62,242 nucleotides of DNA from Gemmataceae bacterium. Lineage in GTDB: Bacteria; Planctomycetota; Planctomycetia; Gemmatales; Gemmataceae. Location: positions 1 to 62,242 of the forward strand of contig JANWYO010000233.1 in assembly GCA_025055215.1 (NCBI GenBank), read 5' to 3'. Position numbers and translations under genes: made by a program. The notes beneath the pieces are model-generated. The model had not been told where the DNA came from, made no database searches, and worked only from the letters and a program-made list of their open reading frames with translations. Shown one piece after another: positions 1 to 62,242 of this stretch (its first letter is position 1; each line of letters starts with the position of its first letter).

Positions 1-935
1 GGCCGCCCCTGTTCGACGACCACCATCGTGCCATCATCGAGGTAGCCGACCCCCTGGCCGACCTGATCGCCGGGCTTGACCAGGCGAATGTGCAGCGTTT
101 CGCCGGGGAGGGCAATCGATTTCAAGGCGTTAGCCAGATCGTTAAGGTTGATGACCTCCACCCCTTGCAGCTGGGCGATCTTGGTGAGGTTGTAATCGTT
201 GGTCACCACCCGGGCGTTCAACGTCCGTGCCAGGACGACGAGCCGTTCGTCGACTTGGGCCACGCTCCTCAGCTCAGGGAGGTTGCCATCGTGCATGTGC
301 AGATCAATCTTAGGATTGCTCTGCATCCGCTTCAGGATGTCCAGCCCCCGCCGACCGCGGTTCCGCTTGAGTTTGTCGGGGCTGTCCGCCACGCTTTGCA
401 GTTCCTGCAACACAAAGCGCGGCACGATCAGCTGCGTGTCGAAAATCCGCGTATCACAAACATCGGCAATCCGACCGTCGATGATCACGCTGGTGTCGAG
501 GACCAGGGGTCGGCCTCCTTTGAGCTGTTTGGAAAATTCCACATAGGGGATGATGAAGCGAAATTCGTCCTTGGTTTGGAGAAGGGTGGAGACCGACACG
601 TAGCAACAGACCGCCGTGATGAACAGCCGCGGCAAGCGACTCAGCCCGGGGGAGAGCGCTTTGGCATCCGGCCCCAGAAGGAATGGCTCCAGGGCGGTGG
701 TAAACATCGTGCCCAACAACAGGCCCAGCAGCAGGCCGAAGTAAATCGCCGATACGGTGGTGATCTGCTTGTTGCGGATGGCCAAGTCGAGCAGGAGCGT
801 GCCGACTCCGACGACGAGAATAACGGCGAAGTAGAGGATGCCCAAGATGTCGGAGCCGCGGGTATCCATGAGGGCGCTGGTAGCCAAGCCGATGATCAGC
901 ACGCCGAAGGCGCCGCGCAGGAGCCAGAGGAGCAT
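1..935 (-). CDS. Membrane-anchored PIN/TRAM domain protein (YacL-like), 3' end cut by window
   Basis: The minus strand reads open from an ATG at 935 to the window edge, giving 311 residues with no stop. Four hydrophobic segments fill roughly residues 1-120. A PIN nuclease fold follows from about residue 143, with acidic residues in LVLDTSVIIDGR (D147, D153), the Glu of VLQELQ, and the Asp of VVTNDYN. A TRAM-like beta region begins near residue 280 (GETLHIRLVKPGDQ) and is cut off. This order (membrane segments, PIN, TRAM) matches the Bacillus YacL family, whose members run to about 360 residues, so about 50 residues are missing. The family is predicted to be a membrane-tethered RNase; the substrate is unknown. 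The gene lies 75 bases downstream of the dGTPase-like gene on the same strand and may share its transcript. Confidence 0.88.
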   Translation of the reverse strand, partial: MLLWLLRGAFGVLIIGLATSALMDTRGSDILGILYFAVILVVGVGTLLLDLAIRNKQITTVSAIYFGLLLGLLLGTMFTTALEPFLLGPDAKALSPGLSRLPRLFITAVCCYVSVSTLLQTKDEFRFIIPYVEFSKQLKGGRPLVLDTSVIIDGRIADVCDTRIFDTQLIVPRFVLQELQSVADSPDKLKRNRGRRGLDILKRMQSNPKIDLHMHDGNLPELRSVAQVDERLVVLARTLNARVVTNDYNLTKIAQLQGVEVINLNDLANALKSIALPGETLHIRLVKPGDQVGQGVGYLDDGTMVVVEQGR

Positions 936-1010
936 GGCGGAACTCTCGCAGGGAGTGATGAGGCGGCGGCCGGCGGCGCCGTCCGCCGCAACTCCAGCGG
1001 ATGCTTCATC

Positions 1011-2177
1011 CTACACGTCGGTGTGCGGCTGGTACAGCCGGAGATACTCGTTCTGCGCGAAACGGTCAGTCATTCCCGCCAAGTAGTCGCAAACCGTCTG
1101 TTCCAGGCCGTCGGAAGTCGCCCGGCGGCGATAGCGTTCGGGCAGCAACTCCGGCGCCCGGCAGAATTCTTGGAACAAGGCCGAGACAATCCGCCGGCCC
1201 TTCGTCGCCATCCGCATGACCCGGTGATGGCGATAGACTCGCCGGTGGAGGAAATCCTCCAAATCCATCTTCAGCGCGCAGACCTCCGGGCTCGGGCCGA
1301 CCAACGCCTCGGGGGCTTGACGAACGTCGTCCACCGTGCGGATGCGATGCCGCCGTAAGCGTTCCCGAGTCTGTTCCAGCAGGTCGGTCACCTGCCAGTC
1401 GATCAAGGCCCGCACCAGCGTCGGCTGGAACTGTTCCGGGGCGATGACCCCGTGCCGGCGACGGACCCGCTCGCTGGCCCGACGGCAAAACTCCACCTCG
1501 TGCAAGTCGGCCAAGGTAATCAGGCCCACGCTCAACGCGTCGTCCAGGTCGTGGGTGTCATAGGCCAGGCTGTCAGCCGCATCGACCACCTGGGCCTCGA
1601 GCAGCGGTTGGCCGCCGGTCAGGAATGGCTGAATTTCTGGGGCATCGGGCCGCTTGCTGTGCATCGCCTGGGCTTCCAGCACCTCCCACGAAAGGTTCAG
1701 GCCGGGAAAATCAGCGTAGCGGTATTCCAACAGCTCCACGATCCGCAGGCCGTGGCGGTTGTGCTCAAAGCCGCCGTGTTCTTTCATGCACTCGTGCAAC
1801 GCCGCTTCGCCGGCGTGGCCGAACGGCGGATGCCCCAAGTCGTGAACCAAGGCGATGGCCTCGGTCAGGTCCTCATTCAAACCGAGCTGGCGGGCGATGG
1901 TTCGGCTGATCTGGGCGACTTCCAGGGTGTGCGTCAGGCGGGTGCGATGATGATCGTTGGTCTGGCTGACGAGCACTTGCGTTTTGTACATCAGCCGACG
2001 GAAGGCGGTCGAGTGGATGATGCGATCGCGGTCCCTCTGGTACGCGGTGCGGAACGGGTGCGCCGGCTCCGGGTGCCGTCGCCCTTTACTCAAGCGTGTC
2101 CGCATCGCATACGGTGCCAGCACTTCGTCCTCGCGGTCGAGCCAGTCGGGAGGTTCAAAAAGCGGGTGATCGTTCAT
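1011..2177 (-). CDS. dgt: Deoxyguanosinetriphosphate triphosphohydrolase-like HD protein
   Basis: This 388-residue protein belongs to the dGTPase-like HD phosphohydrolases, which cleave dNTPs to deoxynucleoside plus triphosphate. The HD metal site is visible: H83 in RLTHTLEVAQ and the H112-D113 pair in ALVHDLGHPPFGHAGE. The N-terminal part also matches the family (YQRDRDRIIHSTAFRRL). I chose the ATG at 2177 because GAAGGA lies just upstream on the minus strand and the protein then begins MNDHPLFEP. The frame stays open to 2345, but that extension is Arg/Gly-rich and lacks family character. Length fits the 380-390 residues of the type-2 subfamily. Substrate specificity cannot be read from sequence. 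Confidence 0.93.
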   Translation of the reverse strand: MNDHPLFEPPDWLDREDEVLAPYAMRTRLSKGRRHPEPAHPFRTAYQRDRDRIIHSTAFRRLMYKTQVLVSQTNDHHRTRLTHTLEVAQISRTIARQLGLNEDLTEAIALVHDLGHPPFGHAGEAALHECMKEHGGFEHNRHGLRIVELLEYRYADFPGLNLSWEVLEAQAMHSKRPDAPEIQPFLTGGQPLLEAQVVDAADSLAYDTHDLDDALSVGLITLADLHEVEFCRRASERVRRRHGVIAPEQFQPTLVRALIDWQVTDLLEQTRERLRRHRIRTVDDVRQAPEALVGPSPEVCALKMDLEDFLHRRVYRHHRVMRMATKGRRIVSALFQEFCRAPELLPERYRRRATSDGLEQTVCDYLAGMTDRFAQNEYLRLYQPHTDV

Positions 2178-2495
2178 AATTCCTTCACTGCCGGTGGGGA
2201 GCCGGCACAGGTTTGGCCCCGCGACGTCGGTGGTCCACCGTCGGACGGTGCGCCCGACGTGACGCGCTCGGCCGGCTCGGCCAGGGGCCGAGCCGGCCGA
2301 CAAATGGCCGCCGTCCAAGCGTCCTGTCGCGCCGGCTGGCGTCAATATACCGCCTTCATCCGACGCAAGTCCAAAAATTTCAGGTGACTAAAAAATCGAC
2401 CCAAAAAAGTCGAGAAATCCTCTGGAATCATTGACAAAAAAGTATATGATTATTTTTGGATTAGCACCGGACACAGGGGCCGGTCGAGGATAGCT
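2178..2495. promoter_or_regulatory. Divergent intergenic leader with AT-rich island upstream of the SUF operon
   Basis: This 318-base gap separates the divergent dgt-like gene from the rrf2 regulator. The first half is ordinary GC-rich sequence. From about 2385 to 2460 it becomes strongly AT-rich, which stands out here. It holds a short inverted repeat TCGAC-N8-GTCGA (2396-2413), a TTGACA hexamer at 2431-2436 and a TATGAT hexamer at 2445-2450. The two hexamers are only 8 bases apart, so they cannot form one sigma70 promoter together. Either may belong to a promoter or to an operator for the adjacent Rrf2 regulator. Promoter location is inferred, not proven. Confidence 0.45.
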
Positions 2496-3035
2496 ATGAA
2501 GATCACCGCCCAGGAAGAGTATGGGCTGCGCTGTTTGCTGCGACTGGCCCGCGCCGGCAGCGGCGAGGCGCTGACCATTCCGGAAATTGCCGCGTCGGAA
2601 CGGCTTTCGCCGCCGTACGTCGCCAAGATCCTGGCGGTGCTGCGGCAGGCAGGGCTGATCGAGAGCGTCCGCGGCCGGACAGGCGGCTACCGCTTGGCGG
2701 AAGTTCCGGCGGCCATTCGGCTTGGATCGGTGCTGGCTGCCCTGGGCGAGCCGTTGTTCGACGAACCAAGTTACTGCACCCGCCACGCCGGGCGCGAGAG
2801 CGCCGACGGAACTTGCGTCCACCACGACGGTTGCACCCTGCGGGCCCTGTGGTTCACGCTCGAACATTGGATGCGCCGTGCCCTCGACCGCGTGACGCTC
2901 GCCGACTTGCTCCGCAGCGAGCAAGGCATGACCGACTTGCTCCGTGTCCGGCTGGCGGAGGCACTCCACGAGGTGCCCTCCGCCCTGACGACCCTTCCGT
3001 TGGTCGACGGTTGTTGTTCCGAACCGCGGACTTGA
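2496..3035 (+). CDS. Rrf2-family transcriptional regulator of the SUF operon (IscR-like)
   Basis: The 179-residue protein opens with the Rrf2 signature MKITAQEEYGLRCLLRLA and a winged helix-turn-helix over about residues 25-70 (SPPYVAKILAVLRQAG, then RGRTGGYRLA). Three cysteines, C94, C107 and C113, sit in the loop where IscR-type regulators ligate a [2Fe-2S] cluster; their spacing (13 and 6) differs from E. coli IscR (6 and 6). It is the first gene of the SUF operon, 21 bases ahead of sufB. Family knowledge plus position suggest it senses Fe-S status and autoregulates the operon through the AT-rich leader. That role is inferred. The C-terminal tail of about 60 residues is not distinctive. 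Confidence 0.92.
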   Translation: MKITAQEEYGLRCLLRLARAGSGEALTIPEIAASERLSPPYVAKILAVLRQAGLIESVRGRTGGYRLAEVPAAIRLGSVLAALGEPLFDEPSYCTRHAGRESADGTCVHHDGCTLRALWFTLEHWMRRALDRVTLADLLRSEQGMTDLLRVRLAEALHEVPSALTTLPLVDGCCSEPRT

Positions 3036-3056
3036 CGCCGCGATGGAGATTAAACG

Positions 3057-4505
<1,449 letters not shown>

Positions 4506-4565
4506 GGACTGAGGCGAGCATCCCGCCCGCGAATCAAGCCAGACCCTAGTAAACAGGTTCGTTCC

Positions 4566-5330
4566 ATGCTGACGATTTTTAATCTCCATGCCCGGGTTGG
4601 CGACAACGAAATCCTCAAGGGCGTCAACCTCAAAGTGCGGGCCGGTGAAGTCCATGCCATCATGGGGCCGAACGGCTCGGGCAAAAGCACGCTCGCCGGG
4701 GTCCTCGCTGGCCGCGATGTCTTCGAAGTCACCGAAGGCGACGTCCTGTTTGACGGCAAGAACCTCTTGGAAATGGACCCGGAGGAGCGCGCCCGCGAAG
4801 GGGTCTTCCTGGCGTTTCAATACCCGGTGGAGATCCCCGGGGTCAGCAACACGTATTTCCTCAAGGCAGCCGTCAACGCCATCCGCAAGCACCGCGGCCT
4901 CGAGGAACTCGACGCCATGGACTTCATGAACCTGATGAAGGAGAAACTGAAAATCCTCCACATCGACGAAGACCTGCTCAAGCGGCCGGTCAACGAGGGT
5001 TTTTCCGGCGGTGAGAAAAAGCGGAACGAAATCTTCCAGATGGCAGTCCTGGAGCCCCGATTGTGCATCCTGGACGAGACCGATTCCGGCCTCGACATCG
5101 ACGCCTTGCGCACCGTTGCCGACGGCGTCAACGCGCTCCGCAGTCCCGACCGGGCCTTCTTGGTCATCACCCACTACCAGCGCCTGTTGAACTACATCGT
5201 GCCGGACAAAGTCCACGTGCTCTTCGACGGCCGAATCGTCAAGTCGGGCGGCAAGGAACTGGCCCTGGAGTTGGAGTCGAAAGGCTACGGGTGGATCGAA
5301 GAGGAACTGGCCCACGCCGCCCGGGCCTGA
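4566..5330 (+). CDS. sufC: Fe-S assembly ATPase SufC
   Basis: A 254-residue ABC-type ATPase, the energy-coupling subunit of SufBCD. It shows Walker A GPNGSGKST, the family signature FSGGEKKRNEI (SufC-type rather than a transporter LSGGQ), Walker B LCILDETDSGLDID, and the H-loop VITHYQR. SufC has no membrane partner; it binds SufB and SufD and drives the conformational change needed for cluster assembly. Placement between sufB and sufD confirms it. Length is standard for the family (about 250). Confidence 0.98.
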   Translation: MLTIFNLHARVGDNEILKGVNLKVRAGEVHAIMGPNGSGKSTLAGVLAGRDVFEVTEGDVLFDGKNLLEMDPEERAREGVFLAFQYPVEIPGVSNTYFLKAAVNAIRKHRGLEELDAMDFMNLMKEKLKILHIDEDLLKRPVNEGFSGGEKKRNEIFQMAVLEPRLCILDETDSGLDIDALRTVADGVNALRSPDRAFLVITHYQRLLNYIVPDKVHVLFDGRIVKSGGKELALELESKGYGWIEEELAHAARA

Positions 5331-5392
5331 CCGGGCCCGGGCGGCAGTTGCTGGACAGATCGCCGGCCCAGCTAGTCAGGGAACTTCGCACG

Positions 5393-6727
5393 ATGACCGG
5401 TGTGATCGACATCAAAGAGACCTACTTCTCCCGCTTCAGCGAGTTGGAGCGAGCCTTGGGCGAGCGAGAGGGTTCGCCGCTCCATCGCCTTCGTCAGCTG
5501 GCCATTGAGCGCTTCGCGGAACTGGGCTTTCCCACCACCGACGACGAGGAATGGCGCTTCACCAACGTCGCCCCCCTGGCTCAGGTGTCGTTCCGACTTC
5601 CCGCGGCCAATGAGCCGCCGGCGGTGGAGCTTAAGCAACTCCTCCCCTCGTGGCTTCAGGCGGCCGCGGGGCCGCGACTGGTGTTCGTCAACGGTCGGAT
5701 GATTCCGACCTGGTCGAACACCGATGGCTTGCCGCCCGGGGTGGTGGTCACCAGCCTGGGCCAGCGGCTGGCCACGGGGGCCGTGCCCGCGCCGTTGGGA
5801 CGTTATGCCGATTTCGATGTTCATCCCTTTGTGGCGCTCAACACCGCCTTCTTCCGGGAAGGCGCCGTCGTGGCGCTGCCCAAGGGGTGCGTCCTGACCG
5901 ACCCGATTCATCTCGTCTGGATTTCGGCAGCGGCTGGGGAGCCGATCATGACCCATCCGCGCCATCTAATCCTGGCGGGGGTGCAGACCCAGGCGCGGAT
6001 CGTGGAAAGTTACTTCGGCCCGGAAGGCGCTGTCTACTTCACCAACGCCGTCACCGAGGTAGTGCTTGAGGAAAGTGCCATCGTCGAACACACCAAGGTG
6101 CAGCAGGAAAGTACCGAGGCCTTTCACCTGGCCGCGGTGCAGGTCCATCAGGATCGAGACAGCCGCTTCACCTCGCACGCCATCGCCCTGGGTGGCGGTC
6201 TGGTGCGCAACGACATCAACGTCATCCTCGATGCGCCCGGAACAGAGGCGACCTTGAACGGCCTTTATGTCGGGACGGGGCGTCAGCTGATCGACAATCA
6301 CACGCGCATCGACCATGCTCGGCCCCATGGCGCCAGCCATGAGTTGTACAAGGGGATCCTCGACGGTCAGGCGCGGGGCGTGTTCAACGGCAAAATCTAC
6401 GTTCACCCCGGGGCGCAGAAGACCGATGCCAAACAGACGAACAAGACCCTGCTGTTGTCGGACGAGGCGCAGATCAACAGCAAGCCTCAGTTGGAGATTT
6501 ATGCCGACGACGTGAAATGCACGCACGGCGCCACCATCGGGCAGGTGGCCGAGGACATGCTCTTCTACCTGCGGACGCGAGGGATCGGGCAGGACGAGGC
6601 GCGGCGCCTGTTGACGTTTGCCTTCGCCAACGAGGTGCTGGAGCGTCTGTCGGTCGAGCCGCTGCGCGCCTGGCTCGAAGCCCGTTTTCTCCAGTCCCCC
6701 ACGGCAGGCCGGGAGACCCACCGATGA
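5393..6727 (+). CDS. sufD: Fe-S assembly protein SufD
   Basis: This 444-residue protein is SufD, the second beta-helix subunit of SufBCD. The N-terminal helical part carries the typical FPTTDDEEWRFTNVAPL segment. The C-terminal core contains GRQLIDNHTRIDH and the conserved DDVKCTHGATIGQ, whose Cys-Thr-His forms part of the cluster-assembly site at the SufB-SufD interface. I start it at the ATG at 5393 (MTGVIDIKE), preceded by AGGGA at a usable distance; the frame is open far upstream inside sufC but that extension is not SufD-like. Its stop overlaps the sufS ATG in an ATGA, which suggests coupled translation. Confidence 0.96.
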   Translation: MTGVIDIKETYFSRFSELERALGEREGSPLHRLRQLAIERFAELGFPTTDDEEWRFTNVAPLAQVSFRLPAANEPPAVELKQLLPSWLQAAAGPRLVFVNGRMIPTWSNTDGLPPGVVVTSLGQRLATGAVPAPLGRYADFDVHPFVALNTAFFREGAVVALPKGCVLTDPIHLVWISAAAGEPIMTHPRHLILAGVQTQARIVESYFGPEGAVYFTNAVTEVVLEESAIVEHTKVQQESTEAFHLAAVQVHQDRDSRFTSHAIALGGGLVRNDINVILDAPGTEATLNGLYVGTGRQLIDNHTRIDHARPHGASHELYKGILDGQARGVFNGKIYVHPGAQKTDAKQTNKTLLLSDEAQINSKPQLEIYADDVKCTHGATIGQVAEDMLFYLRTRGIGQDEARRLLTFAFANEVLERLSVEPLRAWLEARFLQSPTAGRETHR

Positions 6728-8031
6728 GTCACCCATTCCTGGTTGCCGGCACGGCCCGTGGCCGGGCCAAGCCGGCCGCGACCTTCGATGTCCACCGCAT
6801 TCGCGCGGACTTCCCCATCCTTCAGCAGCGGGTCCACGGCAAACCGCTGGTGTATTTGGACAATGCAGCCACCACCCAGAAGCCGCAGGTGATGCTCGAC
6901 GCGATCCGGAATTACTTCGTGCACGACAATGCCAACGTGCATCGGGGCGTCCATCTGCTGAGCCAGCGGGCAACGCAGCACTATGAAGCCGTGCGGGTGA
7001 AGGTGCAGCGCTTCCTCAATGCCGCCAGCGAAAAGGAGATCATTTTTGTGCGCGGCACGACCGAGGCGATCAACCTGGTGGCGTCGAGCTACGGTCGGCG
7101 TTTCGTGGGGGCGGGTGACGAGATCGTCATCTCGGCGATGGAGCACCATTCCAACATCGTCCCCTGGCAGATGCTCTGCGAGGAAAAAGAGGCCCGCCTG
7201 CGTGTGGTCCCCATCAACGACGACGGCGAGTTGCTGCTGGACGAATACGCGCGGATGCTCAACCCGCGCACGCGGCTGGTGTCGATCACGCACGTCGCCA
7301 ACGCCCTGGGGACCGTCAACCCAATCAAGCAGATTATCGACCTGGCTCACCGCCACGGAGTGCCCGTATTGATCGACGGCGCTCAAGCCGCGCCCCATCT
7401 GCCGGTGGACGTGCAGGCGCTGGATTGCGACTTTTACGCCTTTTCGGGGCACAAGCTTTTCGGGCCGACGGGGATTGGTGTCCTGTACGGCAAGGAGCGG
7501 TTGCTGGAAGCGATGCCGCCATACCAAGGTGGCGGCGACATGATCCGCTCCGTAACCTTTGAGAAAACGATTTTCAACGACTTGCCGTACAAGTTCGAGG
7601 CCGGCACGCCGCACATCGCCGGCACCATCGGCCTGGGCGCGTCGATCGACTACGTGCAATCGGTTGGTTTGGAGGCGATTGCCGCGTACGAACAGTTCCT
7701 TCTCCGCGAAGCCACCGAGGCGCTTCGCGGCCTGCCAGGAGTGCGGATCATCGGCACGGCCCGGGAGAAGGCCGGCGTGCTGTCGTTCGTCCTGGATGGC
7801 ATCCACCCCCATGACGCCGGGACGATCCTCGACATGGAGGGGATCGCCGTTCGCGCGGGGCACCATTGCGCTCAACCGGTAATGGACCGGTTTGGTGTCC
7901 CGGCAACCATCCGGGCCTCCTTCGCCTTTTACAACACCCTAGAGGAGGTCGACGCCCTGGTGCGGGGTATCCGGAAGGTCCAAGAGGTCTTCGCCACATG
8001 TCCGAGCTGCGGGATTTGTACCAGCAAGTAA
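6724..8031 (+). CDS. sufS: Cysteine desulfurase SufS
   Basis: A 435-residue PLP enzyme that removes sulfur from cysteine and passes it as persulfide to SufU. Group II desulfurase motifs are clear: VYLDNAATTQKP near residue 45, EHHSNIVPWQ, the PLP-lysine block AFSGHKLFGPTGIG, and the active-site cysteine in RAGHHCAQPVM. The start at 6724 overlaps the sufD stop. The 28-residue N-terminal extension before FDVHRIRADFP is longer than in most homologues. The last 34 bases overlap the sufU reading frame. Confidence 0.97.
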   Translation: MSHPFLVAGTARGRAKPAATFDVHRIRADFPILQQRVHGKPLVYLDNAATTQKPQVMLDAIRNYFVHDNANVHRGVHLLSQRATQHYEAVRVKVQRFLNAASEKEIIFVRGTTEAINLVASSYGRRFVGAGDEIVISAMEHHSNIVPWQMLCEEKEARLRVVPINDDGELLLDEYARMLNPRTRLVSITHVANALGTVNPIKQIIDLAHRHGVPVLIDGAQAAPHLPVDVQALDCDFYAFSGHKLFGPTGIGVLYGKERLLEAMPPYQGGGDMIRSVTFEKTIFNDLPYKFEAGTPHIAGTIGLGASIDYVQSVGLEAIAAYEQFLLREATEALRGLPGVRIIGTAREKAGVLSFVLDGIHPHDAGTILDMEGIAVRAGHHCAQPVMDRFGVPATIRASFAFYNTLEEVDALVRGIRKVQEVFATCPSCGICTSK

Positions 8032-8444
8032 TTCTGGACCATTACCGTCGGCCACGCAATTTCCGCATTCCGCCGCAGCCCACGCAACAGGCAGTGGGGC
8101 ACAACCCGCTTTGCGGCGATCGCGTGACGGTTTATTTGCAACTTGACGGCGACACCATCCGCGACATCGCTTTCCAAGGATCGGGTTGTGCGATCTCGAT
8201 GGCGTCGGCCTCGATGATGACCGAGAATCTCAAGGGTAAGACCGTGGCAGAGGCGCAAGCGTTGTTTCAGCGGTTTCACGAGCTGGTCACCAGCGACCAA
8301 GCCGTCCAGGGACCGGACCTCGGGAAGCTGGCAGTCCTGGCCGGGGTGCGGGAGTTTCCGGTGCGCGTCAAGTGCGCCACCCTCGCCTGGCACACGCTGC
8401 GCGCAGCCCTGAGCGGCAGCGGCGATACGGTGACCACGGAGTGA
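7998..8444 (+). CDS. sufU: Fe-S assembly sulfurtransferase SufU
   Basis: A 148-residue IscU-fold protein of the SufU type. The three zinc/persulfide cysteines sit in NPLCGDRV, FQGSGCAIS and VKCATLAWH. SufU lacks the histidine of IscU and instead carries the SufU-specific insertion (VTSDQAVQGPDLGKLAVLAGV). In Gram-positive-type SUF systems it relays persulfide sulfur from SufS to SufB. The ATG at 7998 gives the correct N terminus (MSELRDLYQQVILDHYRRP) but lies inside the 3' end of sufS, so the two frames overlap by 34 bases. Confidence 0.96.
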   Translation: MSELRDLYQQVILDHYRRPRNFRIPPQPTQQAVGHNPLCGDRVTVYLQLDGDTIRDIAFQGSGCAISMASASMMTENLKGKTVAEAQALFQRFHELVTSDQAVQGPDLGKLAVLAGVREFPVRVKCATLAWHTLRAALSGSGDTVTTE

Positions 8445-8449
8445 ACGTC

Positions 8450-8782
8450 ATGTCCGAGCCCGCTGCGCCGACTGCCGACCTGCGCGACCGGGTCATTGCC
8501 GCCCTCAAAACCTGCTACGACCCGGAAATCCCGGTGGACATCTATGAGCTGGGTTTGGTCTACGATGTGGTGGTTGATGAAGCCGGTGCCGTCTCCATCC
8601 GCATGACGTTGACGTCGCCGTTCTGCCCGGCGGCCGGTTCGCTGCCGGGCGAGGTCGAGGCCAAAGTCAGGAGTGTGCCCGGGGTCAGTTCCGTGAAAGT
8701 GGACGTGGTGTGGGACCCACCCTGGGACAAGGACATGATGTCGGAGGCCGCGCGCATCAAGCTGGGGATTGACGACTACTGA
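8450..8782 (+). CDS. sufT: SufT/MIP18-family (DUF59) Fe-S assembly protein
   Basis: A 110-residue MIP18/DUF59 protein. Family blocks are YDPEIPVDIYELGLVYDV, MTLTSPFCPAAGSLPGEV and VDVVWDPPWDKDMMSEAAR, with the reactive cysteine in SPFCP. Members encoded in SUF operons, called SufT, help Fe-S maturation or carriage. The ATG is 5 bases after the sufU stop, so it is the last gene of the operon, followed directly by a strong hairpin. The PaaD/MIP18 family is broad; the operon position supports the SUF assignment. Confidence 0.94.
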   Translation: MSEPAAPTADLRDRVIAALKTCYDPEIPVDIYELGLVYDVVVDEAGAVSIRMTLTSPFCPAAGSLPGEVEAKVRSVPGVSSVKVDVVWDPPWDKDMMSEAARIKLGIDDY

Positions 8783-8787
8783 CGCGT

Positions 8788-8817
8788 CCGTGGCCGCCCC
8801 CGAAGGGGCGGCCACGG
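8788..8817 (+). terminator. Hairpin after the SUF operon
   Basis: A perfect 13-bp stem (CCGTGGCCGCCCC and its complement) closes a CGAA tetraloop 6 bases after the sufT stop. No T-tract follows, so it is terminator-like in structure but not a classical intrinsic terminator. It also sits between convergent genes and could serve both strands. Confidence 0.7.
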
Positions 8818-8867
8818 AATCGACGCGCCATCTCGCCAGAAGCAGCGTCTGCGACGACCCCCGGGTG

Positions 8868-10007
8868 TCAGTTCCCCTTCGGCTTGCAGTAGCTTAACGC
8901 CATCAGGGCGTAGCCCGTCACCAGGTTGGGATCCCCTTCCATCCACCGGTCTTTGTCGTTGACCCAGCTGCCGTCAGGCCGCTGGCGCTTGACCAGGGCA
9001 GCCGTCAGGTCGGCCCGCCAATCGTGGACGTTGCCGGCGGCGTCGGTGATCGTATCCATTCCCAGCGCGTCGAGGCACTTGGCCATCGTGTGGTAGTAGT
9101 AGTAGAGGCCGTGCTGACTCATCGCGCTGGGCATGCCCGGGTTGGCGTCCAGGGTGTAGTTCTTGCGAATCCACTCGATGCCCTTCTTGATGCGCGGGTC
9201 ATCCTTACCGACGCCACAGTAAATCATGCTCTTAATTCCAGCATAGGTCATGCTGCCGTAGCCGACCAAACTGCCGTCAGGCATCTCGGCCTTCGTTTGA
9301 CCTCCGCCAGCAGCGCTGTAAATGAAACTGCCATCGTTGATCTTCCCTGCCCAAGGCTGATCGTTGTGCTCGCTTTGGAAATTCTGGCATCGGCTGACGA
9401 ACACCAGGGCCCGCTTGAAGGCCGGATCATCCGGTGGCACGCCGGCCGCCTTCAAGGCGTCGAGAAACATCTGCGTGTTGGAAAGGTCCGGGCGAGACTT
9501 GCTGTCGTAGCCGGCGCCCCCGAAAAAGTCGTGATTGCGAGAGATGTTTTCGTCTTCGTCCCACTGGAGCTTTTTCAGGAACGCCGCGGCGTCGCCGACG
9601 ACTTTGCGATACTTGTCGTCGCGATTGGCTGCCTGCAAGGCCATGACGTTGACGCTAGTGACGTAGTTGAGCAGCTGGGGACGGGGGTCTTGGCCGGCGA
9701 TGTGTCCTTCCTTGACGTTAATGAGCGACTCGATGTAGCGCAATCCCTTGGCCACCATCGGGTCGTCGGCGGTGACCCGACCGGTGCGCAGTAAGCCGGT
9801 GACGACGATCCCTGTGACGCCGGGGCTTTTCCCCTTGCTCCAGCTGCCATCCTCGGCTTGCGTGGTTTGGAGAAAGCGGATGGCCCGATCCACGGCTTGG
9901 GTCCATTCCTCCGGCTTCGGCCCCACCGCCTCACTTCGGGGAGCCGACCCAAGCCATGCCGCCATGCCCAGAGCGGCGACAACACTCACACTGGCGACTG
10001 AACGCAT
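8868..10007 (-). CDS. Secreted prenyltransferase/squalene-cyclase-fold repeat protein
   Basis: A 379-residue protein with an N-terminal signal peptide (hydrophobic stretch ending near SAPRSEA). The mature part has alpha/alpha-barrel repeats of the prenyltransferase/squalene-oxidase type, including QAEDGSWSKGKS, NDGSFIYSA, YGSMTYAGIKSM and the C-terminal QRPDGSWVND. The catalytic DXDD of true squalene-hopene cyclases is not evident, so it is probably a structural or binding relative. Such exported proteins are common in planctomycetes and have no assigned role. I chose ATG 10007 because GAGG precedes it at 5-8 bases and the signal peptide then starts normally; an upstream ATG at 10049 is possible. 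Confidence 0.85.
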   Translation of the reverse strand: MRSVASVSVVAALGMAAWLGSAPRSEAVGPKPEEWTQAVDRAIRFLQTTQAEDGSWSKGKSPGVTGIVVTGLLRTGRVTADDPMVAKGLRYIESLINVKEGHIAGQDPRPQLLNYVTSVNVMALQAANRDDKYRKVVGDAAAFLKKLQWDEDENISRNHDFFGGAGYDSKSRPDLSNTQMFLDALKAAGVPPDDPAFKRALVFVSRCQNFQSEHNDQPWAGKINDGSFIYSAAGGGQTKAEMPDGSLVGYGSMTYAGIKSMIYCGVGKDDPRIKKGIEWIRKNYTLDANPGMPSAMSQHGLYYYYHTMAKCLDALGMDTITDAAGNVHDWRADLTAALVKRQRPDGSWVNDKDRWMEGDPNLVTGYALMALSYCKPKGN

Positions 10008-10355
10008 GGTTGACCTCGCTTTGTGGGAGAGAAGCTGACCCGTTTTCACGCTCGTGCAAACATGATGCCCAAAGGCAAATCGGCCTTAGAACGCGGCCGG
10101 AACGCTGCCTGGGTGGCGCGCACTGGTGAAATGATACTCAGTGATGAAAAGTCTGTCGCCACCAGCGTCCGTATTGCTGGAAGGTGGACTGTGCAGAGAA
10201 GCGGTACCGAGCCGCGTCGTGCGCTGCCGCCGCGAACCGTGTTGGGACGCCGATGCCACCCACGCGACTCTCGGAGGTCCATGACAGCATTGACACCGCA
10301 CCGCTCGCCACGCACCCGGCGCTTAGAGCCCGGGCGCCACCCCGCCCAGCCCACG
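10008..10355. other. Intergenic stretch, no gene seen
   Basis: This 348-base gap lies between two minus-strand genes. I see no convincing coding frame, RNA gene or strong hairpin. It presumably holds the promoter of the prenyltransferase-fold gene, but no good -35/-10 pair is recognisable. Confidence 0.5.
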
Positions 10356-11720
10356 TCAGGGGGCGACGGCCCCTAGGCCGACACCGGTGAGGGTCTCGGT
10401 TGCCATCGTGCCGTCGGTGATGCGGAAAATGCCCGGAAACCGGCCCTCCCAGGGCCGGTTGGCGTCTGGACAGTATTGCCGGGCATTGGCCTCAATGGCC
10501 ATCACTCCCGGGACGTGGGCGGCCAAACCGGCCGAGTGGATCAGCGAGGCCCCGGGACAGGTGAGGTCCTGGACGCAAAGAAACATCCCGGCTTTCTGGG
10601 CGGCTGCGGCCAGCAAGAGCGATTGGCTTTGGCCCTTGCAAGCCTTCAATGCCGCTCCCGTGTAGCCCATTTCCCGGGCTAAATGAAGGCTCTCCAGGTC
10701 GATCAGCGATTCGTCGATAACGACCGGCCGAAGTTTCGCCGCCTCGTGCATCACGTTCGCACGATGGGCCTTCAAGTCGCGGTGGGTGGGTTGTTCGATG
10801 TACTGAATGCGCTCGAAGCCCGCGGGTCTCCGTTCCTGCACTCGCCGGAGAAACTCCAACAGATACTCCACGCTGGAGCAGCGCTCGTTGAAATCGAGCG
10901 AATAGTACCAGCGGGAAACACCGCGCTGACTCTGGGTTTGCTCCGCCACCCGGTCGATCCGAACGACCCGCTCCACGTCCCAGGGGAGATCGTCGCCGTT
11001 CAGCTTGATCTTCAGGTGGGTCAGGCCCTCGGCCAGGATCCATTCCGAAAGGGTTTCCGGGAGGCCGTCGTTCAGCCGCCGGGCAATCTCGGCGTCTTCG
11101 AGGGGATCGAGTGCTCCGACCAGGTGATACAAGGGCATGCGTGGCTTCGGCTTCCGCAAGAGGTAGCGGTCGAGATACTCGCCCCGGAATTCGGGCCCCA
11201 GATAATGTGACAGGTCGTGGGAGAGGAAATCAGGACCGTAGGTGTGGTAGCAATTCAGGCCGTGGACCTTGCCGTAGGCGTCGTGCACGGCGGCGTCGAA
11301 AGCACTGGCACAAACCAGGGTACACAGCGGCGGGATCGGCTCGGCCAGGGCCCGTTCCCGGCTGACGGCCTCAGCGGCCTTATGAAAGCTCGGCTCCAAC
11401 GCCATTGCCAAGTCGATCGGATGGCCGATCTCCGGGCATGCGGCAGTCAATTGGGCGATTCGGTCCACCAACGCCTTCATGGCTGCCAGCGTGGCGTCGT
11501 ACGAAAGCACGCGCGACGGAAACGACCAGACATTACCCAGCGGCATCGACCCGAAGCCGTGAGCAATCCGGCCGTCGCGGGTTTCCACGGTGCAGCGAAC
11601 GTTCAGGAGCGTGGCCCGGTCGAGGGCCACGCCACCGAACTTGATCGGCGTGCGGTAGCGGACGTCCTCGAAGTCGTAGGCCACGTCCCGAAGGCGAATG
11701 TCGGTGATTCGGGGGGTCAT
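10356..11720 (-). CDS. Enolase-superfamily (mandelate racemase/muconate lactonizing-like) enzyme
   Basis: A 454-residue enolase-superfamily protein. The N-terminal capping domain (about 1-150) is followed by a TIM barrel with the ordered catalytic set: a Lys-x-Lys pair in [10 protein letters not shown], then acidic metal ligands in [17 protein letters not shown] and VVIDESLID, and a late Lys in [13 protein letters not shown]. The superfamily abstracts a proton alpha to a carboxylate; the specific substrate cannot be told from sequence. It is longer than typical family members (370-400), with an unusual insertion around residues 160-215. It ends a minus-strand group that may start at rlmN, with 20 bases separating it from the PilZ-like gene. 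Confidence 0.85.
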
Positions 11721-11740
11721 GGCTTGGCCCTACGAGAGGT

Positions 11741-12382
11741 TCACGGCTCCGTGAGCTTGAGCGGGGGCGGCTGCGCTTCCTCCAATGCGAGGAAGACCGC
11801 GCCGCTCTCGTAGATACCGTCGGCCACCTGGGCGCTCCAGAGAACATGGACGAGAAAGCAATACGACTCTTTGCTCGCCGACGGCCGCGGAATCCACACG
11901 CGGAGCTTTTGCCCCGCCAGCTGGTAGCTGCTCAGGAAGCGAACGCCGCTGAGCGAGATGTCGCGACTTAAGAGGTGAAGTAGCGGCCCATTCTCGGCCT
12001 GCGCCTGGACGGGTTCGACCAAGTCCGTGCGTGGGCGATCGCGGCGCTCCTCCGCAATCATGGGTGTGCGGTATTGGCCGACAAGTTGCCGGACGGCGCG
12101 GTGGATTTTCCGGCGTAAAGCCTCGTCCTGCCGGGCGCGGAGGCGCATGCGGGCGCTGCCCGGAGGAACAAAATGATAACGGCCGCCGCGGTACTCCAAC
12201 GACGGCCCCGCCGCAGCGATCACCTCCTTCGCCAACGACTCCGCCAGGCCCGCGGCCGCAAGTTCGGCACGAACCTCCCGAAGAGACACCGCCCCTTCCT
12301 TCTCGGCGCGAAGGACAATCCGTTGGACCACGGTTTGGATGTTGTCGGCGCGCATGGCGAAGGCGTGGGGCTGGTTCGACAT
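11741..12382 (-). CDS. PilZ-like domain protein
   Basis: A 213-residue soluble protein. The C-terminal half resembles a PilZ domain: a basic stretch around RRDRPRTDLVEP, then RDISLSGVRFLSS, in which the D-x-S-x-x-G core of PilZ is visible, and a beta-rich end (YESGAVFLALEE). PilZ domains usually bind cyclic di-GMP through RxxxR plus D/NxSxxG; here the arginine element is only loosely matched. The N-terminal half is a helical region without a recognised family. The ATG at 12382 is 4 bases from the rlmN stop, so the two are probably cotranscribed. Function is unassigned. Confidence 0.7.
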   Translation of the reverse strand: MSNQPHAFAMRADNIQTVVQRIVLRAEKEGAVSLREVRAELAAAGLAESLAKEVIAAAGPSLEYRGGRYHFVPPGSARMRLRARQDEALRRKIHRAVRQLVGQYRTPMIAEERRDRPRTDLVEPVQAQAENGPLLHLLSRDISLSGVRFLSSYQLAGQKLRVWIPRPSASKESYCFLVHVLWSAQVADGIYESGAVFLALEEAQPPPLKLTEP

Positions 12383-12386
12383 CCGT

Positions 12387-13505
12387 TTATTGTACCGATG
12401 CCGCTTCCGAAGCGACGGCGTGCGGCACCGGGGCCGACGGCGCCTCGAACCGGCGGCGCAGCTGGCCACACGCCGCGTCGATGTCGGCGCCTTTGCGTTT
12501 CCGCACCTTGACGTTCAGGCCCGCGCGCCGCAGTTCGGCCACGAAAGTGGCGACGGCCTGGGCCGTGGGTTGACGATACGGCAGACCGGCAACTTCGTTG
12601 TAAGGGATCAGGTTGACGTGGGCAATCCGTCGGCCGAGAAGACGTGCCAACTCGCGGGCGTGTGTCGGGGCATCGTTGACGCCTCCGAGCAGGACATACT
12701 CGTAGGTCACGCGCCGACCGGTGCAGGCGAAGAAGTCGTCGGCCGCCGCCAGAATGGCGGCCAGGCCGATCCGGGCGTTGGTGGGCACGATCTGCGTGCG
12801 CAGGGCGTCGTTGGGGGCGTGTAGCGAAACGGCCAGGTGATACGGCTTCCCGAGGGCGGCCAGTTGTCGGATTTTGGTGGGCAAGCCCACCGTGGACACG
12901 GTGACATGGCGGGCGCTGATGCCCAGGCCGGCGGGAACGCAGGCCACCTCGAGGGCCGCCACCAGATTGTCGAGATTGGCCAACGGCTCGCCCATGCCCA
13001 TGACGACGATGTTGGTCAGGCGCTCGTCGCGGGGCGTCAGGTTGCGGAGGCGGATCAGCTGCTCGAGGATCTCGCCACTGGTCAGGTTGCGAGCGACGCC
13101 GCCCAAACCACTAGCGCAGAAGACACACCCCATACCGCAGCCGACCTGCGTGCTGACACATGCTGTCCGCCGATCGCGCTCCGGGATCAAGACGCACTCG
13201 ATGTGTCGGCCGTCTCGCAGCCGCAAAAGCAGCTTACGTGTGCCGTCGCGGGCCTGGGTCTGGGCGGCGACTTGGGTTTCCAAGGGCTCGAATTCCCGGG
13301 CCAACGCGGCGCGGAGATCAACGGGCAAGTCGGTCATCGCTCCGAATGACTCAGCCCGACCCTGAATCAGCCAGCGGCGGACTTGTGAAATACGCATCAG
13401 GGGCTGCCCGTGCTGGCGAAGCCAAGCGCCGAACTCCGCCTCCGATAGGCTAAGGATGCCGCGCCGCAAATCAGTCGGAAGGATCGGAGCCAAGGGGAGG
13501 TTCAT
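12387..13505 (-). CDS. rlmN: Dual-specificity 23S rRNA/tRNA adenine-C2 methyltransferase RlmN
   Basis: A 372-residue radical-SAM enzyme that methylates C2 of A2503 in 23S rRNA and A37 in some tRNAs. The cluster motif CX3CX2C is C123-C127-C130 in VGCGMGCVFC. C116 (TACVSTQVG) and the C-terminal cysteine in DIDAACGQLR correspond to the two mechanistic cysteines. Other landmarks are NIVVMGMGEPLAN, VSTVGLPTKIR and LIPYNEV. Length is normal. The start at 13505 gives MNLPLAPILP. Confidence 0.96.
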   Translation of the reverse strand: MNLPLAPILPTDLRRGILSLSEAEFGAWLRQHGQPLMRISQVRRWLIQGRAESFGAMTDLPVDLRAALAREFEPLETQVAAQTQARDGTRKLLLRLRDGRHIECVLIPERDRRTACVSTQVGCGMGCVFCASGLGGVARNLTSGEILEQLIRLRNLTPRDERLTNIVVMGMGEPLANLDNLVAALEVACVPAGLGISARHVTVSTVGLPTKIRQLAALGKPYHLAVSLHAPNDALRTQIVPTNARIGLAAILAAADDFFACTGRRVTYEYVLLGGVNDAPTHARELARLLGRRIAHVNLIPYNEVAGLPYRQPTAQAVATFVAELRRAGLNVKVRKRKGADIDAACGQLRRRFEAPSAPVPHAVASEAASVQ

Positions 13506-13629
13506 GGGGACGCGGCCCAGTCAATGCTGGCCCGCCGATGCGACCGGCTCGCCGGCGCCTTGGCCAACCAGCGGCGGAACAGAGGTCCGCGAAGCGCCAA
13601 CCCGCAGGGCGGAACCATGCGGCCGCCAG

Positions 13630-13702
13630 TAGCGGGGGCCGGGATCGAACCGGCGACCCGCGGCTTATGAAGCCGCTGCTCTAACCGCTGAGCTACCCCG
13701 CC
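13630..13702 (-). tRNA. tRNA-Met (CAT anticodon)
   Basis: The minus strand folds as a 73-nt cloverleaf: acceptor GGCGGGG paired with CCCCGCT, D arm GCTC-AGCGGTTA-GAGC, anticodon stem GCGGC/GCCGC with loop TTCATAA (anticodon CAT), and T arm with GGTTCGATCC. Overall it resembles elongator tRNA-Met; a CAT-reading tRNA-Ile2 cannot be fully excluded. CCA is not encoded. Confidence 0.93.
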
Positions 13703-14103
13703 GAAATTGCAAATCCCACCGACGGCTTGCCACCCGGACGCGCCGCCGTCGCAACGCCGATCCCGGAAGCCATCGCACCAGTGTCATGCGGCCTTTTCCT
13801 GATTGTATCATACGGACATCCTGGGAAAAGGCCGTGGCAAGCTGCCCCCTGGCGGTTACCGAGTGCGATTTGTAGACTCGTTCAGGGTGGACGATCTGCC
13901 TATACGTGTGGCCTCGCGGGCTAGCGCCGCGAGGCCGCCATGGCCCCGAGGCGGCTGACAGCGCGGACGAATGGGTCAGCCTCAGGGTCGTGCCCGCTGC
14001 GATGCTTTCCGCGTCAAGGCACCCCTAACTGCCCGCATGACGGTGGCATGAGATCGGTCAACGGACCGAAAAGACGCTGAACGTTCCTGACAAGGTCAAA
14101 CCC
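13703..14103. other. Intergenic stretch with two inverted repeats
   Basis: This 401-base gap lies between tRNA-Met and the isocitrate dehydrogenase gene. No coding frame is convincing. Two inverted repeats are visible. GGCCTTTTCC/GGAAAAGGCC (13790-13799 with 13824-13833) encloses a 24-base AT-richer loop containing GTATCATAC. A 10-bp stem GGCCTCGCGG/CCGCGAGGCC has a 7-base loop (13910-13936). The promoters of both genes must lie here. Confidence 0.6.
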
Positions 14104-15570
14104 ATGCCTGCTCCACACACGGCCCCGAAAACAGTGACCCTCATTCCCGGCGACGGGATCGGCCCCGAATGCATTGAGAGTGCCCGTCGCATCATCGATG
14201 CCACCGGCGTCGGTATCACTTGGGAGGTCCATCACGCCGGCGAACGCATCTTCAAGCAGGGCATTCCTTCCGGCGTACCGACTGACACCATCGAATCCAT
14301 CCGCCGGACGCGCTGTGTCTTCAAAGGCCCCCTGGGCACGCCGGTTGGCTACGGCGAGAAGTCGGCCAACGTCACCCTGCGCAAGCTCTTCGAGACGTTC
14401 GCCAACATCCGGCCGGTGCGGGAGTTGCCCGGCGTCAGAACCCCATATAGCGGCCGGGGCATCGACCTGGTCGTCGTCCGGGAAAACGTCGAGGACCTGT
14501 ACGCCGGCATCGAACACATGCAGACGCCGGGGGTGGCCCAGTGCCTCAAACTGATTAGCCGCAAAGGTTGTGAAAAGATCGTCCGCTTGGCGTTCGAGTT
14601 GGCTCGCAGCGAGGGCCGCAAGAGCGTGGCCTGTGCTACCAAGTCGAACATCATGAAGCTGACCGAGGGGATGCTCAAACGCACCTTCGAGGAAATCGCC
14701 CAGGAGTACCCCGACATTCAGAGTTGGCACATCATCGTAGATAACTGCGCCCACCAGCTGGTGAAAAAGCCGGAGCAGTTCGACGTGATTGTCACGACGA
14801 ACATGAACGGCGACATCCTCTCCGACCTCACCAGTGCCTTGATCGGCGGGCTCGGTTTCGCGCCCAGCGCCAACCTGGGCAACGAAGTGGCCATCTTCGA
14901 GGCCGTCCACGGCAGCGCCCCGAAGTACGCCGGCAAGAACGTCATCAACCCCACGGCGGTCATCGGCAGTGGCATCATGATGCTCCGACACCTGGGCGAA
15001 TTCGAGGCGGCCGCCCGCATCGAGAATGCCTTGCTGGTGACGCTGGAAGAAGGGAAAGTGAAAACGGGTGACGTCGTCGGCTACGACAGCGGCAAGGCCT
15101 GTACCACGACCGCCTTCACGGATGAGATCATCAAGAACCTGGGCCGCTCGCCCCAGACGGTGACGCCCCGCACCTACAAGCCCCTGCGGATACCGCGGAT
15201 TTCCCCCGATCCGGTCGTGGTGCGGCCGACAAGTCGGCGCGTGGTGGGGGCGGACATCTTCCTCGAAAGCGGCTTGCTGCCCGACAAGCTCGGTCCGACG
15301 CTGGAAGCCTTGGCCGAGGGGACTCCCTTAAAGCTCAAGATGATCTCGAACCGCGGCACCCAGGTCTATCCGGACAAGGGGACGCTGATCGACTGTGTCG
15401 ATCACTACCGCTGCCGGTTCGTCCTCCGGGATGAGTCCGGCGACCTCAAGGACGCCGACCTGATGGCCCTCCTCGGGCGTGTGGCCGCCCAGCACCGCTG
15501 GGTCCATGTCGAAAAACTCCCGGAGTTCGACGGCCAGCCGGGCTTTACCAAGGCCCAAGGGGAGGACTGA
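14104..15570 (+). CDS. icd: Isocitrate dehydrogenase with C-terminal extension (Thermus/Rickettsia type)
   Basis: A 488-residue beta-decarboxylating dehydrogenase of the TCA cycle, converting isocitrate to 2-oxoglutarate. Motifs are the N-terminal LIPGDGIGPE, the substrate loop around KSANVTLRKLFETFANIRP, VVVRENVEDLYAGIEH, the metal-binding DILSDLTSALIGGLG, and HGSAPKYAGKNVINP for the nucleotide. Residues 1-335 are the catalytic core. About 150 more residues follow after NLGRSPQTV, a tail known from Thermus thermophilus and Rickettsia IDH and absent from E. coli Icd. Coenzyme preference is not certain. AAGGT precedes the ATG. Confidence 0.94.
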   Translation: MPAPHTAPKTVTLIPGDGIGPECIESARRIIDATGVGITWEVHHAGERIFKQGIPSGVPTDTIESIRRTRCVFKGPLGTPVGYGEKSANVTLRKLFETFANIRPVRELPGVRTPYSGRGIDLVVVRENVEDLYAGIEHMQTPGVAQCLKLISRKGCEKIVRLAFELARSEGRKSVACATKSNIMKLTEGMLKRTFEEIAQEYPDIQSWHIIVDNCAHQLVKKPEQFDVIVTTNMNGDILSDLTSALIGGLGFAPSANLGNEVAIFEAVHGSAPKYAGKNVINPTAVIGSGIMMLRHLGEFEAAARIENALLVTLEEGKVKTGDVVGYDSGKACTTTAFTDEIIKNLGRSPQTVTPRTYKPLRIPRISPDPVVVRPTSRRVVGADIFLESGLLPDKLGPTLEALAEGTPLKLKMISNRGTQVYPDKGTLIDCVDHYRCRFVLRDESGDLKDADLMALLGRVAAQHRWVHVEKLPEFDGQPGFTKAQGED

Positions 15571-15645
15571 GGCGGCACTCGGTCCACGGCCGCAGCGGCG
15601 GCCGGCCCCGTCGCCGATTCCACGCCCTCAACGGTGCCGCCTGGA

Positions 15646-15936
15646 CTACTCAGGGCGGATGATCCATACTCCCTGCCGAGTTTCCACCACCAATCGACTG
15701 TTGTTCTGCACGGTGGTGCTCGCCCTTTCGAAGCCGAACGAGTACACCGTGACGCGGGCTTGGACGCGGTTGCTTTGCAAGACCGCCGTTTCGTTGCTCC
15801 TGATTTCGGTTTTCGGGCCGGTTTCGATCTGCACCTGAATGGTGCCCAGGGTCTTGTTAGTCACCCGGATGTCGGCCAGGGCCGCCCCGGGGAGGCCCAC
15901 CATTAGCGCGATGGCGAACGCGAATGTGCGAAACAT
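15646..15936 (-). CDS. Small exported protein of unknown function
   Basis: A 96-residue protein with a clear signal peptide (FAFAIALMVGLPGAALA, cleavage after ALA). The mature 75 residues are predicted beta-rich (IRVTNKTLGTIQVQIET, ARVTVYSF). I do not recognise a family. ATG 15936 is preferred over the GTG 6 bases upstream because GAGG sits 5 bases before it and would overlap the GTG. It is convergent with the isocitrate dehydrogenase gene. Confidence 0.65.
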   Translation of the reverse strand: MFRTFAFAIALMVGLPGAALADIRVTNKTLGTIQVQIETGPKTEIRSNETAVLQSNRVQARVTVYSFGFERASTTVQNNSRLVVETRQGVWIIRPE

Positions 15937-16035
15937 GGGCACCTCACTGGAAGCTCAGGAACCACGGTCAAACGATTGTCCCGCGCCTCTTGTCGTCGTG
16001 CAATCTCAGCGCTACGAAGGGGTGTCGCTCCTCAT

Positions 16036-16152
16036 TTCAGCGGTTCAAGCTTGCAGACGCGGTGAGGGCTTCGTCGGTTCGCGCTCGCCTGAGGATGGGA
16101 GAGACGTGCTGGCCTGGCGGGGAGCGCGAACCGATCAATCGTGAGCGAGCAA
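16036..16152 (-). repeat. Dispersed palindromic intergenic repeat, copy 1 (short form)
   Basis: Within the 416-base gap 15937-16352, two facing half-palindromes (GGTTCGCGCTCGCC at about 16076 and GGGAGCGCGAACCGAT at about 16122) frame about 30 bases. The stretch matches the other copies in reverse orientation but lacks their central segment. The rest of the gap shows no gene. Boundaries are approximate. Confidence 0.6.
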
Positions 16153-16352
16153 CGAGGATTCGCAGAGCTGGGGATAGCCGCCGCCCGGAGCGCTGAACCT
16201 CGCCCCAAACCAGGGGCGCACCCGCACGAACCTCGCCGACTAAGTGTCGGGCGACGGCTCAGGATGGAACAAGTGAGGTCACCCTTGCCGATCTGGGACG
16301 CTCTAACTAATTTGGCTGCGAGGAACAAGCCGTCGTACTCGGCACCAAGATT

Positions 16353-16829
16353 ATGCTCCGCCGACCCTTCGCTCTTCGGCAACATTTGGGGCGCCGATGG
16401 ACGGCCCAGGCATTATTGCTCGCCTATCTCTTCTCTTGCATCGGCTATCCCATTCCCGCGGCGCCCCTGGCGGCCAGTGCCGGGCCACCAGAACCGACGC
16501 CGCGACGGGCGTGCGGTTGTTGCACCGACGGATCCCAGAATGCCCGCTGCTGTTGCCTTTGCTGTTGCAGCCGGGTCCGTGAGAGCGCAGCGGATGTTGA
16601 GCAAACCACCACGACAAGTCCGTCCGTGACGTTTATACTTGGCGTCGCTGCGCGACAGTGTCAGGGTGACCACACCGATTGGCTGAGGAGCGTGCCAGCG
16701 ATCCTGCCAATTGAGTCGCTGGTAGTCGCAATCGAAGGTTTCCACTTCATCAAGCAACCGCAGTCGGCACGGCTGGTCCGTGTGTCTCATCCTCCGCCGA
16801 CGCCTCCACCTCGCGTCCATTTCGGCTGA
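16353..16829 (+). CDS. Cys-rich exported or membrane-anchored protein
   Basis: A 158-residue protein with a hydrophobic N-terminal segment (about residues 17-44, AQALLLAYLFSCIGYPIP). A very dense cysteine block follows: nine cysteines between residues 54 and 72 (CGCC, then CCCLCCC). The C terminus is a Pro-rich tail ending PPTPPPRVHFG. I recall planctomycete exported proteins combining a CxC/CCC cluster with a terminal PPTPPPR, which supports a real gene. Function is unknown; clustered thiols suggest metal binding. The ribosome-binding site is weak and the exact start uncertain. The upstream promoter region is shared with repeat copy 1. Confidence 0.6.
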   Translation: MLRRPFALRQHLGRRWTAQALLLAYLFSCIGYPIPAAPLAASAGPPEPTPRRACGCCTDGSQNARCCCLCCCSRVRESAADVEQTTTTSPSVTFILGVAARQCQGDHTDWLRSVPAILPIESLVVAIEGFHFIKQPQSARLVRVSHPPPTPPPRVHFG

Positions 16830-17165
16830 GACTTCATCTAAACTCAACGAATCCGCAGGTGCTGACCAAGCATCACCGGATTCTGAACGCTGCCGAGTCG
16901 TGCAAGCACGAGCCGGGGCTCGCGGATAGGGGCGTCGCGCTCTCACGCCGGCTTTTGGCGGCTTGTTCCTCAAAACTCGTCCGACCATAGAGGTGTGGGA
17001 GCGCTTTGGGGCATGCCGCGTGCCACCGCCCAGCCAACCGGATGATGCGCGGCGGACTCGGGCGCAAAGACAAGGACAATGGACAGAAAGAGGCGTGAAA
17101 ACGATGTTCGCTGTTCGCGGCCAGGGCCGAAACGGTTTGGCCGCTTTCCAACGGAGGACGACTTC
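16830..17165. other. Intergenic stretch upstream of the pseudopilin gene
   Basis: This 336-base gap contains no convincing gene. A small palindromic element (TCGTGC-AAGCACGA, near 16895) and a GGAGGA ribosome-binding site just before the pseudopilin ATG (17153-17158) are the only features seen. Confidence 0.5.
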
Positions 17166-17951
17166 ATGACTTGCTGCAACACAAGGCCGTATCGTCGCGG
17201 CTTGACGCTCATCGAACTGGTGGTGGTGTTGGTAATCCTGGCGGCGGTGGCCATGCTGGTCATTCCGCGCCTGGGCTACGTGAAGGAACAGGCGGATGCG
17301 GCCCAAGCCGCCGCGGGTGCCGCCGATGTCATGAACAATCTCGAGTTGTTTAAGACGCAGACCGGCGTCTACCCGGCCCGCATGGACTCTTTGTTGGTGG
17401 GCCCGACCGGCCCGCTCATCAGCAGCCTCTGGCTCATGTCGAGCACCAGCCAAGTCCCCTTTGAGGTTGGCTCGTTGCCGACCGGCTCGGGCAACGCCTT
17501 CACGACTTCCCTCAGTCGCGGCTTCAACACCCGACTCGGCAACGGCAACAACGCGGTCTACTTCATGGACCATGATCCGTCCGTGGCCGACCAAAGCAAT
17601 TCCGGGACCATTCTCCGCACCTGGAACAGCGCGAGCGACCAGTACGCCATGGTACGGAGCACCGACACTGCGCTCATTCAGGCGGCGGGCTACGCCGACG
17701 GCGTGATTCCCTCCAATGTCCGGCTGATCGTCCTGGGAGTGGGGCCGCGCAACGCCGCCGTCGGCCGCACCATGGCGAGTGCACCCCGGCACGCGCTGGC
17801 GCGGCGAGAGGAATATGGCCGCTTCCTGGCGATCTTCGCCCTTTACCAGAACGGCAAACCGGCCGAACTGAAAGTCGTGGTCGATTCACGGCGAGCCACC
17901 ATCGAAACGCGGATCGGTCAATTCAAGGACTTGACGCTCACCAACGACTGA
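17166..17951 (+). CDS. Type II secretion/type IV pilin-like pseudopilin
   Basis: A 261-residue protein with a type III (prepilin) signal: a basic leader ending RRG followed by LTLIELVVVLVILAAVAMLVIP. Prepilin peptidase would cut after the Gly, and the conserved Glu lies at +5 of the mature protein. The rest is a mixed soluble domain with NNLELFKTQTGVYPARMDSLL, reminiscent of the GspG spine, but the C-terminal domain is much longer than GspG. No other secretion gene is adjacent. GGAGGA lies 7 bases before the ATG. It may be a minor pseudopilin of a system encoded elsewhere. Confidence 0.85.
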   Translation: MTCCNTRPYRRGLTLIELVVVLVILAAVAMLVIPRLGYVKEQADAAQAAAGAADVMNNLELFKTQTGVYPARMDSLLVGPTGPLISSLWLMSSTSQVPFEVGSLPTGSGNAFTTSLSRGFNTRLGNGNNAVYFMDHDPSVADQSNSGTILRTWNSASDQYAMVRSTDTALIQAAGYADGVIPSNVRLIVLGVGPRNAAVGRTMASAPRHALARREEYGRFLAIFALYQNGKPAELKVVVDSRRATIETRIGQFKDLTLTND

Positions 17952-17972
17952 GCCGGCAAGCTAGACCGGGAT

Positions 17973-18006
17973 GGCTGCCGGGCGGCCTGACCGCCGCTCG
18001 GCAGCC
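17973..18006 (+). terminator. Hairpin after the pseudopilin gene
   Basis: GGCTGCCG/CGGCAGCC pairs over 8 bp and continues as GGCGG/CCGCC with a 3-base bulge and a 5-base loop, 21 bases after the stop. No T-tract follows. Confidence 0.5.
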
Positions 18007-18067
18007 GTTGGTCATGGTCGCGCTCAAGCATTCACCCCTTCACTCGAAAACGGAAAGGCTTCTGCCG

Positions 18068-19468
18068 ATGATCTCCTTGATGTGCCTGCTGATGGGCCCC
18101 CTGGTCGGGGCCGAGCCGCTGCGCTGGCCTGCTTTTCTCGGGGCGGGAGCCACGGCGATCGACGTGCAAACAATCCCGCTGAGATGGTCACCGAATGAAA
18201 ACGTGGCCTGGAAGACCTCGTTGCCTGGCAAGGGGCAGTCCAGCCCAGTGATCTGGGGCGGACGCGTCTTCGTCACCGCCATTGACGGCCCCATGAAGGA
18301 CACCTGCCAGGTACTGGCCCTTGACCTGGCCGACGGCCGCATCGCCTGGCGGCAGGAGTTTCCCGCTTCCCAGAAAGTCCGCAGCAACTACTTCCAGAGC
18401 CGGGCCGCCCCCACGCCGGTCGTTGACGCGGAAGGCGTGTACGCCTTCTTCGAAACCGGCGACGTCGGGGCATGGTCCCATGAAGGCAAACCGTTGTGGC
18501 GTCGCTCCCTGACCAAAGATTACGGAGCGTTTGAGTCAAGAATCGGGCTGGCGGCTTCCCCGGTACAAACGGAGGACTCGATCATCCTCCTTATCGACCA
18601 CGAGGGGCCGTCGTATGTCCTCGCCCTCGACAAACGGACCGGCACGACACGCTGGAAGACCGAACGCGACAGCCGCGTCAGCTACGCCTCTCCCTCGCTT
18701 ATTCCGGTGGGTCCGTCGTGGCACTTGGTGTGCAGCTCCGCCGGAAGCATCGATGGCTACGACCCCAAGACGGGCAAGCTCCTCTGGTCGGTGGACGACG
18801 TCGGTGGCAACACAGCCACCACGCCGTTGGCACTGGGCAACGGCCGCCTACTCATCGGCGCGGGCCCCGGCATGCATAACGAGCGCGAGCCGGAAGCGCG
18901 TCGGACCAACTTCGTACTCGCCGTCGAGCCGGAAGAGGGGAGCTATCGCACGAAAGTCTTGTGGCGCACCACCGAGGCCATGACCGCCTTCGCCTCGCCA
19001 ATCGTCTACCGGAATTGCGCTTACTGGGTCAACCGGTTAGGCATCGTGTATTGCTACGACGCGGAGACCGGCAAGCTGCACTATTCGCAGCGACTCCGGC
19101 AGCTGTGTTGGGCTACGCCAGTAGGCATCGGCGACCGCGTCTATTTCTTCGGCAAAGATGGCCTGACCACCGTGCTGGCGGCAGGTCCGGAATTCCGCGT
19201 TCTCGCCGAAAACGCCCTGTGGGAGCAGAAGGACCCACCTGCGGCACCCCAAGGCGTCGCCGGATCGGCCCCCGGTGAGCACGGCCAGCCTTCGGGGCAT
19301 TCGGCCCCTCCCACCCCTGCCCGCGGCGGCCGATCCGGTAATCGGCCGGAGGCCGGCCCGGGCGGTCTGAACTTCGCCGACCCAGTGCAATACGGGGTCG
19401 CCATCGTGAATGGCAGCATCGTCATTCGGACCGGCGGTGTGGTTTATTGTGTCCGCGAACCGCGATAA
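18068..19468 (+). CDS. Exported PQQ-type beta-propeller protein
   Basis: A 466-residue protein with a signal peptide (MISLMCLLMGPLVGA) followed by PQQ-enzyme-like blades, each marked by a W or equivalent after a G-x-x-x-W pattern: ALDLADGRIAWRQEF, ALDKRTGTTRWKTE, YDPKTGKLLWSVDD, YDAETGKLHYSQR. These resemble BamB or PQQ-dehydrogenase-fold propellers but without recognisable catalytic residues. A low-complexity Pro/Gly/Ala insertion (about residues 390-435) interrupts the last blade. I chose ATG 18068 because it starts the signal peptide. Upstream TTG/ATG codons at 18008/18014 would bury it. It is followed 17 bases later by the cytochrome-like gene. Confidence 0.85.
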   Translation: MISLMCLLMGPLVGAEPLRWPAFLGAGATAIDVQTIPLRWSPNENVAWKTSLPGKGQSSPVIWGGRVFVTAIDGPMKDTCQVLALDLADGRIAWRQEFPASQKVRSNYFQSRAAPTPVVDAEGVYAFFETGDVGAWSHEGKPLWRRSLTKDYGAFESRIGLAASPVQTEDSIILLIDHEGPSYVLALDKRTGTTRWKTERDSRVSYASPSLIPVGPSWHLVCSSAGSIDGYDPKTGKLLWSVDDVGGNTATTPLALGNGRLLIGAGPGMHNEREPEARRTNFVLAVEPEEGSYRTKVLWRTTEAMTAFASPIVYRNCAYWVNRLGIVYCYDAETGKLHYSQRLRQLCWATPVGIGDRVYFFGKDGLTTVLAAGPEFRVLAENALWEQKDPPAAPQGVAGSAPGEHGQPSGHSAPPTPARGGRSGNRPEAGPGGLNFADPVQYGVAIVNGSIVIRTGGVVYCVREPR

Positions 19469-19485
19469 GCAAGGAGGGTCGATCC

Positions 19486-20745
19486 ATGCCGCATTCATCG
19501 CGCTTTCCGGCCGGGATGTCGATCCTCGGAGCGATGCTCCTGGCGATCGGCCCCGGATGGGCCATCGACTACGAGCATGAGCCCATTCGGTACAGCCACA
19601 CGCCCGCGAACAACGTCATCACTCGGCTTCAAGCGGACCTGGATGCCGGAAAGACCAACCTGGCGTGGACGGAGGAACACGGCTATTTGCCGGCCCTCCT
19701 GCGGCAGCTGCATGTGCCGCTGTCATCTCAGGTGCTGGTGTTTTCTGCCACCAGTCAGCAGCGTCACCTGATCGGCCCCAAGAGTCCGCGGGCCATTTAC
19801 TTCAACGACGAGGTCCACATCGGCTTTGTGCGCGGCGGGTTCCTGGAGTTGGCCGTTGCCGACCCCGAGTTGGGCATGGTGTTCTACCAGTTGGCCCAGG
19901 ATCGCACGGCGACACCGAAATTCGTCCGCTTGACCGATAACTGCCTGAGCTGCCACGGATCGACGCGGACGCGCGACGTGCCCGGGTTGCTGGTGCGTTC
20001 GGTCTTCGTCGGCCCGGACGCGCAGCCCATCCTGGCGGCGGGCAACTACCGCACCGATCAAAGCAGTCCGTTGGAGCAGCGCTGGGGCGGCTGGTACGTC
20101 AGCGGCACGCACGGTAATCAGCGGCACCTGGGCAACCTTGTCTTGCCGTCGTCGCGCAAGCCCAAGACGATCGACAACGCTGCGGGGCAGAATGTCACCG
20201 ACCTGTCACGATTCTTCGACGTCAAGTCTTATCTGACGCCCCACAGCGACATCGTGGCCCTGATGGTGTTGGAGCACCAGATCGACGCTCACAATTACCT
20301 CACGCGACTCCGCTTCACCGCTCGCCTGGCTCGGCACCGACTCAACGAATCCGATGCCAAGGCAAGGGTCGCCGAGGCCGTGGACGACCTGGTCAAGCAG
20401 CTGCTCTTCAGCCGGGAGACGGCGTTGACCGCTCCGATTCAGGGCACATCCGAGTTTGCCCGCGACTTCGCGGCCGCCGGCCGGCGCGACCGCCACGGGC
20501 GGTCGCTCCGCGATTTCGACTTGCAGCGCCGCATCTTCCGCTACCCGTGCAGCTACATGGTGTACTCCACGGCGTTCGACACTTTACCGGCCGAGGTCAA
20601 AGAGGACGTTTATCGCCGGCTCTGGCAAGTCCTCAGCGGGGAGGACCAACGAGAAGATTTTCAGCACCTGTGTCCCGAAGACCGACAGGCCATCGTGCAA
20701 ATCCTCCGCGATACCAAGGCCGATCTTCCCGCCTATTGGCGGTAA
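19486..20745 (+). CDS. Exported cytochrome c-like protein with one CXXCH
   Basis: A 419-residue protein with an N-terminal hydrophobic segment (about residues 10-27) and a single haem-attachment motif CLSCH at residues 153-157, followed by GSTRTRDVPG. Downstream is a long helical domain (FFDVKSYLTPHSDIVALMVLEHQ) without a family I can name. AAGGAGGG precedes the ATG at 19486 at a good distance. It is the second gene after the PQQ-type propeller, so the pair may form a periplasmic redox unit; this is inferred from context only. Confidence 0.8.
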   Translation: MPHSSRFPAGMSILGAMLLAIGPGWAIDYEHEPIRYSHTPANNVITRLQADLDAGKTNLAWTEEHGYLPALLRQLHVPLSSQVLVFSATSQQRHLIGPKSPRAIYFNDEVHIGFVRGGFLELAVADPELGMVFYQLAQDRTATPKFVRLTDNCLSCHGSTRTRDVPGLLVRSVFVGPDAQPILAAGNYRTDQSSPLEQRWGGWYVSGTHGNQRHLGNLVLPSSRKPKTIDNAAGQNVTDLSRFFDVKSYLTPHSDIVALMVLEHQIDAHNYLTRLRFTARLARHRLNESDAKARVAEAVDDLVKQLLFSRETALTAPIQGTSEFARDFAAAGRRDRHGRSLRDFDLQRRIFRYPCSYMVYSTAFDTLPAEVKEDVYRRLWQVLSGEDQREDFQHLCPEDRQAIVQILRDTKADLPAYWR

Positions 20746-20788
20746 TTTCGGTCACGCGTACGGGACATGCCGATCCCTCCCAACCTTA

Positions 20789-20829
20789 GGCGCCCGCGCT
20801 GGCAAGTCTCGGCTGGCAGCGCGGGCGCC
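20789..20829 (+). terminator. Hairpin after the cytochrome-like gene
   Basis: A 12-bp perfect stem GGCGCCCGCGCT/AGCGCGGGCGCC with a 17-base loop starts 44 bases after the stop. No T-tract. Confidence 0.55.
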
Positions 20830-20924
20830 CTCGCGCGCGGCCCGTCGCAGCCTTTCGACCGGCCCGGATCTTCATGCCTTTTTCCGCGACCGACCCACCA
20901 ACCCCACAAAGGCGGCGGGCAACC

Positions 20925-21165
20925 ACCTCCAGAGGGCCGGGCGGGTGCGTACCTCTGGATTTCGGCAGGGCAGGGGTGCAGTGACGTAGAGACATCGATC
21001 CGTTCGCGCTCGCCGCAGGAGGGGAGGGGTGTGCAGGGTACGGAGGGAGGTTCATCGTTTCGCGCTCGCTGGGCACGTGGCGAGCGCGAAACGATGAATA
21101 GGGGCGGGGGGCAGCGGAAAAACACTGCCGCCTGGAGCAGGCAACCCCGCTCCACAAGACTGGCG
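20925..21165 (-). repeat. Dispersed palindromic intergenic repeat, copy 2 (with perfect 19-bp hairpin)
   Basis: The longest and cleanest copy, in reverse orientation, filling much of the 538-base gap 20746-21283. Its core is a perfect 19-bp inverted repeat (21051-21069 with 21080-21098, arms TTCATCGTTTCGCGCTCGC and complement) around a 10-base loop. On the minus strand it is preceded by a GGCGGCAGTGTTTTTCCGC box and followed by GCGAGCGCGAACGGATCGAT and CCCTGCCGAAATCCAG boxes that recur in copies 3-6. Confidence 0.8.
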
Positions 21166-21283
21166 CAACCTCGACGCGGCCTTGATTGACTCCATTGCCG
21201 GTCGTTGCTAGATTGACGCATCCGCCCGGACGCTGCCGGAAGAATCGCTCGTGCCGCCTGATGAATTGCATCTGGAGGTTGCT

Positions 21284-24200
21284 ATGGTGCGTCGCGCCTT
21301 GAGCCTGCTGCTGGCTGTGGTCGGCTTCGGGACGATGACCTGGATCGAGGCCGCGGAAGGGCCGAGTGACGTGCCCGTGACAGCGACCCTTAAAGGGCAC
21401 GAGGACACGGTCTACGCGATCGCCTACAGCCCGGACGGCCGGTGGATCGTCACGGGGAGCTTCGACAAGACGCTGAGACTGTGGGAGGCGGCCACGGGAA
21501 AGCCGGTGCGCACCCTCGCGGGGCCGAACGGCCACCAGGGGCAAGTGTTGGCGTTGGCCTTCAGCGCCGATGGGCGGAGCGTGGCTTCTGGCGCGGCGGA
21601 CAACACGGCCAAAGTGTGGGACGTGCCCAACGCCAGCCCGGTGCGCGACTACGCCTTGCCGGACGTTGCGCACGGGGTAGCGTTGAGTCCGGACGGCAGC
21701 AAGCTGGCCACGGCGGGCAAGAATGGGGCCGTCGTGGTGTGGAACACCGGCGACGGCAAGCAACTGGCCACATTCAGCGGACATGCGGGGGATGTGCTCA
21801 GCGTCGCCTTCAGCGCCAATGGTCAACTCCTGGCCAGCAGCGGCAGCGATCGAACGATCCGTTTCTGGGACGTCGGCAAGGGGCAGCCCGTCGGCGTGGT
21901 GGGCGCCCACGCCGGCCCAGCCCTCCGCGTCGCCATCCACCCGAACAACATCACGGCTTACAGCGTCGGGGCCGACGGCACGTTGAAAGTTTGGCAACTT
22001 CCGATTTCCGCGCCCCTCGTCGCGCCGCCTCACGACGGTGCGGTCACCACGCTGCGGCTATCGGCCAACGGCGCCCAGTTCCTTAGTGGCAGCGCCGACA
22101 AAAGTGTGCGTCTGAGCAACCTGGCGAATGGGCAACTCGTGCGGCGCTTCGAGGGAGCCGCTGCCGCGGTGCTCTCGGTGGCCGCTTCCAAGAACGGCAA
22201 CTACGTTGCCGGCGGCACGGCCGACGGCAAGCTGCTAGTCTGGAGTGCCGGCGACGGCAAGCTGCTTAGCCAAGTCGCGGCCCACCAGGGCGGCACCACG
22301 GCCGTGCAATTCACGCCCCAAGATCAGCAGCTGCTGACGGCCGGCGGTGATGGTCGGCTGCGCGTCTGGGCCGTGCCGCCGCTACCTGGCCGCTTGCTGG
22401 CCCACCCGGATGGGGTGACCGCTGCCGTCCTGTCGGTGGATGGGAAGCGCCTCATCAGCGGGGGCGCGGACAAAACCGTCCGAAGCTGGAACCTGACGAC
22501 GGGGCAAGTCGAGAGGCAGTATCTGGGCCACACGGCCGGGGTCGCAGCCGTCGCCCTCAGCCCCGACGGGAAGTACCTGGTGTCCGCTGAGGCGGCTCCC
22601 GTCATCCGCTTTTGGAACCAAGAGAATGGCCAGCCGGCCGAGGCGCTGGGCGGGCACACCGGTTCGATCACCGCGTTGGCCTTCCATCCCAGCAGTCAGC
22701 AACTGGTGTCGGCGGCTGAAGACGGCCTGGTCAAGCTCTGGAAGCTGCCGCTGCTTCCTTCCCGATCGCTGGTCCACCCCGATCAGGTGACCGCCGTTTC
22801 CCTCAGCCCCGACGGCACGCGGTTGTTGACGGGCTGTCTCGACAAGCAGCTGCGGACATGGAATTTGGACAAGGGACAGCCGGAGCGCAGCTGGAACACC
22901 GGCTCGACGATCACCGCCGTGGCTTACGCGACTGTCGGCGGCGTCGCCGCCGCCGGCTTGGCCGACAAGGCGATCCTCCTCGTCAACCCGGCCGACGGCA
23001 AAGAGCTGAAAAAGATCGACAACCTTCCCGCCGCCGTCTTGGCCGTGACCTTCAGCCCCGAGGGCAAACTGGCCGCGGCCGGCTTGGCCGACCATTCCAT
23101 CCGTCTCTTCGACGTGACTCAGGGCAAGGAAGAAAAGAGCCTTCCCGGACATACGGCTCCGGTCAGTGCCCTGGCTTTCGCCCCCAAGGACAACCTGCTC
23201 ATTTCGGCAAGCGCTGACAAGACGGTGCGCATCTGGAACGTGGTTGAGGGCAAGGCGACCTCCACGTGGACGACCGCCGCGCCGGTGGCAAGCCTGGCTG
23301 TGAGCCGGGACGGCGCCCGGGTGGTGGCGGGGGGTGACAAGAGCGTGCAGGTCTGGGACCTGGCGCAGGGCAAGCCGACAGCCACGCTAACGCTCCCCGC
23401 GGTGGTGCGAAGTGTCGCCTTCACCGCCGACGGCAATCAACTGGTGATCGGATGTGAAGACCATCAAGTGCGCGTTTATGGGCTCGATGGCCGGCTGCGG
23501 GAGTCGTTCGGGCACGACGGCCCAGTGCTGGCCGTCGCCGCCCACCCCGACAACACGCGAGTCGTTTCCGCCAGTGCTGACAAGACGGCCCGCATCCGCG
23601 GCTTGGCCCTGGTTTGGCAGGTCAGCCACGCCGGCCCGGTCCGACAAGCCCTCTTCAGTCCGAAAGGCGACCGAGTCTACTCCGCTGGTGACGACCGCGT
23701 CATCAAAGCCTGGGCCGTGGCCGACGGCAAGGAGGTCCAGGCGATCACCGGGCTGATGGCTCCCATCCGAGGACTGAGCCTCAACGGCGACGGCGGCCGA
23801 TTGGCCGCCGTCGCCGACAAGACCCTCAAGGTCTGGAACCTGGCCGAGGGCCAGCCCCTTTTGGAACAGACGCTACCCGCCGCCGCAGACAGTGTCGCCC
23901 TCAGTCCCAACGGCAGCCGCGTGGCTGTCGCCTTCGCCGACGCCGGCGCTTTTCCGATCCGGGTCATCGACGTCGCCCGCGGTCAGGAGTTGCAGTCTTT
24001 CTCAGAACATGCGGCCCCGGTGCGGGCCTTGGCCTTCGCGTCGGACAACCGCACACTCGTATCGGCCAGCCTCGACCGAACCGCCCGGGTGCAGGACGTC
24101 GCGGTCATCAGCGCAGTTGAGGCGCACCCCGGGGGGGTGGTGGCCGCCGAGGTCCTTCCCAGCGGCGCTCAGGCGCTCTCCGCCGGGGCCGACAAGCAGG

Positions 24201-25849
24201 TGAAGCTCTGGGACCTGAGCAACGGGAAAATGGTCAAGTCGTTCGGTCCCGTCGATACTCCGATCACTGCGGCGGTCGCCAGCCCCGATGGTCAGGTAGC
24301 CGCCGTCGGGTCCGGCAAGACCGTCAAGCTCTGGAACCTGTCCGACGGCAAGGAACTGATGACATTGCCCCACCCCGCCGAGGTCGTGTCGCTGGCGTGG
24401 AATGCGGATCGCTCCCGGATTGTCACCGGCGGGCTGGACCAGGTGGCGAGGGTCTGGGACTTGGCCACGGGAAAAGAGTTGGAATTTTACTCGCACGGTG
24501 GCCCCGTGCGGGCAGTGCTCTTCCACAGCAACAACGCCGCGATCGTCACTGGCACCGAAGACAAAGCAGTGACGGTGCACCCGATCCACGCCCTTCGAGT
24601 GATCGCGGCGGCAACGGGCCCCATCCGCGGCTTGGCAGTCGCCCCCGACGGCAACCCAATCACGGCCAGCGACGACAAGAGCGTCGTGGCGTGGAACGTC
24701 GCTAACGGAACGGCCCTCCGTTCGTTTGCTGGGGCCACGGGCGGCGTGGCCGCCGTGGCTGTCGCCCGCAATGGGGCCGTGCTGGCGGCGGGTGGTGTCG
24801 ATCAGGTCGTGCGCTTGTACACCGTCGCCGACGCCAAACCACTTCTGGAACTCAAAGCCCCCGGTGCCGTGACCAGCCTCGGCTTCAGTCCCAACAATCT
24901 CGCCCTGGCAGCCGCCTGCGCCGATCGCTCGGTGGTGGTCTGGAACGTGGGCTACACGCCCGGGCAGCCTCCGGCGGCCGACTTCGGCAAAGTCATTCAG
25001 ACGTTCGAACATGCCGCCGGGGCCACCGACGTGACCTTCGGCCCCGACAACCTGGGCCTGGTTTCCAGCAGTCTCGACAAGACGGCCAAGGCTTGGCGAT
25101 TGGCCTCGGATGCTCCCACTCGCAACTTTCCGCATCCCGCGATCGTCGACGCCGTGGCGATTCATCCGGGTGGAACCCTCTTGGCTACTGGCTGCCACGA
25201 CGGCGTCGTGCGCATTTACGATCTCCTGAAGCCGCAACAGGGCCCGCGGCAGATCAACGCCCACACGCAGCCGACGGCCTCACCGGTCTACAGTGTGGCT
25301 TGGAGCCCGGATGGGCGACAGCTGGTCTCCGCGAGCTACGACCAAACGCTGAAACTCTGGGACGCCAACGCCGGCACCCTCGTCCGCGAGTTCAAGTCAT
25401 ACAAAGAGAAGGAGTTCGAGAAGGGGCACCGGGAAGCGGTCTTCGCCGCGGTATTCAGCCCGGATGGCAAGTGGTTGGCTTCGGGGAGCAGCGATCAAAC
25501 GGTCAAGCTGTGGAACGTCGCCGATGGGCAGGTGGTTCGGGAGTTCATTCCTCCCGAGTTCGCTGGGCCGCCGCCGCGGTCTCATCCCGGGTGGGTCTAT
25601 GCGGTGCGCTTCACCGCCGACGGACGGTTCTTGATCAGCGGGGGCACCGCTCCGCGACGAAAAGGGTACTTGGCCATCTGGAATGCCGCCGACGGCAGTC
25701 GGGTCTTCGCCCGCGAAATCCCCCTGGGGCCGATCCACGGCTTGGCCCTGTCGCCTGACGGTCAGTCGGTCGCCCTGGCCTGCGGCGGCCAAGGGCCGAC
25801 CGCGACCGAAGTGCCCGCCTATGTCATCCGCCTGCCGTCGCTCAAATGA
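21284..25849 (+). CDS. Giant exported WD40 protein (about 35 blades)
   Basis: A 1521-residue protein with a signal peptide (RALSLLLAVVGFGTMTWIEA) followed entirely by WD40-type repeats of about 40 residues. Dividing it by eye at each recurring H-x-x-x-V start gives about 35 blades, which equals five seven-bladed propellers. Good blades read like VYAIAYSPDGRW, then TGSFDKTLRLWEAATGK. Several blades (for example those ending PLPGRLLAH, PLLPSRSLVH, ALRVIAA) are short and lack the WD. No enzymatic domain is visible, so it is probably a protein-interaction scaffold in the periplasm or at the cell surface. GGAGG precedes ATG 21284; the in-frame GTG at 21251 would put 11 residues before the signal peptide. 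Confidence 0.93.
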   Translation: MVRRALSLLLAVVGFGTMTWIEAAEGPSDVPVTATLKGHEDTVYAIAYSPDGRWIVTGSFDKTLRLWEAATGKPVRTLAGPNGHQGQVLALAFSADGRSVASGAADNTAKVWDVPNASPVRDYALPDVAHGVALSPDGSKLATAGKNGAVVVWNTGDGKQLATFSGHAGDVLSVAFSANGQLLASSGSDRTIRFWDVGKGQPVGVVGAHAGPALRVAIHPNNITAYSVGADGTLKVWQLPISAPLVAPPHDGAVTTLRLSANGAQFLSGSADKSVRLSNLANGQLVRRFEGAAAAVLSVAASKNGNYVAGGTADGKLLVWSAGDGKLLSQVAAHQGGTTAVQFTPQDQQLLTAGGDGRLRVWAVPPLPGRLLAHPDGVTAAVLSVDGKRLISGGADKTVRSWNLTTGQVERQYLGHTAGVAAVALSPDGKYLVSAEAAPVIRFWNQENGQPAEALGGHTGSITALAFHPSSQQLVSAAEDGLVKLWKLPLLPSRSLVHPDQVTAVSLSPDGTRLLTGCLDKQLRTWNLDKGQPERSWNTGSTITAVAYATVGGVAAAGLADKAILLVNPADGKELKKIDNLPAAVLAVTFSPEGKLAAAGLADHSIRLFDVTQGKEEKSLPGHTAPVSALAFAPKDNLLISASADKTVRIWNVVEGKATSTWTTAAPVASLAVSRDGARVVAGGDKSVQVWDLAQGKPTATLTLPAVVRSVAFTADGNQLVIGCEDHQVRVYGLDGRLRESFGHDGPVLAVAAHPDNTRVVSASADKTARIRGLALVWQVSHAGPVRQALFSPKGDRVYSAGDDRVIKAWAVADGKEVQAITGLMAPIRGLSLNGDGGRLAAVADKTLKVWNLAEGQPLLEQTLPAAADSVALSPNGSRVAVAFADAGAFPIRVIDVARGQELQSFSEHAAPVRALAFASDNRTLVSASLDRTARVQDVAVISAVEAHPGGVVAAEVLPSGAQALSAGADKQVKLWDLSNGKMVKSFGPVDTPITAAVASPDGQVAAVGSGKTVKLWNLSDGKELMTLPHPAEVVSLAWNADRSRIVTGGLDQVARVWDLATGKELEFYSHGGPVRAVLFHSNNAAIVTGTEDKAVTVHPIHALRVIAAATGPIRGLAVAPDGNPITASDDKSVVAWNVANGTALRSFAGATGGVAAVAVARNGAVLAAGGVDQVVRLYTVADAKPLLELKAPGAVTSLGFSPNNLALAAACADRSVVVWNVGYTPGQPPAADFGKVIQTFEHAAGATDVTFGPDNLGLVSSSLDKTAKAWRLASDAPTRNFPHPAIVDAVAIHPGGTLLATGCHDGVVRIYDLLKPQQGPRQINAHTQPTASPVYSVAWSPDGRQLVSASYDQTLKLWDANAGTLVREFKSYKEKEFEKGHREAVFAAVFSPDGKWLASGSSDQTVKLWNVADGQVVREFIPPEFAGPPPRSHPGWVYAVRFTADGRFLISGGTAPRRKGYLAIWNAADGSRVFAREIPLGPIHGLALSPDGQSVALACGGQGPTATEVPAYVIRLPSLK

Positions 25850-25856
25850 GACAGGT

Positions 25857-26459
25857 ATGATTCGCGCCATTGTGTTGGACTTTGGCAATGTCATTGGCTT
25901 TTTCGACCATCGCCGCGCCATCCGCAAGATGGCCTCCTACACCGACGTCGCGGAGGAAGCGCTCGTCGGACGGCTATATGATCCGGAGTTGGAAGATGCC
26001 TATGAGTCTGGCCGGCTGACGACGCCGGAGTTCCTGCGTACACTCCGCCAACGGGGTGGGTTCCGCTGCTCCGACGACATCCTGGCCGACTGCTTCGCCG
26101 ACATCTTTTGGCACAACCCGGAGGTGTGCGCCCTGATCCCCGAACTGGCGGCACGCTACCGGCTCGTCCTGGGGAGCAACACCACCGAGCTTCACTCCCT
26201 TCGCTTCCGCCAGCAGTTTGCGGAGCAGCTCCGGTATTTCCACGCCCTGGTGCTGTCGCATGAAGTCGGTGCCCGCAAGCCGCGGCCGGCTTTCTACGAG
26301 CACTGCTGCCGACGGGCCGGCCATCGGCCGGATGAATGCCTGTTTATCGACGACCTCCCCGCCAATGTGGCCGGGGCCGAGGCGTGCGGGTTGCGCGGCA
26401 TGGTCTACCGGCCCGGGAGCGATTTGCGAGGTCAGCTCCGGGCCATTCTCGGGGCTTGA
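25857..26459 (+). CDS. HAD-superfamily phosphatase (YihX-like)
   Basis: A 200-residue HAD hydrolase starting 7 bases after the WD40 stop. Motif I is IVLDFGNVIGFFD, the D-x-G-N-V form found in YihX-type sugar-phosphate phosphatases rather than the usual DxD. Motif II is LGSNTTELH, motif III the Lys in GARKPRPAFYE, and motif IV FIDDLPANVAGAEACG. The small four-helix cap (residues 15-85) fits subfamily IA. E. coli YihX hydrolyses alpha-D-glucose-1-phosphate; that activity is possible here but not shown. The glyA start follows after 84 bases. Confidence 0.88.
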   Translation: MIRAIVLDFGNVIGFFDHRRAIRKMASYTDVAEEALVGRLYDPELEDAYESGRLTTPEFLRTLRQRGGFRCSDDILADCFADIFWHNPEVCALIPELAARYRLVLGSNTTELHSLRFRQQFAEQLRYFHALVLSHEVGARKPRPAFYEHCCRRAGHRPDECLFIDDLPANVAGAEACGLRGMVYRPGSDLRGQLRAILGA

Positions 26460-26543
26460 GGCGTGCGTTGCCCCGTCGGCCGGGCCCATCTTCGGGCCAA
26501 GGTCGTACAACAACCTTCAGACCCCAGACGAAAGGCGACTGTC

Positions 26544-27788
26544 ATGACCTCGTTACGCGATGCTGATCCAGCCATCTGGAAAGCGATCCAGGACGAACGC
26601 CGCCGCCAGCTCTTCGGCCTGGAAATGATCGCGTCCGAGAACTACGCCAGTCCGGCGGTCATGGAGGCCCAAGGGTCCGTCCTCACGAACAAATATGCGG
26701 AGGGCTACCCCGGCCGCCGCTACTATGGCGGCTGCGAGCACGTCGATGTCGTCGAACGACTGGCGATCGAACGCCTGTTGCAACTCTTCCCCGCCGATAA
26801 AGCCAACGTCCAGCCCCATTCCGGTGCCCAGGCCAACATGGCCGTCTACTTCGCGTGCCTGGAACCTGGCGACACCATCCTGGCGATGGACTTGGCCCAC
26901 GGCGGGCACTTGACTCATGGCATGCGGCTGAATTTCTCCGGCAAGCTGTACCGCGTCATCAGCTACGGGGTCCACCCACAGACAGAACGCATCGACTACG
27001 ATCGGTTGGCCCAGCTGGCGCGAGAGCATCGGCCGAAGTTGATTGTCGCCGGGGCCAGTGCATACCCGCGGGAGATCGACTTCGCCCAGTTTGCTCAAAT
27101 TTGCCGCGACGTCGGCGCCTTGCTCCTGGTGGACATGGCGCACATCGCCGGCCTGGTGGCCGCGGAGCAACATGCTGATCCGGTGCCGGTGGCGGATTTT
27201 GTTACGTCCACCACCCACAAGACCCTGCGCGGCCCCCGCGGCGGCTTCATCCTCTGCAAAGCGGCATGGGCCCAGAAAATCAATTCGGCCGTCTTTCCCG
27301 GTACGCAGGGCGGGCCGCTGATGCACGTCATTGCCGCCAAGGCCGTCGCCTTTGGCGAGGCCCTGAAACCGGAGTTCCGGGCCTATGCGGCCCAGACCGT
27401 CGCCAACGCCAAGACCTTGGCTTACGAATTACAGCGCCTCGGCTATCGCCTTGTGTCCGGCGGCACCGACAATCACTTGTTACTTGTCGATGTGGCCTCG
27501 CGCGGTCTGACCGGCAAAATTGCCGAGCAGGCGCTTGATGCCGCCGGCATCACGGTGAACAAAAATGTCATCCCCTTCGATACCCGGCCACCGCTCGACC
27601 CGTCCGGGATTCGCCTCGGCACACCGGCCCTGACGACACGCGGCATGAAGGAACCTGAGATGCGGCTGATCGCCCAGTGGATCGGCCACGTCCTCGCCGC
27701 CCCCGACGACCTGACCGTCCAAGAGCGGATTCGTGGCCATGTGCGGGAACTAGGGCAGCAGTTCCCGCCGCCGACGACATCGACGTGA
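26544..27788 (+). CDS. glyA: Serine hydroxymethyltransferase
   Basis: A 414-residue PLP enzyme interconverting serine and glycine with tetrahydrofolate, feeding the one-carbon pool. Motifs are [48 protein letters not shown], the PLP-lysine block [14 protein letters not shown], and [20 protein letters not shown]. Length and ends are standard. The ATG at 26544 gives [12 protein letters not shown]; the frame is open 81 bases upstream but with no family match. Confidence 0.97.
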
Positions 27789-27826
27789 AGCCCCGACGCT
27801 CAAGAAGACTCCCGCCCTCCGCTTGG

Positions 27827-27888
27827 GGGTTCGCGCTCGCTCCCCACCCGTTGCCCTCTCTCACGGGTTCGCGCTGGCTCCCCACCCG
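27827..27888. repeat. Two direct 24-base units, relic of the dispersed repeat
   Basis: GGGTTCGCGCTCGCTCCCCACCCG-like units at 27827-27850 and 27865-27888 differ at one base and are spaced 38 bases start to start. Their GGTTCGCGCTCGC core equals the half-palindrome of the dispersed repeats. They lie in the 154-base gap between convergent glyA and the DUF1704 gene. Confidence 0.55.
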
Positions 27889-27942
27889 CCGCCCCACGCT
27901 TGCGGAACCCTTTCCCCCAGACCCCGATCCTTCACACCTCCC

Positions 27943-29259
27943 CTAAAACAGCGCGGCATAATCCTCTTCGATGCGCTTCAGCGACAGGCGGTTGAGGAAG
28001 TTCGCGTAACACATCCACGCCGTAAGGGCGTGCAGGTCGGCAAACTGGGGCGGGACAAATCGGGGTCGCTCCACCAATCCCTCCTCCACCAGCTGCCCCA
28101 AGATCTTGATGTCGGCCAGGTTGGTCTTGCCGCAAAAGAGCAGCGGCACCTGGCGGACCATGCCACGGCGGACAGCCAAGCGGATGTAGTTGTAGACCAT
28201 GACGAAGCCTTTGCTGTAGCAGAGGTCCTTGGTGAAGGGCCCACACCCCTCCGGCAGGCTGCCGCGGAAGATGCGCATCGTGTGCTGGTAGCTCTCGCGA
28301 GCGTCATAGCCCTCGTTGAGGAAATAGCGGTAAACTTCGAGGAAATTGGCGCCCTCCTCCGCCATCGCCACCCCCCGGATGCGATTGGTCAGGCGGCGGA
28401 CGCGGGCCGGGTGCGAGGCGAAGGCGAAGAGTTCCGTCAAGACAGCCAACCCCTCTTGCGTGATGGTGGACGATGGCGGGCCTTTGCTGAGAAACGTGCA
28501 CACCGGCTGCGACAGGCCGTTCAAGGTCGTCCCCAGGTGGACCCACCCCTCGTGCACTTCGAGCAGGCGGACCTCTCGCGCCGTAAAGCGGGCATCGGTG
28601 CGAATCTTGATGTAGTCGCTGCCCGCGGCGGCATCGGCCACGATGCCGTCGGAGAGCTTGACGCGCACGGCGCTTGGATCCCGGAAGTATTCCCCCAGCC
28701 GGGCCGACAGCAACTCCACCACTTGGCCGGCATCGTAACAGGGCGGCTCCTGGCTGAAGATCGTCTCGTGGGAGAGGTTGTCGAGGATGTCCGACATCAT
28801 GTGGCCCAGATCGGCCAGATTGGGGTCGCCGGCGTGGAAACTGTCCGAGGCGCTGCCGTACAGCCGTTCGGAGATCTCGGCGAACGCCCGAGTGCCCCGG
28901 TGGGTGAGAAGATGGACCACCTCGCGGTATTCCTGGCACATCCGGGCCATGATCTGGCCCGGGGCGTTGAACTCGCCTAGCTGACGGCGGATGTCACGCT
29001 CGATCTGGTGAAACTCGTGCAGTTTCTGCTCCGGGTCGAAGGGTAGGGGGCGAGCACGGTAGTACTCCGGTGTAACCGGCGGTAATTCCCGACAACCCCG
29101 GGCGAAGAACGCCCGTTCGATGTCGTCGTCCCACTTGATGGCATCGAGAATGCGGATCGGGCGCTGGGCCTCGACCAGCCGATCGCTGAGAGCACGTACC
29201 ATGCTTTCGTAAGGGGTGAGGGAACGAGCAGGACTGCCGTTGAGACTTGCTTTGCCCAT
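27943..29259 (-). CDS. DUF1704 family metalloprotease-like protein (QEGLA motif, MATCAP-like)
   Basis: A 438-residue protein of the DUF1704 family, often labelled flavohemoglobin expression-modulating QEGLA protein. It contains the HExxxH zinc motif (H236, E237, H241 in LEVHEGWVHLGTTLN) and the downstream TQEGLAVLTE block (268-276), whose Glu may be the third ligand. The eukaryotic relatives MATCAP1/KIAA0895L use this layout as tubulin carboxypeptidases, so peptidase activity is a reasonable inference, with an unknown bacterial substrate. No signal peptide is visible. The start is the ATG at 29259; a second ATG at 29202 is possible since neither has a clear ribosome-binding site. Confidence 0.88.
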   Translation of the reverse strand: MGKASLNGSPARSLTPYESMVRALSDRLVEAQRPIRILDAIKWDDDIERAFFARGCRELPPVTPEYYRARPLPFDPEQKLHEFHQIERDIRRQLGEFNAPGQIMARMCQEYREVVHLLTHRGTRAFAEISERLYGSASDSFHAGDPNLADLGHMMSDILDNLSHETIFSQEPPCYDAGQVVELLSARLGEYFRDPSAVRVKLSDGIVADAAAGSDYIKIRTDARFTAREVRLLEVHEGWVHLGTTLNGLSQPVCTFLSKGPPSSTITQEGLAVLTELFAFASHPARVRRLTNRIRGVAMAEEGANFLEVYRYFLNEGYDARESYQHTMRIFRGSLPEGCGPFTKDLCYSKGFVMVYNYIRLAVRRGMVRQVPLLFCGKTNLADIKILGQLVEEGLVERPRFVPPQFADLHALTAWMCYANFLNRLSLKRIEEDYAALF

Positions 29260-29394
29260 CGCAGGTGGTGGGAGTTGTTGGCCTCGCTTTCGTCTTTGGG
29301 TGGACAGGCCGCGGCGGCGCGACTGAAGTTCCTTCTAACGCTAGTGGACTCGGAAATCCAGTGTGAATATCCCGCGGATGCACCTTTCGGTGGG

Positions 29395-29590
29395 GGCGGG
29401 GTTGCGCTCCGGGCAGCAGTTTCCCCCGCCCGCCGCCGATGCAGGTTTCGCGCCCATGGTCCATCGTTTCGCGCTCGCCGCGTGCCGAGCGAACGTCTCC
29501 CATCCTCGCGCAATCGCGAACCGATCAATCCCCCTCCGCGCCCGTACACCCTCGGCTCGCCGCCGGCGGCGCCGGGCGGATCGGTTCGCC
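29395..29590 (+). repeat. Dispersed palindromic intergenic repeat, copy 3
   Basis: It lies in the 498-base gap 29260-29757 between divergent genes, which holds no other feature I can support. It shows the GGGCAGCAGTTTCCCCC box (29412-29428), the half-palindrome CCATCGTTTCGCGCTCGCC (29461-29479), a GCGAACCGATCAATCCCCCT box (29516-29535) and a diverged 3' end rich in GCCGCCGGCGGC. Confidence 0.72.
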
Positions 29591-29757
29591 GCCCGGACGC
29601 AGCGCTGAAGCCCGTCCGCGGCCCCGGTCGCACCCTTGACACGCCAAGCGGCCTGAGCCGACAATTTCGTTGGAGACGGGCAGCGACGACGCAACGATCG
29701 GCAGGAGTCAGGGCGGGAGGATGCACCGACCAGGGAAACCCGGCGAGATTGGGGCGC

Positions 29758-30471
29758 ATGACCAGCGACCAGAGCGAGTTTTGGGATCGGCGCTATCTCG
29801 ACGAGGGTTTCATCTGGGGGCAAGAACCCAGCCCGACGGCCCGCATGCTGACGGCCTACCTTCCACCTGGCGCCCAGGTGCTTGACGTTGGCTTTGGCTA
29901 CGGACGCGACCTCCCTTTCCTGATTCGCCGCGGCTACCGCACCTCGGGGATCGACCTGTCCGTCGCCGGCTTGCGACTGGCCGAACAACTCCTGGCTAGG
30001 CAGGGCGTGCAGGCCGAGCAACTCTACGTCGGCCGCTTCGAGGAAACTCATCTCCCCAACGCCCCGTTCGACGGCATCCTTAGTCATCGCATGGCTCATC
30101 TCCTCGTGACCCGGCCGGCGGTCGAGCGCTTTGTGGCCAAATTGGTCGACGTCTTGCGTCCTGGCGGGATGCTCTTCGTGGCGGCCCGCAACCCTCGCGA
30201 CCTCGATCCGGCCGCGATGGTCCCCATTGAGGAGGGCGTCTACGAGTACCGCCAGCGGCCCGGGCATCGGATCCGTTATTGGGACGAGGCCTTCTTCCAC
30301 GCGGTCTTTGACCAATCGTTCGACATCCTGACGTTAACTGACGCCGTGGAGAACGAATCGGTCGCCCAGCCGGTCCCCTGCCACTTCACCGTCATGATTG
30401 CCCAGCGCAAGGCCGGGCCGACTCAGCGCATCGCCGGCCTGGAGGGCGTGCCACGGCAGCCGGGGTTGTGA
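29758..30471 (+). CDS. Class I SAM-dependent methyltransferase
   Basis: A 237-residue methyltransferase with the Rossmann motif I VLDVGFGYGRDLPFLIRRGY, an acidic residue after beta-2 (GIDLSVAGL), and motif IV around FDGILSHRMAHL. The N terminus FWDRRYLDEGFIWGQEPSPTA resembles TehB/thiopurine-type methyltransferases, which act on small molecules. Substrate unknown. The stop codon overlaps the GTG upstream of the hybrid kinase frame, so it may be the first gene of the signalling operon. Confidence 0.85.
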   Translation: MTSDQSEFWDRRYLDEGFIWGQEPSPTARMLTAYLPPGAQVLDVGFGYGRDLPFLIRRGYRTSGIDLSVAGLRLAEQLLARQGVQAEQLYVGRFEETHLPNAPFDGILSHRMAHLLVTRPAVERFVAKLVDVLRPGGMLFVAARNPRDLDPAAMVPIEEGVYEYRQRPGHRIRYWDEAFFHAVFDQSFDILTLTDAVENESVAQPVPCHFTVMIAQRKAGPTQRIAGLEGVPRQPGL

Positions 30472-30491
30472 ACGCGCGAGAGGATCGGGTC

Positions 30492-33077
30492 ATGAATCGA
30501 TCAGTCACTCCGCCGCCAAATCCCTCGCCCGGGACCGGCCCTGTCGCGCTCCCCGGAGGACATCGGAAACACTGGTCGCCCATCCGCAAGTGCCGCTACG
30601 CCGCTTTTGGCTATTTCGGCCTGACGGGGCTGTTGGCCGCCACCATTCTCGTCGGTTGGGCAAGCGTCGGCTTTCCGGCCACCCCCAAAGGGCCGTGGAT
30701 CACCCACTTGCTCGATTACTCCATCTCCACCGCCTGGCCGACGGCCGTGGGGCTGGTGCTGATGACGCTGACGGCCGGCCTGCACTTGATGGCCGGCCGG
30801 CGCCGGGCACTTCGCCGGCCCCTTTTCTTGGTCCTCGGCTTCGTCCTGGTGTGGAGCGTCGGTCAGCTCACGGAGTTTGTCTTCAGTAAGATCGACCCCT
30901 CGCTTCGTGAGACAGGCCCCACCTGGTGGACGTTCCTGATGACCCCGTTTCGCCGCAGCGGCATGTCGCCGGGAACGGCGGGCAATTTCCTGGCGACGGT
31001 GCTGGTCGTGCATCACCTGATGATGAGGCCCTCGGCACGTTGGCGCGACCGGGCCGCCGTGGGGTCGGTCCTGCTGGTGGGCGTTAATCTCCTGTTGTTG
31101 ATCGGCTATGAGTACCATCATGCCCTGTTTGCCAGCATTCTCAATATCGCGGTTGCGTTCCCGACGGCCTTGGCCTTTTTCCTGTTGGGGATGGGGTTGT
31201 TGGCCGCCGCCGGTCCGCGGAACCGAGTCCTCCGCCCGTTCTTCGGCCCGTCGACGCAGGCGCTGCTGCTCCGCACTTTCCTCCCCTTGTTCGTGGTCGT
31301 CATCTTCGGCACGTTCCTGTTACATGAGTTCATTCGCGCGGGTGACACTGAGGGCGAGGGTGTCTGGGAGAGTTTTCGCATCCTTTTTGCGGGTTACTGG
31401 ATTTTCGGGGTGGTGTTGGTCGTGGGCTGGGTGGTGGCGCGACTATCACACCGGGTGGGCGCCGAGCTGGAGCAGGCCCGGGCCGAGTTGATGACCGCCC
31501 TCCAGGAGTTGCGCGTCGCCCGTGACAAGGCCCAAGCCGCTGCCGTGGCCCGCGACCTGTTTCTCGCTCAGGTCAGCCACGAGCTTCGCACTCCGCTCAA
31601 CCACATCCTGGGCTTCTGCCAGCTGTTGGAGCTGAGCAACCTGGACGCCGCCCAGCAGGGCGATCTCCGCAAGATTCATCAAGCGGGTGAGCACCTCCTC
31701 TGCCTGATCAACGACATCCTCGACTATCAGAAAGTGATCATGGGCCAAGTGCCGCTGGACATCGAGGAGCTGGAGGTGGGGCCGCTGATCCGCGACATCG
31801 CTGACACCATGGAGCCGAAAATCAGGGAGCGCGGCAACCGGCTGGTGATCGACGTTCCTTCGGCCCTGGGTCGCGTGTGTGCCGACCGGCGGCGTTTTCG
31901 ACAAATCCTGACCAACCTCCTCAGCAACGCCGCCAAGTTTACTCGGCAGGGGACAGTGACCATCCGCGCGGCGCGGGACCAGGCGGAGGGCGGCGACTGG
32001 GTCGCCGTGGCGGTCATCGACACGGGTAAGGGGATTTCTGCCGCCGACCAGGCGCGGTTATTCCAGCCGTTCGGCAAGTTGACCGACAAGCAAGAAAACC
32101 CCGAAGGGACGGGGTTGGGGCTGGCGATCTGCAAGAACCTTTGCGAGCGGATGGGAGGACAGATCACGGTCGCGAGCGAGGTCGGCCGCGGGTCGACGTT
32201 CACGTTCCGCTTGCCAGCCGCCGCGGGTCCAGTGGAGGCGGCGGCGCGGCCACCGGCCGCCCCGCCGCCCCGCCGCCCGGCCGTTGCCGAGCAGCGACGC
32301 CCGGGGCGCGACGTGGTCATGGTCATCGACGACGACCCGCAGGTCCAGGAGTTGATGCAGCGGTTCCTCGAGGGGCAGGGGTTCGCGGTCTACCCCGTCA
32401 CCAACGGCCTGCACGCCCTGGAAGTGGTCAAGGAGGTCCGGCCAGCGGTCATCACCCTCGACGTGATGCTCCCCGGCATCGACGGTTGGGGCATCCTTGC
32501 CGCCTTGAAAAACGACGCCGAAACTGCCGACATCCCCGTCGTCATGGTCTCGATTGTCGATGAACGAACAAAGGGGTTCGCCCTGGGGGCCGCGGAGTTC
32601 GTGACCAAACCGATCGACTGGGACCGCCTGGCACAACTGTTGCGCAAGTACCAGGAGACCACCATCGGCCCCGTGCTGGTGGTGGACGACGACCCCAGCC
32701 TGCGTGAAGTCTGCCGACGGCAGCTGCAATCCCAAGGCTGGACAGTGCTCGAGGCCGAGCATGGCCAAGCCGCCTTGGCCGCGATGCGGCAGAACCGCCC
32801 GGCCATCATCCTGCTCGATCTGATGATGCCGGTCATGGACGGCTTCGAGTTTCTGCAAGAGCTGCGACAACACCCGGAGTGGCGGACGGTCCCCGTCATC
32901 GTGGTGACGGCCAAGCAGCTAACGCCCGACGATCGGGAGCGGCTCGCCGGCAGCGTCCAGGAAATCCTGGAAAAGCATCGCTGCGCCATCGACGAATTGT
33001 TCGACGAGGTCCTGGAGCGGGTGCGGTATCACATTACTGCGGCCGCATCCAGCAAGGAGGGAGTGCCCCATGGCTAA
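30492..33077 (+). CDS. Membrane hybrid sensor histidine kinase with two receiver domains
   Basis: An 861-residue protein. Seven or eight hydrophobic segments fill residues about 40-320 with no obvious extracytoplasmic sensor, so it may sense within the membrane. A DHp domain follows with phosphoacceptor H363 (QVSHELRTPLNHILGFCQ), then a HATPase with N box NLLSNAAKFT, G1 DTGKGIS and G2 GTGLGLAI. Two REC domains are at about 609-722 (phospho-Asp D657) and 728-845 (D776), separated from the kinase by a Pro/Ala linker. ATG 30492 has AGAGGA upstream; a GTG at 30468 would add 8 residues. The frame overlaps the next receiver gene by 8 bases. Confidence 0.93.
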   Translation: MNRSVTPPPNPSPGTGPVALPGGHRKHWSPIRKCRYAAFGYFGLTGLLAATILVGWASVGFPATPKGPWITHLLDYSISTAWPTAVGLVLMTLTAGLHLMAGRRRALRRPLFLVLGFVLVWSVGQLTEFVFSKIDPSLRETGPTWWTFLMTPFRRSGMSPGTAGNFLATVLVVHHLMMRPSARWRDRAAVGSVLLVGVNLLLLIGYEYHHALFASILNIAVAFPTALAFFLLGMGLLAAAGPRNRVLRPFFGPSTQALLLRTFLPLFVVVIFGTFLLHEFIRAGDTEGEGVWESFRILFAGYWIFGVVLVVGWVVARLSHRVGAELEQARAELMTALQELRVARDKAQAAAVARDLFLAQVSHELRTPLNHILGFCQLLELSNLDAAQQGDLRKIHQAGEHLLCLINDILDYQKVIMGQVPLDIEELEVGPLIRDIADTMEPKIRERGNRLVIDVPSALGRVCADRRRFRQILTNLLSNAAKFTRQGTVTIRAARDQAEGGDWVAVAVIDTGKGISAADQARLFQPFGKLTDKQENPEGTGLGLAICKNLCERMGGQITVASEVGRGSTFTFRLPAAAGPVEAAARPPAAPPPRRPAVAEQRRPGRDVVMVIDDDPQVQELMQRFLEGQGFAVYPVTNGLHALEVVKEVRPAVITLDVMLPGIDGWGILAALKNDAETADIPVVMVSIVDERTKGFALGAAEFVTKPIDWDRLAQLLRKYQETTIGPVLVVDDDPSLREVCRRQLQSQGWTVLEAEHGQAALAAMRQNRPAIILLDLMMPVMDGFEFLQELRQHPEWRTVPVIVVTAKQLTPDDRERLAGSVQEILEKHRCAIDELFDEVLERVRYHITAAASSKEGVPHG

Positions 33078-33450
33078 GATTTTGGTCGTCGAGGACGATG
33101 CCACAAACCTGGAGATCGCCTCTCGGTTCCTGCGGCTGCGGGGCTACGACGTGGTCAGCGCCCACGACGGGCCTTCGGCGGTGGCCCAGGCACTGGCCGA
33201 AAAACCCGACCTCATCCTCATGGACATGAAGTTACCCCACGCCGGCGACGGCCAGGCCGCGACCCGCGCCATTCGCGCCCAGCCCAGCCTCGGCTCGGTG
33301 CCGATCATCGCCCTGACCGCCCAAGCAATGCCGGTCGAGATCGACGACATGTTCGCTGCCGGCTGCGACGATGTCGAGACGAAGCCGTTCAACTTCGCCC
33401 AGCTGCATGGCAAGATCGAGAAGCTGTTAGCGGCGCGGAGCCAGCGATGA
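33070..33450 (+). CDS. Single-domain response regulator
   Basis: A 126-residue stand-alone receiver with acidic pair E8-D9-D10, phosphoacceptor D52 (LILMDMKLP), switch residue T83 and K105 (ETKPF). No output domain is present. Such DivK/CheY-type proteins act through protein contact or as phosphotransfer intermediates. It overlaps the hybrid kinase by 8 bases and the cyclase gene by 4 (ATGA), so all three are almost certainly made together. Confidence 0.95.
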   Translation: MAKILVVEDDATNLEIASRFLRLRGYDVVSAHDGPSAVAQALAEKPDLILMDMKLPHAGDGQAATRAIRAQPSLGSVPIIALTAQAMPVEIDDMFAAGCDDVETKPFNFAQLHGKIEKLLAARSQR

Positions 33451-35246
33451 CGGGTCTGACGGTACATGGGGTGGATCAGGGGCTGGCCGGGCCCGACCCA
33501 AGGGCCCGGCCGCAGGAGGTCGTTGCGTTGTCTGCGCCTGCCCGCCGTGATCTCCTCTTGGCTGTTCGCCGGGAGTTGCTGGAACTCCTCCAGGCCATCG
33601 TCACCTACAGCGAGGTGCTGTTACGCGATGCCGAAGAGGCCCAACCACCCGATGATTTCCTCACCGACTTGCGGAAAATGAATGCCGCCGCTCAATCCCT
33701 CTTAGGGTTCGTGGCGGAGACATTCGATCCGCAGCGGGCCGAGTTTCAAGGCGACGACTTCGATGCCAGCTTGCGGCGGCTTCGCCACGACGTCGGCAAT
33801 CGCCTTAACCATCTCACCGGGTTCTGCCAGATCCTCCTGTTGCGGGAAGAAACGGAGCACTTCGGCAGCTTCACCGCGGACCTGGAGCGCATCCGTGCCT
33901 GCTGCCAGACACTTGCCCAGCGGTTGCAGCGCCTCCGGGCCGCTGGCCCCGCCCCGGAGGCGGAGCCGGCCCCTCCCCTGAGCCTGCCCACGCTGCCGAC
34001 GGTCTTCCCCCGCGACATCGACCCTGGCGACGTGCTCATCGTCGATGACAATCCTTACGGCCGTGATGTCCTCCGTCGCTTGTTGGAGCCGCAGGGTCAT
34101 CGCATCCATGAAGCCGAGGACGGCGAGCAGGCCCTGGCCACGCTGCAAAGCCAGCCCGTCGATGTGATGCTTTTGGACCTGCTGATGCCCCGGATGAACG
34201 GCTTGGACGTCCTGCAACGCCTCCAGGCCGACAACCGCATGACCTGTTCGGTCATCGTCATCTCCGGCCTGGAAGAAATCGATAGCGTCGCCCGGTGCAT
34301 CGAACTGGGGGCCGACGACTATCTCACCAAGCCGATCGACCGCGTGCTGTTGCAGGCGCGGCTGCGCTCCAGTCTCCTGAAGCGGCGCCTGCGGCAGCGG
34401 GAGTTGGAGCAATTCTTCCCGCCCAAGGTGGCCCGCCAGATGCTGCACCGGCCCGAGCTTCTGGAGCAGGGCCGCGACGCCGAAATCTCCGTCCTCTTCG
34501 CCGACGTTCGCGGCTTCAGCCGCATCAGCGAGGACCTCGGCCCGGCCAAGACGGTGCAATGGTTGCGGGCCGTCATGGAAGTCCTGTCCGACGTTGTTTT
34601 GCGTCACCAAGGCGTGTTAGTGGACATCATCGGCGACGAGCTGATGGCCATGTGGGGGGCCCCGGAAGAGCAACCCGACCATGCCGACCTGGCGTGTCAG
34701 GCGGCCCTCGACATGCTCGACCAGCTGCCGGCCTTGAACCGCGACTGGCAGCCGATCATCGGCGAGCCGATCAGCCTGGGCATTGGCATCAACAGCGGTC
34801 CGGCCCGGGTCGGCAACACCGGCACCCGCCGCCGACTCAAGTACGGCGCCTTGGGCGATACCGTCAATCTAGCCAGCCGCGTTCAGGGCGCTACCAAGTA
34901 CCTGATGGCCCGACTGTTGATTACGGATGACACCCGCCGCCGTCTGCGCCAGAAGTTCCACGTCGGTCGGGTGGCGAACGTCCAAGCCGTCAACATCGAC
35001 CGGCCCATCACCCTTTACGAGGTCCACGCGCGGACCGATCGGGCCAGCGTCGCGGTCCGCCGGCTGTATGCCCGGGCGCTGCGGCTGTACGAAAATCGCC
35101 GCTTCAAGGAAGCCGCCGAAGTCCTGGGGAGCCTGTTGACCCAATACGGCGCCCAGGGGCCTGCCGTCTGGCTGATGTCCCGCACGATGGATTGTCTCGC
35201 CCAGCCTGGCAAGTGGCGGAAACTCTGGGACCTCCCTGGGAAATGA
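33447..35246 (+). CDS. DHp-like, receiver and class III nucleotide cyclase fusion
   Basis: A 599-residue soluble protein. Residues 30-95 form a helical segment resembling a degenerate DHp hairpin. Residues 108-165 form a second one with a His (RRLRHDVGNRLNHLTGFCQ, H114), strikingly like the DHp of the hybrid kinase two genes upstream, but no ATPase domain follows. A REC domain spans about 195-315 (phospho-Asp D244, K295). A class III cyclase domain (about 345-535) has metal Asp residues D353 (LFADVRGFS) and D397 (DIIGDELMAMWGAP) and the GDTVNLASR block. The usual adenine-selecting Lys three before the Gly of IGD is Asp (D393), and the partner position before GDTVN is Gly, so cAMP versus cGMP is unclear. 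A helical tail of about 60 residues ends it. Confidence 0.9.
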   Translation: MTGLTVHGVDQGLAGPDPRARPQEVVALSAPARRDLLLAVRRELLELLQAIVTYSEVLLRDAEEAQPPDDFLTDLRKMNAAAQSLLGFVAETFDPQRAEFQGDDFDASLRRLRHDVGNRLNHLTGFCQILLLREETEHFGSFTADLERIRACCQTLAQRLQRLRAAGPAPEAEPAPPLSLPTLPTVFPRDIDPGDVLIVDDNPYGRDVLRRLLEPQGHRIHEAEDGEQALATLQSQPVDVMLLDLLMPRMNGLDVLQRLQADNRMTCSVIVISGLEEIDSVARCIELGADDYLTKPIDRVLLQARLRSSLLKRRLRQRELEQFFPPKVARQMLHRPELLEQGRDAEISVLFADVRGFSRISEDLGPAKTVQWLRAVMEVLSDVVLRHQGVLVDIIGDELMAMWGAPEEQPDHADLACQAALDMLDQLPALNRDWQPIIGEPISLGIGINSGPARVGNTGTRRRLKYGALGDTVNLASRVQGATKYLMARLLITDDTRRRLRQKFHVGRVANVQAVNIDRPITLYEVHARTDRASVAVRRLYARALRLYENRRFKEAAEVLGSLLTQYGAQGPAVWLMSRTMDCLAQPGKWRKLWDLPGK

Positions 35247-35276
35247 GCCACCGCGGCGGCGACCGGCCGACCCCCT

Positions 35277-36323
35277 TCAAAACTGCCCGTCGCGCACTTG
35301 GAAATGGGTCGGCTTGCCGAGCGTTTCCCCGCCCCGTTGCAGCCAGTCCGCGATCCAGAGCATCAGTTGCCCCACCGGCACCCGGGGGTAGCCGAAGAGC
35401 CGATGTGCCCGCTGTGCGTTGCTCAGGAGGGCATCGGCAGCTTCCTGGCCGCGGCAAACCACGGGCCGGCCCAGGAGCCGACCAAATTCCTCCGCCACCC
35501 GGCGAACGCTGAGCAGTTCCGGCCCGGCGATGTTCAAGACCAGCGGCGGCGACGCGAGGTGGTCGAAGGCCGCCAGGGCGGCCGCGTTGGCGTCGGCCTG
35601 CCAGATGGCGTTGAAGTGGCCCATGGTGACGTCGATCGGTTGGCCCGCAAGGACGCTTTGAGCCAGATCGACCAACACCCCGTAGCGCAGCTCCGTGGCA
35701 TAATTCAGCCGCAGGATCGCCAACGGAATTCCCAGTGTTCGGCTGAAGTGCTCGAAAATCCGCTCCCGGCCAACGCAGCTCTGGGCATAGTCGCCGAGTG
35801 GCTGCAACGGATCGTCTTCCCGCGAGCCGCCCCAGGACACCGGTGACAGGCCGTAGACATTTCCCGTGGAAAAGGCGACGATCCGGCTGTGGCGGAAGTG
35901 TTCGCAGACCATGCCGGGAAGATAGCAGTTCATGGCCCAGGTCCGGGCCTCCTGACCCGTGGAGCCGAACTTCATCCCGGTCATGAAGATGACGTTGGGG
36001 ACCACGGGCAGGGCGCGGAGCTGGCCGGGATCGAGAAGGTCGCAGCGAATGGTGTCCACACCCTGGGCCTGCAAGCGGCCTTCGAGACCGCCAGCCGAAA
36101 AGCGCGACACGCCGATGACCCGCCGGCGGACGCCGGCGGCGTCAGAGGCCCGACGCACCATGCGGGCCAGCGTCGGCCCCATCTTGCCACCAACCCCAAG
36201 CACCAGGACGTCGCCGGCCAGTCGGCCCATCGCCGCGATTGCCAGCTCATTCGGCTCGCTCAGCCGCTCTTCCAACTCGTCAACGTCCGCGATGCGGTCC
36301 GGGAGTAGCTTGGCTCGGACCAT
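35277..36323 (-). CDS. Extended SDR-like epimerase/dehydrogenase with altered active site
   Basis: A 348-residue Rossmann protein. The dinucleotide motif is VLVLGVGGKMGPTLARMV, followed by SRF as the beta-2 end and VIFMTGMKFG. The catalytic region FSTGNVYGLSPVSWGG supplies the Ser/Tyr-like stretch, but the YxxxK motif reads YAQSC (GDYAQSCVGRE), so the usual Lys is Cys. It may still bind NAD(P) and a sugar nucleotide. I use ATG 36323 (MVRAKLLPDR); the TTG at 36344 is weaker. It is the last gene of the long minus-strand run, and convergent with the cyclase gene 30 bases away. Confidence 0.8.
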   Translation of the reverse strand: MVRAKLLPDRIADVDELEERLSEPNELAIAAMGRLAGDVLVLGVGGKMGPTLARMVRRASDAAGVRRRVIGVSRFSAGGLEGRLQAQGVDTIRCDLLDPGQLRALPVVPNVIFMTGMKFGSTGQEARTWAMNCYLPGMVCEHFRHSRIVAFSTGNVYGLSPVSWGGSREDDPLQPLGDYAQSCVGRERIFEHFSRTLGIPLAILRLNYATELRYGVLVDLAQSVLAGQPIDVTMGHFNAIWQADANAAALAAFDHLASPPLVLNIAGPELLSVRRVAEEFGRLLGRPVVCRGQEAADALLSNAQRAHRLFGYPRVPVGQLMLWIADWLQRGGETLGKPTHFQVRDGQF

Positions 36324-36374
36324 GCCGACTTGTCTCCGCGTCAACCGGCTCGGTGCCGATGCCCGGCGGCGGGG

Positions 36375-38051
36375 TCAATACCCCGCCGCCTTGCCGGAAA
36401 TCCGGCGGTCGGCCACGCCGTGGTACATGCCCGTCTTCGGATCGACCCAAATCGAGTGGGCGTCGCCCTGGCGGATGCCCTCCACGGTGTGCCCCATCGC
36501 CCGCAGCTTGGCTACCGTGGCCGCATGGGTCCGAACCCCTTCAAAGCGAACCACATCCGGGAACCACTGGTGATGCAGCCGGGGCGCATCGACGGCCGAG
36601 CGAAGGTCCATGTCGTAGTCGAGCACGCTCACGCAGATGTTAAGCACGGTGTTGATGATCGTCCGGCTTCCCGGGCTGCCGGTGATCAGGTAGACCTTGC
36701 CGTTTTTGGCGACGATGGTCGGCGTCTGGGAGCTGAGCATGCGTTTGCCGGGGGCGATCTGGTTCGGCTCGGTGCCGATGACGCCGGCGCGGTTGGTGAC
36801 GCCGGGCTGGGTGTTGAAGTCGATCATTTCATCGTTGAGGAGGAAGCCGGCCCCTCGCACCACCACCCGCGAGCCGTAGCTCCGTTCCAGGGTGTAGGTA
36901 TTGGCCACGGCCATGCCGTCTTTGTCGATCACCGAGAAGTGCGTCGTGCTGTCGCCTTCGGGGGCCAGGGGAATGTCGGGGGCGAGGTCCTCACTCCGCG
37001 TGGCCCGAGACAGGTCGATCCCCTGAGCCAGCTTTCGGGCGTATTCCTTGCTCGTGAGGTGGTCTGGGATTTTGGTAAACGCGGGATCGCCCAGGTAGCG
37101 GGCGCGGTCGCAGTAGGCCCGGCGCATGGCTTCGACCATGACGTGGAGGGTCTCCGGCGACCAGCGGTCGTGTTTTTTCAGCTCGAAGTTCTCCAGGATG
37201 TTGAGCATCTGCACCAGGCAGATGCCCCCCGAACTGGGTGGTGGGGGCGCATAAATGTCATAGCCCCGGTAGGTGCCGTGGATTGGTTCCCGCACGTGGG
37301 CCTGGTAGCTGGCGAGGTCGGCCTTGGTGATCAGGCCGCCACCGGCTTTCATCTCTGCCACGATCTGGTCAGCGATCCGCCCGTGGTAAAAGGCGTCCGG
37401 CCCTTGCTCGGCGATCAGCCGCAGGGTGGCGGCCAGCTCCTTCTGCACCAGCCGATCGCCGGCCTGCCAGCGGTCGGCCCCACCGTTCTTGCCGAAGACC
37501 CGCCGGAGTTCGGGGAAATCGCTGGCAGCTGCCACGACGCTGTTGAGCGAAGTGGCCAACGGGTCGTCGAGCAGGAAGCCTTCGTCGGCCAAGCGGATGG
37601 CCGGCGCCAGCAGGTCTTTCCACGGCAGCTTGCCGAAGCGCTGATGCGCCAGGGCCAGGCCGCGCACTGTCCCTGGAACACCGACGGCCAAATGGCCGTA
37701 ACCGCTGTGGCCTTTGGCGAACATCGTCTTCGTGGCGGCCGCGGGGGCGGTTTCCCGGTATTCGACGACCACGGGTTTTGGGCCATTGGCGGGGAAGATG
37801 GTCATGAAGCCGCCGCCGCCAATGTTGCCGGCGGCTGGGTAGGTGACGGCCAAGGCGAAGGCCGTGGCGATGGCGGCGTCCACCGCGTTGCCGCCCCGTT
37901 TGAGGATTTCCAGGCCGGCCTCCGAGCCCGGGGCCGACACCGACACCACCAGCCCGTTCCGAACCTGGACCACATTGTCTCGGCCGTGGACGACCGGGGC
38001 GAAGGCGCCGACTAGGACCACCAGTCCCGCAGCGCAGAGGGAGGGTTTCAT
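36375..38051 (-). CDS. ggt: Gamma-glutamyltransferase (exported)
   Basis: A 558-residue Ntn-hydrolase that cleaves gamma-glutamyl peptides such as glutathione and transfers or hydrolyses the glutamyl group. It has a signal peptide (LCAAGLVVLVGAFAPVVHG). The N-terminal large-subunit start VSAPGSEAGLEILKRGGNAVDAA is typical, and the autoprocessing and nucleophilic Thr is in EGDSTTHFSVID. GGFMTIF and the substrate block MLSSQTPTIV are present. Self-cleavage before the Thr would give about 380- and 180-residue subunits. It starts 10 bases after the metF stop and is probably cotranscribed with it. Confidence 0.95.
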   Translation of the reverse strand: MKPSLCAAGLVVLVGAFAPVVHGRDNVVQVRNGLVVSVSAPGSEAGLEILKRGGNAVDAAIATAFALAVTYPAAGNIGGGGFMTIFPANGPKPVVVEYRETAPAAATKTMFAKGHSGYGHLAVGVPGTVRGLALAHQRFGKLPWKDLLAPAIRLADEGFLLDDPLATSLNSVVAAASDFPELRRVFGKNGGADRWQAGDRLVQKELAATLRLIAEQGPDAFYHGRIADQIVAEMKAGGGLITKADLASYQAHVREPIHGTYRGYDIYAPPPPSSGGICLVQMLNILENFELKKHDRWSPETLHVMVEAMRRAYCDRARYLGDPAFTKIPDHLTSKEYARKLAQGIDLSRATRSEDLAPDIPLAPEGDSTTHFSVIDKDGMAVANTYTLERSYGSRVVVRGAGFLLNDEMIDFNTQPGVTNRAGVIGTEPNQIAPGKRMLSSQTPTIVAKNGKVYLITGSPGSRTIINTVLNICVSVLDYDMDLRSAVDAPRLHHQWFPDVVRFEGVRTHAATVAKLRAMGHTVEGIRQGDAHSIWVDPKTGMYHGVADRRISGKAAGY

Positions 38052-38061
38052 GGCGGGAACC

Positions 38062-38973
38062 TCACGCAGTCATCGAGGGATTGGTGCCGAGCCCCATCGG
38101 CTTCATCAGGCCCAGATTGTGGAGGATTTCGGCCGCGCTCGGCACTCGGTTGAGGCAATAAATGTGGAACCCGGGGACTCCTTCATCCAGGAGGCGGCGA
38201 CACATCTCGGTACACACCTCGACGCCGATCCGGCGGACGGCCTCGTCGTCGTGGGCATGGGCGTCGATCCGCCGCCGCAGCTCGGGCGGCAAGCGGGCAC
38301 CGCACAGCGACGTGAAGCGGTGGATCTGCTCGGCGGACAGGAACGGCAGGATACCTGGCACGATGGGCACGGTGACGCCGCGGCGGTGGCGAAGGTAGTC
38401 CGTGAACTCGAGGAAGTCGTTCACGTCGTAGAACAGCTGAGTGATCAGGAACTCCGCCCCGGCCTCGACCTTGGCGGCCGTGCGGTCCCAGTCGAGGTAT
38501 TTGTCGGGGCATTCGGCGTGGCCTTCGGGATAGCCCGCCGCCCCAATGTGGAAGCAACCCCAGCTTTTGACGAAGCGGATCAGGTCGATGGCGTGGCTGA
38601 AGCCACCCTCGACCGCCTGGAAGGTCGCTTGGCCGCGGGGCGGGTCGCCGCGCAGGGCGAGGATGTTGCGGATGCCCAGGGCGGCCGCCTGGTCGAGGAC
38701 CGAGGCGAGCATCGTCCGCGTGGAGCCGACGCAAGTCAGGTGGGCCATCGACTCGATGCCGAAGTCACATTGCAACCGGTGGACCATCCGTAAGGTGCGG
38801 TCGCGGGTGCCGCCACCCGCGCCGTAGGTAACGGAGATGAAGCCCGGCCCGAACTGCTGCAAGGCGGGGACGACCTCGCGGAACAAGCTCGCCTCGGCCT
38901 CATCGGTCTTAGGCGGGAAGAACTCGAACGAAATGGTGAGCTCCGGCCGCGCATAAAGCTCGGGGATCGGCAC
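38062..38973 (-). CDS. metF: Methylenetetrahydrofolate reductase
   Basis: A 303-residue flavoprotein reducing 5,10-methylene-THF to 5-methyl-THF for methionine synthesis. Motifs are TISFEFFPPKTDEAE with the catalytic-region Glu, SVTYGAGGGTRDRT, NILALRGDPPRG and GAEFLITQLFYD. I chose the GTG at 38973 (protein V/MPIPELYARPE) because AGGAGG lies 8 bases before it. The ATG at 39057 would add 28 residues with no family match. Length then equals the usual 290-305. Confidence 0.95.
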   Translation of the reverse strand: MPIPELYARPELTISFEFFPPKTDEAEASLFREVVPALQQFGPGFISVTYGAGGGTRDRTLRMVHRLQCDFGIESMAHLTCVGSTRTMLASVLDQAAALGIRNILALRGDPPRGQATFQAVEGGFSHAIDLIRFVKSWGCFHIGAAGYPEGHAECPDKYLDWDRTAAKVEAGAEFLITQLFYDVNDFLEFTDYLRHRRGVTVPIVPGILPFLSAEQIHRFTSLCGARLPPELRRRIDAHAHDDEAVRRIGVEVCTEMCRRLLDEGVPGFHIYCLNRVPSAAEILHNLGLMKPMGLGTNPSMTA

Positions 38974-39081
38974 GCGCGGGACCTCCTGGAACAACAACTC
39001 GCCGGCCGCAGGGGAATTGTGCAGGAAGGGGGGCGATTTGCCAAGACGGCTTTGCATCCCGGACGTGTTCGCGCCGGCCGG

Positions 39082-39618
39082 TCAGGCGACGGAGTCGGCG
39101 GTGGCCTCGGCCTCGAAGCGGGCCGCTAATGCCAATTCTTCTTGCAACGACTCCCGGGCCGGGACCGTGGTCTGCTCCGGATTCAGGCAAAAGAGATCCC
39201 AGCATTCTCCTTCGTAGCCCTTCTGGCGGACGTACCATTCGCCCCGTTCCGACTTCGCCAGAGGAAAAAGGGCACAGAGGGCCGGCTTGTAGCGGAACTT
39301 GTCTCCTTCAGCGGCCCCGACCTTGTGCAGGACGCATCCCTGATTGAAGAAGACACACCACCCGTCTACGACCCGCAGCATCGGCAGGCCGTACTTCTGG
39401 CGACCACTGAGGAACCCCGCCTTTTCGATCAACTTCCGCGCCGCGGGCCGAAGTCCCGGCAGGAACTTGTCGAGGTTCTCCCGAATCCGTTGGCTTTCCT
39501 CGGGGTAGATGGGTGGGCGACCATTGCGACAACAGATGCCGTCGCAACCTCGGCCAAACGTGCATTCAAACCGAGCCTCGTCGAGGTTCGTCACCACGAT
39601 CGGCAAAGGAACACTCAT
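39082..39618 (-). CDS. Cys-rich DUF3109/YkgJ-like protein
   Basis: A 178-residue cytoplasmic protein with nine or so cysteines in CXnCXXXXC-type groups: FECTFGRGCDGICCRNG, GWCVFFNQGCVLHK, ALCALFPL and GECWDLFCLN. This arrangement resembles the DUF3109/YkgJ proteins, which are thought to bind an Fe-S cluster or zinc. No enzymatic role is known to me. The ATG is 30 bases after the ATP-grasp-GNAT stop, in the same minus-strand run as the aminomutase cluster. DUF3109 membership is from memory and is only likely. Confidence 0.72.
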   Translation of the reverse strand: MSVPLPIVVTNLDEARFECTFGRGCDGICCRNGRPPIYPEESQRIRENLDKFLPGLRPAARKLIEKAGFLSGRQKYGLPMLRVVDGWCVFFNQGCVLHKVGAAEGDKFRYKPALCALFPLAKSERGEWYVRQKGYEGECWDLFCLNPEQTTVPARESLQEELALAARFEAEATADSVA

Positions 39619-39648
39619 GGCAGGCCACCTTTCCGTCGTCGTCAGGGG

Positions 39649-41199
39649 CTAGAGGTACTTGGCGAAGGTCAACCGGGCATCACCGTCGCCGAAAAAGTCG
39701 GGCACGTCGCCGACAATGCGAAATCCTTGCCGCAGCAGAAACTGACGGAATTGGGCATGGGCCGAGTGATTGACGGTCTCGGCTATCAGGACGCGCCCCC
39801 CCGCCTTGCGGGCCCAATTCTCGCTGGCTTGCAGCAGGCGCCGCCCGATCCCCTTCCCCTGCTCGGGCGCGGCCACGGCGAACGAAAGGAGCTGATAGGC
39901 CACTCGGCTCCGCGGCGCCCGGCCGAGGCAGGCCCACGCCGCCACTTGACCCTGCCGCTCGGCCACAATCCCGTGGTAATCCCGATCCTGGTCTCGGCTT
40001 ACGGCGGCGTCGAAACTGCGGAGCGCCTCCGCCTGGTCGTCGGGGGGAAGGTCTTTCAGGCCATTCAAGAGATTGGTCAACGATTCCCGATCCCCCGGCT
40101 TGGCCGCGCGAACCTGCACCTCGCGGGCCGTGGTCCCCGCCGCGGTGGAGGGACTCCGACGGGTCAATCGGCCGACGGCCGACGAGGCGGACGGCGGCTT
40201 GCCTCCCCGCTTCAAGGCAGCTCGCACCAAGTCAACTGTAAAGGCCTCGTGCGTCAATCCCGCCGAGGTCAACGCTCCCGCCAACCCCGCGTTCGGGCTG
40301 AAACAGGGGTTGGGGTTTACCTCCAACACATACGCCTTCCCTGATGGCCGCACCCGGAAGTCGATCCGGGCATAGTCCCGGCAGCCCACCAGCTGGTAGG
40401 CCTGCCGGGCCAGGGTTTCGATGCGCTCGGCCAATTTGGGGCTCACGTCCGCCGGATAGCGCGGCGGGGTCGCTTCGTAATCCCGGCTCCCCGGCCGCCA
40501 TTTGGCATCGTAGGTGACGATGGGCCAATACCCAGGATCCTTCTCCACGAAAAGAATTTCCGATATCGGCAGCATGCGGAGATCGGGCGCCTCGATCAAG
40601 GCGACGCTGAATTCGCGGCCACGGATGAACTTTTCGACTAAGACGGGCGGCCCATACTGCTCCATCAGGTAAGCCACCCGCGCTTCGAGGCTCGGCTGGT
40701 CGGTGACGACGCTTCCCTGGTCGAGGCCGACGCTGGCGTCCTGCATGGCCGGCTTGACGATGACGGGCCACTCCAGGTCGCATGGCGGCACCGGCAACTG
40801 TTCGACGACGAAAAATTCCGGCGTGGGAATGCCGGCGCCTTGCAAAAGCTGTTTCGTCAGGTGCTTGTATCGGGCCAAGGTGAGGGTATGAAACGGGGAG
40901 CCGGTATACGGGATGCCGAGCCATTCGAGCAGGCCCGCCATGTAAGCCTCGGTATTGCCGTGGTCCGCCGTTCCTTCGAAGAGGTTGAAGACCACGTCCG
41001 GCTTCAGTTGCTTCAGCCCTTCGAGGACCGTGCCCGGGTCGTGGCTGGTGCCGAGGCGAACGACCTCAAAGCCGGCGCGGATCAGGGTCTTGCTGACCAC
41101 CTCGACCGTGTACAGGATGTCGTGTTCCGAGTCGGCGTCCGGGTGGTCAATGGGCAGGGTCGGTTCGTTGTGCAGGATGAGGACACGGTGCGTTTGCAT
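39649..41199 (-). CDS. ATP-grasp ligase (D-Ala-D-Ala ligase-like) fused to GNAT acetyltransferase
   Basis: A 516-residue two-domain protein. Residues 1-320 are an ATP-grasp enzyme: N-terminal VLILHNEPTLPIDHPDAD, DVVFNLFEGTADHGN, nucleotide-binding VIVKPAMQDASVGLD, VLVEKFIRGREFSVA, and the metal site ARIDFRVRP to VLEVNPNPCFSPNAGL. These enzymes join a carboxylate to an amine through an acyl phosphate. After a linker of about 50 residues rich in Ser/Arg, residues 370-516 form a GNAT domain with acetyl-CoA loop APEQGKGIGRRLL. The start overlaps the preceding ATP-grasp gene by 53 bases. Together with that gene and kamA it suggests ligation plus acylation of an amine-bearing amino acid. This is inferred from neighbours. 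Confidence 0.88.
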   Translation of the reverse strand: MQTHRVLILHNEPTLPIDHPDADSEHDILYTVEVVSKTLIRAGFEVVRLGTSHDPGTVLEGLKQLKPDVVFNLFEGTADHGNTEAYMAGLLEWLGIPYTGSPFHTLTLARYKHLTKQLLQGAGIPTPEFFVVEQLPVPPCDLEWPVIVKPAMQDASVGLDQGSVVTDQPSLEARVAYLMEQYGPPVLVEKFIRGREFSVALIEAPDLRMLPISEILFVEKDPGYWPIVTYDAKWRPGSRDYEATPPRYPADVSPKLAERIETLARQAYQLVGCRDYARIDFRVRPSGKAYVLEVNPNPCFSPNAGLAGALTSAGLTHEAFTVDLVRAALKRGGKPPSASSAVGRLTRRSPSTAAGTTAREVQVRAAKPGDRESLTNLLNGLKDLPPDDQAEALRSFDAAVSRDQDRDYHGIVAERQGQVAAWACLGRAPRSRVAYQLLSFAVAAPEQGKGIGRRLLQASENWARKAGGRVLIAETVNHSAHAQFRQFLLRQGFRIVGDVPDFFGDGDARLTFAKYL

Positions 41200-42235
41200 G
41201 GTGCGGAGCGGGGTTCGGAACAGCGGTTCGTTGCCGGTGGAGGCGCTCCCAGGCCGATCCTAAGATGGTTTCGATCAGCCGAGAGTAGCTCCAACCCAGC
41301 ATGTGGGCCATGATGACCAAGTCGCTCGTTTCGGGGGCCAGGCCCGGGAGCGGATTCAGTTCCAGAAAAACCGGGACGCCGTCGCGGAGGCGGAAGTCGA
41401 TGCGGGCGACATCGCGGCAGCCCAAAGCCTGGAACGCGACCAGGGCCGCCTTTTCGACCGCCTCGGCTGCCGCCGGTGAAAGCGGCGCGGGACACTCGTA
41501 GCGAACCCGCCGGCGAAAGTCCCGCTTGACTTCCAGGCTGTAGATGAATCGCTCGGTCGGCCGTTGCGGCACCACCCGCATGATGCCGAGCATCCGCGGC
41601 GGCTCGTTGCCCAGGACCCCCACGGTCAATTCATCGCCGGCGACGTATTCCTCGACGAGGACGGGCTGGCGATGGTCCCGGTGGACCGACTCAACGATGG
41701 TCGGCAATTCTTCCGGTCGGTCGATCAGGCAGTTTTGCCGAATTCCCTTGCTCGAGCCTTCCCAAGCAGGCTTCACCACCACGGGACAGGCCCAACGAGC
41801 CATCCTCCTCTGGCATTCTTCCAGCTGAGAGGGGCCGGGCGACGTCACGAGGACCGAGCGCGGCACGCTGACGCCGTGGCTGGCGACCAGGCGTTTGGCG
41901 CAGTCCTTGTCCAGTGTGGCGGCGAGGGTCAGCGGGTCCGAACCAGTGTAGGGAATGCCGAGCAGCTCCAAGACGGCTGGCACGCGGGCCTCGCGGCAGC
42001 GGCCCACCCCCTGGCCTTCGGCGAGGTTGAAGACGAGGTCCGGCGGCTCCACCAGGAGCCGCCGGAGCATCGCGGGGCCGTCGCCCAGGAGCACGGGCTC
42101 GTGCCCCAGGCTTCGCAGAACCTCGGCAATCGCCTCGATGGTGGCGGGGCTGTCAAATTCCTCCTGCCAGTCCTCCGGGGCATCGGCGGGAAGGACGCGG
42201 TCGTCTTTCAGGTCGAAACAGAGGCCAATGCGCAT
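41147..42235 (-). CDS. ATP-grasp ligase (D-Ala-D-Ala ligase-like)
   Basis: A 362-residue ATP-grasp protein. Blocks are DLVFNLAEGQGVGRCREAR, IPYTGSDPLTLAATLDKD, VVVKPAWEGSSKGIRQN, VLVEEYVAGDELTVGVLG, and DVARIDFRLRDGVPVFLELNPLPGL. It resembles D-alanine-D-alanine ligases but lacks exact Ddl N-terminal signatures, and genuine Ddl would normally sit with cell-wall genes. It is paired with a second ATP-grasp gene that overlaps its 3' end, and both follow the lysine aminomutase. The ATG at 42235 (MRIGLCFDLKDD) begins the domain; the 47 residues open upstream are not family-like. Substrate unknown. Confidence 0.88.
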   Translation of the reverse strand: MRIGLCFDLKDDRVLPADAPEDWQEEFDSPATIEAIAEVLRSLGHEPVLLGDGPAMLRRLLVEPPDLVFNLAEGQGVGRCREARVPAVLELLGIPYTGSDPLTLAATLDKDCAKRLVASHGVSVPRSVLVTSPGPSQLEECQRRMARWACPVVVKPAWEGSSKGIRQNCLIDRPEELPTIVESVHRDHRQPVLVEEYVAGDELTVGVLGNEPPRMLGIMRVVPQRPTERFIYSLEVKRDFRRRVRYECPAPLSPAAAEAVEKAALVAFQALGCRDVARIDFRLRDGVPVFLELNPLPGLAPETSDLVIMAHMLGWSYSRLIETILGSAWERLHRQRTAVPNPAPHHANAPCPHPAQRTDPAH

Positions 42236-42314
42236 GAATACCCGGTTGTTTCCTGAGCGTCCGGGACTTGGGGGCAACAGTAACCGACCCCGGCCCCGCA
42301 GCTGTCCGGGCGAC

Positions 42315-43748
42315 TCACCTGCGGCGCCGAACCACCGGCGCCCAATCGTCGAAGCTGGCGGTAGATTCGCTCTCACCGCAGCAGGCCGCGGATGAAAACT
42401 CCTTGTCGTTGGCGCCCGCTGCCGAGGCCAATACGCGGAGTGAACGCCGCGCCATCCGCTCCGTTCGCTCCGGCACCAAGGCGCTTTCGCTCCCTTGGAT
42501 CAGGGCGCTGACTCCTCGCGTCGGAGTGGGGCGAATGCTTGGCGGCTTGTCCTCCGCCTGGTAGCGGACCAGCATTCCTTCGTAGTTGCGCAGTACCACG
42601 GCGTCGTCCGACATCGACACCAGATAGTTGGGCATCAGTGGGATTTTGCCCCCGCCGTGCGGGCTGTCCACCACGTAGGTGGGCACGCCGAGGCCGGACA
42701 TGTGCCCCCGCAGCCCCTCCATGATTTCCAGCCCTTTCCAAATGGAGGTGCGGAAATGCCCGGCGCCGATAACGGGGTCGCAGTGGAAGATGTAGTAGGG
42801 CCGTACCTTGATCCGCAGCAGGCCCCGCATCAGCCGCTGCATGGTGGCCAGCGAATCGTTGACCCCTTTCAGCAGGACGGTGTGGTTGTTGACGGGCATG
42901 CCCGCCCGCAGCAGGGCTTGGCAGACCCGTGCCGCTTCCGGCGTGATCTCCCGCGGATGGTTGAAATGGGTTTGGATCCAGACCTTGCCGGCGGCGGCCA
43001 GCAGGTCGATCAACTCCTGGTCGAACAACTTCTGCGGCAGTGTCACCGGCACGCGGGTGCCGATGCGGATGACATCGACGTGTGGGATGGCTGCCAGATT
43101 GTCGAGGAAAAACTTCAACTTGGCCAACGGCAAGGTCAGGGGGTCGCCGCCGGAGAGCACCACGTCGCGGATTTCGGGGTGGCGGCGGATATAGTCGATC
43201 ATCCGGCGGTCGTTGCGGTTGACGGCGTCCCAGCCGCCGCGGACCATCGTCGCCCTCTTCCGAGTGCAGAAGCGGCAATACATGGAGCAGACATGGGTGC
43301 TGACCAGCAGGACCCGGTCCGGGTATCGATGCGTCAGCCCGGGGACGGGAGAGTCCTGGTCTTCCTCCAGCGGGTCTTCCAGCTCAAAGCCGGAAGGATT
43401 CTCGCGCTCCAGGGGGGAGGGGACCGATTGCAGGCGGATAGGATCGTTGGGATCGTCGGGGTTGATCAGGGAGAAGTAATACGGCGGGATGGCTAACTTG
43501 AAGTCCGCTTCCAGGCTGCCGATGGCTTCCAGTTCCTCGGGGGTGAAGGGGAGGAGGTGGCGAAGCTGCCGCACCGAGCGAATGGCATTTTGCGACTGCC
43601 ATCGCCAATCATTCCACTGGTGATCGGGAACTTCCCGCCAAAGCGGATGACGTCGCGGCTTACCGGGAGGCTCTTCTTCGTCGATCCCACTCGTCGTCGG
43701 GGGCACCCGCCGGTGGTTCAGCCCGGTGCGCTCGTCCGATTCACTCAT
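42315..43748 (-). CDS. kamA: KamA-family lysine 2,3-aminomutase (radical SAM, PLP)
   Basis: A 477-residue enzyme interconverting L-lysine and beta-lysine. The radical-SAM cysteines are C154, C158 and C161 (HVCSMYCRFCTRKR). PLP Lys is K368 in SPHGGGKIPLMPNY. The two acidic residues that recognise the lysine side chain in clostridial LAM are conserved as D324 (HCDPVIGAGHF) and D361 (VVDSPHGGG), favouring lysine over glutamate. The N terminus of about 35 residues and the C-terminal tail are variable. ATG 43748 has GGAGG 11 bases upstream; an ATG at 43775 is the alternative. It heads the minus-strand run and is divergent from an amino-acid permease. Confidence 0.93.
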   Translation of the reverse strand: MSESDERTGLNHRRVPPTTSGIDEEEPPGKPRRHPLWREVPDHQWNDWRWQSQNAIRSVRQLRHLLPFTPEELEAIGSLEADFKLAIPPYYFSLINPDDPNDPIRLQSVPSPLERENPSGFELEDPLEEDQDSPVPGLTHRYPDRVLLVSTHVCSMYCRFCTRKRATMVRGGWDAVNRNDRRMIDYIRRHPEIRDVVLSGGDPLTLPLAKLKFFLDNLAAIPHVDVIRIGTRVPVTLPQKLFDQELIDLLAAAGKVWIQTHFNHPREITPEAARVCQALLRAGMPVNNHTVLLKGVNDSLATMQRLMRGLLRIKVRPYYIFHCDPVIGAGHFRTSIWKGLEIMEGLRGHMSGLGVPTYVVDSPHGGGKIPLMPNYLVSMSDDAVVLRNYEGMLVRYQAEDKPPSIRPTPTRGVSALIQGSESALVPERTERMARRSLRVLASAAGANDKEFSSAACCGESESTASFDDWAPVVRRRR

Positions 43749-44085
43749 CGCGTCCGATGCCTCCAAGGGAATCATATTGCCCGGTACGTCCCGGCCCCCA
43801 TGTGTCGCCTTCTTTCGCGCTCAGCTGGGCCGATGGCGTACACTCACTAAACGCGGAATGCTACCTTGCAATTCCGAAATTACAAGGTCTTCCAGGTCTA
43901 AATTCGCCGTTTTTGGCGATTTTTTTGGTGGAATCCGCCCCGTTAGGGGGAAATCGCCGCGCCTGCCCCCGGGTCAAACCCTCGTTGACCCGCCAAGACC
44001 ACGCTCTACCGATGTGCTGACCACCGGTCCGAGATAGCGCTTGGGTGGTTTGCCCTTGGCCGTCGAGCCCCGTACACTGGCGGGC
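43749..44085. promoter_or_regulatory. Divergent promoter region between kamA and the amino-acid permease
   Basis: A 337-base gap with a locally AT-richer centre (43860-43930). On the minus strand TTGTAA (43880-43885) and TAGCAT (43858-43863) with a 16-base spacer form a possible sigma70 promoter for kamA. On the plus strand TCGCC-GTTTTT-GGCGA followed by seven T (43904-43926) looks like a small intrinsic terminator or attenuator ahead of the permease. Both are read by eye and unproven. Confidence 0.35.
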
Positions 44086-45588
44086 ATGGAGACACGCCAA
44101 TCGAGTCCCGCGCCGGCCCTGCTGCGAGTCCTGGGGCCGTGGACCGCGACCGCCATCGTCGTCGGCACCATCATCGGCTCGGGTATCTTCAAAAAGCCGC
44201 AAGATGTCGCCGACCGGGTCCCCTATTTCGGTCTGGCCATCGGCGTGTGGGTCGTGGGCGGCCTGCTGACACTCCTGGGTGCCCTGGCCCTCGGCGAGGT
44301 GGCCGTCCTCTTCCCCCGCGCTGGCGGTAACTACGTCTTCTTGCGCGAGGGCTTTGGCCGACGAACCGGCTTCCTTTGGGGGTGGGTCGAGTTCTGGATC
44401 ATTCGCGGCGCTTCCCTGGCCGCCTTGGCCACCATCTTTGCCGAGTCGCTCCGCGACGTCCTCGTGAATCCCGCCTTGCGGCGGTGGCTGGGTCTGCCCG
44501 TCGCGGGGAACGAATTCGGTTTCTGGCCGCTGCGGGGCCTGACCGTGGCCGTCCTCGTCGTCCTCGCCCTGGTCAACGTCCGCGGGGTCCGCTGGGGCGG
44601 CTATCTTCAGCTGGTCGTTACCGTGGTGAAAGTGGCGACACTTGTCGGCATCATGGTCCTGCCGTTCGCCGTCTGCTGGCTGGCGGCGCCGGTGGCGGCC
44701 GCCGCCCAGCCGACGACCGACCACTGGTCGCCGATCTGGCCCGAGGATTGGGCCGCCGTGTCTTGGGGCCAGGTTGGCGCCGCCCTGGTCGGCGTCTTGT
44801 TCGCCTACCACGGTTGGATGAACGTCGCCCCCGTGGCAGAGGAGGTCCGTTCCCCGCAGCGCAACCTCCCCCGGGCGCTGCTGCTCGGTTCCGGCATCGT
44901 CCTGGTGCTCTATGTCGGGGCCAACTTGGCTTACTACCTGGTGATTCCCCGCCCGGAAATGGCCATGATGAAGGAGTCGCCGGTCTCCACCGAATTCAGC
45001 CTGCGGCTGTTGGGCCCGATTGGAGCGGCGGTGGCCTCGGCCGCCGTCATGATGTCCACCTTCGGCGCCCTCAACGGCAACCTGCTAGTGGGGCCGCGGG
45101 TCATCTTTGCGATGGGCGACGACGGCTTGGCGCCGCGCTTTCTGGCGGCGATCCATGCCCGGTTTCACACCCCGTCGGTGGCCATTCTGGTGACGGCGAC
45201 TTGGTCGGCGATCCTGGTGCTGGCCGTGGCGCTGTTGACCGAATTGGGCGCCTTGAAGGCGGGGAAGAACCACTTCAACATCCTCACTGATTTCGCCATG
45301 TTCGGGGCGGTCTGCTTCGAGACCCTGGCCGTGGCGACGATCTTCGTCTTCCGCCGACGGCTGCCGCAGGTGCCGCGGCCATACCGCTGCCCCGGCTATC
45401 CTGTGGTCCCGTTCCTCTATGTGGTCGTCCTGGCGGCGGTACTCGTCAACATGTTCTGGCAGCAGACACACGAGGCCCTGATCGGGCTGGGGTTCATCGC
45501 CTTGGGGGCCGTCGTGTATCCCCTGATGAACTCACCTCGGATCGCGGCGGCAGACCGCAGTCGTCCCATGGGGTTTCCTGCCGGTTGA
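44086..45588 (+). CDS. APC-family amino-acid permease
   Basis: A 500-residue inner-membrane transporter with about 12 hydrophobic segments. The first unwound helix carries the APC substrate motif VGTIIGSGIFKKP. Other family features are LGEVAVLFPRAGGNYVFLREGFG and FAYHGWMNVAPVAEEVRSPQRNLPRA. It most resembles the LAT/YkbA-type branch. The substrate cannot be assigned; its divergence from kamA makes an amino acid such as lysine worth considering. The start at 44086 puts a short cytoplasmic N terminus before helix 1; the upstream TTG at 44041 is unlikely. It converges with the dehydrogenase gene only 5 bases away. Confidence 0.92.
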   Translation: METRQSSPAPALLRVLGPWTATAIVVGTIIGSGIFKKPQDVADRVPYFGLAIGVWVVGGLLTLLGALALGEVAVLFPRAGGNYVFLREGFGRRTGFLWGWVEFWIIRGASLAALATIFAESLRDVLVNPALRRWLGLPVAGNEFGFWPLRGLTVAVLVVLALVNVRGVRWGGYLQLVVTVVKVATLVGIMVLPFAVCWLAAPVAAAAQPTTDHWSPIWPEDWAAVSWGQVGAALVGVLFAYHGWMNVAPVAEEVRSPQRNLPRALLLGSGIVLVLYVGANLAYYLVIPRPEMAMMKESPVSTEFSLRLLGPIGAAVASAAVMMSTFGALNGNLLVGPRVIFAMGDDGLAPRFLAAIHARFHTPSVAILVTATWSAILVLAVALLTELGALKAGKNHFNILTDFAMFGAVCFETLAVATIFVFRRRLPQVPRPYRCPGYPVVPFLYVVVLAAVLVNMFWQQTHEALIGLGFIALGAVVYPLMNSPRIAAADRSRPMGFPAG

Positions 45589-45593
45589 GCGGG

Positions 45594-46925
45594 TCAGGGA
45601 TACAAACCGCGGCGTTCCTTCTCCTTGGCAACCTTTTGCACCCCGAGGCTGAGGGCGGCCGTGCGCATGCTCAGGTTCTGGGCGGTGGCCAAGGCCCGCA
45701 CCCGGCCAAAGGCGTTCAGCATCAGGTGGCGGAGTTTCTCGGCCACCTGTCCCTCCTCCCAGAGGAATTGCTGGATGTCCTGGACCCACTCGAAGTACGA
45801 CACCGTGACGCCGCCGGCATTGCAGAGGATGTCCGGGATGATGAAGATGTCGCTGTCAGCGAGAATCGCATCGGCCTCGGGAGTGGTGGGGCCGTTGGCG
45901 CCCTCGGCTAGGATACGGCATCGCAGCTGGGCCGCGTTCTGCAAGGTGATCACCCGCTCCACCGCTGCCGGCACCAGGATGGTGCACGGCAGCTTGAGGA
46001 GTTCGTCGTTGGGGATCGGCTCGGCCTCCGGGTAATCGGTCAGCCGCGGTGCGGGGGCACCGGCGGGCCGAGGCCCGTACATATGTTGCACCAAGGCCGG
46101 CACGTTCAGGCCGCGGGGGTTGCGGATCGAGCCGTGGGCGTCGCCGACGGCCACCACGCGGACGCCGCGCTGGTCGAGTTCCTGGCAGACGACGGAGCCG
46201 ACGTTGCCGAAACCCTGGACGACGGCGGTGGCTTCCTCGGGGCGGATGCGGAGTTCCTTGAGGGCCTCCATGATACAGTAGACGACGCCGCGGCCGGTGG
46301 CCTCGCGTCGGCCGACGCAGCCCCCCAGCTCCACCGGCTTGCCCGTGACGATCTCCGGGCAGGCGTAGCCGACGTGCATGCTGTAGGTGTCCATGATCCA
46401 GGCCATCGTCTGCTCGTCGGTGCCCAGGTCGGGGGCCATCACGTCCATCCTCGGCCCGATGATGGACAGGATTTCTTCGGTAAAGCGCCGGGTGAGCCGT
46501 TCCTTTTCGCCCAGCGACAGGGCCGACGAATCGCAGGCGATGCCCCCTTTCGCCCCGCCGAACGGCAGGTTCATAATGCCGCACTTCCACGACATCCACA
46601 TCGCCAGGGCCGCCACCTCGCCCAGATCGACGCTGGGGTGGTACCGAAGTCCCCCCTTGGACGGCCCGCTCGTCAGACTGTGCTGCACCCGGTAGCCGAC
46701 GAAACTCTGGGTACGGCCGTCGTCCATGCGCACCGGAATGCTGACCACCATGGCGCGCTTCGGCTTGCTGAGCCGTTCCAAGACCCCGGGATCGATCTGA
46801 AGGTGCTCGGCCACCGATTCCAACTGGCGCAGCGCCATCTGAAAGGTCGGCGATCCCTCGAAGACCGGCCCAGGAAGATAGGGTGAGCTGCTGTTGGTGC
46901 GGAAAATGACGTGAGACTCGGCCAC
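45594..46925 (-). CDS. Glu/Leu/Phe/Val-type amino-acid dehydrogenase (glutamate dehydrogenase-like)
   Basis: A 443-residue NAD(P)-dependent dehydrogenase, probably glutamate to 2-oxoglutarate plus ammonia. Substrate motifs are GPSKGGLRYHPSVDLGEV, the catalytic Lys block LPFGGAKGGI and APDLGTDEQTMAWIMD. The Rossmann domain starts AVVQGFGNVGSVVCQEL. Specificity residues were not resolved, so glutamate is the likely but not certain substrate. The GTG at 46925 is chosen because AGGAG sits 6 bases before it; the ATG at 46985 would add 20 unrelated residues. Confidence 0.93.
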   Translation of the reverse strand: MAESHVIFRTNSSSPYLPGPVFEGSPTFQMALRQLESVAEHLQIDPGVLERLSKPKRAMVVSIPVRMDDGRTQSFVGYRVQHSLTSGPSKGGLRYHPSVDLGEVAALAMWMSWKCGIMNLPFGGAKGGIACDSSALSLGEKERLTRRFTEEILSIIGPRMDVMAPDLGTDEQTMAWIMDTYSMHVGYACPEIVTGKPVELGGCVGRREATGRGVVYCIMEALKELRIRPEEATAVVQGFGNVGSVVCQELDQRGVRVVAVGDAHGSIRNPRGLNVPALVQHMYGPRPAGAPAPRLTDYPEAEPIPNDELLKLPCTILVPAAVERVITLQNAAQLRCRILAEGANGPTTPEADAILADSDIFIIPDILCNAGGVTVSYFEWVQDIQQFLWEEGQVAEKLRHLMLNAFGRVRALATAQNLSMRTAALSLGVQKVAKEKERRGLYP

Positions 46926-47032
46926 GACTGACTCCTTGTTGTTGGGGGCGCGGAATCGGACGACTGACGCCTCCCTGTATAACATGGTGTCGGGGACTGG
47001 GAAAAGGCCAGCGTTTCTTCGGGAACGGCGCG

Positions 47033-47890
47033 ATGGACAAGTTGGTCATAGGTTGTGGCTACCTGGGAGAGCGGGTGGCGCGGCAGTGGGTGGCGGCGGG
47101 GCAACGCGTCTACGCCCTCACGCGCTCGGCCGAGCGTGCCGCCGAGCTGCGGCGGCACGGCCTTGTTCCGCTCGTCGGCGATGTCCTCGACCCCGACAGC
47201 CTCCGCTCCCTCCCTGAAGCAGCGTCCGTCCTCTACGCCGTCGGCCACGATCGCACCGCGGGGCGGTCGCTGCGGGAGGTGTACGTGACCGGCTTGGCCA
47301 ACGTGCTGGCCTTCCTGCCGACATGCGACCGGCTCCTTTACATCAGCAGCACCGGGGTCTACGGCCAAAGCGGCGGGGAAGAGGTCGATGAGTCGGCGGC
47401 GACGGAGCCGACCGACGAGTCGGGGCGGGTGGTGTTGGAGGCGGAGCGGCTGCTGCGGGGCCAGCGCCCTGGGGCGACCATCCTGCGGTTTGCCGGCATC
47501 TACGGGCCGGGTCGGCTGTTCCGCCGCGAGGCGATCGAACGCGGCGAGCCAGTGCCCGGCGATGGGGAGCAATGGCTCAACTTGATTCACGTCGACGACG
47601 GCATAGCGGCCGTGCTGGCGGCCGAGGCCGCCAGCCCGGGAATCACGGTGAACGTGAGCGACGGTCATCCGGTGTTGCGGCGGGAGTTTTTCGAGGAGCT
47701 CGCCCGTTGCCTGGGGGCGCCGCCGCCCCGTTTCGCCGCTGGCGGCCCCGGAGGGCCGCCGCGGCATCGCGGCCACCGCCGAATCGCCAACCGCCGATTA
47801 CGCCAGGAACTCGGCGTGGTCTTGCGCTATCCGAGCTACCGCGAGGGACTGCCGGCCAGCTTGAATCCCCCGGCGACACATCTAAGATGA
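47033..47890 (+). CDS. YeeZ-like NAD(P)-binding SDR-type protein
   Basis: A 285-residue Rossmann protein: VIGCGYLGERVARQW at the N terminus, LVGDVLDPDSLRSL, YISSTGVYGQSGGEEVDE and ILRFAGIYGPGR. The pattern matches the E. coli YeeZ family of atypical extended SDRs that lack the classical YxxxK. Substrate unknown. The stop codon overlaps an ATG in the frame of the downstream metallo-beta-lactamase gene. Confidence 0.85.
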   Translation: MDKLVIGCGYLGERVARQWVAAGQRVYALTRSAERAAELRRHGLVPLVGDVLDPDSLRSLPEAASVLYAVGHDRTAGRSLREVYVTGLANVLAFLPTCDRLLYISSTGVYGQSGGEEVDESAATEPTDESGRVVLEAERLLRGQRPGATILRFAGIYGPGRLFRREAIERGEPVPGDGEQWLNLIHVDDGIAAVLAAEAASPGITVNVSDGHPVLRREFFEELARCLGAPPPRFAAGGPGGPPRHRGHRRIANRRLRQELGVVLRYPSYREGLPASLNPPATHLR

Positions 47891-47967
47891 TTAGGGGTGT
47901 TCGTTCCGGACGCGGGGTCTCCCACTCTCACTCACTGGACGGGTCCCCCTTCGGCGGGATGGTCCCC

Positions 47968-48801
47968 ATGCTTCAGCGGAAATACCTCTTCCCCCGGGTC
48001 ATCGAGATGAACTACCAGGCCGGCCGACGCCTGGGAGCGAACGTCTACCTGATCGACGGTGGTGGGGATTGGCTGCTGATCGACATCGGCTTTTTGGACA
48101 CAGTGGAGGAAATCATCGACCTGATCCGGCGGATGGACTTCAACCTCTCCCGCTGCCGCATGGTCATCGCGACCCACGCCGATGCCGACCATATCCAGGG
48201 GGTTGCCCGAGCCAAAGAGTTGCTGAAAACGAAGGTGGCCGCTCACCCGCTGAGCGTTGAGGCGCTGGAGACGGGAGACGGCATCCTCACCTACGCCCAG
48301 ATCAAGGCCCAAGGGATCGACATCCCGATGCCGCCGTGCAAGGTCGATGAGTTGCTCCACGAAGGAGACACCATCGCCGTCGGCGACCTGAAGCTCGACG
48401 TGTGGCACACCCCGGGGCACACGCCGGGGCAGCTGAGCTTCAAGATGGGAAACCTGCTTTTCTCCGGGGACAACATCTACAAGGATGGCTGCGTGGGGGT
48501 CATCGACGCCCATCATGGGTCGAACATCCCCGACTTTATCAACTCGCTCAAGCGCATCCTGGCCGACGATGCCGAATTCCTCCTGCCAAGCCACGGGCCG
48601 GCGTTTCGCCGCGACAATCGCATCATCCAGAAGGCGATCGACCGCCTGACGGAATACCAGTACATGCCGGACTTCGGCACGTGTGCCATCGGCTGGCCCT
48701 TGCTGGACGAGTGGGAGGCGGAGGTCTGCTCGGGGCGGATGCCGGACTTTTCGCAGCCCGCTTCAGGCAGCAAAGGTGGACGGGAAGGCCGCCGCAAGTA
48801 A
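47968..48801 (+). CDS. Metallo-beta-lactamase-fold hydrolase
   Basis: A 277-residue MBL-fold protein with the metal motif ATHADADHIQG (HxHxDH form H-A-D-A-D-H), the second-shell His in WHTPGHTPGQLSF, the Asp of FSGDNIYKD and the late His in LPSHGPAF. Subfamily resembles glyoxalase II-like hydrolases, substrate unknown. The start is uncertain: ATG 47968 (MLQRKYLFPRV) fits conserved sequence best, while ATGs at 47959 and 47887 are also in frame. Its 3' end overlaps convergent cobS by 39 bases. Confidence 0.85.
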   Translation: MLQRKYLFPRVIEMNYQAGRRLGANVYLIDGGGDWLLIDIGFLDTVEEIIDLIRRMDFNLSRCRMVIATHADADHIQGVARAKELLKTKVAAHPLSVEALETGDGILTYAQIKAQGIDIPMPPCKVDELLHEGDTIAVGDLKLDVWHTPGHTPGQLSFKMGNLLFSGDNIYKDGCVGVIDAHHGSNIPDFINSLKRILADDAEFLLPSHGPAFRRDNRIIQKAIDRLTEYQYMPDFGTCAIGWPLLDEWEAEVCSGRMPDFSQPASGSKGGREGRRK

Positions 48802-49524
48802 CAGCAGCAGCAGTTCGGTTAATTCGATGGAAGCCCCCAAGCAGTCGCCGGTGATGCCGCCAAGTCGGCGGACAAAGAGCCAGGGGAGGAGGTGAGAGGC
48901 GACCCAGGCGGGGAGGAAGAACCACAGGGGGGCCAAGCCGAAGAACGGCAGCCAAATCACGCCGTGGAGCAGGAAGGCGGCGGCGCGGCAGGCAGGGCCT
49001 TCCCAAGAGGCGGTGGCTTCGATCAGGACCTTGCCGATACCTTCGGGACGGGGATAGGCTCGGCCGGCGGCGACGGCCAGAACGAGGCAGCGAGCGACGG
49101 CGATGGCCGAGGCGACGGCGACCGGCCCGGCCGTCGTGGCCAGTAACCCCTGGAGGGCCGTCCATTTCCCCAAGAGCACCAGTCCCCCGCCCGCCAAGCC
49201 GTAAGCCCCCAGGTGCGGATCCTTCATGATCCGCAGCCGCTCCTCGGCGGTTTGGCCGGTGAACAACCCATCGCAGACGTCGCACAAACCGTCAAAGTGC
49301 AGCGCTCCTGTGACGCCAAGCCAGGCGGCCAGAACCAGCCAGGCACCCAGGCCGGGGCCCAGGAGCGAGACGAGCCATGCCCAAGCAGCCAGCAGCGCCG
49401 CCAACAGCAGCCCGACCGCCGGGTACCACCAACGAGCGCGAGCCACCTCGGCGGGAGTGGGCATCCACCGGGACGGCAGTGGCAGGATCGTCAGGAAGGC
49501 GACAGCGACCAGGAAGCTGGGCAT
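48763..49524 (-). CDS. cobS: Adenosylcobinamide-GDP ribazoletransferase CobS
   Basis: A 253-residue inner-membrane enzyme that joins adenosylcobinamide-GDP to alpha-ribazole, a late step of cobalamin synthesis. It has the CobS motif TGALHFDGLCDVCDGLF (Asp-rich, metal-nucleotide site) plus DPHLGAYG and several hydrophobic helices (LLAALLAAWAWLVSLLG, LLLLLLAAAF). The stop lies inside the convergent MBL gene. No other cobalamin gene is in the window. Confidence 0.94.
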   Translation of the reverse strand: MPSFLVAVAFLTILPLPSRWMPTPAEVARARWWYPAVGLLLAALLAAWAWLVSLLGPGLGAWLVLAAWLGVTGALHFDGLCDVCDGLFTGQTAEERLRIMKDPHLGAYGLAGGGLVLLGKWTALQGLLATTAGPVAVASAIAVARCLVLAVAAGRAYPRPEGIGKVLIEATASWEGPACRAAAFLLHGVIWLPFFGLAPLWFFLPAWVASHLLPWLFVRRLGGITGDCLGASIELTELLLLLLAAAFPSTFAA

Positions 49525-49577
49525 CGACGTGCAAGCCGTTCAGGTGCGGCCCCGGCTGGTGCGGGGGCGCACCTCGG

Positions 49578-50213
49578 CTACTTCAGCTCCACCGACCAGT
49601 AGGCGTTTTCAAGGAAGGTCCGCCACGACTGGTACTTCCGGTGGGTCAGCTTCAGATTTAGCAACGGACTCCGCTTCGGCTTCTCCGGCTTGCGGATCAA
49701 GCTCATGTGCGCCTGCTTCGGCGTCCGACCCCCTTTTCGGACGTTGCACTCCACGCAGGCGCACACCACGTTCTCCCACGTGCTCTGCCCACCCTGACTC
49801 CGGGGAATCACGTGGTCAAGGCTCAATTCCGTGGTCGGAAACTTCCGCCCGCAGTATTGGCACTGGTTGTTGTCCCGGGCAAAGATGTTGCGGCGATTGA
49901 ACTTCACGGTCTGCTTCGGCAACTTGTCATAGCCCAGCAGACGAATCACCCGCGGCACCTGAATCTCGCTGTCAACGGTGCGGATCCAGTCATCGTCCTC
50001 CTGGCGAAAATACCGCGCACGATACTCACTCACCTCCCGCCAGGTCGCAAAGTCATACGTGGCAAACTGCCCGTCCTCCAGGTTGACCACCTCGGCCAAG
50101 TCCTTGCACAGCAAGCAGAAGGCCCGCCGAACCGAGATGACATGAATGGCCAGAAACAACCGGTTGAGCACGAGCACGCTGGCGTCGAGCGAACTGGAAG
50201 GGGTGGGTCTCAT
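49578..50213 (-). CDS. HNH endonuclease
   Basis: A 211-residue protein. A zinc-stabilised HNH fold is at about residues 113-170: NQCQYCGRKFPTTELSLDHVIPRSQGG, with the metal His of SLDHVIP, then VCACVECNVRKGGRTP supplying the second Cys pair and the final N. The N-terminal 110 residues (LNRLFLAIHVISVRRAF, then YRARYFRQEDD) form a separate conserved region of such stand-alone HNH proteins. AAGGGAG precedes ATG 50213. The substrate is unknown, and there is no phage or restriction context. Confidence 0.88.
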   Translation of the reverse strand: MRPTPSSSLDASVLVLNRLFLAIHVISVRRAFCLLCKDLAEVVNLEDGQFATYDFATWREVSEYRARYFRQEDDDWIRTVDSEIQVPRVIRLLGYDKLPKQTVKFNRRNIFARDNNQCQYCGRKFPTTELSLDHVIPRSQGGQSTWENVVCACVECNVRKGGRTPKQAHMSLIRKPEKPKRSPLLNLKLTHRKYQSWRTFLENAYWSVELK

Positions 50214-50504
50214 AAAGCTCCCTTTCGCTGACGGCAACACCCGCCGACACCGAGCGGAGCCGAATGTCGGCCCTTGCAACCTAGGGCGTGTCGATTCGCA
50301 GGCACATCCAGGTTGTTCGTATCGTAGCAGCGGACAGCTCGCCGGGGCAAGCGCCGGGCCGAAATTTTCCAAAGCAGTGCCGATTCCGGCAAAAGTTGAC
50401 GCAAGGCAAGTGAAGAGCCGACGCGAGAAAATGTGAAGATTTGGCGAGCGTCTCGCCTCGCCGCTCACCGGCGGAAAAGCATGTTCACGGCAACTCGAGC
50501 GAAG

Positions 50505-50579
50505 GGTGGGTGACCGGACTCGAACCGGCGACAGCCAGATCCACAGTCTGGAGCTCTAACCAACTGAGCTACACCCACC
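50505..50579 (-). tRNA. tRNA-His (GTG anticodon)
   Basis: The minus strand folds as a cloverleaf with acceptor GTGGGTG/CACCCAC, an extra 5' G (position -1) opposite discriminator C73 as expected for tRNA-His, D arm GCTC-AGTTGGTTA-GAGC, anticodon stem CCAGA/TCTGG with loop CTGTGGA, and T loop TTCGAGT. CCA is not encoded. Without G-1 the gene ends at 50578. Confidence 0.95.
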
Positions 50580-50694
50580 AGCCGCCTTTATCATAGGGTC
50601 TACCGCCGGCCCTCGGCAAGGCGAGGATTCTCCGCCGTGTACCCATACGTCGGGGGTACGGTTAAGCGTTCCACGTGGCGGTCTTTCGCCACCC

Positions 50695-50890
50695 CTTCAA
50701 TGATGCCTCGGTTCGCGCCTATGATCCATCGGTTCGCGTTCGCCCGGCACGCCGCGAGCGCGAATCGAGAAATGGTGACCGCTCGCGCGTCTCCAGCACG
50801 CCTCTTCGATCCTCGCGCGAGCGCGAACGGATCAATCCCTCTCCGCCGCTGCACCCTCGCCCCGCCGAAACCCGGCGGGGCACCCGCATC
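50695..50890 (+). repeat. Dispersed palindromic intergenic repeat, copy 4
   Basis: It occupies the centre of the 497-base gap 50580-51076, in which no other feature is supported. Elements are ATCCATCGGTTCGCGTTCGC (50725-50744), GCGAGCGCGAATCG (50754-50767), CTCGCGCGAGCGCGAACGGA (50812-50831), then ATCAATCCCTCTCCGCCGCT and CTCGCCCCGCCGAAACCCGG. It lies downstream of the DUF1501 gene. Confidence 0.78.
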
Positions 50891-51076
50891 CCCTGCGGAG
50901 AGCACCTTCTCTTTGTCGCCCGACTTCGGACGCGATCCGTTGGCCCCCGCCCGGCACGCTTCGAGCTACCCTCAGTTGTCTGTCAGTCGAGATCGCTGGC
51001 GCGAGAAAACAGCAGCGGCGGGGGAAATCCCCCGCCGCTGCCGCCACTTGCACGCACCAACGGCCTCGGCAGCCGC

Positions 51077-52381
51077 TCACAGCAACTCGGCAATCGGCTT
51101 GCCGCCGTCGATCATCGGCGTCGGCCGACCGCTCGGGTCCGTGAAGTGCAGGTCCAAGGGCAACCCGAGGACGTGGAACACGGTGGCCATCAGGTCTTGC
51201 GGCGAGATCGGCTTCGACTTCGGCACTTCGGCCTTGGCGGTCGATTCGCCGACCACTTGGCCCATGCGCAGGCCACCCCCGGCAAAAGCGAGGGTCGAGA
51301 GCGGCGCCCAGTGATCGCGGCCGGCGTTGCGATTGATCCGCGGGGTGCGGCCGAATTCGCCGGTGATCACCAACAGAATGTTCTGGTCCAGCCCGCGGTC
51401 CGCCACGTCACGCACGAAGGTCGCGACGGCGTGGTCGAGCTGAGGCGCCCGGTTCTTCAAGCCATTGACGATTTGGCCGTGCATGTCCCACCCGCCGTAT
51501 TGCACCGTCACGAAGCCGACGCCTGCTTCGCACAGCCGGCGGGCCAGAAGGAGCTGTTGGCCGAGGCCCGGACCGTAAGCCTCGCGTGTCTTGGCATCTT
51601 CCTGGTTGACGTCAAAGACGTCGCGGGCCTTGCTGAGGATGAGGTCGAACGCTTGAGTTTCGAAGCTGTCCAATCCCTCGAGCAGGCCGGTGCGATCGAT
51701 CTCGCGGTTCAGGGTGTCGAAAGCCTTCAGGAGTGACCGCCTCTCCGCCAAGCGTTCCAGGGTAATCTGGAGGTTCATGTTGCGGCGGGCATTGCCGGCC
51801 ACGTCGAAGGGGGCATACGGCGCGCCGAGCCAGGCAGGTCCGTCGCCGAGGATGCCGCCCAGACGGACGTAGGTGGGCAGGCCGGTCTGCGGGTTGTTCG
51901 GGCCGCGATAACGGGCGAGGATGGCCCCATGCCCGGGCTTGATCGGCAGTCCGCCGTTGTCAGCCGGTGGGAAGTTGTATCCGGTCATGACCCAGTGGGT
52001 GCCGCCGCCGTGGCCTGAATTGCTGTGGGCAAACGAGCGGATGAAGGCCATCTTGTCGGCAACTTGGGCGATCTTGGGAAAGACGCCACCGATCTGGATG
52101 CCGGGAACGTTGGTGTCCACGGCCCCGACGGTACTGCGGAACTCCACCGGGGCGTCCATCTTCGGATCAAAGGTCTCGACGTGAGTCGGGCCGCCGCCCA
52201 GCCACAGCCAGACGACGGACGTCGACTTGGTGGGCTGGCCGGCGGCTTTTGCCGCCGCCCCGGCCCGCAGCAGGCCAGGCAATGTAAGTCCGCCCAGGCC
52301 CAGGGCGCCGACTTTCAGGAAGTCACGGCGCGTCTGCCCATCGCAGGTCGTCCCTGCACGGGAACTCCAGAGTTTCAACAT
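51077..52381 (-). CDS. DUF1501 family protein with Tat signal
   Basis: A 434-residue protein with a twin-arginine signal (TRRDFLKVGALGLGGL). The rest matches DUF1501, an alkaline-phosphatase/sulfatase-fold family abundant in planctomycetes: VVWLWLGGGPTHVETFDPK, FIRSFAHSNSGHGGGTH, VTVQYGGWDMHGQI, VITGEFGRTPRIN and GRDHWAPLS. The Asp/His residues fit a metal site but no activity is known. The usual DUF1549/DUF1553 cytochrome partner is not adjacent. It is flanked on both sides by dispersed repeats in the same orientation. Confidence 0.94.
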   Translation of the reverse strand: MLKLWSSRAGTTCDGQTRRDFLKVGALGLGGLTLPGLLRAGAAAKAAGQPTKSTSVVWLWLGGGPTHVETFDPKMDAPVEFRSTVGAVDTNVPGIQIGGVFPKIAQVADKMAFIRSFAHSNSGHGGGTHWVMTGYNFPPADNGGLPIKPGHGAILARYRGPNNPQTGLPTYVRLGGILGDGPAWLGAPYAPFDVAGNARRNMNLQITLERLAERRSLLKAFDTLNREIDRTGLLEGLDSFETQAFDLILSKARDVFDVNQEDAKTREAYGPGLGQQLLLARRLCEAGVGFVTVQYGGWDMHGQIVNGLKNRAPQLDHAVATFVRDVADRGLDQNILLVITGEFGRTPRINRNAGRDHWAPLSTLAFAGGGLRMGQVVGESTAKAEVPKSKPISPQDLMATVFHVLGLPLDLHFTDPSGRPTPMIDGGKPIAELL

Positions 52382-52559
52382 GGCAATGCTCCTTGATTAG
52401 GCCCGCGCGACCTCGCCGGAGAACAGCCACTCGCAGGTGGGACTAAGGCTGAGACGAGGGGCAGGCTCCCCCCTAAGGTAGGCCACATTACAAAAGCGTA
52501 ACCGACTCGGCTGACTCTGTCAACTACGAACCCGACAACGATGCACCTCTCCTCTCGGG

Positions 52560-52780
52560 TAGGTTGAGGGCTTGGGGCGGCGGTTCTTCCCCAACCCTGG
52601 CGAATCCTAGGGTACGCGCATGATTCATCGGTTCGGGTTCGCTCGGCACCCAGCGAGCGCCAATCGATGGATCAAGACCGCTCGTGCCTCCCCGGCGCGG
52701 GATTCGCGCCGTCGCGAGCCGGTACCGATCCATCGCTTTCCGCGGCCGCTTCGCCCCGCCGAAATCCCGATGGACATACC
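52560..52780 (+). repeat. Dispersed palindromic intergenic repeat, copy 5
   Basis: It sits in the 410-base gap 52382-52791 with no other feature supported. Elements are GGCGGCGGTTCTTCCCC (52576-52592), TGATTCATCGGTTCGGGTTC (52621-52640), GCGAGCGCCAATCGATGGAT (52653-52672), CGATCCATCGCTTTCCGCGG and TTCGCCCCGCCGAAATCCCG (52750-52769). Confidence 0.75.
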
Positions 52781-52791
52781 CGAGAAGTTGG

Positions 52792-53649
52792 CTACGCCTT
52801 TTTCTGAATTTCCTTGCTCTTGAAGACGCGCATCGACTTCAGCTGCATCAAGACTTCGTGGAAGTTCTGGGGACGCTCCTCCCGTTTCTTGGCCAGCATG
52901 CGCACGACCAGAGCGGCAAACTCATCCGTCACGTCGGGATTGAGGACCTGGGGGGACGTAACCTTTTCGTTCAGGTGCTTGGCCAAGAGATCCTGGGCGG
53001 TAGCGCCGCGGAACGGCGGCCGCCCGGTCACCACCTCATACGCCGTGGCCGCGAAGCTGTAAATGTCGGCCCGGCCATCCACGGACTCGCCCCGGATCTG
53101 CTCCGGCGACATGTAGCTCCGCGTCCCCTGGGGCTTTTCCTTTTGCCCGAACAGCTGGGCGAAGAACCCCGGCTTCTCGATCTTTTTGGCGATGGCGAAG
53201 TCGATCAGCTTGACCTGTCCCTCGTCGTTGACGAGGATGTTATCCGGCTTGACATCGCGATGCACCCATTTCAGCCCGTGCATATAGGCCAGCGCCGTCG
53301 CCACCTGCTTGAAAATCTCCTGGGCTTTTTCCCGAATGAATTGCTCCTCCTTCCTCATGATCCGCTGCTTGAGGCTGGTCGAAGGGAAGCATTCCATGAT
53401 GTAGTAGGCTTCCTTCGGCTCTTTCACCAGCTTATAGACCTTGATGATGTTGGGGTGGTCGAATTTCTTCCCCACCTCAGCTTCGTGCGTCAGGAGTTGG
53501 CGATGCTCGGCCTTGGTCACGAACTCCGGCAAGAGGATTTTCATGGCGTAATGCTTGCCGCTGGACAACTCGACCACATCCCAGACCTGGCTGGTCTGGC
53601 CAGTGCCCATGAGGGTGCGCAAGCTGTAGCCGCCGATGACGTCCTTCAC
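52792..53649 (-). CDS. Soluble serine/threonine protein kinase with DFA in place of DFG
   Basis: A 285-residue Hanks-type kinase that is essentially only a catalytic domain. It has a Gly loop GTGQTSQVWDV, K37 (HYAMKILLP), catalytic loop HRDVKPDNILV (D132, N137), metal motif D150-F-A instead of DFG, activation segment GTRSYMSPEQIRG and DIYSFAATAYEVVTG. No membrane segment or sensor domain is present. GTG 53649 is chosen since AGGGA is close upstream; the ATG at 53730 would add 27 basic residues and overlap the reductase gene. The ferredoxin-NADP reductase gene ends 13 bases upstream on the same strand. Confidence 0.88.
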   Translation of the reverse strand: MKDVIGGYSLRTLMGTGQTSQVWDVVELSSGKHYAMKILLPEFVTKAEHRQLLTHEAEVGKKFDHPNIIKVYKLVKEPKEAYYIMECFPSTSLKQRIMRKEEQFIREKAQEIFKQVATALAYMHGLKWVHRDVKPDNILVNDEGQVKLIDFAIAKKIEKPGFFAQLFGQKEKPQGTRSYMSPEQIRGESVDGRADIYSFAATAYEVVTGRPPFRGATAQDLLAKHLNEKVTSPQVLNPDVTDEFAALVVRMLAKKREERPQNFHEVLMQLKSMRVFKSKEIQKKA

Positions 53650-53662
53650 GTTCTTCCCTCGG

Positions 53663-54598
53663 TCACCAATACTCCTCGAAATGAATGTTTCCCTGCACCT
53701 TGGCCTGCGGCTGATCGGCCTGGAAGCCACGTTTTTCCAAGATTTCCACCACGCCCGTCGGCTGAGGGTACGAGCGGGCGCCGGTCTCCCGATCCTTGAC
53801 CGGGACCCCGATCATCTTCGGATTGCCGCATAGAAAGACATGCGTGCGTGCCGGATCGAGCGGCTGGCCCAGCTTTTCTTCCAGTTGCCCGCTGAGGATC
53901 AAGTCTTGGATATAGACCTTATGCTGCACGGTATCGGCTTCGCGGGTCGTCAGCGGGACGAAGGTGTAGTTGGGGTAACGGCGCATCAGTTCTTCGTGGA
54001 CGGAGAGATAGGCCAGGTCACGGCGGTAGCGGACACAGCAGGCCGCGAGGATCCGACCCGGATGTTGGCGGCGGAGTAGCTCCCAGAGCATGTAATTGTG
54101 CGGTGCTTCGCCGGTGCCGGTCGAGAGGAGCAAGACCGTATCATGAGGCTGCACCGGGGCCAGAGTGTAATGGCCGGTGATCTTCTCCCCCATGTAGATT
54201 CGGTCTCCCTCGCGGAGCATGAATAACCGCGGCGTCAACCCGGGGGCTTGGGCCTTGTCGCTCGAGGCCACCAGGACGATGTAATACTCGAGCCAGTCGA
54301 CCTCGTCGTAGCGCAGCAGTTGGCCGTTGTCGTCGAGGATAGGACAAGAGATGGAATAAGCACGGCGGACGAGCTTGGTTTCGTCGCCGGGCTTGAGGAT
54401 CTCCTCTTGGCAGCCGGGGTGCCGCGGTTCCCAGTAGCCCAGCCCCAGCGTGGAATACTGCCCGGGGACATGCGCCGGCTTGGGGAAATCGCCGCGCACG
54501 CGCAACCGCATCAATTCAGGATGGACCTTTCGCAGCCAGACGACGGTGGCGTTGTAGCGCTGGCGTCGCAGCTCGGCGACTTGTTCGGGTGTCAGCAT
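53663..54598 (-). CDS. Ferredoxin-NADP reductase
   Basis: A 311-residue bacterial FNR-type flavoprotein. The FAD motif is RAYSISCPI (RxYS), and the NADP part has STGTGEAPHNYMLWELLRR and HVFLCGNPKMIG near the C terminus. It exchanges electrons between NADPH and ferredoxin or flavodoxin. An unusual C terminus is HFEEYW-like rather than the terminal Tyr/Trp of plant types. Start ATG 54598 begins MLTPEQVAELRRQ. It precedes the kinase gene by 13 bases, so cotranscription is likely. Confidence 0.9.
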   Translation of the reverse strand: MLTPEQVAELRRQRYNATVVWLRKVHPELMRLRVRGDFPKPAHVPGQYSTLGLGYWEPRHPGCQEEILKPGDETKLVRRAYSISCPILDDNGQLLRYDEVDWLEYYIVLVASSDKAQAPGLTPRLFMLREGDRIYMGEKITGHYTLAPVQPHDTVLLLSTGTGEAPHNYMLWELLRRQHPGRILAACCVRYRRDLAYLSVHEELMRRYPNYTFVPLTTREADTVQHKVYIQDLILSGQLEEKLGQPLDPARTHVFLCGNPKMIGVPVKDRETGARSYPQPTGVVEILEKRGFQADQPQAKVQGNIHFEEYW

Positions 54599-54726
54599 GG
54601 CCCGTCCTGAGTTCGACCGGGCAGGTGCACGGCCCGCCGGGCGACGCCCGGCGGGCGGCACCCTGACGACGGCGCGGCCGGCGGGTCAACGATTGGCGCC
54701 ATTATACCACGTCACCCACCGCGCCA

Positions 54727-55593
54727 TCACGCCAGCTTTTTCACCGCTTCCTTGAAGACTTCCACGCATGCCTTGATGTCCGGCGACGGCTCCTGCGGAT
54801 TGGCTTCATACTCGATGCTGATGTACCCTTGGAACTTGACCTCCCGTAACGCCCGGAGCACGGCCGGTACGTCTAACGCCCCTTTACCGTAGACAACGTC
54901 CGTTTTTCGGGCATTGTCGTGGTCTTTCAGGTGCATGCCGAAGTTGCGCGCCCCCATCACCCGCACTTGGGCCGCAGGGTCGAGTTTTTTGCCCAGCTGC
55001 TCCGCCCGGATCAAATGCCCTGTGTCGAGGCACGAGCCGATGAGCGGATGATGGTCTTTCACCGCCGCCAGGATCACCTCGGCCGAATACCAGCGGTGCA
55101 GCGTCCCTTTGCCGGTCGGGCCATGGGGATGGATGGCGATGGAGATCTTGTATTCTTCGCAAAGTTTATCGAGGCTGTCGAAGCTGTCGGGGTCGGGATC
55201 GGCGCTGAACGTGCGAATGCCCAGGGCTTTACCGAACTCAAAGAGCTTCTGGTTGGCCGCGTGGTCCTTGGTAAACCGTTGGACGCCGAAGGCGATGGGC
55301 GTGACGTCGTATTCGCGACAGAGTTTGAGGATGCTGCGGAGCTGGTCTGGGGTGCTGTTGAGGGGGACGTGCTTTTGATAGAACTCGGCGTAGCGCAGGC
55401 CGAGGTCCTGGGTTCGCTTCAGAGCTTGCTCCAGGTCGAAGTTGCGGAAGCTGAAGCTCTGCACACCCACGATGAAGCCGCCGAACGGATCGGCGGCGGC
55501 CTGGGCAGTGGCCGGGGCCACGGCCCAGCCGAAAGCGGCGGCCGCCCCGGCTTCGAGAAAACCTCGGCGACTCAACAGACCGATGCGCTTCAT
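54727..55593 (-). CDS. Tat-exported xylose isomerase-like TIM barrel (sugar phosphate isomerase/epimerase-like)
   Basis: A 288-residue protein with a twin-arginine signal (SRRGFLEAGAAAAFGWAVAP). The mature part is an AP-endonuclease-2-type TIM barrel: VGVQSFSFRNFDLEQAL, LRYAEFYQKHVPL, and metal ligands in SCLDTGHLIRA, GMHLKDHDN and YISIEYEANP. The fold is used by many planctomycete proteins of unknown function. ATG 55593. Confidence 0.92.
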   Translation of the reverse strand: MKRIGLLSRRGFLEAGAAAAFGWAVAPATAQAAADPFGGFIVGVQSFSFRNFDLEQALKRTQDLGLRYAEFYQKHVPLNSTPDQLRSILKLCREYDVTPIAFGVQRFTKDHAANQKLFEFGKALGIRTFSADPDPDSFDSLDKLCEEYKISIAIHPHGPTGKGTLHRWYSAEVILAAVKDHHPLIGSCLDTGHLIRAEQLGKKLDPAAQVRVMGARNFGMHLKDHDNARKTDVVYGKGALDVPAVLRALREVKFQGYISIEYEANPQEPSPDIKACVEVFKEAVKKLA

Positions 55594-55704
55594 GGAATCA
55601 GGCTCCTGCGAGGGCCAGGGATTGCCAAGGGGACGCTGCCTCTGGGTTAGCAGAGTTTCCGGCGGCCGTCAAGAAGCCGCCCGTCCCGGGCGTCCGTATT
55701 GTGT

Positions 55705-55935
55705 CGGGCGGGGTTGAGCGACCCAGGCGGCGGTTTTCCGCACCAGCCGCCGCGCCGATTCATCGTGTCGCACTGGCCGGGCGCGCGGCGAACGCGAAAC
55801 CACAGATCTCCCTGGGTGCCCGGCACGCGCCTTCCCTCCTCGCGCGACCACGGGCCGATCGATCCCTCTCCGCCACTGCATGCTTGCCCCGCCGAAATCC
55901 AGGGCGACATCTCCCCTTCCGGCCCGTACACGACT
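55705..55935 (+). repeat. Dispersed palindromic intergenic repeat, copy 6
   Basis: It fills most of the 378-base gap 55594-55971. Elements are GGTTGAGCGACCCAGGCGGC to GGTTTTCCGC (55712-55741), GATTCATCGTGTCGCACTGG (55757-55776), GCGAACGCGAAACCA, CTCGCGCGACCACGGGCCGA, then ATCGATCCCTCTCCGCCACT (55859-55878) and CTTGCCCCGCCGAAATCCAG (55883-55902). Confidence 0.78.
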
Positions 55936-55971
55936 AGCTGCGGGCTTCGTGTCGGGCGGCCATCAGTCACC

Positions 55972-57558
55972 TTAGGCATACAGCCGATAGTCGATGTCCG
56001 GGAAAATGTTGTGGCGCCGTTCGATCTCGCTCAGCCAGTCTTCGTCGATGCTGCCGCCTTTCAGCTGCTCGTAGAGGTGATTGAAATTGAGGACGTGGAC
56101 GTGCGTTCGTTGCACGGCGTACTCGACCATCGTTCCCGTCTTCATGATGAAGGCCCAGTCGCTGGATTGGGCCAGGAGCAGCTCGCGGGCGGCCTGATTC
56201 AAGGCCCGGCGCTGAAGCGGACTGGGATGCTCGAACTGCCGGGCCAGTTCGACCATGCGGTCGGCCCCTTCGTGCAGGTGGCGATAGATCCAGTCGTTGG
56301 ACCCCTCCAACCAGACTTCGCAGTAGCCCTTGTAACCCCAGCTGGAGAACGACGGCTTGGCCACCTGAAGCTTCGGATACCGCTCGAGATACTCGGGCAC
56401 CGTGATCGTCTTAACCGTCTGCTGGTCGTAGCAGATCTTGCGGAGGAGGAAGTTGATCCACTCCGGCCCCTCAAACCACCAGTGGCCGAACAGCTCGGCA
56501 TCGTAAGGGGCCACGATCAAGGCCGGTCGGCCGTCCATCGCTCCCGCGAGCCATTCGACCTGTTTTTCCCGGTTGAACATGAAATTCCCGGCATGTTCCG
56601 CCGCCTTCTCCAAGGCGGCCCGGGGATCGTAAGGGAGCTTGTGGTCGGTTCGGCCGGTGATCTTGTAATATTTGATGCCCAGGTGGCTTCGGATGCCGCT
56701 CTGGTGGAGGTGGGGGCGAAGATACTCGTAATCGAGATCAAAGCCGACGTCGCGGTAAAACTCCCGGTAGTTGTAATCGCCCGGGTAGCCCTCGATGGCA
56801 CTCCAGACCTGCTTAGAGGATTCGGTATCCCGACCCAAGGCGGCGACCCCGGTGCCGGGGCAGAGGATCGGCGCGTAGACGCCATAACGGGGTCGCGGCT
56901 CGGCGAAGAGGACGCCGTGGGTATCGGTGAAGAAGTAGCGGATGCCACTATCGCGCAACAGCTCGTCCACCTCCGGGGCGTAGCCGCACTCCGGCAGCCA
57001 GATCCCTTGCGGGCGTTTGCCGAAATGGCGCTGGAACTCGCGACAGCCGATCTCGATCTGCGCCCGCACGGCGTTGCGGTTGATCGTCATCAACGGGAGA
57101 AACCCGTGGGTCGCGGCGCAGGTGATCAGTTCCAGCTTCCCGGTTTCGTAGAATCGGCGGAACCCATTGAGTAAGTTGTGGTTGTATTGCTTAACGAAGA
57201 CGTCCCGCGCCCGCTGGAAACGGTGGTGGTACATCAACGCCAGATGGTGGAACTCCGGCTGCCACCGCGTCCGCTCGATCTCTTTGACCGTCAGAGCGAT
57301 GAGGTTGTCGATATGCCGCACGTAGCGGTATTGCAACAGCGGATCGGCCAACATGGCCGCCAGCGTGGGCGTTACCGACATCGTCAGCCGCCAATCGACA
57401 CCGTCGCGCTCCAAAGCGTCGAGATGATCCAGTAGCGGAATGTAGGTTTCGGTAATCGCCTCGTAGAGCCAATCTTCCTCGAGGAAATCGTCGTACTCGG
57501 GATGTCGGACGAAGGGGAGATGCGCGTGCAGTACCAGACAGAGATAACCCAATGGCAT
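55972..57558 (-). CDS. GH57 glycogen (1,4-alpha-glucan) branching enzyme
   Basis: A 528-residue glycoside hydrolase 57 protein of the branching-enzyme/DUF1957 type. It starts YLCLVLHAHLPFVRHPEYD, typical of GH57. The nucleophile is E190 in IWLPECGYAP, and the acid/base is D354 in APYDAELFGHWWFEGP. The C-terminal helical domain (IYRHLHEGADRMVELAR) is present. It introduces alpha-1,6 branches into glycogen; a pure hydrolase cannot be excluded. No other glycogen gene is in the window. Confidence 0.93.
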   Translation of the reverse strand: MPLGYLCLVLHAHLPFVRHPEYDDFLEEDWLYEAITETYIPLLDHLDALERDGVDWRLTMSVTPTLAAMLADPLLQYRYVRHIDNLIALTVKEIERTRWQPEFHHLALMYHHRFQRARDVFVKQYNHNLLNGFRRFYETGKLELITCAATHGFLPLMTINRNAVRAQIEIGCREFQRHFGKRPQGIWLPECGYAPEVDELLRDSGIRYFFTDTHGVLFAEPRPRYGVYAPILCPGTGVAALGRDTESSKQVWSAIEGYPGDYNYREFYRDVGFDLDYEYLRPHLHQSGIRSHLGIKYYKITGRTDHKLPYDPRAALEKAAEHAGNFMFNREKQVEWLAGAMDGRPALIVAPYDAELFGHWWFEGPEWINFLLRKICYDQQTVKTITVPEYLERYPKLQVAKPSFSSWGYKGYCEVWLEGSNDWIYRHLHEGADRMVELARQFEHPSPLQRRALNQAARELLLAQSSDWAFIMKTGTMVEYAVQRTHVHVLNFNHLYEQLKGGSIDEDWLSEIERRHNIFPDIDYRLYA

Positions 57559-57687
57559 CGTCGAATCTACTCACAGTCGTCGAGAGGCAGCGGATCGGAC
57601 GTCGTTCCGCCCCGGTCCCGAATTGATGTTGACATACGACCTGAGCACGGAGATTTCAACCGGCGCCGTTTGCCGAGGCGTTAACTC

Positions 57688-58635
57688 ATGCACCAGCCAA
57701 AGATGAAAGAGGCGGCGGCCGGCGGGCCGCCGGCCGCCGCCAGGGTGTCGCTGCTCCGGGCGTGGTGCGCCCTGGTCGGCCTGAGCCTTCGGCGACCGGT
57801 GCGAGCGCGGCAGATGGTTTGGATCGCGCTGGGGCTGCTCGCCTGTACCGTGACGCTGGTCGGGTTGACCACAGCGGCGGGCCGATGGACCATGAGCCAT
57901 TGGCGCTGGCCCCGGGGACAGGGCCTCACCTACGCTCAGACCCTGGACGTGCTCACCGTCGCGGCGCCGCCTTCGGGCCAGGCCATCGTCGCCGCCTGGC
58001 GGGCAGGATTGGATGTTTCTGGCTTGTATGTCTTTTCGACGGCCCTGGTTTTCTCGGTCTTCCTCAGCTTTTTGCTGCCCCTGTGGAGCCTTAGCTTTGC
58101 GGTCGAGGCCGTCGGCAGCGAGCGCGACGAAGGCACACTCATCTGGCTGCTGAGTCGGCCGCTGCCCCGCTGGGCCATTTACCTGGGTAAGTTCCTGGCG
58201 CTGCTGCCGTGGAACCTGGGCCTCAACCTCGGGGGCTTCGGCCTGATTTGCCTGGCGGCCGGTCTGCCGGGCCGCTTGGCGTTTGGCCTGTATTGGCCAG
58301 CTGTCCTGGCAGGCAGCCTGGCGTTTGCCTCGCTGTTTCACCTGATGGGGAGTTGCTTCCGTCGGTCGGCCGTCGTCGCCCTGGCGTACTCGTTCTTTCT
58401 GGAGACGATCCTGGGCAACATGCCCGGCTACATGAAGCGCATCAGCATCGGGTTTTACGTCCGCTGCCTAATGTTGGATGCTGCCGGAGACTTCGGGGTG
58501 CCGCCGGAGCGGCCCTCGATCTTTCTCCCCGTCACGCCCGAAACGGCCTGGGCCGTCCTCGGCTCCCTCACGGTACTCCTGCTGGTGGTGGGCATGGCCA
58601 TCTTCGCACGGCGGGAATACGTTGAGGAGGGATGA
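57688..58635 (+). CDS. ABC-2 type transporter permease
   Basis: A 315-residue integral membrane protein with about six hydrophobic segments and the ABC-2 loop AVGSERDEGTLIWLLSRPLPRWAIYLGKFLAL. No ATPase gene is in the window, so the partner must lie elsewhere. Substrate unknown. The first 20 residues are low-complexity. The stop overlaps the start of the cytidylate-kinase-like gene (ATGA at 58632). Confidence 0.87.
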   Translation: MHQPKMKEAAAGGPPAAARVSLLRAWCALVGLSLRRPVRARQMVWIALGLLACTVTLVGLTTAAGRWTMSHWRWPRGQGLTYAQTLDVLTVAAPPSGQAIVAAWRAGLDVSGLYVFSTALVFSVFLSFLLPLWSLSFAVEAVGSERDEGTLIWLLSRPLPRWAIYLGKFLALLPWNLGLNLGGFGLICLAAGLPGRLAFGLYWPAVLAGSLAFASLFHLMGSCFRRSAVVALAYSFFLETILGNMPGYMKRISIGFYVRCLMLDAAGDFGVPPERPSIFLPVTPETAWAVLGSLTVLLLVVGMAIFARREYVEEG

Positions 58636-59387
58636 CCCGTCCACGAGCAAGATCCATGCAACCTCCCGCCAACACGCCTGATTATCGGGTTGATCTGGAT
58701 GCCTCGGCCGAGGTGGTGACTGGTTCGCCACAGCATGGCTATCGAGGAGACCGGCTGCCAGCGGCGCCGACGGATCGGCCGTTGTCCTTGACCATCGCTG
58801 TCAGCCGCGAAACCGGCGCGCGGGGCGCCTCGATCGCCCAGATGGCGGGTCGCAAACTCGGCTGGCAGGTCTTCACGCAAGAGTCGCTCGAGTATTTGGC
58901 GCATGAGCCGGCGCAGCGGGAGAACATCATCAGCCAGATTCCCTCTGAGTTGATTCCCTGGGTAGAAAGCCGGCTGGCGGCGCTGCGGCAGCCCGAGTCG
59001 CCGGCCCATCCACCCAGCCTGGCAGACATGGCGCAGGTTGTGTTGGCGTTAGCGGCGCAGGGGGACGTAGTCCTCGTGGGTCGGGGAGCCGGTTTCCTCC
59101 TGCCGGGCGAAACGACGCTGCACGTCCGCATTGTTGCCCCCGTGGCAGACCGCGTCGCGTACATGAGTCAGCGGTTACGCCTGACCACCGATCAGGCCGC
59201 GGAACTGGTCAAACAGCGCGACCAACAGCGGGCCGACTTCGTGGCCACGCACTTCCACCGACAGCCCGGCGCAGTGCATCTGTACGACCTGGTTCTGAAC
59301 TCGAGCCTGCTGGGTGAGGAGCTTTGCGCCGAGCTGATCGTGCAGGCCGCCCGGGCCAAGAAGGCCCGGTTTGTGCCCCCCAGCTGA
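58632..59387 (+). CDS. Cytidylate kinase-like family protein
   Basis: A 251-residue protein with a disordered first 50 residues. LTIAVSRETGARGASIAQMAGRKLG is a P-loop-like start (the S-R-E-x-G-x-x-G form of the cytidylate kinase-like family), followed by VVLVGRGAGFLLP, VRIVAPVADRVAYM and a DQQRADFVATHFH segment. It is not the housekeeping CMP kinase, and the phosphate acceptor is unknown. Translationally coupled to the permease. Confidence 0.85.
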   Translation: MTRPRARSMQPPANTPDYRVDLDASAEVVTGSPQHGYRGDRLPAAPTDRPLSLTIAVSRETGARGASIAQMAGRKLGWQVFTQESLEYLAHEPAQRENIISQIPSELIPWVESRLAALRQPESPAHPPSLADMAQVVLALAAQGDVVLVGRGAGFLLPGETTLHVRIVAPVADRVAYMSQRLRLTTDQAAELVKQRDQQRADFVATHFHRQPGAVHLYDLVLNSSLLGEELCAELIVQAARAKKARFVPPS

Positions 59388-59413
59388 CGTCACTTCTCAA
59401 AGACGGGGGCCTC

Positions 59414-60232
59414 ATGCCCGCAACCGTGGGATACTTGGACCTGCTGCAATCGGCCCGCCGCGAGCCACCGCGGTGGGCCTTGGTCCTGGGCTCGGGGCTT
59501 GGCCGGCTGGCCGAGAGACTGGACGAGCCGATCGCCGTCCCTTTCGCGGACGTTCCCGGGTTCGCCGAGTCCAGCGTGGCCGGGCATGGCGGGCGGGTGG
59601 TGCTCGGTTGGTGGGGGGCATGGCGGGTGGTGGTGTTTCAAGGTCGGCTCCACCGTTACGAGGGACATCCGTGGGAAACGGTGTTCCAGCCGGTTCGCTT
59701 GGCCAGAACGCTCGGGGCGTCGCGGGTGTTGCTGACCAACGCCGCTGGCGGCATCCATGAGGCACTCTCCCCGGGCCGACTGATGGCCATTCGCGACCAT
59801 ATCGACTGGACCCGGCCATACTCTGGGCGCCGACCCGCTGCCCAGGCCGGCGAAGGGTCGCCGCCCCCATATGCGCCTCGTCTGCTTGCCTTGCTTCAGG
59901 CATCGGCTGAAGAAATCGGTTTGCCGCTGTTCGTGGGGGTTTATGCCCAGTTGACCGGCCCCAGCTACGAGACGCCAGCCGAAATCCGCGCCCTGCGGGT
60001 TTGGGGGGCCGACGCCGTCGGCATGTCCACGGCCCGTGAGGCCGAGGAGGCAGTCCGGCTGGGGCTGGAGTGCGGGGCCATTTCACTCATCACCAACCGA
60101 GCGGCCGGCTTGGCAGACCGGCCGCTCTCCCACGAAGAAGTGCTGCTCACCGCCCAAGAGACGGCAGATCGGTTGCAGCGGCTGATCGAGCTGACTTTAC
60201 GGGACGATCACCTCCCGGGACGAGCATCCTGA
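59414..60232 (+). CDS. Purine nucleoside phosphorylase (trimeric type)
   Basis: A 272-residue enzyme that splits purine nucleosides with phosphate to base plus ribose-1-phosphate. Motifs are WALVLGSGLGRLAE, VFQGRLHRYEGHPW, LLTNAAGGIHEAL, YAQLTGPSYETPAEI and ADAVGMSTAREAEEA, the set of the PNP/MTAP NP-II family. The start at 59414 gives MPATVGYLDLL. Confidence 0.95.
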   Translation: MPATVGYLDLLQSARREPPRWALVLGSGLGRLAERLDEPIAVPFADVPGFAESSVAGHGGRVVLGWWGAWRVVVFQGRLHRYEGHPWETVFQPVRLARTLGASRVLLTNAAGGIHEALSPGRLMAIRDHIDWTRPYSGRRPAAQAGEGSPPPYAPRLLALLQASAEEIGLPLFVGVYAQLTGPSYETPAEIRALRVWGADAVGMSTAREAEEAVRLGLECGAISLITNRAAGLADRPLSHEEVLLTAQETADRLQRLIELTLRDDHLPGRAS

Positions 60233-60351
60233 CTGGAGGCCGGACTATTCAATCAACGTTCCGCGGGATATAATTCCCAGCCGCCTATGTGGCGGAGCGT
60301 TCTGCCGCGGTCCGATAAGGTCCTCAAGAGTGAAAGGAGATTGAAAAGCGA

Positions 60352-60546
60352 ATGTCGTTGCGAATGCGTGTCCATGACAAGGAACCGATCAGTGCCGCCC
60401 TGCGTCGCTTCAAGAAACTCATCGAGCGCAGTGGAATGCAGAAGGAACTGCGTGCCCGACAGCATTACGAGAAGCCGAGCGAGCAACGCCGCCGAGCGCA
60501 ACTCCGCAAGCAGAAAGCCGCCCGCAAGTCCCAGGGACAAAGCTGA
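60352..60546 (+). CDS. rpsU: 30S ribosomal protein S21
   Basis: A 64-residue, strongly basic protein with the S21 signature: LRMRVHDKEPISAALRRFK and KELRARQHYEKPSEQRRR. It binds near the anti-Shine-Dalgarno region of the small subunit. AAGGAG lies about 11 bases before the ATG. A strong hairpin follows 10 bases after the stop. Confidence 0.95.
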   Translation: MSLRMRVHDKEPISAALRRFKKLIERSGMQKELRARQHYEKPSEQRRRAQLRKQKAARKSQGQS

Positions 60547-60556
60547 GTGCCGCGCA

Positions 60557-60606
60557 GACCGAACACCAGCGCGAACGATCCGCTGGCCGCGCGCTGGTGT
60601 TCGGTC
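60557..60606 (+). terminator. Perfect 17-bp hairpin after rpsU
   Basis: GACCGAACACCAGCGCG (60557-60573) pairs perfectly with 60590-60606 around a 16-base loop. No T-tract follows. The opposing methyltransferase gene ends at 60732, so it may insulate convergent transcripts. Confidence 0.7.
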
Positions 60607-60731
60607 AAGAATCCCTCCTTCGGTCCCAATTCCTCCCAAGCCGTCCATGACGGGCCGCCGGGAAGCCTGGTTGGTGGATCAGGGGCTCGACCGTCTTGCA
60701 CGCCGGATCCCACGCCCAAGCCGCGGGGAAC

Positions 60732-61445
60732 TCATCGCCGACGCAGCTGGGCGACGATGCCTCCAAGTTTCAGCCAGGCGTGCAGCCGCGAGAACCACAG
60801 CTCTCGCTCCCATTCAAACCCGCATTCCTCGGCGATGCGGCGAAGCTCGGAGCGCCGGTAAGTGCGGCAATGCCACAAGCGACCGCACCACCGGCCCGCA
60901 ACCGTGTCTTCGGTAGTCAGGAGCAAGAGCCGACCGCCTGGGCGCGAGACCCGGGCCAACTCTCGGAGGCCAGGGCGGGGATCGGGGAGGTGTTCCAACA
61001 CCCAGCCACAGACGATGGCATCGAAGATGCCGTCGGCGTAGGGCAGGCGAGTGACGTCGGCGGCGGCGAAGCGGACGCGGTCGCTGCCAACGCGTCGCCG
61101 GGCACGCCGCAGCATGTTCAACGACAGGTCAAAAGCGACGACCAACGCGTCCGCATCGGCTCGGCGGACGAGGAACCGCGCGTAACGCCCGTTGCCGCAG
61201 GCGGCATCGAGGAGGCGCTGGCAGCCTCGGACGTCGAACCCGCCGGGCCGGATCAATCGGCCGGCGAGCGCTTCGTGCCCCGTGAGCAGGCCGGTGAGGG
61301 CGGTCAGGGCACCGGCCAAGCCATCGTAATGGCGTTGCACGAACCGGCGATAATCCAGGAACGAACCCTGAAACGGGCGCTGCGATCCCGATCGGCCTCG
61401 GACCGGTGCCTGGCATGATGCCCGTTCAAATGACGACGCCGACAT
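60732..61445 (-). CDS. Class I SAM-dependent methyltransferase
   Basis: A 237-residue methyltransferase with motif I LLDAACGNGRYARFLVRR, acidic D in FDLSLNMLRRA, AAADVTRLPYADGIFDAIVCGWVLEHL and SRPGGRLLLLTTED, typical of ubiE/Methyltransf_11 types. Substrate unknown. ATG 61445 has GGAGA 8 bases upstream; the frame is open to 61514 without family similarity. It is on the same strand as the aldolase gene, which ends 65 bases upstream. Confidence 0.87.
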   Translation of the reverse strand: MSASSFERASCQAPVRGRSGSQRPFQGSFLDYRRFVQRHYDGLAGALTALTGLLTGHEALAGRLIRPGGFDVRGCQRLLDAACGNGRYARFLVRRADADALVVAFDLSLNMLRRARRRVGSDRVRFAAADVTRLPYADGIFDAIVCGWVLEHLPDPRPGLRELARVSRPGGRLLLLTTEDTVAGRWCGRLWHCRTYRRSELRRIAEECGFEWERELWFSRLHAWLKLGGIVAQLRRR

Positions 61446-61510
61446 GAGAAGGTCTCCAGCGGGTGGCAGGCCGGCAGGCGTCGTGCTTGCTGCCGGGCCA
61501 GGCAGGGGAC

Positions 61511-62158
61511 TCACTCCTGTCGCAGCTGCTCGACGATGTCGCGGTATTTTCGGGCCAAGTCACGAATCCGGGTGAAATTTCCTTCAGCGATGGCCTTGGG
61601 TTCGGCCAGCTGTCCGCCCACCCCAAGGCAACAGGCACCGGCCTGGAGGAAGGCGGCCGCCGTCGTCAAGTCCACCCCGCCGGTCGGCATCAGGCGCACC
61701 TGGGGCAGCGGCCCGCGCAGGGCCTTGAAAAACGCCGGCCCCACGACGTCGGCGGGAAAGACCTTGACGATGTCGGCCCCGGCCTCCCAGGCGGTCAGGA
61801 TTTCCGTGGGCGTCAACGCGCCGGGCATGACGAGCTTGTCGTAACGCTGGCAAAGGCGAATCACGGCGTGGTTCAGGGTGGGGGCTACGATGAACTCGGC
61901 TCCCGCCAGCAGGGCGGCGCGGGCGGTCTCGGCGTCGAGCACCGTGCCGGCCCCAAGAAGGACGCGGTCTCCCAACGCCCGCCGCACCTGCCGCACCACG
62001 TCGAGGGCGTCGGGGACGGTCATGGTGATTTCCGCGACGGTGACGCCGCCGTCGGCCAAGGCGCGAACCACCTCCACCAGTTGCTGACTGTCTGGAGAAC
62101 GAACGACGGCCACGATGCCGCAGTCCAGCACCTGTCGCAGCTGCGATTCTTTGCTCAT
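61511..62158 (-). CDS. eda: KDPG/KHG aldolase
   Basis: A 215-residue class I aldolase cleaving 2-keto-3-deoxy-6-phosphogluconate (Entner-Doudoroff) or 4-hydroxy-2-oxoglutarate. Schiff-base Lys is K132 (ADIVKVFPAD), catalytic Glu E43 (VAEITMTVP), and the phosphate loop is MPTGGVDL and CLGVGG. Length is standard. GGAGGACATG-type ribosome-binding sequence precedes the start. Confidence 0.93.
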   Translation of the reverse strand: MSKESQLRQVLDCGIVAVVRSPDSQQLVEVVRALADGGVTVAEITMTVPDALDVVRQVRRALGDRVLLGAGTVLDAETARAALLAGAEFIVAPTLNHAVIRLCQRYDKLVMPGALTPTEILTAWEAGADIVKVFPADVVGPAFFKALRGPLPQVRLMPTGGVDLTTAAAFLQAGACCLGVGGQLAEPKAIAEGNFTRIRDLARKYRDIVEQLRQE

Positions 62159-62214
62159 GTCCTCCAGTGTAATCGTCTGGCTTGGGGTGGGATAGGGGGG
62201 CGGTTGCGGCTTGG

Positions 62215-62242
62215 TCCCGTGGCGGCCCGGGCCGCCACGGGA
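62215..62242. terminator. 28-base perfect palindrome at the window edge
   Basis: TCCCGTGGCGGCCC and its complement join directly (14+14). Its stem sequence is close to that of the hairpin after the SUF operon. It probably terminates a gene outside the window. Confidence 0.5.

Follow-up and report, generated by a model that had tools for sequence, protein, structure and literature searches.

A conserved gene module of a lysine-type aminomutase and two Ddl-fold ATP-grasp ligases, with a proposed role in beta-lysine peptide synthesis

What might a lysine 2,3-aminomutase family enzyme and two ATP-grasp ligases make together, and do their genes adjoin by more than chance? The question is raised by a 62,242-nucleotide stretch from a Gemmataceae bacterium (contig JANWYO010000233.1), hereafter the window, in which kamA is followed by a ligase gene (AG1) and by a gene that fuses a second ligase domain (AG2) to a GNAT acetyltransferase domain (Table 1).

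Layout and conservation of the module

The co-directional layout described in a first-pass annotation of this DNA was reproduced exactly: all three genes lie on the minus strand, with a 79-base gap and then a 53-base overlap, and the divergent APC permease gene that it reported is present. The start assigned to KamA in that annotation, an inner ATG at 43748, is an alternative to the one given here. The three genes open a run of seven one-strand genes (35277-43775, minus strand), which continues with DUF3109, MTHFR, gamma-glutamyltranspeptidase (GGT) and epimerase-like genes, with gaps of 10-32 bases from AG2-GNAT onward. Of these four downstream genes, DUF3109 alone is seen again beside the module elsewhere (L035, L036, L063, L071 and L110). 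MTHFR and GGT were rejected as conserved partners, and so was the APC permease, except that among the relatives it was found divergent from KamA in one near relative, L063. When the window region and ten module loci were screened against Rfam, no riboswitch or other RNA turned up at the module, osmotic-stress RNA elements included.

Table 1. Features of the module and its immediate neighbours in the window
Feature	Position	Strand	Description
KamA	42315-43775	-	lysine 2,3-aminomutase family (radical SAM, PLP); 486 aa
AG1	41147-42235	-	Ddl-fold ATP-grasp ligase; ATG start, 362 aa, PF07478
AG2-GNAT	39649-41199	-	fusion protein; 516 aa
AG2	40195-41199	-	second Ddl-fold ATP-grasp domain; fusion residues 1-335, PF07478
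GNAT	39649-40128	-	acetyltransferase domain fused C-terminal to AG2; PF00583
DUF3109	39082-39618	-	cysteine-rich protein; PF11307, recurrent accessory gene
APC permease	44092-45588	+	amino-acid permease, possible transporter; divergent from kamA

Co-occurrence was assessed in 149 planctomycete genomes, the E-value limits being 1e-45 for AG1 and 1e-80 for LAM-type KamA. AG1 was found in 23 of the 149, spanning about 20 families. LAM-type KamA was present in 21 of these 23 AG1-positive genomes versus 7 of the 126 AG1-negative ones (Fisher p 1.4e-17 with kinship ignored, a value that is too small because the genomes are not independent). One exception (G004) has its KamA cut by a contig end, and another (G145) has a fragmented AG pair and was counted as AG1-negative; in G087 and G105, KamA lies far from the ligase pair yet is present in the genome.

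Wider sampling gave 80 loci in named genomes of several phyla, drawn from at least 554 candidates. A same-strand KamA adjoins AG1 in 50 of the 80, at a median distance of 38 bases; AG2 occurs in 44, GNAT in 32 and all four parts in 27. The hosts include Gemmataceae, Isosphaera and other Planctomycetota, Dehalococcoidia, Acidobacteriota, Omnitrophota, Riflebacteria, Lindowbacteria, Myxococcota and Bacillota, and loci with KamA beside AG1 are found in Planctomycetota, Chloroflexota, Acidobacteriota, Omnitrophota, Riflebacteria and others. Two gene orders occur, KamA-AG1-AG2-GNAT and AG1-AG2-GNAT-KamA. Because the same genes are linked across many phyla, the arrangement is a conserved module and not a matter of chance, and the co-occurrence in other genomes on which the first-pass annotation had staked its reading is borne out. 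Flanking genes mostly vary between loci, which speaks for a self-contained module.

Its composition varies. AG2 is replaced by another ATP-grasp protein in some Omnitrophota and Margulisiibacteriota loci, and myxococcal loci carry two tandem AG1-type ligases without an adjacent KamA, which lies elsewhere in the genome where tested. A RimK-like ATP-grasp gene adjoins the module in L098, L104, L107 and L112, occupying the place of AG2 in the last three. KamA proteins from AG1-bearing Firmicutes genomes were rejected as module evidence because their context points to lysine fermentation, at least in L156, where the neighbours are lysine 5,6-aminomutase and 3,5-diaminohexanoate dehydrogenase. A search of plasmids with AG1 returned only distant rhizobial ATP-grasp genes, and no aminomutase was annotated near these in the two regions opened.

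The aminomutase and the two ligases

KamA matches the LAM_C (PF12544), radical SAM and broad KamA-family (TIGR00238) models above cut-off, the last at 318 bits against a cut-off of 199, and its closest solved structure is a lysine 2,3-aminomutase (PDB 2a5h, E 5.5e-133). Among curated models it fits AblA better than the glutamate, arginine or EF-P aminomutases; it scores 467.5 bits on the NCBI AblA model TIGR03820, below the cut-off of 525, and 367 bits on the arginine aminomutase model, far below the cut-off of 600. By these scores, the protein is classed as a lysine-type member of the KamA family and not as AblA. The iron-sulfur cysteines (Cys125, Cys129 and Cys132), PLP Lys337 and Asp293/Asp330 (Clostridium LAM numbering) are all present in it and invariant in 68 of 68 module-linked KamA proteins, so that the intact lysine-recognition and PLP residues noted at first pass prove to be general to the module. 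The two aspartates are likewise kept in KamA proteins without a link to the module, and hence they point to a lysine-type substrate and no further; by themselves they do not exclude arginine. KamA is predicted to make beta-lysine. It is the sole KamA of the window's genome. Module KamA proteins fall into more than one clade of the tree, for which reason we claim no module-specific subfamily. A Myxococcus genome (L154, 3689-6204) carries a tandem pair of KamA paralogues, one of them divergent.

AG1 and AG2 sequences fall into two clearly distinct clades, with one odd locus (L039) apart, and AG1 is the better conserved. Their nearest solved relatives are D-Ala-D-Ala ligases (Ddl). The AlphaFold model of AG1 (mean pLDDT 91) best matches a DdlB in the PDB (Z 32.8, 2.5 A over 296 residues), and that of AG2 (mean pLDDT 87) also matches DdlB (Z 33.2, 2.3 A over 295 residues); the linker to GNAT, residues 334-357, is modelled with low confidence. 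The two ligases are old paralogue clades with the Ddl fold, and the fold searches add nothing beyond that fold.

Residues were mapped on E. coli DdlB, using a reference taken from a solved-structure match except for its first 22 residues, in 69 AG1 and 49 AG2 copies linked to KamA. Few or no copies of either ligase depart from the ATP- and Mg-binding residues K97, K144, R255, D257, E270 and N272. The pocket differs. His63 is replaced by Glu in 69 of 69 AG1 and 48 of 49 AG2 sequences, and Met259 by Arg in nearly all of both; Tyr216 is Arg in 54 of the 69 AG1 and Trp in every AG2. Ser150, kept in 64 of the 69 AG1, gives way to Ala or Gly in AG2, where Asp also replaces Gly149 in 46 of the 49 sequences. 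Of the Glu15-Ser150-Tyr216 triad, AG1 mostly keeps Glu and Ser and mostly has Arg for Tyr, and AG2 keeps none of the three residues (49 sequences). Judged from these alignments, both ligases combine an intact ATP/Mg part with altered substrate pockets. A glutamate close to the site at which Ddl binds the amino group would suit a cationic substrate.

Genome context bears on the same point. AG1 and AG2 score far below the curated Ddl cut-off (163 versus 243 bits) and are the only clear Ddl-like matches in the window's genome, where other PF07478 matches reach at most 44 bits and resemble other ATP-grasp enzymes. MurF is present in 138 of the 149 planctomycetes; none was found in the window's genome (G000), its near relatives G161, G162 and G164, or the Dehalococcoidia tested. 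Nor was another Ddl found besides AG1 and AG2 in the window's genome, its near relatives or most of the Dehalococcoidia tested, the exceptions being another Ddl-like protein in G169 (Dehalococcoidia) and further Ddl-family matches in G164. Since these genomes lack MurF and, for the most part, any other Ddl, AG1 and AG2 are not housekeeping Ddl enzymes. Assembly incompleteness might hide MurF or Ddl in one genome and is not likely to do so in all; the window bacterium seems, on its gene content, to be without the ordinary cell-wall pathway. The missing MurF in G000 and its three relatives also bears on the debate about peptidoglycan in Gemmata-like bacteria.

Proposed pathway and competing explanations

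We propose, at roughly even chances, that the module carries out NRPS-independent synthesis of a short beta-lysine peptide that is often N-acetylated. KamA would turn L-lysine into beta-lysine by a C2-to-C3 shift of the amino group; AG1 and AG2 would each use ATP to convert a carboxylate into an acyl phosphate and couple it to an amine, thereby building beta-lysine into a short di- or tripeptide; and GNAT, where present, would acetylate a free amino group of the peptide. That the ligases use beta-lysine is inferred, as are the sequence of the reactions, the amino acids joined to it, the acetylation of the product and the product's role, which is most likely that of a compatible solute, or else of a secreted or signalling metabolite. 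More broadly, the module could yield a peptide or an osmolyte, or could modify something larger.

The best solved relative of the GNAT domain is a putative D-alanine N-acetyltransferase (PDB 2r7h). Against the AblB model TIGR03827 it scores 11.8 bits, with a cut-off of 205, and a profile search with positive controls found no AblB above cut-off in 28 module genomes. Given the wide co-occurrence of the genes and the distance of the ATP-grasp proteins from ordinary Ddl, the pathway suggested at first pass is well supported in its two ligases and lysine-type aminomutase, but not in an AblB-type reading of the GNAT. In the nearest relatives (L063-L066, L071, L072 and L076) no GNAT was found next to AG2, so acetylation is an accessory step.

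Peptide-cutting and deacetylating neighbours suit a small acetylated peptide, each link being limited to some lineages. S58 peptidases related to DmpA and to the beta-peptidyl aminopeptidase BapA follow the AG1 pair in ten myxococcal loci (L115, L118, L123, L125, L128-L132 and L134); S66 peptidases and TldD/TldE-like proteins adjoin KamA-AG1 in Omnitrophota and Margulisiibacteriota. These peptidases belong to unrelated folds. In L037 an HDAC-family deacetylase separates KamA from AG1, and in four loci of Dehalococcoidales or Dehalococcoidia such an enzyme comes after GNAT. In a Dehalococcoidales locus (L086, 5225-7033), acetyltransferase and deacetylase are joined in one GNAT-HDAC fusion protein adjoining the module.

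Several findings speak against the peptide proposal: the missing GNAT in close relatives, the replacement of AG2 in some loci, the myxococcal pairs of AG1-type ligases with no adjacent KamA, the retention of Asp293/Asp330 in KamA proteins outside the module, the lack of any osmotic-stress RNA element in the loci screened, and the confinement of peptidase and deacetylase links to limited lineages. More tentatively still, beta-lysyl peptides may constitute an undescribed family that serves osmotic or envelope stability, with dedicated ligases and acetylases to make them inside the cell and deacetylases and peptidases to recycle them there; the carriers would possibly be many uncultured bacteria, notably those without the MurF pathway (Gemmatales, Dehalococcoidia).

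Alternatively, the ligases may attach beta-lysine or its peptide to a macromolecule such as a protein, a tRNA, a lipid or an envelope polymer. Ddl-fold ATP-grasp enzymes can use varied acceptors, and in lineages where the module is common, namely Gemmataceae and Dehalococcoidia, the genomes tested are without MurF, an alternative envelope polymer being conceivable there. We nevertheless consider this rather unlikely: the genes conserved with the module include none for a carrier protein, a glycosyltransferase, a flippase or lipids, and the neighbouring peptidases and deacetylase are consistent with a small peptide.

A defensive or toxic, antibiotic-like beta-lysine amide, acetylated for self-protection, is a slimmer prospect. 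Beta-lysine and beta-arginine are components of known antibiotics, GNATs acetylate streptothricin for self-protection, and the GNAT domain is weakly similar to streptothricin acetyltransferase models; however, the module spreads in a vertical-looking manner through whole lineages, Dehalococcoidia for example, and exporter or tailoring genes are not conserved with it.

We also doubt that the module makes an AblA/AblB-like compatible solute, with GNAT merely acetylating beta-lysine and the ligases serving different small molecules. The pairing of KamA with GNAT resembles AblA/AblB, and riboswitches for Na+ and c-di-AMP can control genes for lysine 2,3-aminomutase (PMC9337991). Against this stand the distance of the GNAT from AblB and the lack of AblB in the 28 module genomes searched, the absence of GNAT in close relatives, and the position of the ligases as the most constant partners.

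It is very unlikely that KamA feeds beta-lysine to EF-P, in the role of EpmB, with the ligases as unrelated neighbours. GenX/EpmA-like proteins exceed the curated cut-off in G019, G167, G171 and G172, and the module KamA is the only KamA in G172 and the only full one in G167. The window's genome, by contrast, has no GenX above cut-off, its matches being frames of 629-640 aa that resemble LysRS and another aminoacyl-tRNA synthetase; KamA scores 231 bits on the EpmB model (cut-off 369), and the co-occurrence of KamA with AG1 would go unexplained. Least likely of all, to the point of near-dismissal, is the outcome the first-pass annotation had named as fatal to its own reading, namely that AG1 and AG2 are ordinary D-Ala-D-Ala ligases standing beside kamA by chance: they share the Ddl fold and match the family, but they score below the curated cut-off, have a changed triad and occur where MurF and other Ddl are missing, and other module genomes such as G019, G037 and G119 have a separate, stronger Ddl-family protein.

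Significance and comparison with known systems

Automatic annotation would name AG1 and AG2 D-Ala-D-Ala ligases. Because they are the sole Ddl-like proteins in several genomes without MurF, such a name misleads about the cell wall. The conservation of a lysine aminomutase-ligase-ligase set across many phyla hints at a small molecule of wide occurrence, for which no description was found, and the module is small enough for direct expression and testing. Our literature search found no paper on the module, which the ATP-grasp survey of Iyer et al. 2009 may list.

AblA/AblB, in which an aminomutase and a beta-lysine N-acetyltransferase make the osmolyte N-epsilon-acetyl-beta-lysine, resembles the module in clustering a same-family aminomutase with a GNAT; here, however, the GNAT is dispensable and not of the AblB family, and the constant partners are ATP-grasp ligases. 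With Ddl (PF07478), AG1 and AG2 share the fold and the ATP and Mg residues, but they have a changed pocket triad, score below the curated cut-offs and occur without MurF. The N-acetylglutaminylglutamine synthetase system joins a GNAT to an ATP-grasp ligase and makes an acetylated dipeptide solute; it is not known to include an aminomutase, and its domain order and ligase family probably differ. In the blasticidin S pathway, an arginine 2,3-aminomutase of the KamA family supplies an amide-linked beta-amino acid, but the acceptor there is a nucleoside, and the window KamA falls far short of the arginine aminomutase cut-off. The gene neighbourhoods of ATP-grasp amidoligases reportedly predicted by Iyer et al. 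2009 (Mol Biosyst) are similar in joining peptidases and enzymes that modify amino acids to peptide ligases. The known kind to which the module would belong is NRPS-independent ATP-grasp peptide synthesis, fed in this case by an aminomutase.
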